From Candidatus Woesearchaeota archaeon (GTDB lineage: Archaea > Nanobdellota > Nanobdellia > Woesearchaeales > UBA10216), in contig NZCN01000014.1 of assembly GCA_002688315.1 (NCBI GenBank), positions 1 through 44,773 of the forward strand: DNA of 44,773 nucleotides, written 5' to 3'. The notes under the pieces were generated by a model. That model saw nothing but the letters and a program-made list of their open reading frames with translations, ran no database searches and was not told where the DNA came from. Below, piece after piece: positions 1-44,773 of the stretch. Both the position numbers and the translations under genes were made by a program. The first letter of the stretch is position 1. Each line of letters opens with the position of its first letter.

Positions 1-161
1 CTAACCTGTACAGGGAATGTGCATTTTTCAGGAAGTAAAGTAGCAGGACTTAAAACACCAAAATAAGACAAAGCACTGATAACAACAAGAACAACAAGAA
101 TAGCCCAACCGTAAGTCATCAAGAATTCCATCGCTGCCTGAGCTTTTCTAAACATAAACAT
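1..161 (-). CDS. Class III signal peptide prepilin-like protein, 3' part cut by window edge
   Basis: The N-terminus is visible and the C-terminus runs off the window. It opens with a short positive leader (MFMFRKAQ) followed at once by the hydrophobic stretch AAMEFLMTYGWAILVVLVV. This is the common archaeal class III (FlaK/PibD-cleaved) prepilin pattern, in which the hydrophobic segment forms the pilus core. ATG at 161 is preceded by a good ribosome-binding site, AGGTGA. ATG at 155 (second Met) is the alternative start. After the helix there is a Pro/Cys-containing start of the head domain. Two FlaI/FlaJ-like assembly loci lie in the same window, so this is plausibly a substrate of one of them. 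Which one cannot be told from sequence. Confidence 0.8.
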   Translation of the reverse strand, partial: MFMFRKAQAAMEFLMTYGWAILVVLVVISALSYFGVLSPATLLPEKCTFPVQV

Positions 162-278
162 CAAATCACCTTTTTTATTATAATAACTAAAATCTATTCT
201 ATTTCTAGGAGTAGTTGTATTTAAATGTTTCGATTAATATAGTTGCCAGACAGAGGTAAAAAATAAGTAAAAATCAAG
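162..278. other. AT-rich intergenic stretch
   Basis: I see no open frame with a ribosome-binding site and no clear structured RNA. Runs of A/T around 178-260 could hold the promoter of the prepilin gene (minus strand). Confidence 0.4.
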
Positions 279-392
279 TTAGGCTGTTGCCCATTTTCTT
301 GCTAAGTCCATTGCAACTTGCTCATCTTCTACACGGCCATAAGCCATAATGCGCTGCTTTAGACTTTCCAATAATTCCATTTTATCATTCAT
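279..392 (-). CDS. Small 37-aa hypothetical protein
   Basis: The frame begins MNDKMELLESLKQR and ends KWATA. It has a strong ribosome-binding site (GGGGTGG) just upstream of ATG 392 and a TATA box about 40 bases further up. The product is a charged, probably single amphipathic alpha-helix with no Cys and no membrane segment. I do not recognise the family. It sits between the prepilin and proS on the same strand. Support comes from start signals and clean codons, not homology. Confidence 0.55.
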   Translation of the reverse strand: MNDKMELLESLKQRIMAYGRVEDEQVAMDLARKWATA

Positions 393-423
393 TCATACCA
401 CCCCTTCGCCTCATTACAATTAA

Positions 424-439
424 GGGGTTTATATATTTT
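424..439 (-). promoter_or_regulatory. TATA-box promoter of the 37-aa gene
   Basis: Read on the minus strand this is AAAAATATATAAACC, a good archaeal TATA box, about 35-45 bases upstream of ATG 392. A short leader with a Shine-Dalgarno site fits this spacing. Confidence 0.5.
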
Positions 440-493
440 TCGCTGCTCTAGTTTAATGAATATTATGCGGACTAGTAGAAGTTTATTTTTGTT

Positions 494-1924
494 TCAGTAG
501 CTTTTTCCAAAATAAGCTAAATTGCTTTGATTTCCGCACACCAAACATTTCCCTTTTTTTCCGCTAAGTTCTATGCACAGAGATTTTGCTTCTGTTTTCT
601 TTATTTTTTCCTCGCATTTCTCACTGCCGCAGAAAAAGCCTTTTCCCATTTTCTTTTTATTAACAGCTGCTGAAATTTCTTTGATATTGCTTACAGACAA
701 AATATTTTTTTGCAAAGAGTCAGCAGAATTTTTTAGGAGTTTTTGCTGCATTTCTTCAAGCATTTTTTTTATTGCTGCGTTTACAGAAGTTAGTTTAACA
801 GTTTTTTTCTCGCCATTATCCCGCCTTACAATAACAGCTTGTTTTTTTGCTAAATCCCGCGGTCCTATCTCTATTCTTACAGGAACGCCTTTCATTTCCC
901 ATTCATTGAATTTCCAGCCAGGGTTGTATTCATCTCTATCGTCTAATTTTACTGTTATATATGCTTCTAGTTGCTTCTTTAGTTTATTAGCTGCGTCAAT
1001 AACTTTTTCTTTGCTGTCTTCAAACATTATCGGGACAATAACCGCTTGTATTGGCGCTATGTTTGGAGGCAGTACTAAGCCGCGGTCATCACTATGCGTC
1101 ATTGCAAGCAGTCCAATCATTCTTGTTGTAAAAGCCCAGGTGTTCTGCCATGCAAAGTCTTTTTTCCCGTTTTTATCAAGAAAATTAATGTCAAATACTT
1201 TTGCAAAATTTTGGCCGTCAAAATGCGCGTCAGGCCCTTGCGCTGTTTTGCCGTTTGGCAGCAAATATTCTATGCTATAGCTTGCTAGCGCTCCTGCGAA
1301 CTTTTCAGCTTCGCCTTTTTTTCCGCTAACGCCTTTTAGTGCGAGAAGATTTTCAGTAACGTCTTTCCACAAAGTCATCATATCTGTTATTTCTTGCTCT
1401 GCTTCTTTTCTTGTTGAAAAAGCACTATGGCCTTCGCACCATAAAAATTCACGGGTTCTAATCAACGGTGTTGGGTGCTTGAATTCCCATCTTACTACAT
1501 TATTCCACTGGTTGTACTTAATAGGTAAGTCTCTCCAGCTTCTTATCCATTTGGAGTATGACTCATACATTATGGTTTCAGAAGTTGGTCTTATCGCAAG
1601 CCGTTCATCGAGTTTTGTATGTCCTGCTTCTGTAACCCATGCAACTTCTGGTGCAAACCCTTCAACGTGTTTTGCTTCTTTTTTAAGAAGTTTTTCAGGG
1701 ATAAATAAGGGAAAGTAAACGTTTTGAACTCCTAATTCTTTAAGTTTAGCGTCGATTTCTCTTACCATTTTCTCCCATATTGCGTATCCGTAAGGCCTGT
1801 ACGCAAAGCATCCGGAAACAGAAGTGTAGTCAACAAGCTCTGCCTTCACAATCATCTGAGAGTACCATTCAGGAAAGTCATTGTCTTTCTTTGCAGTAAT
1901 GCCCATATTTTTCTCTTCTTTCAT
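494..1924 (-). CDS. proS: Prolyl-tRNA synthetase (archaeal/eukaryotic type)
   Basis: Charges tRNA-Pro with proline in the cytoplasm. The 476-aa protein has the class II synthetase core: RPTSETIMY near residue 112, motif 2 around RTREFLWCEGH (residues 155-165), and the archaeal-type anticodon-binding domain. It ends in the usual C-terminal zinc-like domain with paired cysteines (FFCGSEKC, CLVCGN) and a terminal Tyr. It has no bacterial editing insertion, and length is normal for the archaeal form. Start: ATG 1924 lies about 25-30 bases from an ATATTTAAAT box near 1950, so the mRNA is probably leaderless. It is divergent from the membrane protein at 2036. Confidence 0.97.
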   Translation of the reverse strand: MKEEKNMGITAKKDNDFPEWYSQMIVKAELVDYTSVSGCFAYRPYGYAIWEKMVREIDAKLKELGVQNVYFPLFIPEKLLKKEAKHVEGFAPEVAWVTEAGHTKLDERLAIRPTSETIMYESYSKWIRSWRDLPIKYNQWNNVVRWEFKHPTPLIRTREFLWCEGHSAFSTRKEAEQEITDMMTLWKDVTENLLALKGVSGKKGEAEKFAGALASYSIEYLLPNGKTAQGPDAHFDGQNFAKVFDINFLDKNGKKDFAWQNTWAFTTRMIGLLAMTHSDDRGLVLPPNIAPIQAVIVPIMFEDSKEKVIDAANKLKKQLEAYITVKLDDRDEYNPGWKFNEWEMKGVPVRIEIGPRDLAKKQAVIVRRDNGEKKTVKLTSVNAAIKKMLEEMQQKLLKNSADSLQKNILSVSNIKEISAAVNKKKMGKGFFCGSEKCEEKIKKTEAKSLCIELSGKKGKCLVCGNQSNLAYFGKSY

Positions 1925-2001
1925 ACTTGTACTTGCAGTTGCAAGCTATTTAAATATTTTCATCTATATTTCTTATACCATAATTATTCTACTAAGAAAT
2001 A

Positions 2002-2013
2002 GGTTTATAAACC
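2002..2013 (+). promoter_or_regulatory. Palindromic TATA promoter
   Basis: GGTTTATAAACC lies 22-34 bases before ATG 2036, the right distance for a leaderless transcript. The same 12-mer recurs at 18193-18204. Confidence 0.5.
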
Positions 2014-2035
2014 GCCTATTTTTAGCTAATAACTA

Positions 2036-2632
2036 ATGGTTACTCGAAAAGAACAATTCAGAAAAGCAGGAGCCATTCTTCTTAGCTGGCTCGGCAGCCA
2101 TAAGCGGTTGGTTTCTTTAGTTATTGCTTTACTATTTGTGTTGATTGTGTTTATAGACATAATCATTCCTGCCACTATCATAATAACTCTGGGTATCATA
2201 GCTACGTTTTCCACGTCTTATAAGCGCTTTATTAGAATGCCGCCTGCTCTTGAGCTAATCACGTTCACAACAGTAATGGTTAGTCTTGCCTACGGCCCTG
2301 TAATGGGAGCAATTTACGGTGCGGTAGTTAGTTTTACTGCTGAAATTTTGACCAATGCTTTGGATGTTTTCATCATAAAATTCGTTCCAACCAGAGCGTT
2401 CATAGGGCTTGTAGCTGGATTTGTTTTTGACTTACTTAACGGAAACATTGTTTTCACAGGACTTGCTTTAACTATCTTATACAACGGGATAACACAGCCT
2501 TTGGATCTCTTGCTGGCAGATGTTGAGGTACGCTTGAAATCAATTTATTTTTTTATACTTAACGTTGGCTTTAATTTCATAATCTTCGCAATTTTAGGCA
2601 AAATTATGATATCATTATTAGGCATTAGTTAG
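2036..2632 (+). CDS. Multi-pass membrane protein, paralogue 1 of 3
   Basis: A 198-aa protein with a basic N-terminal segment and about five or six hydrophobic helices. It shares with the next gene the motif YKRFIRxPPxLExIT, then a YGPxxGxIY helix and a closing DVExRLKSxYF helix. Together with the genes at 2666 and 3504 it forms a tandem family of about 200-aa integral membrane proteins. The size and helix pattern recall substrate-binding (S) components of ECF-type transporters or MreD-like proteins, but I see no diagnostic residues and leave function open. It is transcribed from the palindromic TATA box just upstream. Confidence 0.75.
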   Translation: MVTRKEQFRKAGAILLSWLGSHKRLVSLVIALLFVLIVFIDIIIPATIIITLGIIATFSTSYKRFIRMPPALELITFTTVMVSLAYGPVMGAIYGAVVSFTAEILTNALDVFIIKFVPTRAFIGLVAGFVFDLLNGNIVFTGLALTILYNGITQPLDLLLADVEVRLKSIYFFILNVGFNFIIFAILGKIMISLLGIS

Positions 2633-2665
2633 GAAAAAAATTAATACAAGTATTCAAACAAGAAA

Positions 2666-3286
2666 ATGATGAAGCCTGGCATGAATAAAATTGGGAAACG
2701 CATGAAGAATTCTTTTCTTGATAAAATATACAAGTGGAGCATGTCGCACAAGCGTTACGTGTTTATTGTTCTGATTTTATCTTTCCTTTTTATCCTTTAC
2801 ACAGAACAGATAAAAACTCTAATAATCTTGCTGGTTTTTGGGTTAGTGGCTACATTCACTACAACCTACAAGCGTTTCATAAGACTCCCGCCAGTGCTGG
2901 AATTCATTACTCTAACAACAGTTTTGACAACAATATTTTATGGTCCAATTACAGGCATAATATACACCATAATAGTCAATATCACTTCAGAAATAGCTTC
3001 AGGCCATCCAGATGAAATGATTCTCACTTACATCCCTTCAAGAACAACTACCGTGTTGTTTACTCACTTTGCCTACACTCTCGGATTAATAACCAACATT
3101 GTCTGGCTGGGTATTTGGAGTTCAGTTGTTTTCAACGCAGTCCAGCAACCGCTTTACATGTCATTAGTTGACGTTGAGAAACGCCTTAAATCACTGTATT
3201 TTGTTTTATTGAATATACCATTAAACATTCTTATTTTCAAGCTGTTTGGCTCACTTCTGTTCGCACTTATGACGGCAATTGTTTAG
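2666..3286 (+). CDS. Multi-pass membrane protein, paralogue 2 of 3
   Basis: 206 aa and clearly homologous to the preceding protein: TTYKRFIRLPPVLEFIT matches its counterpart almost residue for residue, and the DVEKRLKSLYF helix near the C-terminus is also shared. It has about five or six transmembrane segments and a basic N-terminal tail. ATG 2666 is one of several close Met codons (MMKPGM), so the exact start is uncertain. The gap to paralogue 1 is 33 bases, so they are probably co-transcribed. The convergent tRNA-Arg(TCG) starts 7 bases after its stop. Function unknown. Confidence 0.75.
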   Translation: MMKPGMNKIGKRMKNSFLDKIYKWSMSHKRYVFIVLILSFLFILYTEQIKTLIILLVFGLVATFTTTYKRFIRLPPVLEFITLTTVLTTIFYGPITGIIYTIIVNITSEIASGHPDEMILTYIPSRTTTVLFTHFAYTLGLITNIVWLGIWSSVVFNAVQQPLYMSLVDVEKRLKSLYFVLLNIPLNILIFKLFGSLLFALMTAIV

Positions 3287-3293
3287 AAAAAAA

Positions 3294-3409
3294 CGAGCCC
3301 GTTGGGAATTTCGACCTCACTGGGCGAAATCTACGAACGCCAGTGAGTATGTTCGAACCCAAACTAGCAGGTCCGAAGCCTACGGTGCTATCCATTACAC
3401 TACGGGCCC
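3294..3409 (-). tRNA. tRNA-Arg(TCG) with a T-loop intron
   Basis: Acceptor GGGCCCG pairs with CGGGCTC (one G-T), discriminator G at 3294. Anticodon stem GTAGG/CCTGC encloses loop CTTCGGA, anticodon TCG. T-stem is TTGGG/CCCAA. The T-loop is interrupted: after TTCGAA come 44 extra bases (3308-3351), then the last loop base T. Removing them gives a standard 72-nt tRNA. There is no intron in the anticodon loop. A TATA-like AGTATTAAAAAC lies about 30 bases upstream on the minus strand. Confidence 0.93.
3308..3351 (-). other. 44-nt BHB intron in T-loop (59/60) of tRNA-Arg(TCG)
   Basis: The folding unit is outer helix TTGGG/CCCAA, 4-bp central helix TTCG (tRNA T54-G57) with CGAA (intron 3' end), 5' bulge AAC, 3' bulge ATT. 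Cutting after the second bulge base gives AA|C and AT|T, which yields the normal 7-nt loop TTCGAAT. Inside the intron CTCACTGG pairs with CCAGTGAG to form a long hairpin. Boundaries follow from this fold and from the identical arrangement in two other tRNAs. Confidence 0.88.
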
Positions 3410-3503
3410 ATTTGTCTTGTTGAGACTTATTGTAGTTTTTAATACTTATTGTTAGTCTTGTCAGGAGTGATAACAATTAAAAACTCTTGTTTGCTACATT
3501 TTT

Positions 3504-4085
3504 ATGATGTTTAAGTATAACAGAAAGTATCTGAGCGATTTGGCTACGTCTAAGCTTCCTTTTTTGTGGGAGAAAAGGATTGCTATTGTTTTAGTTATTG
3601 CAGCTGTTTTTCTCCTCTATTTGTTTCGCAATGTTATTGAAGTTCTAGTTGTCATGGCAATTTTTATTGCGATTGGTATTGTTTCTATGATGTACAACCG
3701 TTGGATAAAAGTTTCTTTTGGCTTTGAGCTAATTATGCTTGGCATAGTTATTACAGCAATGGTTTATGGAAGAATTCCTGCTCTTGTTGTTGGAATAGTT
3801 GCTTTATTTTTTGCTGAAGTTCTTACAGACCGCTTCACTTATTCCACTTTTATTTCTTTCATAGGAGTTTTTGTCATTGCCATGGTTGCCCCTATTTTTC
3901 AAAACACAAGCATTACATGGGTTGGCATTTGGATGACATTGCTTTACGACGCCATAATACTTCCAGGTTACATCTTGTTAGGCAGCAGCATCTGGAGAAG
4001 TTCAGTGTTTTTCATAACCCACATACTCTTTAATGTCTGGGTTTTTATGTTTATAGCGCCAGGAGTGTTCAGGTTATTGACTTAA
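3504..4085 (+). CDS. Multi-pass membrane protein, paralogue 3 of 3
   Basis: 193 aa with about five or six transmembrane helices. It is more diverged than the previous two but keeps the same plan: a basic N-terminus, then YNRWIKVSFGFELI where the others have YKRFIRxPPxLExI, then a YGRIPALVVG helix, and a final aromatic helix. It is separated from paralogue 2 by the opposite-strand tRNA-Arg(TCG), so it has its own promoter. No motif identifies a substrate. Start ATG 3504 is followed by a second ATG. Confidence 0.7.
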   Translation: MMFKYNRKYLSDLATSKLPFLWEKRIAIVLVIAAVFLLYLFRNVIEVLVVMAIFIAIGIVSMMYNRWIKVSFGFELIMLGIVITAMVYGRIPALVVGIVALFFAEVLTDRFTYSTFISFIGVFVIAMVAPIFQNTSITWVGIWMTLLYDAIILPGYILLGSSIWRSSVFFITHILFNVWVFMFIAPGVFRLLT

Positions 4086-4090
4086 AAAAA

Positions 4091-4417
4091 TCATTTCTTT
4101 CCAAGCAACAATTCTATTGTAGAAACTCTTACGTCTCTTCCTTCCCTGTTTTTGAAATCTTCAGAGTTGGTGATAATGTTTTTTATTTCAACTTGTCCGT
4201 CAAGAAAGCGTTTGGTTGCGACTTCTGAAACGTCAACAGCCCTGCTTATGAATTTGCCACGAGCTTTTATTGTGACTTCTTTTGCGTCTTTGGTTGTAAA
4301 CTGCATTACAACTGCAGTAACATAATTCATGAATGGCTTTAATCCTATAAAGACGTTGCTGTCATTCGTTGTTTCTCTAGTGTCCTGATCACTGATTTCC
4401 TGTTCTTTTTCTTCCAT
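4091..4417 (-). CDS. albA: Alba-family DNA/RNA-binding chromatin protein
   Basis: About 108 aa. Alba is a dimeric nucleic-acid-binding protein that coats archaeal DNA and also binds RNA. An acidic N-terminal tail (about 25 residues) precedes the Alba core: VFIGLKPFMNYV, then KEVTIKARGKFISRAVDV with the basic loop, then RFLDGQVEIKNI and a C-terminal strand STIELLLG. The first in-frame start at 4426 is a TTG, and the ATG at 4417 looks better. The acidic N-terminal extension is longer than in classic Alba. Convergent with the membrane protein, with 5 bases between stops. Confidence 0.9.
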   Translation of the reverse strand: MEEKEQEISDQDTRETTNDSNVFIGLKPFMNYVTAVVMQFTTKDAKEVTIKARGKFISRAVDVSEVATKRFLDGQVEIKNIITNSEDFKNREGRDVRVSTIELLLGKK

Positions 4418-4519
4418 CTTTGTCAATAGTATGAGCAGTAGAAAAAAGACGGCATTTCAAGTTTAAATTCTTTGTTGTTTTCAGTAAACTTTATAACAGC
4501 AATAAAGTAAACACATATT

Positions 4520-4864
4520 ATGTCGCATAAACTAGTGATTTTAGTCAGGCAGGATTTGAAGCTTCCAAAAGGAAAGATGGCTGTACAGTGCAGTCATGCT
4601 TCTGTAGAGTGTGTTCTTAAGAGCAACCGAAGATTGGTTGATGCCTGGAGAAAAGAGGGCGGCATGAAAGTTGTTCTAAAAGTTGCTGATAAAAAAGAAT
4701 TGTTTAAATTCAAGCAATTGGCAAATGACAATAATCTGAAAAATGTTGTGATAGCAGATGCTGGCAAAACAACAGTGCAGCCTGGCACAATAACTTGTTT
4801 AGGAATAGGCCCTGATGAAGAAGATAAGATTGATAGTTTAACTAAAATTCTTAAGATGGTTTAG
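4520..4864 (+). CDS. pth2: Peptidyl-tRNA hydrolase, archaeal/eukaryotic type
   Basis: Releases peptides from stalled peptidyl-tRNA. 114 aa, typical Pth2 length. It shows the N-terminal KLVILVRQDLKLPKGKMAVQCSHA strand-helix with the catalytic-region residues KGKMAxQCxHA, then VVIADAGKTTVQPGT and the closing CLGIGPD motif. All family landmarks are present. ATG 4520 follows a CTTTATAAC box by about 30 bases, suggesting a leaderless or short-leader mRNA. Convergent with a small coiled-coil gene downstream. Confidence 0.96.
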   Translation: MSHKLVILVRQDLKLPKGKMAVQCSHASVECVLKSNRRLVDAWRKEGGMKVVLKVADKKELFKFKQLANDNNLKNVVIADAGKTTVQPGTITCLGIGPDEEDKIDSLTKILKMV

Positions 4865-4876
4865 AATCAATAAATT

Positions 4877-5083
4877 TTAATCCCCGTTTATTTGCGCGAG
4901 GAGTTTGTCGTGTTCTGTTTTAAGTTCAGTGTATTTTTCTTCCATTCCTGCGTTTAACTGGTTGTGTCTTTTATCCCATTCCATTGTAAGAAGCCTCTTG
5001 TCAATTTCATTGAGTTTTTCTTTTAACTCGATTCGTTTTTGTTCACTAAGCTCTTCTGGTTTTGTTTCTGCTTCTTCACCCAT
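4877..5083 (-). CDS. Small coiled-coil hypothetical protein
   Basis: About 68 aa from ATG 5083, which has a GAGGGCG ribosome-binding site. An in-frame start 13 codons upstream lacks one. The product begins MGEEAETKPEE and continues as an uninterrupted charged helix (KEKLNEIDKRLL, then MEEKYTELKTEHDKLL), so it is an all-alpha coiled coil. No catalytic motif. Convergent with pth2. Family not recognised. Confidence 0.6.
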   Translation of the reverse strand: MGEEAETKPEELSEQKRIELKEKLNEIDKRLLTMEWDKRHNQLNAGMEEKYTELKTEHDKLLAQINGD

Positions 5084-5176
5084 ACTAAACGCCCTCAATG
5101 TATATTTAGAGAAACTGTACAAAATCTGAACTTAAGAGTTGTTTAAATAGTTTGCGGTTATGCCGAGTGCTTTTTG

Positions 5177-6211
5177 TCAGACTATAAATCCAGCAAACAC
5201 GTTTGTTGCGACTATCATCATTCCTCGGTAAACTAAGTGAGAAGCTATCATCAGCATGGGAATATATTTTACTCCTGCTTTTATGCTGCCGTTTTGTATG
5301 ATTGAAATCATTATCGCTGAAAAGAACGATATTACTAGAAGTGCGTTAATGGAAAACGCCTGAAACACTGCAGGGTCTACGGAAATGTTTCCGAAGTCTA
5401 TCGGTAGAACATTGGTTTCTGCTCCGCCAGATCCGCCTATTTTTCCTGAAATGCCTTGCAGCACAGTAAGAAACTGGAATGATAATGTAAAAAGGCCTGG
5501 TGCTACAAGAAGCACTATTATAGCCACAAAGATAACGTAAGAAAGGTTTGTTGCTGCCATTTCTGCTTTCAGGTCTTTTGTTTCTTCAATAGTGTCCACT
5601 ACGCGGTCTATTACATCAACTGTTTTTCCTCCGCCTTTCATTCCTTCAATTATTAAGTCAAATGCTCTTCTAAGCATTGGCGAGTTATATTTTTCTGTAA
5701 AAGCGTGTAAAGCTTCTTCCACATCTTGGCCGGTCATTACTTTTTTAGCTGACAGCATGATTTCATGGGATAATATGCCGAACTCGGGTTTTATTGAACT
5801 CCATAACGCCTTTTCAAAAGGCATGCCTCCTTTGAGGTTTTCAGAAACCATTCTCAGGAAGTCAGGGAGAACTGCTTCCATCTTTTTTGTGCGGTTAAAT
5901 ATTTTTAAGTCAATGTAAAAGTATATCAGAAGGATTATCGCGAATATAAATAAAAGGTGCACTACAGCCCATAATACAAGCGCAAGAATAAATTGGATAA
6001 AGATATTTTGCTCAAGTGAAAGTATGTAATTCCAACCGCGAAAAATAAACATGAATCCTACAGGGAGTATGCTCAGCCAAAAAAGCAAGCCAAAGAGAGA
6101 GTAAGGAACATCTACAATTCCTGCTTTCAATAAGTAGCTTCTGAGGTGAGGTCTTATTCTGTCAAATACAAAAGCCTTGCCAATTCCTTCAGTTAGTTGG
6201 TTTATGGCCAT
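5177..6211 (-). CDS. GspF/FlaJ-type pilus or secretion membrane protein (distal)
   Basis: 344 aa. This family is the polytopic inner-membrane platform on which a FlaI/TadA-type ATPase acts in archaeal pili and type II-like secretion. Two early transmembrane helices (about 37-58 and 75-105) precede a cytoplasmic GspF domain with FLRMVSENLKGGMPFEKAL and the helix pair around EGMKGGGKTVDVIDRVVDTIEE. Two or three C-terminal helices follow. It starts overlapping the stop of the upstream GspF gene (TAATG), so translation is coupled. Last gene of the four-gene minus-strand operon. Confidence 0.88.
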   Translation of the reverse strand: MAINQLTEGIGKAFVFDRIRPHLRSYLLKAGIVDVPYSLFGLLFWLSILPVGFMFIFRGWNYILSLEQNIFIQFILALVLWAVVHLLFIFAIILLIYFYIDLKIFNRTKKMEAVLPDFLRMVSENLKGGMPFEKALWSSIKPEFGILSHEIMLSAKKVMTGQDVEEALHAFTEKYNSPMLRRAFDLIIEGMKGGGKTVDVIDRVVDTIEETKDLKAEMAATNLSYVIFVAIIVLLVAPGLFTLSFQFLTVLQGISGKIGGSGGAETNVLPIDFGNISVDPAVFQAFSINALLVISFFSAIMISIIQNGSIKAGVKYIPMLMIASHLVYRGMMIVATNVFAGFIV

Positions 6212-7032
6212 TATAAGTCCACCATAGGCCTGGAAGCCCTAACCATAATGATAAATGCCAGCTGTATTACTCCGAGGAAAAAAAGTATTGAGAATAAAAC
6301 AGGCGACTCAAATTTAATGTTCAAAAATCCTGAAATTATAAGGAGCATAGTAAGCCCTAATGAAGGCGCAACTGTTCCAACAATCATATAGAAAAGCATC
6401 AGTGAATTCAGTTTCTTTGAATATTTTTTAATTTCTATGATTTGTTCTGCTGCTATGGATTTAAGAGTTCCTCTCAACACGTTAGTCACTTCACTTCCTG
6501 TCTTCAGAACTGTGACCATCTGCCACAAGATTCGCTTGAATTTGTCAGAAGCATTATAAGTGCGGGCATTTTCAAGAGCATCTTCCAATGGAATTCCTGT
6601 GTCTATGTCATCAACAATTTCTTTAAAGTATTTTGCGCTAACTCCGTAACTTTTTGAAGCGTCAATAAGAGTGTTAACAAGCGCTGTTCCTGATTCTAGT
6701 TTAACAAGCAGGTAACGCCCTGCAAAAAGAACTTCTTTATCAATTTCGCGTTGCCTTTTCCTTATCGCTGCTTTTGGTGATTGAAGCATAAAAGCTAAAA
6801 TCAGCACAAAAGAAATGGGAAACACTAAAATCAGCACAAAAAAAAGTTTTACTATTGCCATTTGTTTTGCAAACAAAAAAAAAGTCAGTATTGTAAGTGC
6901 CGATGCAGCATACAATGAAAGTCTAAGGGATCGTTTTACAAATTTATCAGGAGGGTTCTTATTATGAGCTATTCTCAAATTTGTTTTTATTGAAGGGTTT
7001 GCTCTTAATACAATATTTGTGAAGTCAATCAT
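6211..7032 (-). CDS. GspF/FlaJ-type pilus or secretion membrane protein (proximal)
   Basis: 273 aa. A second, shorter T2SSF-like protein in the same operon. It has two transmembrane helices near residues 40-85, a cytoplasmic helical domain (FAGRYLLVKLESGTALVNTL, GIPLEDALENARTY, KTGSEVTNVLRGTLKSI), and two C-terminal transmembrane helices. Having two separate single-domain GspF proteins recalls the TadB/TadC pair of Tad pili. The other locus in this window instead has both domains fused in one 730-aa protein (33158-35350). It lies 13 bases downstream of the ATPase gene. Confidence 0.87.
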   Translation of the reverse strand: MIDFTNIVLRANPSIKTNLRIAHNKNPPDKFVKRSLRLSLYAASALTILTFFLFAKQMAIVKLFFVLILVFPISFVLILAFMLQSPKAAIRKRQREIDKEVLFAGRYLLVKLESGTALVNTLIDASKSYGVSAKYFKEIVDDIDTGIPLEDALENARTYNASDKFKRILWQMVTVLKTGSEVTNVLRGTLKSIAAEQIIEIKKYSKKLNSLMLFYMIVGTVAPSLGLTMLLIISGFLNIKFESPVLFSILFFLGVIQLAFIIMVRASRPMVDL

Positions 7033-7045
7033 TGATTACCTCAGC

Positions 7046-8494
7046 TTAAACCTGGAGTTTTCCTGCATAGTATTTTGACATTATGAGACCTATCTTATGA
7101 ACGTCATTTATGTTTTCAGACACAAGCCATTTAAGAATTGAGGTTTTTTTATCAAGGTCTTGCTTCATTTCAGAAGAAGTCATTCCTGTGTAAAGGTGTA
7201 ATGTTTCAAGGGTGCGCTTTGCCTCATTAGCTTTGAAAAGCTTGTCTTTTACTACATCAAGCTGAAGAAGAATTTTAACAGTGCCTGTTTTATCAAGCTC
7301 TGCAATTTGCAGTGTTCTTCTTGTACCTGTTCTTCTGTTTCTGCTCTGAACCAAGACTAAAGATAGCGAGCTTAGAACTGCTTTCGGCATGTCTATTGGA
7401 GGGGTTGTAAGCCTTGTCACAGTTTCTTCTGCGTTATTAGCGTGGATTGTTGCATAAACGCTGTGTCCTGTATGCATGGCTTCAAAAAGCACTTCTGCTT
7501 CAGCTTTTCTTCTGACTTCTCCCATGATTATTCGGTCAGGTCTCATTCTGAGTGAATTTATAACTAAGTCAAGCATTGTTATCTGGCCTTTTCCTTCTGG
7601 ATTTGGAAGCCTTGTTTCCATCGGCACCCAGTGCAGAGTGTTAGGCAAGGTAAGTTCTCTGGTGTCTTCAATTGATATTATGCGTTGATTTGCTGGAAAA
7701 AAGTTTGCGATTGCGTTTAATGCAGAAGTTTTACCTGAGCCTGTTCCTCCGGCTATTAGAAGTGAAAGCTCATTCTGGATAGCCAGCCATATGAGGGAAG
7801 CAGCCTCGTAGTTCATTGTTCCACTTTTTATCAAGTCAGTTATGCTCCATGGTTTTTCAGCGAATTTTCTTATGGTTATTGTGTTTCCTTTGCTGGAAAT
7901 AGGATTTAGTGTTGCGTTAACTCTATCCCCGCTTTTCAGATGTGCGTCCATAAGTGGCTTAAGCAGGGTTATTTCTTTCCCCACATCCCGTCCAATAGTT
8001 GTGGAGTAATGCCTTATCTTGGCTTCATTTTGTATTATGACATTTGTTTTCAGCCATCCAAACTGCTTATGGTATACCCACACAGGGTCCTCAGAACTGT
8101 TTATAACTATCTCTTCAAGATTTGCGTCTTTAAGAAGAATCTCTATGTTTCCAAGGCCAACGTTTTGCTGTATGACTTGGCTCACTAAAAGCTCTGATGT
8201 TTCAGTATCTATGCCAGGAAAGTATTTTTTAATCAACACTCTTATTTCTTGCTTAAACTTATCTTTTATATCGCCTGTTTGTTCTGCGCTTATAGCACCT
8301 ATGTTGACTCTCGAGATGAATTCGTCTCTTAACTTGTCGAGAATTCGCTGAGTTGTTTTGCTTATGTTAAGTATCGAAATGTTATAGATAGGAACAGGCT
8401 CATTTTCTTCAGAGTAGATGGTAACATCAATAATCATTCCTTCTAGTTTCAGTTTATATGAACCAAGTGTTTTTACATTTTCTTTGTCAGCCAA
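7046..8494 (-). CDS. Type II/IV secretion ATPase (VirB11/TadA/FlaI family)
   Basis: 482 aa. A hexameric motor ATPase that powers pilin assembly or secretion with its GspF partners. The N-terminal domain includes EEIVINSSEDPVWVYH. Walker A GGTGSGKT is near residue 255, the Asp box and Walker B region include IIMGEVRRKAEAEVLFEAM near 325, and the His box is HTGHSVYATIHANN. A C-terminal extension of about 60 residues follows. All catalytic motifs are intact. Gaps to the neighbours are 15 and 13 bases, so it is firmly in the operon with both GspF proteins and the large repeat protein upstream. Confidence 0.94.
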   Translation of the reverse strand: MADKENVKTLGSYKLKLEGMIIDVTIYSEENEPVPIYNISILNISKTTQRILDKLRDEFISRVNIGAISAEQTGDIKDKFKQEIRVLIKKYFPGIDTETSELLVSQVIQQNVGLGNIEILLKDANLEEIVINSSEDPVWVYHKQFGWLKTNVIIQNEAKIRHYSTTIGRDVGKEITLLKPLMDAHLKSGDRVNATLNPISSKGNTITIRKFAEKPWSITDLIKSGTMNYEAASLIWLAIQNELSLLIAGGTGSGKTSALNAIANFFPANQRIISIEDTRELTLPNTLHWVPMETRLPNPEGKGQITMLDLVINSLRMRPDRIIMGEVRRKAEAEVLFEAMHTGHSVYATIHANNAEETVTRLTTPPIDMPKAVLSSLSLVLVQSRNRRTGTRRTLQIAELDKTGTVKILLQLDVVKDKLFKANEAKRTLETLHLYTGMTSSEMKQDLDKKTSILKWLVSENINDVHKIGLIMSKYYAGKLQV

Positions 8495-8509
8495 TTATTA
8501 ACACCTTCA

Positions 8510-10327
8510 TCATAAAGGCATTTTAACATGTGCCTTTGAGCGTAATTTTAATTCCTTGATTTTTTTATGAATTCCAACGTTATCGCCAGCAAGCGGGAAA
8601 ATCTCTGCAGCTTGATTTGGTTTCATTAATATGCGCCTGTAAAGTGTTAGTATCTTGTTTCTTATCATTTCTCTTTGCCTAAGGTCAGCTGGTTGCATTT
8701 TTACGTAGGCAGCTTTTATCTTTCTGTAAAGCGCGTTAGCCGCATCATAATCTCCTTTTTGAGTGATATTGTAAGCCTGGACTATCATTTTTTCAAGGTC
8801 TTCTATGGAATTCTTAAACAAGACTGTTCTTGTATTGTCTTGTTTAGAAAGAAGCTTCGAGTATTGTTCAATAATTCTTTCTTGAAGAGCTGTCTTTTTC
8901 TTTATGAATCCTGCAGGAAATTCTTTGAAAACAACATTTATATTTTGATAAGTATTATTTGCTGCACCAAGATCATCGTGTTCAATTTGGGTTTTCATAT
9001 CTGCAAGAAGGCTTAACAGTTTTTCCACTTTGCTGTTCATTTGCTTTTCTGTGGTAGATTCCAAATGTTGGGAAAGAACATTATACACTGAGATTAATTT
9101 GTTTTGGATGATGAATTTTTCTTTCATAAAGCCGTGAGGCAATTCAGAGTAAAGCCTTCCAATATTTTTATAAGTTTCAAAAGCTGGTTGCAGTCTGCCT
9201 TCATCAAGAGATTTGTGAAGTTCTTTAAGCAGTTCTTCTATTTGTTTTGAATTTATATTAAATCTCGATCTTAATCTTTTTTCTCTTTCTTTTGCTATTT
9301 TTTCGAATATTTTAAGCACATCTTCTTTGAGTTGACGTTTTGTTTTCAGAAAACCTTGCGGAAGTTGCTCAAAAAGTTTCTTAATTTGCAAATAGCGGGT
9401 TGTAGCTGATGCAAATTGATTTTTATTCAGGTCCTGATTCGCTAGTTTCAGTAACTTGTTTATTTCTTTGCTTCCAGCCTTCATTCTTTGATTATTTATT
9501 TTGTTAGAGTAAACAGCTAAATCTCTGTTTAATTTCAATATGTTATTTTGCATGTCTGACTTTTCTGACAGGGATTTTCGTGAAAAAAGAATAAACATTC
9601 TCTTAAGTTTTGTGTAGTTGCTTTCGCCAGCTTCTAACTCTCCTTTTTCCAGCATACCATATGTTTTTTCAAGGAGCTTGTCCATAGTTGTTTCGTCTGC
9701 AGTTGACTCTTCCTGGACTTCTGAATATTGGCCTTTTGTTTTTTCAAGCAATTTTCGCATGCGGGTATGCAGTTCAGAATATGTTGTATTAGCCTCGTCA
9801 AACTTGTTGTTTTTCAGAAGTTCAGTAGCAGAGCCTATAGATTTTTTAATAGCTGCTATTTCATCCATTATTGATGTTTTGCTTTGTGGAGAAAGCTCCA
9901 TTCTTGAAGTCAAAAAATCGACTACTTTTTGCAGTTTGCCTAGCAAATCTCCGCTAATACGGTCAAGAGCTACGAACTCTCCTCTTGATCTGCTTTCATC
10001 TGCAGTGTCAAGAAGCTCTAAAGCACCGTCCATTTCTTTTTTTATTTCCATATCTGCAATTTTTTCCTGGAATAAAGGTTTGATTTCTTTGCCTTTTGCC
10101 TTCTTTTTATCAAAAGTTGGCAAGATTAGATACGGTGTTGTGAGCTTATATTTTATAGAGAGAAGTTCATCTTCTTCAAGAAAAGTTGCCCATGCCTCAA
10201 TCGTTTGTATAGGAACTTTTAGCTCTTGAGCTGCATCTTTGAAAGATATTTCATGCTTATCTTTAACAAGATCATAAAGTTTATCTGCAGCTGTTGTAAT
10301 GCGTTTAGGTTTTGGAGGCATTTTCAA
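8510..10327 (-). CDS. Winged-helix plus helical-repeat protein of the pilus operon
   Basis: 605 aa, first gene of the pilus/secretion operon. Residues about 10-70 look like a winged-helix fold (AADKLYDLVKDKHEISFKDA, then VPIQTIEAWATFLEEDELL). The rest is helical, with at least five diverged repeats of about 75 residues. Their cores read YTKLKRMFILF, YLQIKKLFEQLPQGFLKTK, YKNIGRLYSELPHGFMKEK, YQNINVVFKEFPAGFIKKK and YRKIKAAYVKM. The consensus is a Tyr helix, then P-x-G-F-hydrophobic-K-x-K, resembling TPR-like helical hairpins. No transmembrane segment or catalytic motif. A cytoplasmic scaffold for the ATPase or platform is my inference from operon position. I do not recognise a named family. 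Confidence 0.8.
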   Translation of the reverse strand: MKMPPKPKRITTAADKLYDLVKDKHEISFKDAAQELKVPIQTIEAWATFLEEDELLSIKYKLTTPYLILPTFDKKKAKGKEIKPLFQEKIADMEIKKEMDGALELLDTADESRSRGEFVALDRISGDLLGKLQKVVDFLTSRMELSPQSKTSIMDEIAAIKKSIGSATELLKNNKFDEANTTYSELHTRMRKLLEKTKGQYSEVQEESTADETTMDKLLEKTYGMLEKGELEAGESNYTKLKRMFILFSRKSLSEKSDMQNNILKLNRDLAVYSNKINNQRMKAGSKEINKLLKLANQDLNKNQFASATTRYLQIKKLFEQLPQGFLKTKRQLKEDVLKIFEKIAKEREKRLRSRFNINSKQIEELLKELHKSLDEGRLQPAFETYKNIGRLYSELPHGFMKEKFIIQNKLISVYNVLSQHLESTTEKQMNSKVEKLLSLLADMKTQIEHDDLGAANNTYQNINVVFKEFPAGFIKKKTALQERIIEQYSKLLSKQDNTRTVLFKNSIEDLEKMIVQAYNITQKGDYDAANALYRKIKAAYVKMQPADLRQREMIRNKILTLYRRILMKPNQAAEIFPLAGDNVGIHKKIKELKLRSKAHVKMPL

Positions 10328-10410
10328 TACATAATCTAAAATCTAATACAAGTTAATTTGTCAACATACTTTAATAAAGTTGTTAACTACTTTAGAATAA
10401 GAAATGGCTA

Positions 10411-11112
10411 TTATTGCTTTTTATCTGCTTCTTTAGGTTCTGTCTTCTTTTCTACTGCTTTTTCTTCAGTTTTCTCGGTTACCGCAGGAGTAGCTTTTTC
10501 TGTCTTTTTGATACTGATTTTTGCTTCAGCAGTTGGTTCGGATAATGACAATTGAAGTTTTCTTATTTCAATAGCTCTTAGCGGGAATATCTTTCTAATA
10601 CTGCTTTTTAGAGCATTTTGAAGGTTATGTGAAATTACGCTTTTCACAAGCTCGTCAAATGTTAGCTTAGCCACTTCAATAGCGATTGCTTCTCTTAATT
10701 TTTTCCTCATTAAGCTCATTTTTACTTTGCTTGCAGCTGCTCTTGTAACAGCAAAAGGCTTAACTTTCAAAAGTTTCCCATCAGATGTTTTGCATTCAAT
10801 TGAATCGTCAAGTCTTTTAACACCTCTCCTGACAAGCCTTCTCAATTGTGAAGAGCTAGCTTCGTAGCCAATGACATTAGCAACTCCTTTGCCGTCAGTT
10901 ATTTCAGAAATCTTAAATTTCAGGCTGATTCCTTGCTGTCTTATATCTCCGGTAAGGTTTGCAAGGTTAACTGTAAGGCGACTGTTCACCATAGATTGTG
11001 GGTCTGCAAGGTAAGTTTCTCCCAACAAGGCAGAATCAAAGGATTTTGTAGCTAAAATATTGTGCCACGACTTTTTCAAAAGTTTGCCTTTAACTGGCTG
11101 TGTTTTTACCAT
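10411..11112 (-). CDS. rps3ae: 30S ribosomal protein eS1 (S3Ae)
   Basis: 233 aa from ATG 11112 (an in-frame GTG lies one codon upstream). A small-subunit protein found only in archaea and eukaryotes. Landmarks are KKSWHNILATKSFDSALLGET, the NLTGDIRQQGISLKFKI strand, LRRLVRRGVKRLDDS, and IRKIFPLRAIEIRKLQL. The C-terminus has an unusual 40-residue lysine/glutamate/alanine-rich tail (KKTEKATPAVTEKTEEKAVE) that is probably disordered. It has its own promoter upstream near 11220-11260 or shares the region with the divergent gene at 11273. Confidence 0.95.
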   Translation of the reverse strand: MVKTQPVKGKLLKKSWHNILATKSFDSALLGETYLADPQSMVNSRLTVNLANLTGDIRQQGISLKFKISEITDGKGVANVIGYEASSSQLRRLVRRGVKRLDDSIECKTSDGKLLKVKPFAVTRAAASKVKMSLMRKKLREAIAIEVAKLTFDELVKSVISHNLQNALKSSIRKIFPLRAIEIRKLQLSLSEPTAEAKISIKKTEKATPAVTEKTEEKAVEKKTEPKEADKKQ

Positions 11113-11143
11113 CACAACAGAGAATTTTAGAGTGGTTTAAAAA

Positions 11144-11192
11144 GGTTACGAAACTGCGTAGCAGTTTCTAACCTCCAAAAGCAAAGCTTTTG
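11144..11192. repeat. Two adjacent strong hairpins between eS1 and an unknown gene
   Basis: 11144-11173: GGTTA then GAAACTGC, loop GTA, GCAGTTTC then TAACC (13 bp with one bulged C at 11149). 11176-11192: CAAAAGC, loop AAA, GCTTTTG (7 bp). AACCT at 11170-11174 can alternatively pair with AGGTT at 11195-11199, so two folds compete. They lie upstream of the eS1 start (minus strand) and 80 bases before the 105-aa gene (plus strand). They could act as leader structures, a small RNA, or be an insertion remnant. Confidence 0.5.
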
Positions 11193-11272
11193 ATAGGTTG
11201 CTGTAATGAATGTGCTTTTACTATACAGTATATAACAAATATTTATAAATCAAATGAAAACAGCGTATAACT

Positions 11273-11590
11273 ATGGTTCTGGAAAAAACAGTGGATCAGG
11301 TAGATCAGCCAACTATTGCTGAAAGAATAAATGAGCTTAGCGATTTAGATTACCCTTCAATCAGAAAAGTTAATGAATTGGTTGGGTACATTCGAAGTGT
11401 AATGACAAAAGCTTCTCAGGAAGAACTGCACTTGCTGGAACAAGGAACTCAAACAGCAGAAGGGATGCTTGATGTTATGCTGTTAGAAAGAGGCCTTCCT
11501 AGAAATAACCAACAGGGACTCTATTCCGACCAATTTGAGCAAATAAAACCAATCTGGACATATCTTAGCTTAGCGCACAGGGAAATTTAA
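11273..11590 (+). CDS. Hypothetical 105-aa helical protein
   Basis: Soluble, acidic, mostly helical. It begins MVLEKTVDQVDQPTIAE and ends with YLSLAHREI, with no Cys, signal peptide or transmembrane segment. ATG 11273 lies about 30 bases after AATATTTATAAAT, a good TATA box, so the transcript is likely leaderless. Convergent with gyrB, 2 bases apart at the stops. I do not recognise the family. Confidence 0.6.
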   Translation: MVLEKTVDQVDQPTIAERINELSDLDYPSIRKVNELVGYIRSVMTKASQEELHLLEQGTQTAEGMLDVMLLERGLPRNNQQGLYSDQFEQIKPIWTYLSLAHREI

Positions 11591-11592
11591 CT

Positions 11593-13518
<1,926 letters not shown>

Positions 13519-13634
13519 TCAACAGAACATGTTTTCTCGTCGGAAAATCTTAATGTAAAAGAAGTGCTTTAACTTTATATATCTTTCGTTTAAAAATAAG
13601 GGTTTCTGGGCTTGAAAGGGAAGAATTTGAGGAC

Positions 13635-14867
13635 TTAAGCAACAACATGATATTCAAGTGAAGGCGCAGGAATCAGTTCTCTATCTACAGCATCAGCATA
13701 TAATTCCCTGAACACTTCACTTGTCCAATAAGTTTGAGTTTGATGGTCGTATCTTTTATCATCTATCCTATCTAATGTTGGCACTACAGAAATTTTCTCA
13801 CTCCATCCGTTACCGTTAACAACCTCTTCAGCAGTTGCTCTCAGCCATTTAAGCTGTATTCTGTCTGCATCTTCATCAAATCCATAATTTCTCAATCCTT
13901 TTATAACCAGAAAATGCAATGGAGCCCAGCCATTAGGATAGCCCCATTGATATCCTGGAGCTGATAAGCGTTTTTCTGTAGCAGCTAAGCCGTTTTCTCT
14001 CTCAAAAACATAGAGGTTTTGAACTAATTTTTCTGCTTGAGCTTGGTCAGCTAGGCCTGCCCACATAGGAGCATACCCTGCTAAAGTCCATGAACTCAAA
14101 CGCTCTCCTGCTTCATAATCATAATCAAAAAACATGCCTTGTTCGCCATCCCACATTAATTCATTTATTGTTTCCATCCTAGAAGCAGCAGCTTTTCTCC
14201 AGTCTCTTTCTTGAATGCCAAGTGTATCAGCCATATCAGCTAAATGTAACCCTGTCATGTAAAGAAATGCGTTCAAGTCTATAGGATTGACATGGTGCGC
14301 TTTTTCTTCCCATCTCATACTATCATCCCATCCTGACTCTTGAACAGCGCCGTATTGCAGTCCATGCACAACATTTAAAGGTTCATTATCATGATAGTAC
14401 CTACTTAATCCATTCGCAGTAAGTCTGTCTTCTCCCAGCCATACATCGAGATGTTCTCGTTTAACATTTTCATAGCCTTTAGAAAGCCATTCTTTATCCT
14501 GAAGTAACTCGTGAACCAACACAACCATAGGACCCAGAAACGGCGGTTGTGATCTCCCAGTATAAGTTGTTGAACCATTAGGAACATGACGATGTTTCTC
14601 TCTAAGAACAAAAAAATCATCGACAATTCCTTTCATTGCATGATATGCTTCAGAACCCATTTTTCTCATTCCTTGCATAATGAAAAATTCATCCCAATAG
14701 ATAAGATCCTCTTTGAATTTTTTATCACTTGCAGGCACAAAAGCATTAGGCAAGCCATTCATAACAAGCATATCTTCCAACTTAGGCAATTTCATAGCAG
14801 CCTGTTCTAGAACTCGTGCGTCACTCAACCGTTCGGCTGTATCTATTACCACGATGTCATACTTCAT
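13635..14867 (-). CDS. Trehalase-like glycoside hydrolase (GH37 family)
   Basis: 410 aa. GH37 enzymes hydrolyse trehalose to two glucose molecules by inversion. Visible signatures: FKEDLIYWDEFFIMQGM (family signature 1 region), RSQPPFLGPM, ESGWDDSMRW with the catalytic Asp region, and QWGYPNGWAPLH, signature 2. In signature 2 the usual QWD Asp is Gly. The C-terminal Glu region reads SEKISV instead of the usual EKYD. It lacks the N-terminal 100 or so residues and any signal peptide, so it should be cytoplasmic. Substrate could be a trehalose relative. The MKYDIVVIDTAERL start is unusual. ATG 14867 is the only good start. Confidence 0.85.
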   Translation of the reverse strand: MKYDIVVIDTAERLSDARVLEQAAMKLPKLEDMLVMNGLPNAFVPASDKKFKEDLIYWDEFFIMQGMRKMGSEAYHAMKGIVDDFFVLREKHRHVPNGSTTYTGRSQPPFLGPMVVLVHELLQDKEWLSKGYENVKREHLDVWLGEDRLTANGLSRYYHDNEPLNVVHGLQYGAVQESGWDDSMRWEEKAHHVNPIDLNAFLYMTGLHLADMADTLGIQERDWRKAAASRMETINELMWDGEQGMFFDYDYEAGERLSSWTLAGYAPMWAGLADQAQAEKLVQNLYVFERENGLAATEKRLSAPGYQWGYPNGWAPLHFLVIKGLRNYGFDEDADRIQLKWLRATAEEVVNGNGWSEKISVVPTLDRIDDKRYDHQTQTYWTSEVFRELYADAVDRELIPAPSLEYHVVA

Positions 14868-14920
14868 ACGCTAAACTCATATAAATATGTTTCGGTGGCG
14901 TAATACCATAACTAAAAACA

Positions 14921-15625
14921 CTAAGAATCAGCTTTAACTGTTTGCTCTGCTTTCTCAACAAGTTTGGCTTTCTTTATCAAAACGTGTCCTGAATATTGGT
15001 CTTCCATTACTTGTTCAGTTTCAACAACTATTTTTTTGTTGAAGGTAGGGGCATTGACAACAAAAGAGTCATAGTAACCTCCTTCTCCTCCAACATGGAA
15101 ACCAAATTTGTTAGCGTCTTCTTCAAGTTGAGTGATGTTGTCTTTAGTAATAGTTTTCCCTAACCATTGTGGCAATCCTTCAGATGCTACTTGTGTTATC
15201 ATGATTTCGAATCCATCATTTATCATTTGTTTAAGCACTTCGAAATGGTCTTGTCCACTATGAGCAGCAAATACTTCCACACCATGCGATCTTAGTGCTT
15301 CCTGTATGCTTCTTATTTGTGTTGCTTGCAATCCAGTTCCGCCAAGCACAACAGCATCAACCTTTTCGTTAGATGCTACGAATTGCCTGACGATTTCTGC
15401 TTCTTGCTTAGGGTCTGCAACACTGCAACCAAGCAAATAATGCTTCATTCCAAGTGTCTCTGCCTGCAATTTAGTGTGCTCAACAGTAGCGTAGTGGAAA
15501 AGATAGCAGTCTGTGCGAGTTGGCTTTACAGAAAGCAAATATTTTATGTTCCATCCTTTATCCAGAGCATGTTTAACAGCGTAATTGCTGTCTTTCCCTC
15601 CAGAATACATTATTGCAACATCCAT
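14921..15625 (-). CDS. dph6: Dph6-like diphthine-ammonia ligase / ATP pyrophosphatase
   Basis: 234 aa. The family adenylates diphthine on elongation factor 2 and amidates it in the last step of diphthamide synthesis. The PP-loop motif is MYSGGKDSNYA at residues 6-16. The family pattern VLGGTGLQATQIRSIQEAL and the SEGLPQWLGKTI and HVGGEGGYYDSFV motifs follow, typical of the MJ0570-related ATP-PPase group. Length matches archaeal members. It is 53 bases upstream of the trehalase gene and 38 downstream of the redoxin, same strand. Function is assigned from family and is well supported. Confidence 0.92.
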   Translation of the reverse strand: MDVAIMYSGGKDSNYAVKHALDKGWNIKYLLSVKPTRTDCYLFHYATVEHTKLQAETLGMKHYLLGCSVADPKQEAEIVRQFVASNEKVDAVVLGGTGLQATQIRSIQEALRSHGVEVFAAHSGQDHFEVLKQMINDGFEIMITQVASEGLPQWLGKTITKDNITQLEEDANKFGFHVGGEGGYYDSFVVNAPTFNKKIVVETEQVMEDQYSGHVLIKKAKLVEKAEQTVKADS

Positions 15626-15663
15626 GTTAACTTGGAACTATTGTTGGCTTATAAATTTAATGG

Positions 15664-16200
15664 TTACTTCCACTTCACAGAACATCCAATCACAGGACTT
15701 GTTTTCTTAGAAATCTCTTTTCCTTCAGTTGCTTCATGCAATGCATCTTTCAAATAATGCTCTGTTGCAGCGCTTTCGTTTTCCCAGTTATTATCTATGC
15801 CGCCTTGATAAATCAGTTTTCTGTCTTTACCAAACATAAAGATGTGGGGAGTTACTAAAGCACCATACGCAGCAGCAATTTCCTGGCTTTCATCATGCAA
15901 ATAAGGATAAGGAAATCCTTTCTCAGCAGCGCGTTCTTTCATTTTTTCAAAGCTGTCGTCAGGATAATTAACAGAATCATTTGCGTTTATAGCAACAAAA
16001 GCTGCGTTTGCAAAGATTTTTGCCAGTTCAATCAATCTTTTCTCATACGCTATAGCGTAAGGGCAGTGATTGCAGGTAAAAACAACAACCAACAAATCTT
16101 TGCCAAAAGAATCTAGCGAATAAGTTTTGCCATCAACACCTGGCAAATTGAAAGGAATAGCGTCTGCTCCTATCTGCATTTTGAAGTTTTCTGATTCCAT
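15664..16200 (-). CDS. Thioredoxin-fold redoxin with CxxC active site
   Basis: About 178 aa from ATG 16200, which has a GAGTGA ribosome-binding site (a GTG three codons upstream is in frame but weaker). AhpC/TSA-like thioredoxin fold: strand DLLVVVFTCNHCPYA with active site C-N-H-C, AINANDSVNYPDDSF, the cis-Pro region GALVTPHIFMF, and the typical C-terminal end GCSVKWK. The C-terminal Cys is conserved in this subfamily and may act as a resolving Cys. Cytoplasmic, with no signal peptide. It follows the 177-aa unknown gene by 9 bases. Confidence 0.88.
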   Translation of the reverse strand: MESENFKMQIGADAIPFNLPGVDGKTYSLDSFGKDLLVVVFTCNHCPYAIAYEKRLIELAKIFANAAFVAINANDSVNYPDDSFEKMKERAAEKGFPYPYLHDESQEIAAAYGALVTPHIFMFGKDRKLIYQGGIDNNWENESAATEHYLKDALHEATEGKEISKKTSPVIGCSVKWK

Positions 16201-16209
16201 GTATATCAC

Positions 16210-16743
16210 TCAACGATGCTGAGTTAACAGAGTTAAAAAGCCTTCCAAGCTATCTAACTGTTCAAACACTGCTACTCTAAGCTCATGTGATTTTTGACGT
16301 GCTTCCTGTTCATCTTCCATTACGTCAGAAGCAAAATGAGCAGTAAACCGAGCATATGGAACGCCTTTATCATTAGTAAGATATGAAGGAGTTGATCTCT
16401 GAAAATCGTCGTTAGGATTATAATGTTTTGCAACTGCATTTAATAAAAATGCTGTGATATTGTTTATGTCAGCTAACTGCACTACACTTACAACTGCCTC
16501 AATAGATGTTTGCCAAACATCAAGGAACAGCTCTCTTTCTCCTCTAGCGCTTATGATTCCAGAAACGCTAGGCGGATAGCTAGCTCTAATAAACCATGAG
16601 TCATAGAAAGGACCGACGTAAGCCGCAGTTACCATGTACTCTGCTGCTCTACTTGGATTAACTCTTTGACTTCTTAGAAAAGCCGTACTTTTCGTTGGGA
16701 CTTGTTCAAGCAGTTCAGTATCTGGAGAATGGCTTAAGGTCAT
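16210..16743 (-). CDS. Hypothetical 177-aa protein
   Basis: Soluble protein without Cys, transmembrane helix or signal peptide. Segments such as RAAEYMVTAAYVGPFYDSWF and ELRVAVFEQLDSLEGFL suggest an alpha-beta fold. I do not recognise the family. It is probably the first gene of a minus-strand unit with the redoxin, dph6 and trehalase genes. The 16744-16837 gap holds divergent promoters for it and tRNA-Asn. Confidence 0.65.
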   Translation of the reverse strand: MTLSHSPDTELLEQVPTKSTAFLRSQRVNPSRAAEYMVTAAYVGPFYDSWFIRASYPPSVSGIISARGERELFLDVWQTSIEAVVSVVQLADINNITAFLLNAVAKHYNPNDDFQRSTPSYLTNDKGVPYARFTAHFASDVMEDEQEARQKSHELRVAVFEQLDSLEGFLTLLTQHR

Positions 16744-16837
16744 ATAGATTCAGGAAAGCATTATATTTTATAATGTTTTTTGATTGCCAATTTTTACAGA
16801 AAAGTATATATACGAACTTTTAGCTCAAAATAGATAT

Positions 16838-16954
16838 GCCCTCGTAGCTTAGTAGGTAAAGCGTGCGGCTGTTATCCTCACTGTCGTTCGGGACTTCCCA
16901 AACGCAGTTTGGCAAGTAACCGCAAGATCGGCAGTTCGAGTCTGCCCGGGGGCG
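16838..16954 (+). tRNA. tRNA-Asn(GTT) with anticodon-loop intron
   Basis: Acceptor GCCCTCG/CGGGGGC (one T-G), discriminator G. D-arm GCTTAGTAGGTAAAGC. Anticodon stem TGCGG/CCGCA and spliced loop CTGTTAA, anticodon GTT. T-arm GGCAG TTCGAGT CTGCC, uninterrupted. The intron is 44 nt at about 37/38 (16875-16918). Spliced length is 73 nt. A TATA box (GTATATATA, 16805-16813) lies about 25-30 bases upstream. Confidence 0.95.
16875..16918 (+). other. 44-nt intron of tRNA-Asn (37/38)
   Basis: It contains a perfect hairpin CCAAAC-GCA-GTTTGG (about 16899-16913). Unlike the other introns here I cannot draw a full 4-bp central helix: loop bases CTGT face intron bases CAAG, giving only two pairs. Boundaries may shift by one or two bases because TA/AA repeats around them. 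Confidence 0.75.
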
Positions 16955-17002
16955 CTTTTTCCAAAACTTTTATAAGTTAGTTTCAAGTGCATTTTCTTCT
17001 AA

Positions 17003-17077
17003 GGGCCCTTAGCTCAGCTTGGTTAGAGCGCTGCTCTGATAAGGCAGAGGTCTTGTGTTCGAATCACAAAGGGCCCA
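17003..17077 (+). tRNA. tRNA-Ile(GAT)
   Basis: Acceptor GGGCCCT/AGGGCCC, discriminator A at 17077. D-arm GCTCAGCTTGGTTAGAGC. Anticodon arm CTGCT CTGATAA GGCAG, anticodon GAT. T-arm TTGTG TTCGAAT CACAA. No intron. It follows tRNA-Asn by 48 bases, with a TTTTATAAG box between. Its last 14 bases are shared with the 3' end of the opposite-strand MetE-like gene. Confidence 0.97.
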
Positions 17078-18149
17078 TTTCATTTAGCGTCTCAGCAGCT
17101 TTTTCTAAATTTGTAAGTTTTGCTTTTGCTGCTTGCTCGCTTAACAGCAGCATACCGCAGTCTGGGCCGAGAATGAGTTGTTCCGGTCTTACATATTTAA
17201 GAGCGTCTTCTGCTTGTGCAACAATGTTTCCTACTGTCTCTACTGTTTCTGATCCAACATCTATGCAGCCAAGAATTACTGATTTACCCTCTAACTGTTT
17301 AAGCGCTTCAAGAGATAAGTTTGTTTGTTTGGCTTCTATTGAAACCTGGTCGATTGCTGATGCTTGCAAGAGGTCAAATAGATCAGGGTAATAAGTTTTG
17401 TCTGATTTGTAAGTAATTCCTTCAGCTTCTAAGCGTTTGTTTGGGTAGGAACAGCATACGTGAGCTATTGTTGTTAGTCCTTCCACGCCTTCAAAGCAGC
17501 GGTCTAGTAGTTCAATTCCCCATTCTTCAGCTCTGGATAAATCACGCAGAAGCCCAGGATCTTCTATCTGGATTATTTTACAGCCAGCATTCCGCAAAGC
17601 TCGGACTTCTTGATTTATTGCAGTTGCATAAGCTTCAGCAAGCACTCTGTCAGTAGAATAGAAGTCATTTTGCACTGCGTCAACAACTGTTGCCGGTCCT
17701 GGAATGCACATTTTGATTTCTTTTGTTGTTCTGCTTTGAATAAACTTAAAATCATCAACAAGAAACTCACCAGCATAAGTAACAGAAGAAACAGCACGAG
17801 GCACTAGCATAGTGTAAAGCTCGGTTAGCTTTCCTGCAATAAGCTTCTTGACTGGCTTTTCATGCATATTATCATAATCAAAGCCTTCTAAATGACGTAA
17901 AACATAGTGTATGTAATGGTCGCGTCGTTGCTCACCATCTGTTATAATGTCTATTCCAGCTTCTTCCTGATCTCTGATAGAACCTTCACATGCTCTATCA
18001 ACTAGTCCTTTAAATTCACTGCCTAGTTCTTTTTCAATTCGCAAAAAAACTCTGCCAGAAGAGTCAAGCAATTCTCGTCCATTTACGCCATTCATTAAAT
18101 ATTTTGGCTTAGGATAAGTGCCGACAATTGTTGACTTAATTGCACCCAT
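17064..18149 (-). CDS. metE: MetE-like cobalamin-independent methionine synthase (archaeal core type)
   Basis: 361 aa, matching the single catalytic barrel of archaeal MetE, which lacks the N-terminal half of the bacterial enzyme. It transfers a methyl group to homocysteine to make methionine. In archaea the donor may be methylcobalamin or a corrinoid protein rather than methyl-folate. Zinc ligands are visible: TIAHVCCSYP (His and Cys), SIEAK (Glu) and GPDCGM (Cys). The substrate region VGTYPKPK at the N-terminus and ITDGEQRRDHYIHY are also conserved. Its C-terminal residues MGPL are encoded by bases that also form the 3' acceptor strand of tRNA-Ile on the opposite strand. Confidence 0.9.
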   Translation of the reverse strand: MGAIKSTIVGTYPKPKYLMNGVNGRELLDSSGRVFLRIEKELGSEFKGLVDRACEGSIRDQEEAGIDIITDGEQRRDHYIHYVLRHLEGFDYDNMHEKPVKKLIAGKLTELYTMLVPRAVSSVTYAGEFLVDDFKFIQSRTTKEIKMCIPGPATVVDAVQNDFYSTDRVLAEAYATAINQEVRALRNAGCKIIQIEDPGLLRDLSRAEEWGIELLDRCFEGVEGLTTIAHVCCSYPNKRLEAEGITYKSDKTYYPDLFDLLQASAIDQVSIEAKQTNLSLEALKQLEGKSVILGCIDVGSETVETVGNIVAQAEDALKYVRPEQLILGPDCGMLLLSEQAAKAKLTNLEKAAETLNEMGPL

Positions 18150-18192
18150 GTTAGAAAGGAAAATCTGTTTATTTAAAATGCTTTATCCAAAA

Positions 18193-18204
18193 GGTTTATA
18201 AACC
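18193..18204 (+). promoter_or_regulatory. Palindromic TATA promoter of the zinc-ribbon gene
   Basis: GGTTTATAAACC, identical to the 12-mer at 2002-2013. Predicted transcription start is near 18228, giving a leader of about 70 bases. Within it TAACATA (about 18228) can pair with TATGTTA (about 18263), followed by the Shine-Dalgarno site GGAGG near 18281. Confidence 0.45.
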
Positions 18205-18297
18205 GTTCTAAGTCTCTAGTATAGAAGTAACATATAGAAGACTCGAGAAATGCGTTTTCTTTTATGTTAGTATAGTAGAAGGAGGGAAAAAACCAAA

Positions 18298-18462
18298 ATG
18301 GCAGAATTCGATGGCGGTAAAGGTGGCGGCTTCGGCGGACCACGTGAAATGCATCCTGCGACTTGTACGGAATGCGGTAAAGACTGCGAAGTTCCATTCA
18401 AGCCTACAGAAGGCAAACCAGTTTACTGTAAAGATTGCTATATGAAAAGAAAGAAGTTTTAG
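18298..18462 (+). CDS. 54-aa CxxC-x17-CxxC zinc-ribbon protein
   Basis: MAEFDGGKGGGFGGPREM is followed by CTECGKDC and YCKDCY, so two CxxC pairs about 17 residues apart form a zinc ribbon. There is a Gly-rich N-terminus and a basic C-terminus (MKRKKF). This small protein type is common in candidate-phyla bacteria and DPANN archaea and is suspected to bind nucleic acid, but its role is not established. ATG 18298 has a very strong AGAAGGAGGG ribosome-binding site, and the coding region is richer in GGC/GGT than its neighbours, which suggests high expression. It ends before a long T-tract terminator. Confidence 0.88.
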   Translation: MAEFDGGKGGGFGGPREMHPATCTECGKDCEVPFKPTEGKPVYCKDCYMKRKKF

Positions 18463-18483
18463 TTCTTCTTTAAGTATAGACAA

Positions 18484-18501
18484 ATTTTTTTTATTTTTTT
18501 A
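18484..18501 (+). terminator. T-tract terminator
   Basis: A nearly unbroken run of T (ATTTTTTTTATTTTTTTA) starts about 20 bases after the zinc-ribbon stop codon, as expected for archaeal U-tract termination. Confidence 0.5.
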
Positions 18502-18545
18502 TTTAATTCTTAACAACAAAGATTAAAAACAGTTGTTAATTCTGA

Positions 18546-19085
18546 ATGTTCATGCAAGCCATGATTGTTCCGGGTAATGGGAATGCCAATCTGTCTCTGA
18601 TATGGTATCCGTATGTTAAACAGGAGTTAGAGAAACTAGGTATTAATGTAATTGCCAAAAACATGCCAGACCCTGATTTAGCGCGCAGAAAATACTGGAT
18701 TCCTTTTATGGAATCACAGATAAAAAACAACGAAGATATTATTTTAATCGGGCATTCTTCAGGTGTTGTTGCAATCCTCAGATATCTGGAAAATCATAAA
18801 GCCAAAGGAGCAGTTTTAGTTAGCGCTTATTCAACAGATCTTGGTGATGAAAAAGAAAGATTGAGCGGATATTTTGACGAGCCATGGCAATGGGAAAAAA
18901 TCAAGAAAAACGTTAACTGGATTACTCAGTTTTCTTCATCAGATGATTCTTTCATTCCCATAGAGGAAGCAAGACACTTAAAGGATAAGCTTTCTGCAGA
19001 TTATCATGAATTTTCTGATCACGGCCATTTTATAGATGCAGAATATCCGGAAATAATCAGCGCAATAAAGGAAAAACTACAATGA
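18546..19085 (+). CDS. RBBP9/YdeN-like serine alpha/beta-hydrolase
   Basis: 179 aa, typical of the small RBBP9 (SerHydrolase) family. VPGNGNANLSLIWYPYV is the oxyanion region at the N-terminus. The nucleophile elbow is IGHSSGVVA (Ser near residue 76), the acid Asp is in SSSDDSFIP, and the catalytic His is in FSDHGHFID. No signal peptide, so cytoplasmic. The substrate is unknown. The start may be Met1 or Met3 (MFMQAM). Its stop overlaps the start of the helicase-fragment gene (ATGA), so the two are translationally coupled. Confidence 0.88.
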   Translation: MFMQAMIVPGNGNANLSLIWYPYVKQELEKLGINVIAKNMPDPDLARRKYWIPFMESQIKNNEDIILIGHSSGVVAILRYLENHKAKGAVLVSAYSTDLGDEKERLSGYFDEPWQWEKIKKNVNWITQFSSSDDSFIPIEEARHLKDKLSADYHEFSDHGHFIDAEYPEIISAIKEKLQ

Positions 19086-20659
19086 AAGAAGAGCTACTCA
19101 TTGAATCAATAACAGATAACCCTGCAATTAATCTTGCTCTGGATACTATTAAAATCGGTAAGCAGGCTTTGGTTTTTGTTGGAACAAGGCCTGGTTCTGA
19201 AAAGTCTGCTGAAGAAGTGGCTAAAAGAGTTAATTTCGGAGCTGGAAAAGGAGATGAAATCAGAAAGCTAGCTAAGTTAGCAAAAGATGTTCTTCATTCA
19301 TTGGATTCACCAACAAGGCAATGCGAACGCTTAAGCAATTGCTTAAAAAAAGGCATCGCATTCCACCATTCCGGATTAACTGCTAAGCAGCGCGAGTTGG
19401 TTGAAGAGAACTTCCGGAAGGGTGTTATTAAGATTATTTGCAATACACCGAGTCTTGCGATGGGAGTAGATTTACCAGCTTACCGTTCTATAATTCGCGA
19501 CTTAAAACGTTTCACACAGCACGGCTATGATTGGATTCCTGTTTTGGAATATCATCAAATGTCAGGCAGAGCTGGCCGGCCAACGTACGACAAAGAAGGC
19601 CAGGCAATAATTTTTGCAAAGTCAGAAGGAGAAGCTGAAGAACTGGAAGAAAAATTCATTAATGGAAAACCGGAAGAAATTTATTCAAAGCTTGCTGTAG
19701 AGCCTGTGCTGAGAAGTTATTTGCTTTCTCTTATTGCTTCAAGAATAGTTACTAACAAACAAGAAATTTTAGCTTTTTTTGAAAAAACATTTTGGGCTTA
19801 TCAGTTTAAAGACATGGCAAAGCTTGAAAAGATAATAAACAAAATGTTGGCTTTGCTCGAACAGTGGGAGTTTATTAAGCTTTCAGCTAAATCAGAGTTT
19901 GTTTCTGCTTCTGAATTAGATGAAGGAAAAATAGTTGCGACTATGCTCGGCAACAGAGTTGCTGAACTTTATTTAGATCCTTTAACAGCTTACAACCTTA
20001 TTAATGGTCTAAAAATTTCTAAAAGCAGAGGCATTAACCCTTTTACTTTATTGCATCTTGTTTCATACACTTCAGAACTCAAGCCATTGTTAAAAGTTAA
20101 AGTAAAAGAGCATGATGATGTTCAAAACTTTTTGCTTGAGCATGAACAAAATCTTCTTGCAAAAGAGCCTTCTCTGTATGAATCAGAGTACGAAGAGTTC
20201 CTGGCTTCAGTTAAAACAGCCATGTTTTTTAACAGTTGGATAGAAGAAAATTCTGAGGAAGTTTTGTTAGAGAACTATAACATACGCCCTGGTGAAATAA
20301 GAGCTAAGCTTGCTAATGCAGACTGGCTTCTTTATTCCTTAACAGAACTAGCCAGGATACTTCAACTGAATCAGCAGCTAAAAGAAATAACAAAATTAAG
20401 ATTTAGAATGAAGTATGGAGTTATGGAAGAGCTTCTGTCATTACTGCAACTGAAAAATATTGGAAGGGTCAGAAGCAGAAAGCTTTTCAGCAACAGAATA
20501 AAAACAATTGCTGATGTTAAGAAAGCAGACGTTGCCACTTTAACGCAAATTCTTGGCTCAGGAAAAGTAGCTTTGGACGTTAAAAAGCAGCTTGGCCAGG
20601 AAGTCAAGGAAGTCCCTTCAGGAAAAAGAAAAGGACAGACAAGCATTTCAAAATATTAA
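19082..20659 (+). CDS. C-terminal half of a Ski2/Hel308-like helicase, lacking the RecA1 domain
   Basis: 525 aa. The sequence begins at the second RecA domain: ALVFVGTRPGSEKSAEEVAKR (motif IV region), IAFHHSGLTAKQRELVEENFRKG, CNTPSLAMGVDLPA (motif V), and HQMSGRAGRPTYDKEG (motif VI). Winged-helix and ratchet domains follow, then a C-terminal helix-hairpin-helix region (LLQLKNIGRVRSRKLF). There is no Walker A or DEAD/DExH box anywhere in it, and the gene upstream is an unrelated hydrolase. It therefore cannot hydrolyse ATP alone. Either an N-terminal half is encoded elsewhere (split gene) or it is a remnant with another role. The intact frame argues against recent decay. Confidence 0.88.
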   Translation: MKEELLIESITDNPAINLALDTIKIGKQALVFVGTRPGSEKSAEEVAKRVNFGAGKGDEIRKLAKLAKDVLHSLDSPTRQCERLSNCLKKGIAFHHSGLTAKQRELVEENFRKGVIKIICNTPSLAMGVDLPAYRSIIRDLKRFTQHGYDWIPVLEYHQMSGRAGRPTYDKEGQAIIFAKSEGEAEELEEKFINGKPEEIYSKLAVEPVLRSYLLSLIASRIVTNKQEILAFFEKTFWAYQFKDMAKLEKIINKMLALLEQWEFIKLSAKSEFVSASELDEGKIVATMLGNRVAELYLDPLTAYNLINGLKISKSRGINPFTLLHLVSYTSELKPLLKVKVKEHDDVQNFLLEHEQNLLAKEPSLYESEYEEFLASVKTAMFFNSWIEENSEEVLLENYNIRPGEIRAKLANADWLLYSLTELARILQLNQQLKEITKLRFRMKYGVMEELLSLLQLKNIGRVRSRKLFSNRIKTIADVKKADVATLTQILGSGKVALDVKKQLGQEVKEVPSGKRKGQTSISKY

Positions 20660-21243
20660 TGTTGTCGTCTTCTTAAGCTGGAAACCAGTCTTTGCAAAGA
20701 ATCAAGTTGTCTCATTAATTTTAATTTCTCATTGTCAGCAGCTTGCAATTGGTTGGAGAATTTACTCAATTCAAAATCTTCTGCTTTGATGCTAGAGCTA
20801 ACGGTTTGGAGTTTTTTAATTTCATCACCAAGGTTGTTGAGTTCATTTTTAACAGAAGTAGCTGTATCTTCAACTTCTTTCTTTAGATTCTCGCTTCCTG
20901 AAAGTTTTGAAGAAATTTCTTGAGTAAGATTGTTAAGTTCGTCCGTTGTTTTTCTAACAAGATTGTTCTGAATTGTGGAAGATATTATTTTTATGGAGTC
21001 TATGCTTTCACCAAGCTGTTCTTTTAATTCTTTAACAGTTCTTAATGCATTAGTATTTTCATTTATTAATTGCTGTTGTTTTTCTATCAAAGATTTCATA
21101 TCTGACTTTGCTGAAGTTATGTCTTCTTTCAATGAAAGAGTTATCTTAGATTGTTTTTCCTGATTACTTTTAATTTCTTTAATTTCAGAATTAAGCTGGT
21201 CTGTCCTTTTCCCTGAAATATTGTCTTTAAGTTTTGAAAGCAT
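20656..21243 (-). CDS. Long coiled-coil protein
   Basis: About 195 aa from Met at 21243 (MLSKLKDNISG). An in-frame Met 22 codons upstream would overlap the promoter. Almost the whole protein is charged heptad-like helix (KEIKSNQEKQSKITLSL through DSLQRLVSSLRRRQ). No signal peptide, and function unknown. It is convergent with the helicase fragment, with stop codons overlapping in the palindrome TTAA. It resembles filament/archaellum-associated coiled coils only in composition. Confidence 0.65.
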   Translation of the reverse strand: MLSKLKDNISGKRTDQLNSEIKEIKSNQEKQSKITLSLKEDITSAKSDMKSLIEKQQQLINENTNALRTVKELKEQLGESIDSIKIISSTIQNNLVRKTTDELNNLTQEISSKLSGSENLKKEVEDTATSVKNELNNLGDEIKKLQTVSSSIKAEDFELSKFSNQLQAADNEKLKLMRQLDSLQRLVSSLRRRQH

Positions 21244-21361
21244 GAAAAAAGGATAAAAAGGTAGTTTAAAAATGTTGCCAGATGCAAACATATTTAAGCG
21301 TTTTATCAACCCAAATTAGTATGCTCCCTTAGTCTAGCCTGGATAAGATGCGACCTTGCGG

Positions 21362-21373
21362 TTGTTAGCAGAA
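21362..21373 (+). other. 12-nt BHB intron 1 of tRNA-Arg(GCG), position 37/38
   Basis: Intron TTGTTAGCAGAA. Loop bases TTGC (32-35) pair with intron GCAG (one T-G). The 5' bulge is GGT, cut GG|T, and the 3' bulge is AAA, cut AA|A. Only six bases remain as the apical loop, with no inner helix. Confidence 0.85.
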
Positions 21374-21394
21374 AGGTTGTGACCGGGGTTCGAA

Positions 21395-21406
21395 TCTATG
21401 CGAAAG
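21395..21406 (+). other. 12-nt BHB intron 2 of tRNA-Arg(GCG), T-loop 59/60
   Basis: Intron TCTATGCGAAAG. Outer helix GGGG/CCCC, central helix TTCG/CGAA, 3' bulge AGT cut AG|T, 5' side AA|T opening directly into the apical loop. Splicing gives TTCGAAT. Confidence 0.87.
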
Positions 21407-21408
21407 TC

Positions 21409-21469
21409 CCCGAGGGAGCATTAGCGACCTCGGGTCCCGAACGAAAGTGAGGACACCCGAGGGAGCATT
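21409..21469 (+). repeat. Partial duplication of the tRNA-Arg(GCG) 3' end
   Basis: CCCGAGGGAGCATT occurs at 21409-21422 (tRNA T-stem and acceptor 3' strand) and again at 21456-21469. The intron's CGAAAGT is also repeated upstream of the second copy (about 21442-21448). The second copy lies in a strong hairpin, CTCGGGT (21429-21435) with ACCCGAG (21455-21461). It ends exactly where the next gene's stop codon begins. It could be a degenerate extra 3' half, a recombination scar, or a tRNA terminator structure. Confidence 0.6.
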
Positions 21470-21810
21470 TATCCTTTCGGTTTACAATATTTCTCATAGA
21501 ACTCAAGTATTTCTTTTGCTTTTCTTGGATTGAGAAAGTAATGCTTCTCTTTTGTTTTCTTTGCAGAAAGAAGCCATTCTCTTCTTTCTAAATCCTTGAT
21601 TGCTTTTTTTGTTGTTTTTTCTCCTTTAAGATGTGATGGCAATCCTTCAAGTATGTGCTGAGTGTGAGAACCTCCCCATTTTCTCCATTGAACTAGCTTA
21701 CTAATGATTCTAGTCTTTACATACAACTCTGTCGTTTTCATACTGAAACGCAGCGCAAGATCTTTAATAAGCCTTACGCGCATATGTCCAGTGTCCAATG
21801 GTTTCTCCAC
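21469..21810 (-). CDS. Winged-helix DNA-binding protein
   Basis: 113 aa from GTG 21810, or 104 aa from ATG 21783 (the choice is open, as neither has a Shine-Dalgarno site). Mid-protein EKTTKKAIKDLERREWLLSA then KEKHYFLNPRKAKEIL fits a winged helix with its recognition helix and wing. No sensor domain, no Cys. It is divergent from another winged-helix gene at 21920, and the 109-base gap between them carries three palindromes. Autoregulation by one or both proteins is the likely arrangement. Its stop codon touches the duplicated tRNA 3' segment. Confidence 0.7.
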   Translation of the reverse strand: MEKPLDTGHMRVRLIKDLALRFSMKTTELYVKTRIISKLVQWRKWGGSHTQHILEGLPSHLKGEKTTKKAIKDLERREWLLSAKKTKEKHYFLNPRKAKEILEFYEKYCKPKG

Positions 21811-21822
21811 GAAAATTTTTCG
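21810..21822. promoter_or_regulatory. Palindrome 1 at the start of the minus-strand wHTH gene
   Basis: CGAAAA-T-TTTTCG, overlapping the possible GTG start codon. It is similar in style to palindrome 2, 6 bases away. Confidence 0.4.
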
Positions 21823-21828
21823 AATATT

Positions 21829-21843
21829 CCGAAATATTTTCGG
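21829..21843. promoter_or_regulatory. Palindrome 2 overlapping the minus-strand TATA box
   Basis: CCGAAA-TAT-TTTCGG. Read on the minus strand the centre AAATATTT is a plausible TATA box for the 113-aa gene, so a bound regulator would block TBP. Confidence 0.5.
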
Positions 21844-21855
21844 AGTTATGTCTTA

Positions 21856-21879
21856 TTTTGATACAATATTGTATCAAAA
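21856..21879. promoter_or_regulatory. Perfect 24-bp palindromic operator
   Basis: Half-site TTTTGATACAAT followed directly by its exact reverse complement. It lies just upstream of the TTTAAATATT box (about 21888-21897) of the plus-strand wHTH gene. A perfect 24-bp dyad in a 109-base divergent promoter region is strong evidence of a dimeric repressor or activator site. Confidence 0.7.
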
Positions 21880-21919
21880 AAGAAACATTTAAATATTAGT
21901 TGAATTTAAAAGAAGCTAT

Positions 21920-22249
21920 ATGAAAGACACATCAATGTTTATTGAATTACTGGGAGACTCCCCTAATGTAAGAGTATTGGACTATCTTATTACAGAAAGA
22001 AATCTGGATTTCTCCAAAACAGATATGGCAAGAAATGCCGGTGTGAGTCGAGCTACACTTTATAGATTATGGAAAGATTTGATAAAAAACAAGATCATAA
22101 TACATACGCGAATCATAGGAAGAGCTAAACTCTATAAATTGAACGCAAGTTTACCTCATATAAAAAAATTAATCGAAATATCTGACATGCAAGTAATTGA
22201 AGAGTTGAAGAGACGAAGTAAAAGTAAAAAACTTGCAGTGAAAGTCTAA
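21920..22249 (+). CDS. Winged-helix transcriptional regulator
   Basis: 109 aa. MKDTSMFIELLGDSPNVRVLDYLI is the usual start of small archaeal winged-helix regulators. FSKTDMARNAGVSRATLYR is a clear helix-turn-helix recognition region and IIIHTRIIGRAKLYKLN is the wing. A basic tail (RRSKSKKLAVKV) ends the protein. No ligand domain is visible. It starts about 25 bases after a TATA box next to the 24-bp palindrome, and it is one base upstream of the tRNA-binding-domain gene, which it may co-regulate. Confidence 0.82.
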   Translation: MKDTSMFIELLGDSPNVRVLDYLITERNLDFSKTDMARNAGVSRATLYRLWKDLIKNKIIIHTRIIGRAKLYKLNASLPHIKKLIEISDMQVIEELKRRSKSKKLAVKV

Positions 22250-22250
22250 G

Positions 22251-22586
22251 ATGAGCACAGTTACGTTTGATGACTGGAAAAAGTTTGACTTAAAAGTTGG
22301 CGAAGTTTTGGAAGTTGCAAGAGTTCCGAAAACTGAGAAGCTTTACAAGCTGCAGGTTGATATTGGAACTGATAAGCCAATACAGATTGTAACAAGTTTG
22401 GTTCCTTACTACAGCGAGGAAGAATTAAAAGGGAAAAAAATAGTGGTTCTTGTAAATTTAGAGAAAGCTAAGTTTGGAGGAGAAATTTCTGAAGGCATGC
22501 TGTTATGCGCAGAAACAGAAGACGAGAGCAAGTGCGTTCTTTTGACGCCTCACAAAGATATCGAGGCTGGAACTCCAATAATGTAG
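22251..22586 (+). CDS. Stand-alone tRNA-binding OB-fold domain (MetG beta/Trbp111/EMAP type)
   Basis: 111 aa. An OB-fold that binds tRNA non-specifically at the elbow. DLKVGEVLEVARVPKTEKLYKLQVDIG is the family signature. ITxVTSLV-type strand (IQIVTSLVPYY), KIVVLVNLEKAKFGGEISEGMLL, and TPHKDIEAGTPI complete the domain. In archaea this domain is often separate from methionyl-tRNA synthetase and assists it. It may also act as a chaperone for structured tRNAs. It directly follows the wHTH gene. Confidence 0.92.
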   Translation: MSTVTFDDWKKFDLKVGEVLEVARVPKTEKLYKLQVDIGTDKPIQIVTSLVPYYSEEELKGKKIVVLVNLEKAKFGGEISEGMLLCAETEDESKCVLLTPHKDIEAGTPIM

Positions 22587-22638
22587 TTGTTTTTTCTTAA
22601 ACGCAATCTATTTAAACAGCAACGGTAACAAAAAGTAT

Positions 22639-23994
22639 ATGGAACAGTTTGACGTTATTGTTGTTGGGGCAGGTTCTGGACTTACAATAGTTGATAGCGC
22701 AGCCAGTCGCGGATTAAAAGTTGCTTTGGTTGAGCAGGGCCCGATGGGAGGAACTTGCTTGAATCGCGGTTGTATTCCTTCTAAGATGTTGATTCACGCT
22801 GCTGATGTTGCCGAGACTATTCAAAACTCTTCTAAATTTGGTATCCGTTCAAAAATTAGTTCTGTTGATTTTAAAGGAATAGTTTCCAGAGTTTCAAAAA
22901 TAGTTGATGGAGATGCGCGTGAAATAGAGGAAGGAATTCGTGAGGAAAAAAACATAACTTTATTCAAAACTGAAGGGAAGTTTATTGGAAAGAAAAAAAT
23001 GCAGGTTGACTCCAGCACAATAACAGCAGATAAAATATTCATCATGGCTGGAACAAGGCCGTTAGTGCCTCCAATTGAAGGCTTGGAAGGCTCTGGTTTT
23101 CTTACAAGCAAAGAAGCTTTGCGCTTGAAGAAATTGCCCAAAACATTAACCATAATAGGCGGAGGTTATATTGCTGCTGAGCTTGCTCATTTCTTTGGCT
23201 CTTTAGGAACTAAAGTAAATATTTTGCAGCGTGACGCTTTGCTTATTCCAAGAGAGGACCAAGAAGTTGCTGAAACTTTTACTGATGTGTTTAGGAAAAA
23301 GCATAATGTTTTCTTAGGTTATAATGCTGAAAAAGTTGAGAAAAAAAGCAGTAAGTTTGTTGTTACTGCCAGCCATGGAAAACTGAAAAAAACAATAAAG
23401 TCAGATCAGCTTCTGCTTGCTGTTGGAAGAGTTCCTAATTCAGATGTTCTTGAAGTTAATAAAGCAGGCATTAAAACAAATGAGCGAGGATACATCAATA
23501 CTAATGATTATCTTGAAACATCTGCCAAAGGTATTTGGGCTGGCGGCGATATTGCTGGGAAATGGTTGTTTAAGCATTCTGCAAACTTAGAAGCTCAGTA
23601 TATGTATCAAAACGCTTTCGATGATGAAAAAATGAAAGTGGATTACGAGCCAATGCCTCATGCAATATTCAGCAGTCCTCAAATTGCAGGTGTTGGCGCT
23701 ATAGAAAATGAATTAAAAAAAGGAACTTATGGAGTTGGAAAGTACGAGTACATTCACACAGGTATGGGAACTGCAATTCAGGACAAAACAGGATTTGTTA
23801 AGATTCTTGTAGATAAGCAAACGAGAAAGATTCTTGGCTGCCATATAATTGGAACAGACGCTTCCACTTTAATTCATGAAGTCATTGTTGCAATGAAAGC
23901 AGGAGCAGATTTAAGTTATTTGACAGGAACCGTGCACATTCACCCTGCTTTGCCAGAAGTTGTTCAAAGAGCAGCTGGGAATGTTGAGTTCTAA
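22639..23994 (+). CDS. lpdA: Dihydrolipoyl dehydrogenase-like flavoprotein disulfide oxidoreductase
   Basis: 451 aa. The family uses FAD, NAD(P) and a redox-active Cys pair. N-terminal FAD site VVVGAGSGLTIVD, active-site GGTCLNRGCIPSKM (residues about 39-52), NAD site IIGGGYIAAELAHF, second FAD site VWAGGDIAGKW-like, and the C-terminal HIHPALPEV with the catalytic His-Glu. All key residues are present. No E1/E2 or glycine-cleavage genes are nearby, so it may instead be a mycothione/coenzyme-A/thiol disulfide reductase supporting redox defence. The TATA box CTATTTAAAC precedes it. Convergent with the GCS2-like gene (4-base overlap). Confidence 0.88.
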   Translation: MEQFDVIVVGAGSGLTIVDSAASRGLKVALVEQGPMGGTCLNRGCIPSKMLIHAADVAETIQNSSKFGIRSKISSVDFKGIVSRVSKIVDGDAREIEEGIREEKNITLFKTEGKFIGKKKMQVDSSTITADKIFIMAGTRPLVPPIEGLEGSGFLTSKEALRLKKLPKTLTIIGGGYIAAELAHFFGSLGTKVNILQRDALLIPREDQEVAETFTDVFRKKHNVFLGYNAEKVEKKSSKFVVTASHGKLKKTIKSDQLLLAVGRVPNSDVLEVNKAGIKTNERGYINTNDYLETSAKGIWAGGDIAGKWLFKHSANLEAQYMYQNAFDDEKMKVDYEPMPHAIFSSPQIAGVGAIENELKKGTYGVGKYEYIHTGMGTAIQDKTGFVKILVDKQTRKILGCHIIGTDASTLIHEVIVAMKAGADLSYLTGTVHIHPALPEVVQRAAGNVEF

Positions 23995-25313
23995 ACATTC
24001 TTGTGCTTTTCTATCAAATCTTGCGTTTTCTCCAAGTCGTCTAGGAACTGGCTTGCGTTAGTTAATGCAAGTTTTTGCGCTATTTCATCAGGGAGTTGTT
24101 CTCCTTGTTTGTAGCCGAGTTTTATTGCCTGGTGCAATATTTTATCTGAGACTGTATGTTCTGTCTCAACCATTTCTTCAAAAGGTCTTAGAAATTTCTT
24201 AGAGCTGTTCGGAACCAGTGTTTTGGCAAGTTTAAGGAATGACTTGCAGTAGCTTCTCACAAAGTCGCTTTCCATGCCAACATAGGCAGACAAGTATTGA
24301 AGTTTTTTTCTAACGTATTCGTCAGGGGGAACAAAAAGTTTGCCTTTTTCTTCCTTAAAGTATTCCGCCACTCCAATGTCTGAAGGGACTACCTGAAGGG
24401 AATGCTCATAAACATCCTGAAAAAGGTGTTTTACTGCAACAGATATGCAAAATAATAATGAGGGGAAATTCATGTCCATTCCTCTTAGTTCTATTGTTCC
24501 ATGAGGGTTTATTTTTACAGGGTTCCATGCTGTAGCAAGCATAGAGCCATAATTTACCGTGTCAACACTTTCAGGAGAAAGCTGGCGAATTATTTTTTTC
24601 CATACAGAATATCTTTCAACAACCATATCTAATAAATCACTTTCATTGAATTTGTAAGGAGGCAGTTCTCCAAATTCTTGAAGGTGTTCTGAATAAAGCC
24701 CTTTTTCATAATTGAGAATTTTCCCTCCTCTGTAAACTATCATTCTTGAATCTTTTCCAAGATGTTTTCCGTCATAAAATGGGGATGATTGCATGAATGT
24801 TGTTAGCACAGGATCTAAAGCTATTGAAAGGTTGTAAGCTTCCACCAAGCTTTTTTTCGTTTTTTTGCTTAGAACTGCTTTAAGGTTTTTTGAAGTTGCG
24901 TCAAAACTGCCTTGAGGCAAAGCATGGTGTAAATGAAATCCCACGCATTTTCCGGTTATGTCAAATTTTTCTGCAAATAATTTCTTTTTTATTTTGTATA
25001 ATCCTTTATCTCTCATTTTAGGAATAAATTCGCCAGGGTATGTTGCTGTTGGAAGAAGCAGGGTTTTTTCCTCACTCGCTGCTTTAACTGAAAGGTTAAT
25101 GTTATCAAGAAGCGATTGAGAAGAAACAGAAACTTTTTCAGACGGGTCACTTCCAATCTCCAGCATGTTCTCTGCTATTTCAGGAATTATGAATGCTTTA
25201 GGAGCTTTCTTTTTGGATTTTTCTATTATTTTATCTGCATTATTGACTATCTGGCCATTCTTATTTACTAGCATGAATTCTATTTCCAAGCCTAATGTTG
25301 ACTTTATCGCCAT
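23991..25313 (-). CDS. GCS2-family glutamate-cysteine ligase-like carboxylate-amine ligase
   Basis: 440 aa. The GCS2 (YbdK-like) family makes amide bonds between a carboxylate, often glutamate, and an amine or cysteine using ATP. The N-terminal GLEIEFMLVN is the signature. FHLHHALPQG, DPVLTTFMQSSPFYDG, the arginine strand SRMIVYRGG, and GTIELRGMDMNFP near residue 275 match the family's metal/ATP-binding positions. Length is normal. The C-terminal 110 residues are helical and less conserved. It lies 44 bases downstream of the CARF-like regulator. A role in gamma-glutamyl thiol synthesis would suit the redox genes here but is only inferred. Confidence 0.85.
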   Translation of the reverse strand: MAIKSTLGLEIEFMLVNKNGQIVNNADKIIEKSKKKAPKAFIIPEIAENMLEIGSDPSEKVSVSSQSLLDNINLSVKAASEEKTLLLPTATYPGEFIPKMRDKGLYKIKKKLFAEKFDITGKCVGFHLHHALPQGSFDATSKNLKAVLSKKTKKSLVEAYNLSIALDPVLTTFMQSSPFYDGKHLGKDSRMIVYRGGKILNYEKGLYSEHLQEFGELPPYKFNESDLLDMVVERYSVWKKIIRQLSPESVDTVNYGSMLATAWNPVKINPHGTIELRGMDMNFPSLLFCISVAVKHLFQDVYEHSLQVVPSDIGVAEYFKEEKGKLFVPPDEYVRKKLQYLSAYVGMESDFVRSYCKSFLKLAKTLVPNSSKKFLRPFEEMVETEHTVSDKILHQAIKLGYKQGEQLPDEIAQKLALTNASQFLDDLEKTQDLIEKHKNV

Positions 25314-25357
25314 TAGTAAGAAGAAGCCAACTGCACGTTTTTTATTGTTTTTGGTTT

Positions 25358-25981
25358 CTAGATATACCCTTTTATCAAAAGATTGCCTAGAGTGCTTATG
25401 CTTACGTTTACCCTTCCCTTAACATCTTTAGTTTCAATCAAGCCTAGCTGTTTAAGGCCTTCTGCTCTTAAGTTGCCATTGACGTGATAGCTTATAAGAG
25501 GCAAGCTCATTTTTGTTTCTTTTGATAACTTTTCCAAAGTTTTGGGGCTTTTGTATAGAAGCTTCAATATTGCAAGCTTTCGGTCTGTGAGTATTTTGTA
25601 GTATGAGAACCTTAATATTGGAAGCAGCATAACTTCATTTTGTTCGACGCCAAATGCTTTCAGGCCATTTACAAAAGCTGCACTAAGAGCTGCGCAAGTG
25701 CTTATTCTATCACCAGTCGCTACATTAACCAATATGTTAGTGTCTTTTTCAATTTGCTTAATTTTCGCTATTTTCTCAAACATGCCTTCAAGCAAATTTC
25801 CTTCAACTTCTTCAATATACGCATCTATCTTAAATCTTTCAAGGTCTTCTTTTGTTTTCTGCGCTATCTTAATGCGTTCAGGAGGCGTTATAAGAATTAC
25901 TTTCTGAGCCGGAAATTCCCGCAATCCTACAAACAAAGCGTCAATATTATCCCCTACTGGTGCTATAACAACGTTTCTCAT
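25358..25981 (-). CDS. CARF-like sensor plus winged-helix regulator
   Basis: 207 aa. The N-terminal 125 residues look like a Rossmann-type CARF domain: strand VVIAPVGDN, KVILITPPE, and especially ILVNVATGDRISTCAALSAA, the position of the nucleotide-binding N-x-T-G-x-R loop. The rest is a winged helix: TDRKLAILKLLYKSPKTLEKL, MSLPLISYHVNG, LGLIET. The layout matches Csa3/HFX_2341-type (DUF6293) archaeal regulators, some of which bind cyclic oligonucleotides. There is no CRISPR array or cas gene in the window. It is the first gene of a unit with the GCS2-like ligase. Confidence 0.75.
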   Translation of the reverse strand: MRNVVIAPVGDNIDALFVGLREFPAQKVILITPPERIKIAQKTKEDLERFKIDAYIEEVEGNLLEGMFEKIAKIKQIEKDTNILVNVATGDRISTCAALSAAFVNGLKAFGVEQNEVMLLPILRFSYYKILTDRKLAILKLLYKSPKTLEKLSKETKMSLPLISYHVNGNLRAEGLKQLGLIETKDVKGRVNVSISTLGNLLIKGYI

Positions 25982-26042
25982 AGTGTAAAACGAATTGTTA
26001 AATATTTAAATAGTTATGTTTAATATTAAAGAATAAGTTTAA

Positions 26043-26708
26043 TTAGCGTTTTTTCTTGAACAGTTTGAAAGCTTTGTCTACGTTTTTACTGAATCCAATG
26101 CCTAAGCCAATTCCTACTGCCAAAGATACTGAAAGAAGTATTGCTGAAAAAATCAAAAGAAGAACGTTTTTTAGAAAAGACAAATTAATGCCTTGCTGGT
26201 CGAGTGTTGTGAATACAATTACAAGCACCAAAAGCATCCTTGCAGAAATCTGTATTGCAGAATCATATTTTGTCCTGATTTCCCATATTTTATAGAGCAC
26301 AAAATCTATGAACACAAATCCAATAACAATCAGGATAATGTTTACTGTGATTATGAACGTCCATCTTGCAAGTTCCTGAGAGAGAATTTTAATAAAGCCT
26401 ATTTCCAGGAAAGATATTCCTTCTGCAAAGAAAACAAAAAACACAAACCATTTTGCTAATGTTCCAAAAAGTTTTGCAAGGCTTACTTTTCCGAAGCTGT
26501 CGTCCAAGTCCGCTTTTCTTAACCTTTTATCAAGATTCAGCCTGTACAATGCTTTTTTGACGACAAACCCGAAAACCTGAGCTACAAAATAGCCGATTAC
26601 TATGATAAGAGAGCCTTTCGTCAGGTTAGGGAGATAATTAACAAAATCTGTAGAATAACTCTGAAGCAATTCATGCACAACCCTGTAGACTTCATCACCA
26701 ATGCCCAT
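26043..26708 (-). CDS. MscS-type conserved TM-helix membrane protein
   Basis: 221 aa with four or five transmembrane helices. GSLIIVIGYFVAQVFGFVVKKALYR then SLAKLFGTLAKWFVFFVFF is the conserved TM-helix repeat found in mechanosensitive channel relatives. The final helix AVGIGLGIGFSKNVDKAFKLF has the Gly-rich pore-helix look of MscS. It stops where the MscS cytoplasmic beta domain would begin, so it is a short form. A role in osmotic relief is a family inference. ATG 26708. Confidence 0.8.
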   Translation of the reverse strand: MGIGDEVYRVVHELLQSYSTDFVNYLPNLTKGSLIIVIGYFVAQVFGFVVKKALYRLNLDKRLRKADLDDSFGKVSLAKLFGTLAKWFVFFVFFAEGISFLEIGFIKILSQELARWTFIITVNIILIVIGFVFIDFVLYKIWEIRTKYDSAIQISARMLLVLVIVFTTLDQQGINLSFLKNVLLLIFSAILLSVSLAVGIGLGIGFSKNVDKAFKLFKKKR

Positions 26709-26874
26709 TGCAGTCTCTTTTTCAAATAATTTATAGGGTTACTTATATTTAAAAGTATGCACAAGAAAAAATCCATAAATAACACTAATATTTTCAATAT
26801 AGAAAACAAATAAAGGCTATACCAAACCTTTATTAACTAGGGTGTTTTCCTAAATTTAGTTGTTAATCACAACA

Positions 26875-27000
26875 AACGCAAAATTAGGTCCTCTTATGAG
26901 AAAAGATGATTAAGAGCCACAGTTTGCGTTGAGCCCGTAATGCGTTACTCAAGGGAGCTTAGGCATTGCCTGCGAGGAACTTGGGAGTTAGTACGGGCTT
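26875..27000 (+). ncRNA. Candidate two-hairpin structured RNA (H/ACA-like?)
   Basis: The gap 26709-27221 has no convincing gene but holds two adjacent strong hairpins. Hairpin 1: AACGCAAA (26875-26882) with TTTGCGTT (26923-26930), an internal loop, CTCTTA/TAAGAG, and apical loop TGAGAAAAGATGAT that could form a K-loop (TGA facing GATGA). Hairpin 2 starts at once: GAGCCCGTA (26931-26939) with TACGGGCTT (26992-27000), then ACTCAAG/CTTGGGAGT with a GG bulge, then AGGC-ATT-GCCT. Internal loops and K-loop-like tips resemble archaeal H/ACA guide RNAs, but the ACA box is not placed perfectly (ACA at about 27009). Strand and identity are uncertain. Confidence 0.45.
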
Positions 27001-27221
27001 GCAGATTCACAGCATCATAATTAAATATTAAACAGAGCAAGTCAGTTCATCGCATTATCATTCATTATTACAGAGTAAGTTTAGTGGATAGTAATTGAAT
27101 AGTTTGATATTGACTTGTTCTAAGATAACAGGAGTAGTGTTTATATGTTCATCAATCACGTTAAAATTGAAGTTTGGAAATGAACAAGTAGATACTGCTT
27201 CTTGAATTGCGAGGGATAAAA

Positions 27222-28439
27222 ATGGGAAAAATAAGTCAAGTTTCATCAAAATACATTGTTAATGCAAGCATAAACATTGAAGGAGTAGTTGACAAGCCAG
27301 ACGTTATTGGCGCTGTTTTCGGCCAGACAGAAGGCTTGCTTGGCTCAGAACTTGAATTGCGCGAATTGCAGCGTTCTGGAAGAATTGGAAGAATAGAAGT
27401 AAATGTTGAAACCAGAGCTGGCAAAACCTCTGGAATGATTAACATACCTTCTTCGCTTGATAAAGCTGAAACAAGTATAATCGCTGCTGCGCTTGAAATC
27501 ATAGAGCGCATCGGTCCATGTAATGCTAAAATAAAAGTGCAGAAGATAGAAGACGTCAGAGTAAGCAAACGAAATTATGTTGTTAGCAGAGCAAAAGACC
27601 TGTTGAGAAACTTAGTTGACTCTTCAATGCCTGATTCTCAAGAGCTTGCAGATGAAGTTATGTTTGCAGTCCGTGTCATGGAAATCAAAGAATACGGAAA
27701 AGACAGGTTGCCTGCAGGCCCTTCAGTAGAGGATGGTGACGAAGTAATTGTTGTAGAAGGAAGAGCAGATGTTCTTAACCTGCTTAAGCAGGGAATAAAG
27801 AACACCATAGCAATGAATGGCTCTTCTGTTCCTGAAACAATAATTGAGCTTAGCAAGCAAAAAATAATGACTGTTTTTGTTGATGGAGATAGAGGCGGTG
27901 ATTTGATACTGAAATCACTTCTTATGGTTGCGAATATTGATTACGTAACAAAAGCTCCTGATGGAAAAGAAGTTGAGGAAATAACCAAAAAGGAAATTCA
28001 CCAGGCTTTAAGAGCAAGAGTTGTTCCACAGCAAATAAAGCTGGACAGAGCTCAGACTCCTGTTAGGCAAGCGCCTCAAATAAAAAGGCAGCCTCAGCAA
28101 AGACCTGCTGCTCCTGTTCAGCAAAAGCAAGCGCCTGCGCCTGCCATGAGCAGTCAGGAAAAAGATACTTTCCGCCAGATGTCTGAAGAACTTATAGGCA
28201 CAAGAGCAGCATACTTGCTAGACAGCAAACTAAACATTCTAGGAAAAGTTCCTGTTAGTGAACTCCAGCTTACGTTAAAAGGATTGAATAATGTGCACGC
28301 AATTGTCTTTGATGGCGTTGCTGACCACGAGTTCATAAAGACAGCAGAAGCTTCAGGAGTCAAGCACGTAATTGCCATGGACAACCGAGTAAAGCAAAAC
28401 GAAACTCCAATAAAAGTAGCAACAATTAACGAGCTTTGA
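27222..28439 (+). CDS. dnaG: Archaeal DnaG (TOPRIM primase-like, exosome-associated)
   Basis: 405 aa from ATG 27222, which follows a GAGGG site. The in-frame TTG five codons upstream is unlikely. Archaeal DnaG has primase activity in vitro and is a stable RNA-exosome component. N-terminal domain KYIVNASINIEGVVDKPDVIGAVFGQTEGLLG, then TOPRIM with VIVVEGRADVLNL and VFVDGDRGGDLIL. A Gln/Pro-rich linker (about residues 270-310) is followed by a C-terminal domain with GTRAAYLLD. All catalytic acidic residues are present. The 500-base stretch upstream is non-coding and contains a structured RNA candidate. Confidence 0.95.
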   Translation: MGKISQVSSKYIVNASINIEGVVDKPDVIGAVFGQTEGLLGSELELRELQRSGRIGRIEVNVETRAGKTSGMINIPSSLDKAETSIIAAALEIIERIGPCNAKIKVQKIEDVRVSKRNYVVSRAKDLLRNLVDSSMPDSQELADEVMFAVRVMEIKEYGKDRLPAGPSVEDGDEVIVVEGRADVLNLLKQGIKNTIAMNGSSVPETIIELSKQKIMTVFVDGDRGGDLILKSLLMVANIDYVTKAPDGKEVEEITKKEIHQALRARVVPQQIKLDRAQTPVRQAPQIKRQPQQRPAAPVQQKQAPAPAMSSQEKDTFRQMSEELIGTRAAYLLDSKLNILGKVPVSELQLTLKGLNNVHAIVFDGVADHEFIKTAEASGVKHVIAMDNRVKQNETPIKVATINEL

Positions 28440-28454
28440 TTTTTTTTATTTTTT
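28440..28454. terminator. T-rich terminator after dnaG
   Basis: TTTTTTTTATTTTTT directly after the dnaG stop codon. The convergent SurA-like gene ends at 28463. Confidence 0.45.
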
Positions 28455-28462
28455 AATTTAAT

Positions 28463-29074
28463 TTAGATAAGAATATCTATCTCAGCGCCTAGTTTTAAGC
28501 TGTTTATGTAGGATAGTATTATGTTTGCTTGTTTTCTGTCGATTAAGAACTGAACTATCTCTGCTTCAACGTCTTCAAAACTAACGTTTTTGTCTTTATA
28601 GTCTGTTTCATATATGCTTCTTACTTCTTCATTTTTAAGGATAGTCAATTCTTTCTTTTTTTTGTCAAACAGCTTGTTGATAACTGCTTGTTCAGTAAGT
28701 TTATCTGTCAATTCTTCAGGGGTCAGGTTTTGTTTTGCAATTATTCCAGGAACTCTGGATAAGTAAGGATTGATTTGCACTTTACGCAACTGGTCAATTT
28801 CTTCCTGGGTGATAAATATACCTTCTTCCTGAGCTGCCTGAATAAGCAGTCTTTTTTCAACCAGAAAATCAATGACGTCTATTCTTTCAACAGTTTCCTG
28901 TTGCTCTGCAGACAGAGTTGTTAATTCTTTGTCAATCTCATCCGAGTATATTGGCTGGCCGTTAACAAGTGCTTCAATTTCGCGAGTATCAGTTTCTGGT
29001 TTAAGATTATAAATAAAAACAACTGTAAAAACTACCATTAATAAAAGCAAGAACAAAATGATTTTTTTATCCAT
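28463..29074 (-). CDS. Membrane-anchored SurA N-terminal-like chaperone
   Basis: 203 aa. An N-terminal signal anchor (IILFLLLLMVVFTVVFIY, residues 5-22) is followed by a SurA/PpiD-type N-terminal domain: ALVNGQPIYSDEIDKEL, then DVIDFLVEKRLLIQAAQEEGI and TQEEIDQL. There is no parvulin PPIase domain, so it is a chaperone-type piece that should face outside the membrane. Such anchored SurA-N proteins are known in archaea, with substrates unknown. It precedes no gene in its own operon direction and follows the UBA-like coiled-coil gene by 44 bases. Confidence 0.82.
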   Translation of the reverse strand: MDKKIILFLLLLMVVFTVVFIYNLKPETDTREIEALVNGQPIYSDEIDKELTTLSAEQQETVERIDVIDFLVEKRLLIQAAQEEGIFITQEEIDQLRKVQINPYLSRVPGIIAKQNLTPEELTDKLTEQAVINKLFDKKKKELTILKNEEVRSIYETDYKDKNVSFEDVEAEIVQFLIDRKQANIILSYINSLKLGAEIDILI

Positions 29075-29118
29075 TTTTTATGTGTTTACACGCTCTAATT
29101 AAATATTTTACGGAGAAA

Positions 29119-29754
29119 TTAACGTTTTGTCTTACCTTTTTTAGCAAGTCTTGAGAGCTCGCTAACATTATCTGTGAGTGTTGGAAGTACTTTTTGGAAA
29201 ACAGTGTCCATTGCTTTCATGTCTGAGCTTACTGTTCGCATTGTCTTGTCGTATTCAGTAACTTTTCCAAGGACAGCTTTCTGGAGGTTGTCAGAGCTGC
29301 TCTTTAAATCATTTAGTCCTTGCTCAAGCCCTGCCATTTTGTTTTCCATTGTTTCTTTCCATTCAAGAAGCTTGTTTATTTCTTTCATAAGATCTTCCCA
29401 TTTTTCTTCTATTATTGATTCTGAAACTTCTTCTATTCTGTCATCATAATTTTCCTGGGGAACAATTGATTCTGTTTGCTGTTCTTCAAGGTTAGGCGGA
29501 ACATCTTCTTTCGGAGCTACAGGGATTGGTTGTGCTAATCCTGGTTCCACAGCTCCTTCAACAGGGCCAGCGTTCTTCAAGTCTGCCTGGTTCATTGCAT
29601 CAAATATCTGATGGGTTTTATAGCCGTTGCGCTGCAAGGCTTGAACTATTTGGTTGTTTGTAAAACCCTGATCTCTCATCTTAAGAACTTCGTCAACAGG
29701 AGTTGTTACTGTTTGTGCTTCTTCAACTTTTTTTCCTAAACCAAACAAGGCCAT
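29119..29754 (-). CDS. Coiled-coil protein with N-terminal UBA-like helix bundle
   Basis: 211 aa. Residues 18-60 (VDEVLKMRDQGFTNNQIVQALQRNGY) look like a UBA/CUE-like three-helix unit. A Pro/Glu-rich linker of about 50 residues and then a long coiled coil (SIIEEKWEDLMKEINKLL to SELSRLAKKGK) follow. No membrane segment. It lies between the SurA-like gene and the FlaC/E-like gene on the same strand, next to a pilus ATPase locus, so a cytoplasmic adaptor role is possible but not shown. Confidence 0.65.
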   Translation of the reverse strand: MALFGLGKKVEEAQTVTTPVDEVLKMRDQGFTNNQIVQALQRNGYKTHQIFDAMNQADLKNAGPVEGAVEPGLAQPIPVAPKEDVPPNLEEQQTESIVPQENYDDRIEEVSESIIEEKWEDLMKEINKLLEWKETMENKMAGLEQGLNDLKSSSDNLQKAVLGKVTEYDKTMRTVSSDMKAMDTVFQKVLPTLTDNVSELSRLAKKGKTKR

Positions 29755-29795
29755 GTTAGCTCAACTAGAACTTTTGCTTTAATAAACTTTTGTTT

Positions 29796-30194
29796 TTATT
29801 TATCTTTTTTCTCATCAATAAGTTCTTTCACTATTTTTTCTACCTGATTTTGTGTTACGAATTTTAGCGGGTCCCAATAGTCAAGGTATTTCTTTAAAGC
29901 TTGTACATCTTCTTTTCTGGCAAAGTCCTGAAGTTCTGCTGCCAAGTACTGCATTTTTTCGTTTAAGTCAGCAATTGTTTTTTTCATTTCTGCCAGGTCA
30001 TCATTTAGCAGCCGTATTTCTGAAGAAAGCTTGCGGTGGTGTTCTATCATGTTTTCTTCCATGACTTGGGAACGCCTTTCAAGGTTAGAATAACGCTCTT
30101 CCAGAACTCTAGAGCGTCTTGTTAGCTCAATGAAATCATTGCTTATTTCCGGTTCAGGTGCAGATTTTTTTCTGAATAACCCTTGTTGTGCCAT
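29796..30194 (-). CDS. FlaC/FlaD/E-like coiled-coil protein
   Basis: About 132 aa from ATG 30194 with a GGTGA ribosome-binding site. The upstream in-frame start lacks one. It has a long helix (RRSRVLEERYSNLERRSQ to DLNEKMQYLAAELQ) and then a small C-terminal module KYLDYWDPLKFVTQNQVEKIV, which resembles the short C-terminal domain of archaellum accessory proteins FlaC/D/E that form the cytoplasmic motor ring. The pilus ATPase/platform locus starts 740 bases away on the opposite strand. Assignment is tentative because coiled coils are easily confused. Confidence 0.6.
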   Translation of the reverse strand: MAQQGLFRKKSAPEPEISNDFIELTRRSRVLEERYSNLERRSQVMEENMIEHHRKLSSEIRLLNDDLAEMKKTIADLNEKMQYLAAELQDFARKEDVQALKKYLDYWDPLKFVTQNQVEKIVKELIDEKKDK

Positions 30195-30285
30195 TTCAAA
30201 AATCACCGAGTAGTGTATAAAAGGCATATAGCACTATTGACATTATTAAATATATCGGTTATAGAAACAACAGCTATGAAAATGG

Positions 30286-30798
30286 TTAGATGTCATCTAT
30301 AGTTTCCGCAGCTCTCTTTTGTCTCCAGACACGATTAGCAGGATGTTTTCCTGCAGCTAAACTGCTCAAATTTGATGCTTCGCTTGAATCAGGCAAATCC
30401 AAACCAGCAAATCTACCCCTTTCAACCATCGAATTATTCGCTGCGACAAAGCTTTCATACAGTTGAACAAAACGATTAGTTTCTTGTACTGCATCGCCAG
30501 TCATCACAAAAGTAACAATTGGTTTTATAAGAGACATGTATTGCCCAAGTAAGGGGTAGTCACGCATTCGATTTTCAGCAGCATAATAAATTCTGTTGCG
30601 AACAATGCCAGCAGGAATTTTAAGTTCTCTTGCAACAAGCTGGTGTGAGGATATAATTTCGCCGATTAGGCGGAACATATCTAAATCAGATGTGTGCTCT
30701 AAATACTCAGGAAACGTACCTTTAAGATCATCAATAATTTGTCTTATAGGTTGCCTAGTTAAAGCTTCTTCTGCTTTTATCCATTCTCTTGATACCAT
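30286..30798 (-). CDS. Hypothetical 170-aa protein
   Basis: Soluble, helical. REWIKAEEALTRQPIRQII at the N-terminus and ELKIPAGIVRNRIYYAAENR in the middle could include a helix-turn-helix-like segment. The C-terminus is polar and probably disordered (SSEASNLSSLAAGKHP). No Cys. ATG 30798 follows a TATAAAA-type box by about 15-25 bases. I do not recognise the family. It is divergent from the 739-aa ATPase gene. Confidence 0.62.
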   Translation of the reverse strand: MVSREWIKAEEALTRQPIRQIIDDLKGTFPEYLEHTSDLDMFRLIGEIISSHQLVARELKIPAGIVRNRIYYAAENRMRDYPLLGQYMSLIKPIVTFVMTGDAVQETNRFVQLYESFVAANNSMVERGRFAGLDLPDSSEASNLSSLAAGKHPANRVWRQKRAAETIDDI

Positions 30799-30933
30799 AG
30801 TATAAAAAGGAGTACATTCCAGTATAAAAAAGAGTAAGTTTTCAAATTTCTAGGTTTCGATAAATTCCGCAATACCTTTATAAAGACTATAAGTAAAATA
30901 ATAAGTTTAGTATAAAAATCTTTGGCTGTTAAA

Positions 30934-33153
30934 ATGGCTAAATGCCTTGATTACGAGTTTGTAAAAGAGGGTGACGATAGGGTTTTGCGGTTTGACTGTG
31001 AAGACTGTCCTTTCTTCCCTTCAATTGAAAGTAATGAAAGCTGTATGGTGGCAGCTATCAATGCTTTAATTGAGAATCCTTCTGCAACAAGAATTGTTTT
31101 TTCCCAAAAAAGGGATTACGAGTACGATTATGAACAAACATCCATGCTTATTGAAATTGCAAAGATACAATCACAACTTTCAAGGCAGCGAACATACCTT
31201 TTTGACAAAACAAAATCCGCACTTTTTGTACGCTTAAAAAATTTGTTTTATCACAAGCTAAAATCAGACCCTGTTGCTGCTTATTACGAACTCACAGGTC
31301 TTTACAAATCAGAGAAAGCAAAAAAAGACCGTTCTTCGCTAAGAGCAGCTTCTTTTCTGGAAAAAAGTTTGAAAGCAATTCAAGCTTCTAAGTTAATATC
31401 TGCTGCAAGAAAGTTCCCTTACAAATACGGTGAGCGTTCAATATACGGAAAAATATTCAGGCAGTACATTAAGCCGGATTTTATGTTTACGCGCTTGATG
31501 TCTGCTTTTCCTTTTGATGGAGAAGAAATTGACAATTATAGCGTCAACAATACAGAAGTAACTGTTTTCAAGCTTCCTGATACAGTCCAGAAACTTTACC
31601 ATATAATACCTCCAGAGTTTAAGCTTTCTGAAGAAAAATACGAGCTGCTTGATGAAGCTCGCAACATAATTGCCGAGCATAAGCCGGAAAAGTCAGAATT
31701 CATCGACCCAGAGCGAATGCGCCAGGTATTCTTTAATGTAGGCAATGACCTTATTGATGAGCTTGCTGAAAACAAGGGAATTCATTTGCGCACAAAGGAA
31801 ATTGAAGACCTTGCAGACATATTAGTAAGATATACAATAGGGTTTAGCCTCATAGAAGTTCTTCTGCAGGATGAGAAAGTTCAGGACATAACCATCAACA
31901 GTCCAATGGGAAGGCTTCCTGCGTTCATAGTTCATCAGGATTATGATGAATGCATGACAAACATTATACCAACTTTTAACGATGGAGAATCATGGGCAAC
32001 TAAATTGCGATTGATTTCTGGCAGGCCGCTTGATGAAGCTAACCCGATTCTTGATACAGAATTAGTATTGCCTTATGCCCGTGCAAGAGTTGCAGCTGTT
32101 AGCTCTCCTCTTAATGCTTCCGGGCTATCATATGCTTTCAGGCGTCATCGTGACAAGCCATGGACCTTTCCTTTGTTTATTAAAAACGGCATGATGACTC
32201 CGGCAGCAGCAGGCCTTCTTAGTTTTCTTATTGATGGGTCAAGAACAATGCTTATTGCAGGGACAAGAAGTGCAGGAAAAACAAGTTTTCTTGGCTCTTT
32301 AATGACTGAGGTTATGAGAAAATACCGTCTTATCACTGTTGAGGACACTTTAGAACTGCCAGTTTCTTCCTTGAAAAAGCTAAACTATAACATTCAGTCA
32401 TTGAAAGTTGCAGGAGCGCTTTCTTCAGGAACAGATGAATCCAATGCAGATGCAGGAATACGCTCTACATTGCGCTTGGGAGACTCTGGATTGATTGTGG
32501 GAGAGGTTCGTTCAACAGAAGCTCGCGCTTTATACGAGGCAATGCGCGTTGGTGCGTTAGCAAATGTTGTTGCAGGCACTATTCACGGAGAAAGCCCTTA
32601 CGGTGTTTTTGACCGTGTTGTTAACGACTTAGGAGTTCCCCGAACATCTTTTAAAGCAACAGATATAATAGTTGTTGCTAATCCAATTAAAAGTCCTGAT
32701 GGTCTGCATCGCTCCAGAAAAATTGTTCAGATTACAGAAGTTGGGAAGCTCTGGGAGCAGGACCCTTTAACCGAGCATGGATTCACTGATTTGATGAAGT
32801 ACAATGCTGCCTCCGACAATCTTGAAGCAACCTCAAGCCTTATGAATGGCGACTCTGAAATTCTGAAATCAGTTGCTTCTAACGTAAAAGAGTGGGCAAG
32901 CAGTTGGGATGCTGTATGGGACAATATCATGCTTCGCGCGAAAATAAAAGGAGCTATTGTCGAGGCCTCTGAAAAAGCTAACATGCCTGAAATACTTGAA
33001 GCTAAGTTTGTAGTTCCTGCAAATGACCAATTCCATAAAATTTCTGATGAGATTAAAAATGAGGTAGGCTCGCTTGATAACAAGAGAATATTCTTTGACT
33101 GGAATGAGTGGCTCAAGAAAAAATTAAAAAACGTTCAAACGGTTTACAGATAA
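30934..33153 (+). CDS. Large FlaI/TadA-type pilus or secretion ATPase
   Basis: About 739 aa from ATG 30934 (an in-frame TTG lies four codons earlier). It is much longer than the 482-aa ATPase at 7046. The N-terminal 250 residues begin with a Cys cluster (CEDCPFFPSIESNESC) and are lineage-specific. The motor follows: VQDITINSPMGRLP, Walker A AGTRSAGKTS near residue 445, ITVEDTLELP, Walker B region GLIVGEVRSTEARALYEAM, and the His box ANVVAGTIHGESPYGVF. The C-terminal 150 residues include TDLMKYNAASDNLEAT. Co-transcribed with the double-GspF protein 4 bases downstream. Confidence 0.93.
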   Translation: MAKCLDYEFVKEGDDRVLRFDCEDCPFFPSIESNESCMVAAINALIENPSATRIVFSQKRDYEYDYEQTSMLIEIAKIQSQLSRQRTYLFDKTKSALFVRLKNLFYHKLKSDPVAAYYELTGLYKSEKAKKDRSSLRAASFLEKSLKAIQASKLISAARKFPYKYGERSIYGKIFRQYIKPDFMFTRLMSAFPFDGEEIDNYSVNNTEVTVFKLPDTVQKLYHIIPPEFKLSEEKYELLDEARNIIAEHKPEKSEFIDPERMRQVFFNVGNDLIDELAENKGIHLRTKEIEDLADILVRYTIGFSLIEVLLQDEKVQDITINSPMGRLPAFIVHQDYDECMTNIIPTFNDGESWATKLRLISGRPLDEANPILDTELVLPYARARVAAVSSPLNASGLSYAFRRHRDKPWTFPLFIKNGMMTPAAAGLLSFLIDGSRTMLIAGTRSAGKTSFLGSLMTEVMRKYRLITVEDTLELPVSSLKKLNYNIQSLKVAGALSSGTDESNADAGIRSTLRLGDSGLIVGEVRSTEARALYEAMRVGALANVVAGTIHGESPYGVFDRVVNDLGVPRTSFKATDIIVVANPIKSPDGLHRSRKIVQITEVGKLWEQDPLTEHGFTDLMKYNAASDNLEATSSLMNGDSEILKSVASNVKEWASSWDAVWDNIMLRAKIKGAIVEASEKANMPEILEAKFVVPANDQFHKISDEIKNEVGSLDNKRIFFDWNEWLKKKLKNVQTVYR

Positions 33154-33157
33154 AGAA

Positions 33158-35350
33158 ATGAAGTTTACTGAAAAAGGGGTGTTGGCAGCTAAGTACAAGC
33201 TTAGGCTTGCCAGGGAGCTTGGAGTTAATGATAAGACTTTTGATGCTGCTAAAGCTGTCAAGTCTGTAAAGAAGTACTCTTCAAATTATGACCAGTTTAA
33301 AAAGGAGAATTTGCCAAAGCCTTTGTCAATTTATGAAAAAACATGTAATTTCTGCAGTCATTTTCTTAAAATCAATCCAGGCAAAAAACGTTCTGCAGAG
33401 CTTAAAAAATTAATAGGCCTCGCGCATTTAAACACAACGCCTTTTGCAACAGTTAGCTTCGCAGTAATTGTTTTATTTTTAATCTTGCTTTTAGGGGCAG
33501 CCACCTGGTTTTTAACAGGTTCTTTGTTTGTTTTAGGTTACGCAGTAATTATTGGGCTTATAATGCTTGTTGCGCTTCTTAAGCTTCCTGATTTTTTCGC
33601 GAACAGCTGGAGATTGCAGGCTTCTAATCAAATGGTGCAATGCGTATTTTATATGGCTGCGTTTATGCGCCATACTTCAAACATCGAGCTTGCTGTAAAA
33701 TTTGCAGCTGACCGTTTAAAAGCACCTTTATCACTTGATTTGAAAAAAGTTTTGTGGGATGTTGAAACAGGCAAGTACAAGACAATAAAAGAATCTCTTG
33801 ACAGCTATCTGGAAACTTGGAAAGACTGGAATATGGAATTTATTGAATCTCTGCATCTTCTTGAAGGCTCTTTATATGAATCTTCAGAAGGCAAGCGCCT
33901 AAATATGATTGACAAAAGCCTTGACCTTATGCTTGAAGAAACCTATAACAAGATGCTTCGGTACACTCATGACTTAAAAGCTCCTATAACCATGCTGTAC
34001 ATGCTGGGATTAGTGCTGCCGATTCTTGGGCTTGTGATATTGCCAATGGTTGCAAGTTTTATGACGTCTGATGTTGCTCCTTTAACACTTGCAATTTACA
34101 TAGCTTTGCTGTACAATTTCACTATTCCTGTTCTTTTGTTTTACCTTACAAAAACAACTTTGTCCAAGAGGCCTACTGGTTACGGCGAGGTTGACATTGC
34201 TGAGGAAATTCCTGCGCTTAAAAAATACAGAAACATAATTATCCGCTTTTTTAATAAGGAGTTGTTAATCAACCCCCTTATTCTGAGCTTGCTTGTAGGC
34301 GCGATTTTGCTGCTGATAGGAACAACACCTTGGCTATTGCAGTTCATTATGTCTGAAGAAGTTCTTTTAAACGAGCGGCCTTTTGAAACTTCTTTTGGGT
34401 TTAAATTTCTCGACTACAGGCTCTCAAGCAATGGTTTGATAGGCCCTTATGGAATGGGAGCAGCTGTTCTAAGCATGTTTGTTCCTCTCGCGCTAGGAAT
34501 TGGGTTCGGAATGTATTTTCTGCTTCGCTCACAAAATATTTTTAAGATAAGAGCTCGTTCAAAAAAGCTTGAAAACGAGTTTGCTTCTGCTCTTTTCCAG
34601 CTTGGGAATAGAATTGGCGATGGAGTTCCTGTTGAGGTTGCAGTTGGAAAGGTGGCAAAGATGATGCAGGGGACTGTTTCAGGAGAGTTTTTTAGCCTTG
34701 TAAATATGAATATGAGAAAGTTTGGAATGAATTTTGAGAGAGCTGTTTTTGATTCTAAAGCAGGCGCTATTAATTATTTTCCTTCTCCTGTTATTGAAAG
34801 CGCTATGAAAGTGTTGCTTGAAAGCTCGAAAAAAGGTCCAAAGTCCGCATCATCTGCGCTCATAAACATTTCTGAATATATAAAAGATATTCACCGTGTT
34901 AATGAACGCTTGCGTGACTTAATGGCAGATATAATATCAGACATGAAACAGCAAGTCGGAATTCTTGCTCCAGCCATAGCAGGCATAGTAGTTGGAATAA
35001 CTTCGATGATTATAGGAATATTAGGCCAGCTAACAGAGCAAATAGCAAACATAAGCACGTTATCTGAAGATGCTTCAGTGCCTTCAGGTTTGTTGAGCCT
35101 TTTTGGAGATGGCATACCTACTTATTATTTCCAGATTATAATAGGAGTTTACATAGTGCAGGTAATTTACATAATGACTTTGTTGATTAACGGCATAGAG
35201 TCGGGCTCTGATAAACTTTCAGAAAGATATCTTGTAGGAACAAACCTAATAAGAAGCACATTTGTATATGTAGTCATAGCACTAACGATAACAATTGTGT
35301 TTAACGCAATAGCTTCTTCAATAATCGGCGGCATAACAGGAGTTATTTAA
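33158..35350 (+). CDS. Double-domain GspF/FlaJ-type membrane platform protein
   Basis: 730 aa with about nine or ten transmembrane helices and two GspF domains in tandem. Domain 1: helices around residues 95-150, cytoplasmic region FYMAAFMRHTSNIELAVKF and ETYNKMLRYTHDLKAPITM, then helices to about 330. Domain 2: helix pair at about 375-465, FASALFQLGNRIGDGVPVEVAVGKV, ESAMKVLLESSKKGPKSASSALI, and C-terminal helices. It is the platform partner of the 739-aa ATPase (4-base gap). It has the fused equivalent of the two separate GspF genes of the other locus. Confidence 0.9.
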   Translation: MKFTEKGVLAAKYKLRLARELGVNDKTFDAAKAVKSVKKYSSNYDQFKKENLPKPLSIYEKTCNFCSHFLKINPGKKRSAELKKLIGLAHLNTTPFATVSFAVIVLFLILLLGAATWFLTGSLFVLGYAVIIGLIMLVALLKLPDFFANSWRLQASNQMVQCVFYMAAFMRHTSNIELAVKFAADRLKAPLSLDLKKVLWDVETGKYKTIKESLDSYLETWKDWNMEFIESLHLLEGSLYESSEGKRLNMIDKSLDLMLEETYNKMLRYTHDLKAPITMLYMLGLVLPILGLVILPMVASFMTSDVAPLTLAIYIALLYNFTIPVLLFYLTKTTLSKRPTGYGEVDIAEEIPALKKYRNIIIRFFNKELLINPLILSLLVGAILLLIGTTPWLLQFIMSEEVLLNERPFETSFGFKFLDYRLSSNGLIGPYGMGAAVLSMFVPLALGIGFGMYFLLRSQNIFKIRARSKKLENEFASALFQLGNRIGDGVPVEVAVGKVAKMMQGTVSGEFFSLVNMNMRKFGMNFERAVFDSKAGAINYFPSPVIESAMKVLLESSKKGPKSASSALINISEYIKDIHRVNERLRDLMADIISDMKQQVGILAPAIAGIVVGITSMIIGILGQLTEQIANISTLSEDASVPSGLLSLFGDGIPTYYFQIIIGVYIVQVIYIMTLLINGIESGSDKLSERYLVGTNLIRSTFVYVVIALTITIVFNAIASSIIGGITGVI

Positions 35351-35403
35351 AACAACAATATCAATAAAACATTTAAATACAACAACACAACTTCTTCAAT
35401 TAT

Positions 35404-35493
35404 GCGTCGGTGGTCTAATGGCATGACTGTGCCCTTCCAAGGCGCCTGTCCGGGTTCGAATGTGCAAAAGTACCGAACGTCCCGGCCGACGCA
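35404..35493 (+). tRNA. tRNA-Gly(TCC) with a 19-nt T-loop intron
   Basis: Acceptor GCGTCGG/CCGACGC, discriminator A. D-arm GTCTAATGGCATGAC. Anticodon arm GTGCC CTTCCAA GGCGC, anticodon TCC. T-stem CCGGG/CCCGG. After TTCGAA there are 19 extra bases, then T. Spliced length is 71 nt, standard for tRNA-Gly. A TATA-like CATTTAAATA lies about 25 bases upstream. Confidence 0.95.
35461..35479 (+). other. 19-nt BHB intron in T-loop (59/60) of tRNA-Gly(TCC)
   Basis: A textbook motif. Outer helix CGGG/CCCG, 5' bulge AAT, central 4-bp helix TTCG/CGAA, 3' bulge CGT, inner helix GTGC/GTAC with loop AAAA. Cuts AA|T and CG|T give the 19-nt intron and the spliced loop TTCGAAT. Confidence 0.93.
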
Positions 35494-35517
35494 TTTATAT
35501 TAAAACAAGAGGAAAAA

Positions 35518-35853
35518 ATGAGTAGAGCAGATTATAGAAAGAATAGAATATTAAGTATGCCAACAAATCATGTGTGGAATTATGATAGTATAAACTCCAA
35601 ACAAACGCTTGGGGAAAGGTTAAGGGAAGCAAGAGAACAGCTTGAAATCTCTCAAGCAACAGTGTTAAATTTGGTGGATAGGGTAAACCCGGAAACAAAT
35701 ATTGCCCCAAGTACAATATCCTTATTGGAAGTTGGTAAGTCTGGACTTACTGAAAAAAAGCTTACTGCGTATCTAGGCGCTGAGAAGTATGTTCCAGTAA
35801 TAGAAGCTGCTTTGGAATTAGAAGAAGGGACTCTTACTTCTTTATTAGATTGA
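35518..35853 (+). CDS. Cro/C1-type helix-turn-helix protein
   Basis: 111 aa. A basic N-terminal tail (about 28 residues), then LGERLREAREQLEISQATVLNLV and NIAPSTISLLEVGKSGL, a XRE-type helix-turn-helix with an unusually long loop between helices 2 and 3. LGAEKYVPVIEAALELEEGTL closes the domain. AGAGGAAAAA before ATG 35518 is a ribosome-binding site. It starts 24 bases after tRNA-Gly and may be read from the same promoter. The tRNA-adjacent position could hint at an acquired gene, but no integrase or repeat is seen. Confidence 0.8.
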   Translation: MSRADYRKNRILSMPTNHVWNYDSINSKQTLGERLREAREQLEISQATVLNLVDRVNPETNIAPSTISLLEVGKSGLTEKKLTAYLGAEKYVPVIEAALELEEGTLTSLLD

Positions 35854-35870
35854 AAATAGCTTTGCTTTCA

Positions 35871-36557
35871 TTAATTAAACAGAAGCATCATGGCTGCATA
35901 AACTAGTATGCCAAGAACAAAAAGCAGTGGTTTGCCTTCTTTTTCTTGAGGAAGAGATTCTCTTATGATTATGAACAGGAAAATGCCTGCAACAAAATTC
36001 ACCATTATGTTTTCCAGCAACGCACTACTGAATGTTGATTTTGAAAAAAGCGCTCCAAGCATTGTTGAAGATGCAAGTAAAAGCCTTCTGTGAGGTATTT
36101 GTTGAAGATATACGTGATGCAGAGACCAGTTTCCTATTGTGGTGAACATTAAAAGAGGCGGTAAAAAAAGGATTCCTGAAACCAAATCTGTTTCTAATAT
36201 TTTTATCAGAACAGCTCCAATTACAAAGTGGTATATAAACAAAACTGCTGTGTGCATTTCGTCGTGGAGAGTTTTTGCTTTTTTCAATAAGAACCTGCCT
36301 GAGAATTTTTTATAGAAAAATTTTTCAAGCAAATGTATTAAGGCAAAGCCTGAAATTAAAGGCGCGAAAAGCACAAGGCCGGTTGAGTTCTGATATGCTT
36401 CAGGAAGGAAACTAAAGAGCAAATAAGTTATGGCTATAGCAGCTGCAAAAGAAGCAAAGTGTTGTCTGTATTTGGAATGTTCTATGTTTATGCGGTCACT
36501 AAAAAACTGCACTAAGCTCAATAAGAGAACTAAGACAAAAGGCGCAAAACTTGGCAT
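35871..36557 (-). CDS. ZIP-like integral membrane protein
   Basis: 228 aa with seven or eight hydrophobic helices. FAAAIAITYLLFSFLPEAYQ resembles the ZIP N-terminal helix with its Pro-Glu. HDEMHTAVLFIYHFVIGAVLI gives a His/Glu-rich helix, and FLFIIIRESLPQEKEGKPLLFVLG matches the ZIP C-terminal helix ending. The central HxxxE metal motif of ZIP transporters is only partly kept (WSLHHVY). I call it a divergent relative. Transport of divalent metal is possible, but another function cannot be excluded. It follows the HTH gene convergently. Confidence 0.55.
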   Translation of the reverse strand: MPSFAPFVLVLLLSLVQFFSDRINIEHSKYRQHFASFAAAIAITYLLFSFLPEAYQNSTGLVLFAPLISGFALIHLLEKFFYKKFSGRFLLKKAKTLHDEMHTAVLFIYHFVIGAVLIKILETDLVSGILFLPPLLMFTTIGNWSLHHVYLQQIPHRRLLLASSTMLGALFSKSTFSSALLENIMVNFVAGIFLFIIIRESLPQEKEGKPLLFVLGILVYAAMMLLFN

Positions 36558-36611
36558 GTTAAAACTTATCTTAGAAGAGATGGTTTATAAAAGTTTTGCC
36601 AAGAAAAAAGA

Positions 36612-36848
36612 TTAGCTCAAACTAAGCGCTTTCTTTAATTTGTTTTTGTCAAAGCCAATTATTATTTCTCCGCCAATGTCTGTTACTGGAACACCCATCT
36701 GACCTGATTTTTGGAACATTTCCTGCGCTGCCTTTTGGTCTGTGCCTACGTCCACTTCTTCATATTCTACTTTGTTCTCAGTAAAGAATTCTTTAGTCTT
36801 CACGCACCAAGGACAGGTTTTTGTAGTATAAATCTTAGCTTTCTTCAT
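36612..36848 (-). CDS. Glutaredoxin-like protein
   Basis: 78 aa. Thioredoxin fold with N-terminal active site TTKTCPWCVKTKEF (CPWC), VEYEEVDVG, cis-Pro region GQMGVPVTDIGGEII and GFDKNKLKKAL. This matches NrdH/Grx-like thiol-disulfide proteins of about 75-80 residues. Cytoplasmic. It is last of three very short same-strand genes, each with a GAGGTGA-type ribosome-binding site. Confidence 0.92.
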   Translation of the reverse strand: MKKAKIYTTKTCPWCVKTKEFFTENKVEYEEVDVGTDQKAAQEMFQKSGQMGVPVTDIGGEIIIGFDKNKLKKALSLS

Positions 36849-36860
36849 TTTAATTACCTC

Positions 36861-36977
36861 TTAAGTAAATGCAACAAAATAAGTTGCAACAGCTATAACT
36901 GCAACAATCATAACGATTTCATGCATGCAAGGGCCTTTCTTTTCTTTACATCCGCTACCCGGACACATTAAAGCCAT
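36861..36977 (-). CDS. 38-aa single-pass membrane micro-protein with N-terminal cysteines
   Basis: MALMCPGSGCKEKKGPC is followed by a hydrophobic helix (EIVMIVAVIAVATYFVAF). Three cysteines precede the membrane segment. A perfect GAGGTGA ribosome-binding site lies just before ATG 36977. It sits 12 bases upstream of the glutaredoxin gene. The Cys-rich short arm could bind metal or be a redox partner tethering glutaredoxin to the membrane. That is inference. Confidence 0.72.
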   Translation of the reverse strand: MALMCPGSGCKEKKGPCMHEIVMIVAVIAVATYFVAFT

Positions 36978-37011
36978 TTTTTCACCTCAAGTTAAATCAA
37001 TAACTTCGGTC

Positions 37012-37062
37012 TTATTGACCGCTAATTTCTCCTTTATCATCACTACAATTGTTTCCACACAT
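37012..37062 (-). CDS. 16-aa Cys-containing micro-ORF
   Basis: MCGNNCSDDKGEISGQ with a GAGGTGA ribosome-binding site six bases before ATG 37062. The first gene after the promoter near 37100. Two Cys in a CxxxC spacing. It may be a true micro-protein or a leader peptide controlling the downstream redox genes. Confidence 0.45.
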   Translation of the reverse strand: MCGNNCSDDKGEISGQ

Positions 37063-37095
37063 GGTATTCACCTCAAACATTGTAAATATTGATAG

Positions 37096-37110
37096 GTCTA
37101 AGTGATTATA
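37096..37110 (-). promoter_or_regulatory. TATA box of the glutaredoxin micro-operon
   Basis: Minus-strand TTTTTATAATCACTT about 40 bases before the 16-aa ORF, between it and the end of tatD. This shows the three small genes form a separate transcript from the sodN operon. Confidence 0.45.
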
Positions 37111-37127
37111 AAAAGGTATTGTTTAAT

Positions 37128-37874
37128 TTATTTAAATAATTCAAGATAGTTATTATAAATCTGCTTTGCAATTTTTTCAGAAGTTATTTGCTTAATTTCA
37201 GCCATCTTCTTGACGGTCATTTCAACGTATGCAGGCTCGCTTTTCTTGCATTCAAAAGGTCCTAAGTAAGGTGCATCAGTTTCTGTCAACAGGTTTTTCA
37301 AGTCGATTATTTCAACCATTTTCTGAAAATGGCTGCTGCGAAGAATATTAGAAGGTATTGAAAAGAAAAAACCATTATCTGCAGCCAGTTTAACAAGCTT
37401 CATATTGCCATGGAAAGCATGTAAAATTACTTTTTTACAGCCACTGCGGATTAATGTTTCAACAACTTTTTTTTCAGCTTTCCTCGAATGAACAATAACA
37501 GGCTTCCTTAATTTATTTGCCAGTTCTAACTGGTTTTCAAACACGTCCTGCTGTTTTTGTTTGTCACCAGCTTTTTCATAGTCAAGCCCAATCTCTCCGA
37601 AAGCAACAAACTTGCTGCTGTTGTTTTTCATAAACTTAAGTTCTTCATCAATTTCAGAATACGACATCTCAACTGCATTTTCAGGATAAATGCCCAAAGC
37701 AGCCTTAACAATTTCAAATTTTTCTTGTAGTTTCAGAGATTTTCTGTTAGTATCAGCATCAACACTATTGTTAATAATTGCTTTAACTCTTTTTTCAACA
37801 GCCCTCGCAATCACTAATTTTCTTTCTTTCTCACTAAAAAATTCCAAGTGCGCATGCACATCGACAAGATTCAT
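37128..37874 (-). CDS. tatD: TatD-family metal-dependent deoxyribonuclease
   Basis: 248 aa, an amidohydrolase-fold nuclease of the TatD family (3'-exonuclease or DNA repair roles are known for members). Metal-binding landmarks: VDVHAHLE at the N-terminus, FGEIGLDY, KPVIVHSRKAE, ILHAFHGN, and LLTETDAPYLGP. All metal ligands are present. It begins 13 bases after the end of the S26-type protease gene and so belongs to the sodN-protease-tatD unit, suggesting damage repair alongside superoxide removal. Confidence 0.93.
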   Translation of the reverse strand: MNLVDVHAHLEFFSEKERKLVIARAVEKRVKAIINNSVDADTNRKSLKLQEKFEIVKAALGIYPENAVEMSYSEIDEELKFMKNNSSKFVAFGEIGLDYEKAGDKQKQQDVFENQLELANKLRKPVIVHSRKAEKKVVETLIRSGCKKVILHAFHGNMKLVKLAADNGFFFSIPSNILRSSHFQKMVEIIDLKNLLTETDAPYLGPFECKKSEPAYVEMTVKKMAEIKQITSEKIAKQIYNNYLELFK

Positions 37875-37887
37875 TTTAATATCAGAA

Positions 37888-38148
37888 TCAGTACTTCATT
37901 AATAACTTTCCTTTTATTTTGTTGCTAGAAATGTTAAACGTCCTGCTATGGCTTTTATTATCTCCGCTTACAACAAGCTGATTTCCTGCTGCTTTTTTTA
38001 TTCGCTTAAGATAGTCTCTACCATCACTATTAAAAACAATGACATCTCCTTCATTTAAATTAAAAAACAAAGAAGAAAAAATTAGATTATCCCCATCATA
38101 AAAAGCTGGTTCCATGCTGTGCCCGTTTACTTTGAATCGTTTTATCAT
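37888..38148 (-). CDS. sodX: S26-type peptidase, probable Ni-SOD maturation protease
   Basis: 86 aa. Catalytic Ser in VNGHSMEP (Ser11), box GDNLIF, LNEGDVIVF, and catalytic Lys in RDYLKRI (Lys48), then VVSGDNKSHSRT. This is a minimal signal-peptidase-like serine-lysine protease with no transmembrane anchor. Small enzymes of this kind adjacent to sodN are known in bacteria as SodX, which trims the nickel superoxide dismutase leader. Here its start codon overlaps the sodN stop (ATGA), making that role very likely. Confidence 0.88.
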   Translation of the reverse strand: MIKRFKVNGHSMEPAFYDGDNLIFSSLFFNLNEGDVIVFNSDGRDYLKRIKKAAGNQLVVSGDNKSHSRTFNISSNKIKGKLLMKY

Positions 38149-38585
38149 TTCTTAGACTCATCAAACATTCTCTTGATTTCGTCAACAGCTTTCTCAAGCT
38201 CTTCCACTTTTTTAATGTCAACTACGCGTTTTATCTCAGAGCAAAGCTTAGTTGCTTTCCAAACAGTTTCATGCAATTCAGGAAATTTCTCAAGATGCTC
38301 AGGCTTAAAATAGTCAGTCCACAAAATCAATATTTCAGTTTTGCATTTCTGTGAGAATTCTTCTTTTGTAGAAATCATACGAACAGCAGTATTAACATGT
38401 TGAACATGGTTCTCCTTAGGATGCTGCAACTCCAACAATTTTTCAGTCATTGCTCTAATTGTAGCAACTGAATGTGTTATCGTATCAGTTTCGTAAATAC
38501 CACAAGGCACATCACAATGCGCATAAACCTCTTTTGGTTCAGAAAGTTTGTCAGCGATTCTAGCAATTGTTTTTATCGGATTCAT
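38145..38585 (-). CDS. sodN: Nickel-containing superoxide dismutase precursor
   Basis: 146 aa. The Ni-hook motif HCDVPCGIY is at residues 23-31. After removal of a 22-residue leader (ending EVYA) the mature enzyme starts with His1, Cys2, Cys6 and Tyr9, the known nickel ligands and catalytic-loop residues. The remainder is the helical-bundle body with KENHVQHVNTAVRMIS and ILILWTDYFKPEHL. The leader has no hydrophobic core, so the enzyme is cytoplasmic. The ribosome-binding site is GGTGAT, with a TTTTTATAT box near 38625. Forms an operon with sodX and tatD and is divergent from a cupredoxin. Confidence 0.95.
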   Translation of the reverse strand: MNPIKTIARIADKLSEPKEVYAHCDVPCGIYETDTITHSVATIRAMTEKLLELQHPKENHVQHVNTAVRMISTKEEFSQKCKTEILILWTDYFKPEHLEKFPELHETVWKATKLCSEIKRVVDIKKVEELEKAVDEIKRMFDESKK

Positions 38586-38675
38586 AAGTTATCACCAAAA
38601 ACGCAGACAGAGCAAGGAATATAAAAAAGTTTTGTGCCAAAACTTATTTAAGTAGGATAAACTAGTTTAGTTAAA

Positions 38676-39080
38676 ATGTCAAAACTACCTTTAGCAGTTG
38701 TTGCTGCAGTAATAGTTGTTCTTGCTGTAATTTTCTTTTTCTCAGAAAGCAAAACAATATTCAAAAGTGAGCCAACAATAGATGCAGAATTTGACATAAC
38801 CATTTTCCACACAAAATACGAGCCAAACAGCATTTCTGTAAAGCAAGACGATTTGGTTAAACTAAATGTATTAACTGCAGAAGGCACTTCAGATTACATG
38901 CACAGCATAACAATCGACGAGTACAATATCAACAAGCGAATCACTTCAGAAACCACTCCAGAAACAATAACATTCAAAGCAGACAAAAAAGGCACATTTA
39001 GCGCCTACTGCGGAAAATGCATTGACGGACCTTTTGGAAGGGACGTGCCTGACAAAAGAATGACGTTGGTTGTTAATTAA
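38676..39080 (+). CDS. Membrane-anchored cupredoxin-domain protein
   Basis: 134 aa. An N-terminal signal anchor (LPLAVVAAVIVVLAVIFFF) and an outside domain with the cupredoxin pattern of cytochrome-oxidase subunit II type: FDITIFHTKYEPNSISVKQDD, MHSITIDEY (a copper-ligand His), and FSAYCGKCIDGPFG ending KRMTLVV (Cys pair and Met). The Cys spacing is C-x2-C, not the classic CuA C-x3-C, and the usual second His is missing, so metal type is uncertain. Divergent from sodN with a TTATTTAAG promoter. Likely electron carrier or copper handling at the cell surface. Confidence 0.82.
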   Translation: MSKLPLAVVAAVIVVLAVIFFFSESKTIFKSEPTIDAEFDITIFHTKYEPNSISVKQDDLVKLNVLTAEGTSDYMHSITIDEYNINKRITSETTPETITFKADKKGTFSAYCGKCIDGPFGRDVPDKRMTLVVN

Positions 39081-39224
39081 GAACAATAATTCTCTTCAAT
39101 ATTGAAAATAAGCATTGGACACTGGACATGCCATGATAGGGTATTTAAGCAAATCCGTCTTTCTGAATAAAACAAGGCAGTGAAAATCTAACGATTTCCT
39201 GTCCTAAAAAAAAAGGTGATTAAA

Positions 39225-39371
39225 ATGAACATAAGCACATTAAGTACAGATGATGTAGAACAGTTGTTTTTCAGCCAAATTAAACGAATGAGCATCGAAG
39301 CACTAAGGCCAGATGCTTCTCACGCTTTTTCTGTAACAGCGCCAAAAAACATGGAGGTGAGCGTTTGCTAA
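39225..39371 (+). CDS. 48-aa hypothetical protein
   Basis: MNISTLSTDDVEQLFFSQ to NMEVSVC. It is preceded by AGGTGAT six bases before ATG 39225 and by a GTATTTAAG promoter-like box near 39138. Soluble, with no recognised motif. Within the otherwise empty 39081-39539 stretch. Its end overlaps a possible second small ORF. Confidence 0.5.
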   Translation: MNISTLSTDDVEQLFFSQIKRMSIEALRPDASHAFSVTAPKNMEVSVC

Positions 39372-39469
39372 CTGCATGGATTAAACAAGAGAACAGGAGA
39401 AAAGCTTCAAATTATGCTTATTTCTCTGAGTGGGAACAAGCCCGCTTATCAAAACACCACCGTGGCTAA
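39365..39469 (+). CDS. Possible 34-aa basic micro-ORF starting at TTG
   Basis: Reads MLTAWIKQENRRKASNY to LSKHHRG, with an ideal GGAGGTGA site just before TTG 39365 and an overlap with the preceding stop codon, as in coupled translation. Against it: the same bases hold one arm of a 13-bp inverted repeat that may be the real functional element. Confidence 0.35.
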   Translation: MLTAWIKQENRRKASNYAYFSEWEQARLSKHHRG

Positions 39470-39482
39470 TCTCCTGTTCTCT
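39388..39482 (+). repeat. 13-bp inverted repeat enclosing a structured loop (candidate ncRNA or regulatory hairpin)
   Basis: AGAGAACAGGAGA (39388-39400) is perfectly complementary to TCTCCTGTTCTCT (39470-39482). The 69-base interior contains smaller stems: AAGC/GCTT, GGG/CCC, and CCAC/GTGG. The result is a multi-branched fold. No long U-tract follows. It may be a stable small RNA or the 3' structure of the small-ORF mRNA. Confidence 0.45.
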
Positions 39483-39539
39483 ACCACTCTTATTGAGTTT
39501 ACAAAAAGTTATTTATAAGCGTCAGCGGTAGCAGCAGTT

Positions 39540-40112
39540 ATGAACATAGTTACAAAAAAAGAATTTTTAGACAACAAAAGCAGCTATATCAAGAAAATTA
39601 AAGTTGGTGCAGTCTTCATCTATCCAACAGATACTATTTATGGCCTTGGTTGTAATGCAACCAATTCAAAAGCAGTCAAAAGAATTCGTAAGATAAAACA
39701 GCGCGACACAGCACCTTTCTCAGTAGCAGTTCCTTCAAAAAAATGGATTAAAGATAATTGTATAGTTTCAAAAGAAGCAGAAAAATGGCTGAAAAAACTT
39801 CCAGGACCTTACACATTATTGCTAAAATTAAAAAGTAAAAAAGCAGTAGCAACAGCAGTTAATCCAAAAACAGATATTCTCGGAGTAAGAATCCCAAACA
39901 ATTGGTTCAGCAAGATAGTCAAAGAAGCAAACATTCCCATAGTAAGCACTTCCGCCAACATAACAAAGAAACAGCATATGACTTCCTTGAAAGACCTTAA
40001 CAAAACAGTAGCAAAACAGGTTGATTTCATAATATATGAAGGGAAAAAACAAGGCAAACCATCTGAGATTGTTATGTTGTATGAAAAAAAAGTAAAAGTG
40101 ATTCAGAGATAA
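39540..40112 (+). CDS. tsaC: Sua5/YrdC-family threonylcarbamoyl-AMP synthase
   Basis: 190 aa. Makes threonylcarbamoyl-adenylate, the first step of t6A37 modification of ANN-decoding tRNAs. AVFIYPTDTIYGLGCNA is the N-terminal signature, RKIKQRDTAPFSVAVPS the substrate loop, LPGPYTLLLK, LGVRIPNNWF, and PIVSTSANITKK the C-terminal ATP region. It is the single-domain YrdC length, without the Sua5 C-terminal domain. ATG 39540 is about 25 bases after GTTATTTATAAG, so the transcript is probably leaderless. Confidence 0.93.
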   Translation: MNIVTKKEFLDNKSSYIKKIKVGAVFIYPTDTIYGLGCNATNSKAVKRIRKIKQRDTAPFSVAVPSKKWIKDNCIVSKEAEKWLKKLPGPYTLLLKLKSKKAVATAVNPKTDILGVRIPNNWFSKIVKEANIPIVSTSANITKKQHMTSLKDLNKTVAKQVDFIIYEGKKQGKPSEIVMLYEKKVKVIQR

Positions 40113-40150
40113 ATCTAGACCATCCAACGATTGATTTAAAAATTAGAAAG

Positions 40151-40684
40151 CTACATTTCAAGTTTTTCTGTCCGAAAATCCACGACACAGCCTGGAAAAT
40201 CTTCTCCAACTTCATAACTTACAACAACTTTGTTTCCCTCATAGAGCTGTTTTACTAACTCACGTTCCGCTCGTATGCCAGCAGAGATTGCGTGGGATTT
40301 ATTAGGAAAAAGCATATTCTCAAGGGACTTCAGATTTGGTTCATCATTTCCCGAGCTATCAGCCTCATTATCTAAAAAATCTTCATTAGAAGAATCTACC
40401 TTGCCAAGCAAATGCGCTCGTACACCATCATAAATTACTCCTAGACGTGTTAGATCAGTCATAAAAGAATAGAAGTCTACCTTTGCTACATCAGCGTCAG
40501 CCTCTCGCTCTGTTGGAAAAAGATGTCGTAAACCAGCCATAAGGGGATTATCTTCAAGTGAGCCATCTGTACGTAATATATGCGTTCTATACTCTTGCCG
40601 TACGCTTTCCCATTCCTCATCATCCGGAGAAAGCACTATTTTCAATACACGTTCTCCATCCATTATAGGTAGTTCATAATTCAT
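40151..40684 (-). CDS. Hypothetical 177-aa acidic protein
   Basis: Soluble, acidic in the middle (SSNEDFLDNEADSSGNDE). The N-terminus MNYELPIMDGERVLKIVLS looks beta-rich and the C-terminus LVKQLYEGNKVVVSYEV then VVDFRTEKLEM suggests a small alpha-beta fold. GGTAAT before ATG 40684. I do not recognise it. It lies 112 bases downstream of the 451-aa HGTS-motif gene on the same strand. Confidence 0.62.
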   Translation of the reverse strand: MNYELPIMDGERVLKIVLSPDDEEWESVRQEYRTHILRTDGSLEDNPLMAGLRHLFPTEREADADVAKVDFYSFMTDLTRLGVIYDGVRAHLLGKVDSSNEDFLDNEADSSGNDEPNLKSLENMLFPNKSHAISAGIRAERELVKQLYEGNKVVVSYEVGEDFPGCVVDFRTEKLEM

Positions 40685-40795
40685 TTTTATTACCTGAAGT
40701 GTAGAAGCACAGCAACTATATAAACTTTTCGATTAGTAACTACCCATCAATAGTAACTAAATAACGAACGAAACTTCAGTATTGAAGTAAAACAA

Positions 40796-42151
40796 TCAAT
40801 CTATTAAAGGTGCCATATCCTCCGTAACCTTAGAGATTGGAAGAAAGTGACCGTTAACATTAACGTATATAAATTGTGGATGCACATTTTGTACAAAGAT
40901 TTCATCAGGACCAAAAAAACCTGTCGTCGACTTAAGTAATACTCGAATCATACCAATTAAACCGCCATATTCTTTGTGTATTTTTTCAAGCTCAGCGTCA
41001 GTTTGTATAAACTTAAAAGCCTCAAGGTTATCAAGCAGAGTTAGTTTCTTAAATGTTGGATACACAAATATTTCAGCAAAGGCATTAAAATCAGATATTA
41101 TATCAGGAATATTATAATATTTTAGAAATGTTGAATCAATTTTTATATAAAGATGTATTAATTTGTTTTTTCGTCTAAGCATTCTCCCAAATCGCCAGAT
41201 AACCATAAGCATAAAACGTTCTTCTCTAGAGACTTTACTCAGCAATATACGTTTCACATCATCGTTTAAGTTATGTTCATCTAAAAGCTCATAAAGAAAT
41301 GCGGGTAAATTAGAAGTCATTGCTGCTGCACGAACTCGTTTGTGCCAAGTCAGTGCAACCTTTTTTTTAGAAAGTTCAGTATCTAAATCTTGATAAGTAT
41401 TTATATCTACGCGCGTAATATTTGCGTTTTCATAAATTGCGGATATTGTTTCGATAGCTCGTCTTATGCCGCTAGATATCTTTGAATTATCCAATCCATG
41501 CACTTTTATATTACCTAAGAAAAGAATGCTTGTCCCATGGTATAACCACTCGAATTGATTGTGAATATATTGCTGCCAGTAAAATCGGTGAAGATTCACA
41601 TACTCTTCAACATATTTATCAACATATTGCTCTATATAGATATCTTTCTGACATATCCTCTCAAAACTACTGAGAATAGTTTCAAATCTTTCTATAAATT
41701 CGTTAGCTCTTTCAACAAAAGCCGCAGTACTTAAGGAACCAAGATCAGTCTCAAAAGCTTTTAAAGATTTTGCACGTTCATCACTTACATTTGAAGCTGC
41801 CCGGGATTTAGCAATGTGCTCTTCAAAATCCTTAATCAACTCGAATAGAACGTTTAGATCTGCCCGGATAGTTTCCATATCCTCTCTTAAATCTTTGTGA
41901 AGCAGTCCAGCATTCTTGCTAATTAAATTTTCTATATCTTCAGCTGATTCAATAAACTTGAGAATATCTGAAGCTTTGAAAAACACTTGATTCAATAAAT
42001 CATCTATCGTTCGACTTTTTAATAGATTATCCCAAGGTTTAACTCGGATTGTCATTCTAATTTTTACTAATATATTACGTACAACAATTATTATATGTTC
42101 ATTATAAGCTATCAACAAACCCAAAGCATGCTCTATCTCTTCAATTTTCAT
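40796..42151 (-). CDS. Large helical protein with an HGTS (ADP-ribosyltransferase-like?) motif
   Basis: 451 aa. The N-terminal 200 residues are long helices (FFKASDILKFIESAEDIENL, then MEDTI-like coiled segments). At about residue 205, WLYHGTSILFLGNI then VHGLDNS resembles the first strand-helix of ADP-ribosyltransferase/2'-phosphotransferase folds (YHGTSxxxxxxIxxxGL). KKVALTWHKRVRAAAM, about 60 residues later, could match the second motif. The C-terminal part is helix-rich with a final FIYVNVNGHFLPIS. No transmembrane segment. If the motif is real it suggests NAD-dependent modification, toxin-like or RNA-directed. Otherwise unknown. Confidence 0.6.
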   Translation of the reverse strand: MKIEEIEHALGLLIAYNEHIIIVVRNILVKIRMTIRVKPWDNLLKSRTIDDLLNQVFFKASDILKFIESAEDIENLISKNAGLLHKDLREDMETIRADLNVLFELIKDFEEHIAKSRAASNVSDERAKSLKAFETDLGSLSTAAFVERANEFIERFETILSSFERICQKDIYIEQYVDKYVEEYVNLHRFYWQQYIHNQFEWLYHGTSILFLGNIKVHGLDNSKISSGIRRAIETISAIYENANITRVDINTYQDLDTELSKKKVALTWHKRVRAAAMTSNLPAFLYELLDEHNLNDDVKRILLSKVSREERFMLMVIWRFGRMLRRKNKLIHLYIKIDSTFLKYYNIPDIISDFNAFAEIFVYPTFKKLTLLDNLEAFKFIQTDAELEKIHKEYGGLIGMIRVLLKSTTGFFGPDEIFVQNVHPQFIYVNVNGHFLPISKVTEDMAPLID

Positions 42152-42363
42152 GTTATTTTTTAAACTATTTCATTATTTAAAGTTTTAGCCTAAGCTTTTT
42201 GGAACACACGCAAAAAGTATTAAACGCCAAGTTTAATGTATTACTCTTTGAAATTATATTTTCGTTCGTCCTTCTGCGTACTCCAACACTCGTCTTCAAC
42301 TTGCCAGTTTATTTTATGCATAAAACGATAGTCTTTTAAACCCCTATTTCTTAACTTATTACT
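42152..42363. other. Intergenic region between divergent genes
   Basis: AT-rich. Contains TTTAAA-type promoter boxes for the 451-aa gene (minus, about 42160-42180) and the phosphoesterase (plus, about 42335). A 26-codon minus-strand frame (42241-42321) is possible but lacks a ribosome-binding site. Confidence 0.4.
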
Positions 42364-42966
42364 ATGAAGATATTAGCAGCAGGTTGCTTGCATAGCAACG
42401 CTGATTTGATAGAAAAGCTTGCGCAGCAGGCACAGGATGAAAACGTTGATTTGGTAGTGTTAGCTGGCGATCTCACTTTTGGAGAGGAAAGCACAGACAA
42501 CATTATAGGTCCTTTTGTAAAACGAAACAAAAAAGTTGCTTTGATTCCAGGCAATCACGAAACAACTTCTACTGCTGACTTTCTAGCTCAAAAATATGAT
42601 GTTACAAATCTTCATGGGTACGGCTTAACTCATGGAGAAATTGGATTGTTTGGATGCGGCGGTGCAAACGTTGGATTGTTCCAGCTTTCTGAAGACGAAA
42701 TTTTTAATCATCTAAAAAAATCGCACAAATACGTGAAAGACGCTAAGAAAAGAATAATGGTTACTCATGTTCACCCTGCTGAATCAAGGATGGAGCAATT
42801 CTCAGAGTTTGTAAAAGGCAGCACAGGTGTTACAAGAGCAATAGAAGCTCTCAAGCCAGACATATTGCTTTGCAGCCACGTGCACGAAGCATCAGGCCTT
42901 GAAGAAACTGTCGGAGACACCAAAGTCATTAACGTTGCCAAAACTGGTAAGATAATTGAGATCTAA
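42364..42966 (+). CDS. Calcineurin-like metallophosphoesterase
   Basis: 200 aa. Two-metal phosphoesterase fold: motif 1 MKILAAGCLHSN (the usual D-x-H is C-L-H, so the first Asp is replaced), motif 2 LVVLAGDLTFGE, motif 3 IPGNHETTS, MVTHVHPAE, and final LLCSHVHEASGL. Related to the YfcE/DR1281/MJ0912 type that acts on nucleotide or phosphoprotein substrates. The Asp to Cys change in motif 1 is notable and may alter metal choice. Convergent with rtcB, 4-base overlap of stops. Confidence 0.85.
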   Translation: MKILAAGCLHSNADLIEKLAQQAQDENVDLVVLAGDLTFGEESTDNIIGPFVKRNKKVALIPGNHETTSTADFLAQKYDVTNLHGYGLTHGEIGLFGCGGANVGLFQLSEDEIFNHLKKSHKYVKDAKKRIMVTHVHPAESRMEQFSEFVKGSTGVTRAIEALKPDILLCSHVHEASGLEETVGDTKVINVAKTGKIIEI

Positions 42967-44416
42967 CCTTTAACAACTCCCAGCGGCACAAGTCGTGCAA
43001 CAGCTTTTCCCAGTCCAACATCGTTGGAAACCTTTGCTACTTCGTTTATGTCTTTGTATGCTGGTGCTGCTTCTTCTGCTATGCCTTTCCAGCTGGCTGC
43101 TTTTACAAACATGTTTTTCTTCTCCATATCAGCAGAAACTTTTTCTCCTCTAAAGCTTCGGATAGCTTCTTTTCTGCCCATTGCTCTTCCAGCTCCGTGT
43201 GCTGTGCTGGAAAAGCTGATTTCTTCTGATTTATCAGTGCCAACAAGAACATAACTTGCAGTCGACATTGTTCCTGGAATAAACACAGGCTGGCCAACTC
43301 CTTTATACATTTCATTAACTTCTTCCCGTCCAGGACCAAAAGAACGTGTAGCGCCTTTTCTATGCACACACACTTCCATAGATTCACCATCAACTTTGTG
43401 CTTCTCTACTTTTGCAATGTTATGGCAAACATCGTAAACTTGTTTCATTCCTTCATCTGTTCCCATTACTTTTTTAAAACTTGCGCGCATCCAGTGAACT
43501 ATCATTTGCCTGTTTGCAAAAGCATAATTCATTCCAGCACACATTGCTTTGAAATATTTTTGTCCAAGTTCTGAACTAAAAGGAGCATTTACAAGCTCTC
43601 TATCAGGCAAGTGCTCAAATCCATATTTCTTTTCCATTTCTTTGATATAATCAGAAGCCACCTGATGGCCAAAGCCTCGGCTGCCGCAATGCACCATCAC
43701 AGTTACTTGCCCTGGTTTTTCTATGCCAAACGCAGCAGCAGTTTTTTCATCATAAATTTCATCAACCTTTTGCACTTCAAGAAAATGATTTCCAGAGCCT
43801 AACGTGCCTAGTTGCGGCCTCCCTCTAGCAATCGCGCTTTCGGAAACAAAGCTTGGCTCTGCTTGCTTTAAGTAACCATATTCTTCTGTTGCATCCAAAT
43901 CACTCTTAATCCCATAACCATTTTCCAAGCTCCACTTAGAGCCTTTTGCAAGCAAGTCAAGCATTTCATCTTTTGAAAGCTTTGTCTGCCCACCACGCCC
44001 AACACCAGAAGGAACTTGGTTAAAAAGTTCATTCAAAAGCTCTTTTATCTTAGGCATTACTTCTTCTGCGGTCCAGTTAGTACGTATTAATCGCACTCCG
44101 CAATTTATGTCGTATCCTATACCTCCAGGACTAATTACACCAGTTTCCGTATCAACTGCCGCAACGCCACCAATTGGAAATCCGTCTAAGGGATTGCTAA
44201 CTCTCGCTAGGCAATCGAGCCTTCGTGGGCATCGGGCATGACATACGAAAACTTCTGAATACCTTCCAAGTGAGCTACATTAGCTGCTTGCATCAAAGTT
44301 CTGTCCTGCTTTATCTTCTGTATCAACTTTGCCGACGCAAAAATCTTTGCAGGAACTTTCATGCCGCCACTTTTAGGTATTTCCCATTCGTTTTCTGATA
44401 TTTTCTTTAGTTCCAT
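42963..44416 (-). CDS. rtcB: RtcB RNA-splicing ligase, interrupted by a 32-nt BHB intron
   Basis: RtcB seals 2',3'-cyclic phosphate and 5'-OH RNA ends with GTP and Mn and is the archaeal tRNA exon ligase. Exon 1 (44416-44218) codes for 66 residues plus one base, ending YVMPDAHEG. The unspliced frame then hits TAG. Exon 2 (44185-42963) resumes in another frame. Removing 44186-44217 joins them as codon T|AC (Tyr67): HEGYGFPIGG, the family's conserved motif. The spliced product is 473 aa, with GYDINCGVR (Cys95, Asp92), MVHCGSRGFGHQ and AHGAGRAMGRKEA for the guanylate-binding His. Archease lies 45 bases upstream in the same operon. Confidence 0.93.
44186..44217 (-). other. 32-nt BHB intron in rtcB pre-mRNA
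   Basis: Central helix: exon AAGG (last bases of the His-Glu-Gly codons) with intron CCTT, exactly 4 bp. 5' bulge CTC, cut CT|C. 3' bulge AGA, cut AG|A. The intron body folds as GATTGC/GCAATC, one bulged C, then TAGC/GTTA closed by a GAGA (GNRA) tetraloop. The outer helix is short (CG/CG). A length of 32 is not a multiple of three, so it must be removed for RtcB to be made. The structure matches tRNA-type introns cut by the splicing endonuclease. Confidence 0.9.
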
Positions 44417-44461
44417 TTCTGAATTTTTAGTTCATTGTTTATTTAAAAATGTTGTTAGAAT

Positions 44462-44773
44462 TCAGACATCCAGCACAACCTGCACAAAACAGTTGTCTTT
44501 CTCAACGTCAACAACCATGTCGTTGTACGTTATTGCTTTCACTTGCGGTCCAATTGTTTCGTATTTTCCAGCGTCGTCCCCTGTTGCTTCTGCTGTTAGT
44601 TTATGGTTTCCTTCATTTCCGCTAATTTTAATTTTCTGAACTTTTGCCAAAAAGAAGTTTTCTGAGTCTAAAAGTATCAAAAACTGTTCAAGAAAGTTCT
44701 GCAGCAATGCTTTCAGGTCAATTCCTTCTGCTGCTACTTTTTTCTTGGTTTTTCCTTTTACTTTGTCAGTTTC
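44462..44773 (-). CDS. Archease (5' end beyond window)
   Basis: 104 codons of the C-terminal part are visible, the N-terminus lies past the window end. Archease activates RtcB by promoting its guanylylation. Family features are IDLKALLQNFLEQFLILLD and GPQVKAITYNDMVVD, with a C-terminal CFVQVVLDV strand. A Lys-rich segment (KVKGKTKKK) lies just before. It is immediately upstream of rtcB on the same strand, the conserved archaeal gene pair. Confidence 0.92.
   Translation of the reverse strand, partial: ETDKVKGKTKKKVAAEGIDLKALLQNFLEQFLILLDSENFFLAKVQKIKISGNEGNHKLTAEATGDDAGKYETIGPQVKAITYNDMVVDVEKDNCFVQVVLDV

Follow-up and report, generated by a model that had tools for sequence, protein, structure and literature searches.

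The tRNA-Arg(GCG) gene analysed here would be a functional gene interrupted by two 12-nt introns of the BHB type, cut out by the splicing endonuclease EndA and with the exons joined by the ligase RtcB; the pre-mRNA of rtcB itself would be spliced likewise. We give this reading a probability of roughly 85%. The DNA comes from a Candidatus Woesearchaeota archaeon, and the window, meaning the whole stretch that was analysed, is 44,773 nucleotides long. The tRNA, both introns, their conserved positions and single genes for EndA and RtcB can be read directly from the DNA. The tRNA locus consists of the following features.

21323 to 21420, plus strand: precursor of tRNA-Arg(GCG), 98 nt with the discriminator A included; ARAGORN calls Arg(gcg) with both introns excised.
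21362 to 21373, plus strand: intron 1, TTGTTAGCAGAA, 12 nt, at position 37/38 in the anticodon loop.
21356 to 21359 and 21368 to 21371, plus strand: central helix of intron 1, TTGC/GCAG, with bulges GG^T and AA^A.
21395 to 21406, plus strand: intron 2, TCTATGCGAAAG, 12 nt, at position 59/60 in the T loop.
21389 to 21392 and 21401 to 21404, plus strand: central helix of intron 2, TTCG/CGAA, with bulges AA^T and AG^T.

Both inserts lie at the boundary between the sixth and seventh nucleotides of a 7-nt hairpin loop. In each arm, loop nucleotides 1-4 pair with the intron to form a 4-bp helix (one pair of the intron 1 helix being U.G), and 3 nt separate this helix from the 3' strand of the stem, so that both introns show the 4-bp central helix and 3-nt bulges of the BHB motif in a fixed register. 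When each arm was folded alone with RNAfold, the minimum had the outer stem and the central helix, closed by an 8-nt loop, with a bulge of 3 nt on the 3' side. An inner helix is absent from both introns and the 5' bulge is merged into the 8-nt loop, which makes the splice motif a bulge-helix-loop. The sequence-only reading had described full 4-bp central helices with no inner helix, and both the register check and the RNAfold minima bear this description out.

A 4-bp helix in a fixed register would arise by chance with a frequency of 1/32 per intron, and excision provides a far stronger test of the reality of both introns. ARAGORN, with introns allowed, found 0 genes in the unspliced precursor. 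With only the 59/60 insert removed it reported a tRNA with an unreadable anticodon, and with both inserts removed it reported tRNA-Arg(gcg), a canonical cloverleaf in which all stems and invariant positions are intact. The earlier proposal of a 98-nt tRNA-Arg(GCG) precursor with two introns at these coordinates is thereby upheld, and the Arg(gcg) call depends on excising both. Neither plain ARAGORN nor Rfam, run on the window, detected the locus, and the Rfam tRNA model still did not detect the double-intron tRNA-Arg at E<=10.

Published archaeal tRNA introns range from 11 to 129 nt, with medians of 12-25 nt; position 59/60 is among the known intron sites, and tRNAs with two and three introns have been described (PMC4090602). 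The suggestion that 12 nt is close to the smallest possible BHB intron must be toned down in view of this range, and the size is not unusual within the genome either, where at least seven other tRNAs carry introns of 12-16 nt. The locus resembles the archaeal tRNA introns of Marck and Grosjean and of Sugahara et al. (reviewed in PMC4090602) in its BHB-derived splice sites, its 37/38 and 59/60 positions, the presence of several introns in one tRNA, and lengths from 11 nt. Taken alone, tRNA-Arg(GCG) is known in kind, one more disrupted archaeal tRNA. It differs from known multi-intron tRNAs in that both of its introns are loop-type, with no inner helix, and those tRNAs come mainly from archaea with alpha2beta2 enzymes, whereas an alpha-only enzyme is predicted here. 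The same 12-nt insert size recurs in putative 12-bp introns reported for an archaeal virus (Peng et al., as cited in PMC2738675); as far as that citation describes them, the viral inserts are unproven and lie in protein genes, whereas the present inserts lie in tRNA loops. We found no published account of tRNA introns in Woesearchaeota in a search mostly outside subscription journals.

Orthologues of tRNA-Arg(GCG) in two congeneric species keep both intron positions. The introns are 11 nt and about 48 nt long in G002, and about 59 nt and about 107 nt long in G001. The splice letters (TTGCGG^...GCAGAA^A and TTCGAA^...CGAAAG^T) are unchanged, while the interiors differ strongly in both length and sequence (11 to about 107 nt). 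Fixed borders with freely varying interiors are, as judged from these comparisons, the pattern expected of spliced introns. In the G001 orthologue (locus L010, contig G001:C2) the introns are enlarged by palindromic hairpins (TCAGAA...TTCTGA), and hairpins of the same kind occur elsewhere in G001 and in G002.

Short introns are widespread both in this genome and in its relatives. Introns of 12-16 nt at position 37/38 were found in the tRNAs Thr(GGT), Ala(CGC), Thr(TGT), Gly(CCC), Arg(TCT), Leu(TAA) and Ser(TGA) of this genome. Three further tRNAs of the genome, as read from the sequence, have T-loop introns of 13-16 nt; these introns measure 13 nt in a tRNA with anticodon TTT, 14 nt in Ser(TGA) and 16 nt in a neighbour of the TTT tRNA. 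In the tandem tRNA pair at G000:C3:12400-12760 (locus L202 of this genome), both members have a T-loop intron, of 16 nt (TTCA/TGAA) and 13 nt (TTCG/CGAA). The same two-intron layout, with introns of 13 and 14 nt, appears in tRNA-Gly(TCC) of G022.

T-loop introns were searched with a strict pattern, GGTTCGAA..CGAAAGTCC (TTCGAA^...CGAAAG^T), and with the backward pattern as control. Among 288 genomes of the order, 67 contain the strict pattern versus 7 for the control. Excision turned 27 of 32 distinct matches in the fetched loci into a tRNA recognized by ARAGORN (0/32 before excision), and control excisions of the same length shifted by 6-9 nt gave a tRNA in 22 of 128 cases. In a wider sample, the pattern was present in 36 of 148 genomes of the order versus 3 of 88 from other orders of the class. 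The tRNA-Arg(GCG) finding is thus one instance of an order-wide habit. When mixed precursors were aligned with MAFFT, the T-loop introns came out misplaced, and no covariance model was built from that alignment.

Could the locus be a decaying pseudogene, with random inserts and no tRNA-Arg(GCG) made from it? The failure of standard tRNA models to recognize it and the repeat element inserted directly behind it would fit such decay. However, the stems and invariant positions are intact on excision, two congeneric species have retained both introns and their splice letters despite wholly changed interiors, and no second tRNA-Arg(GCG) turned up in the genome by a tRNA-model search, albeit with a model that overlooks intron-rich tRNAs. 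We consider decay very improbable, and we judge equally improbable the idea that only the anticodon-loop intron is spliced while the T-loop insert is retained and an enlarged T loop used. Mitochondrial T arms with odd loops exist as a matter of general knowledge, but it is difficult to see why a retained insert would have a full BHB-type register, recur across the order at exactly 59/60, in dozens of tRNAs that belong to many isotypes, and give back TTCGAAT when removed. Even less credible is a role for the downstream hairpin, together with a second tRNA 3' end (21456-21469), as an alternative third exon providing another T arm. That idea draws on a 14-nt direct repeat of the T-stem/acceptor end, CCCGAGGGAGCATT, at 21409-21422 and 21456-21469; we rejected it, since the loop of the second T arm has no invariant TTC, and the element also occurs apart from tRNA genes and is missing downstream of the orthologue in G002.

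The simplest explanation is that a functional tRNA-Arg(GCG) is formed by excision of both introns. In the pathway that we propose, the stem of each arm would act as the outer helix, and loop nucleotides 1-4 would pair with four intron nucleotides to form the 4-bp helix. EndA would cut past the second nucleotide of each 3-nt bulge, for four cuts in all, and RtcB would then join the exons in two ligations. The sequence-only reading was right to anticipate RtcB-type ligation for a two-intron precursor; an rtcB gene is located in the window. We infer the transcription of tRNA-Arg(GCG), its cutting and the order of intron removal. The enzyme, predicted to be an alpha4 EndA, would have to accept bulge-helix-loop substrates without the CSL or ASL loops credited for this elsewhere.

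EndA is encoded by a single gene with both the PF02778 and PF01974 domains, 175 aa from its Met. The gene is split by a contig end, and the two contigs, which share 99 identical bp, were joined to give the 175 aa. An endonuclease profile match is present in 56 of 59 relatives (one copy in nearly all), including all 39 of the 39 near-complete ones. The best PDB match is the catalytic chain of the Nanoarchaeum equitans enzyme (3iey), with the M. jannaschii alpha4 enzyme third. In an alignment with A. pernix alpha, a 10-residue insertion (vekprgadfe), which holds the K-P-R of the Crenarchaea-specific loop as described in PMC12397907, is absent from the woesearchaeal EndA. A broad-specificity endonuclease, alpha2beta2 or epsilon2, had been expected from the tRNA; the gene search gave a single short alpha-type gene with no CSL instead. 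EndA, at 175 aa, is far from the three-unit epsilon2 (ARMAN) protein, with 395 aa in the solved chain 4fz2, and it departs from alpha2beta2 enzymes with a CSL in having neither the CSL insertion nor a detected beta gene, though a strongly diverged one could escape. One short gene that encodes both an N- and a C-terminal endonuclease domain is what alpha4 enzymes have, and the likeness to the Methanocaldococcus jannaschii type extends to one gene of about 170-180 aa, both domains and no CSL. Most likely, to go by one gene of alpha size, EndA is an alpha4 homotetramer.

The published rules would not have predicted such an enzyme here. According to reviews, alpha4 and alpha2 enzymes accept strictly BHB substrates at 37/38 (PMC4090602), bulge-helix-loop motifs are cut only by homodimeric and heterotetrameric forms and not by homotetrameric enzymes (PMC8707768), and CSL or ASL loops accompany diversified introns (PMC12397907). 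The woesearchaeal lineage, unlike the strict alpha4 enzymes, is rich in bulge-helix-loop introns, and the introns predicted from sequence, which in both the genome and the order include loop-type ones and ones at 59/60, do not follow the alpha4 habit of BHB at 37/38 only. Because this substrate limit is a described habit and not a defining trait, we file EndA as 'alpha4-like by gene content'. On the predicted introns, the genome is at odds with the published enzyme-intron rules, and either the alpha4 enzyme is relaxed or a partner was missed. Such a partner might be a second subunit that has diverged strongly, or a protein that a host cell supplies. An unrecognised second subunit, making an alpha2beta2 enzyme as in N. 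equitans, would render the specificity not unusual, and it gains some appeal from the closest solved structure, the N. equitans catalytic chain, which works with a partner (3iey_B). No such second chain was detected here, however: in a genome that is 99.7% complete, PF01974 and PF02778 each give one gene, which for PF02778 holds up to E<=10, and nearly all relatives have just one gene. We regard a second subunit as unlikely, although it deserves more weight than the alternatives above, and we favour with good confidence an alpha4 enzyme that is relaxed without CSL or ASL loops. Efficient cutting of bulge-helix-loop substrates by an alpha4 EndA is a prediction, not a known activity. The earlier remark that the locus tests how relaxed the endonuclease of this lineage is holds, and more sharply so given a lone alpha-type EndA.

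The most surprising by-product of the analysis is a putative intron in the ligase gene.

42963 to 44416, minus strand: rtcB, tRNA-splicing ligase, 473 aa when spliced; the spliced protein matches PF01139 over 1-426/426 with 554.9 bits.
44186 to 44217, minus strand: putative BHB intron of 32 nt within the pre-mRNA of rtcB, CGATTGCCTAGCGAGAGTTAGCAATCCCTTAG; frame-restoring, at the same site in 8 species.

One rtcB locus was found in the genome; it is the only rtcB of the window and lies near the window end. The reading frame is broken between MPDAHEG and FPIGG, and removal of 32 nt gives HEGYGFPIGG; among the excisions of 20-44 nt that were tried, only the 32-nt one restores DAHEGYGFP. The insert forms a regular BHB, with AAGG/CCTT as central helix, CT^C and AG^A as bulges, and GATTGC/GCAATC as inner helix. 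Inserts of 29-32 nt interrupt one and the same Tyr codon, in identical phase, in 8 species from 3 genera of one family (this genome, G001, G010, G011, G012, G014, G017 and G018). In 8 of 8, the length is not a multiple of three, DAHEGYGFPI is restored and the 4-bp helix is kept, and in G010 the helix is altered on both strands (AGGG/CCCT). Covariation over the structure is 0.357 versus 0.180 +- 0.030 for shuffled columns, a value as high being reached in 0/500 shuffles; owing to the kinship of the species, this control does not amount to a probability. The intron is absent and the Tyr codon intact in G002, G003, G005, G008, G009, G013 and G015, one non-carrier being congeneric. A search of 353 genomes of the order with the intron pattern gave 8 with a match, every one from this family (control, 0).

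The insert thus has the properties by which archaeal pre-mRNA BHB introns of the cbf5 kind are recognized: it restores the frame, contains the BHB motif and lies at a conserved site. As with the crenarchaeal cbf5 intron (PMC2738675), a BHB intron in a conserved protein gene shows gain and loss among relatives, and splicing would restore the frame. The rtcB case is unlike cbf5 in that the host gene encodes the ligase of its own pathway, in its regular BHB motif, and in an endonuclease that is not hetero-oligomeric as far as visible. The mRNA substrates known from the literature consulted are cbf5 (PMC2738675) and one Haloferax mRNA (PMC7714728), and in a search mostly outside subscription journals we found no published BHB intron in rtcB. 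Most likely, the EndA/RtcB machinery also removes the rtcB intron. Since archaeal exon joining is attributed to RtcB, synthesis of RtcB would then need RtcB already present; this self-dependence may serve control or may be merely tolerated. Among other relatives, the rtcB frames of G009:C13, G015:C15 and G044:C87 run to 900-1000 aa with a gap near profile position about 50, which suggests an intein in these RtcB proteins. The two of these genes that were checked (G009 and G015) lack the BHB intron.

In its enzyme context the tRNA is a predicted variant that would contradict a stated rule. It makes testable whether endonuclease architecture limits which introns an archaeon can carry: if a lone alpha-type EndA cuts the 98-mer at four sites, the accepted correlation of enzyme type with intron type fails. 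More broadly, we think it rather probable that Woesearchaeales have an expanded intron system, in which an alpha-only, loop-less EndA cuts 11-16-nt bulge-helix-loop introns in anticodon and T loops, with one family also splicing the RtcB mRNA. If so, the rule tying non-canonical introns to CSL/ASL loops or hetero-oligomeric enzymes would be broken, and RtcB would form a self-dependent loop, as a ligase joining its own message. The rtcB intron, if spliced, would be the first BHB intron in an archaeal splicing ligase gene, as far as the searched literature shows. On the practical side, such genomes are prone to misannotation of their tRNA sets and of rtcB; the standard tRNA model gives 23 tRNAs above its cut-off in this genome.

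The hairpin that lies directly 3' of tRNA-Arg(GCG) has the loops AGC-N-GCGA and TCCCGAAC-N-GTGAGGA. Direct copies of the tRNA 3' end border it on both sides, and its stem is complementary to that end. Among 19 genomes of the family, 4 contain its motif, with 13 copies in total. All 3 copies of this genome are at tRNA genes, namely tRNA-Arg(GCG), tRNA-Pro (G000:C8:23561-23640) and the intron of tRNA-Asn. Elsewhere in the family, the element forms a tandem array 3' of a tRNA-Arg (G004:C85:7970-8090), and a further site lies behind a tRNA gene on G001:C20. The element is built as R - loop - R' - loop - R, R being derived from the target, which points to a small hairpin that is mobile. In tRNA-Asn(GTT) (16838-16954), the 44-nt anticodon intron (16875-16918) holds the element reversed, beginning at the exact 5' splice site. 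The central helix of this intron is poor (2/4 pairs), and the intron may be a recent element insertion turned intron. This case suggests that element insertions are able to become introns, and we offer it as a lead rather than a result. A search of Rfam at E<=1 with the downstream hairpin gave only a sub-threshold match to a box C/D sRNA, with 15.6 bits versus a gathering score of 50. Another odd gene of this genome (G000:C15:9843-9929, locus L034) is a bacterial-looking tRNA with a long variable arm and anticodon TAT, called Ile by ARAGORN and odd for either isotype.
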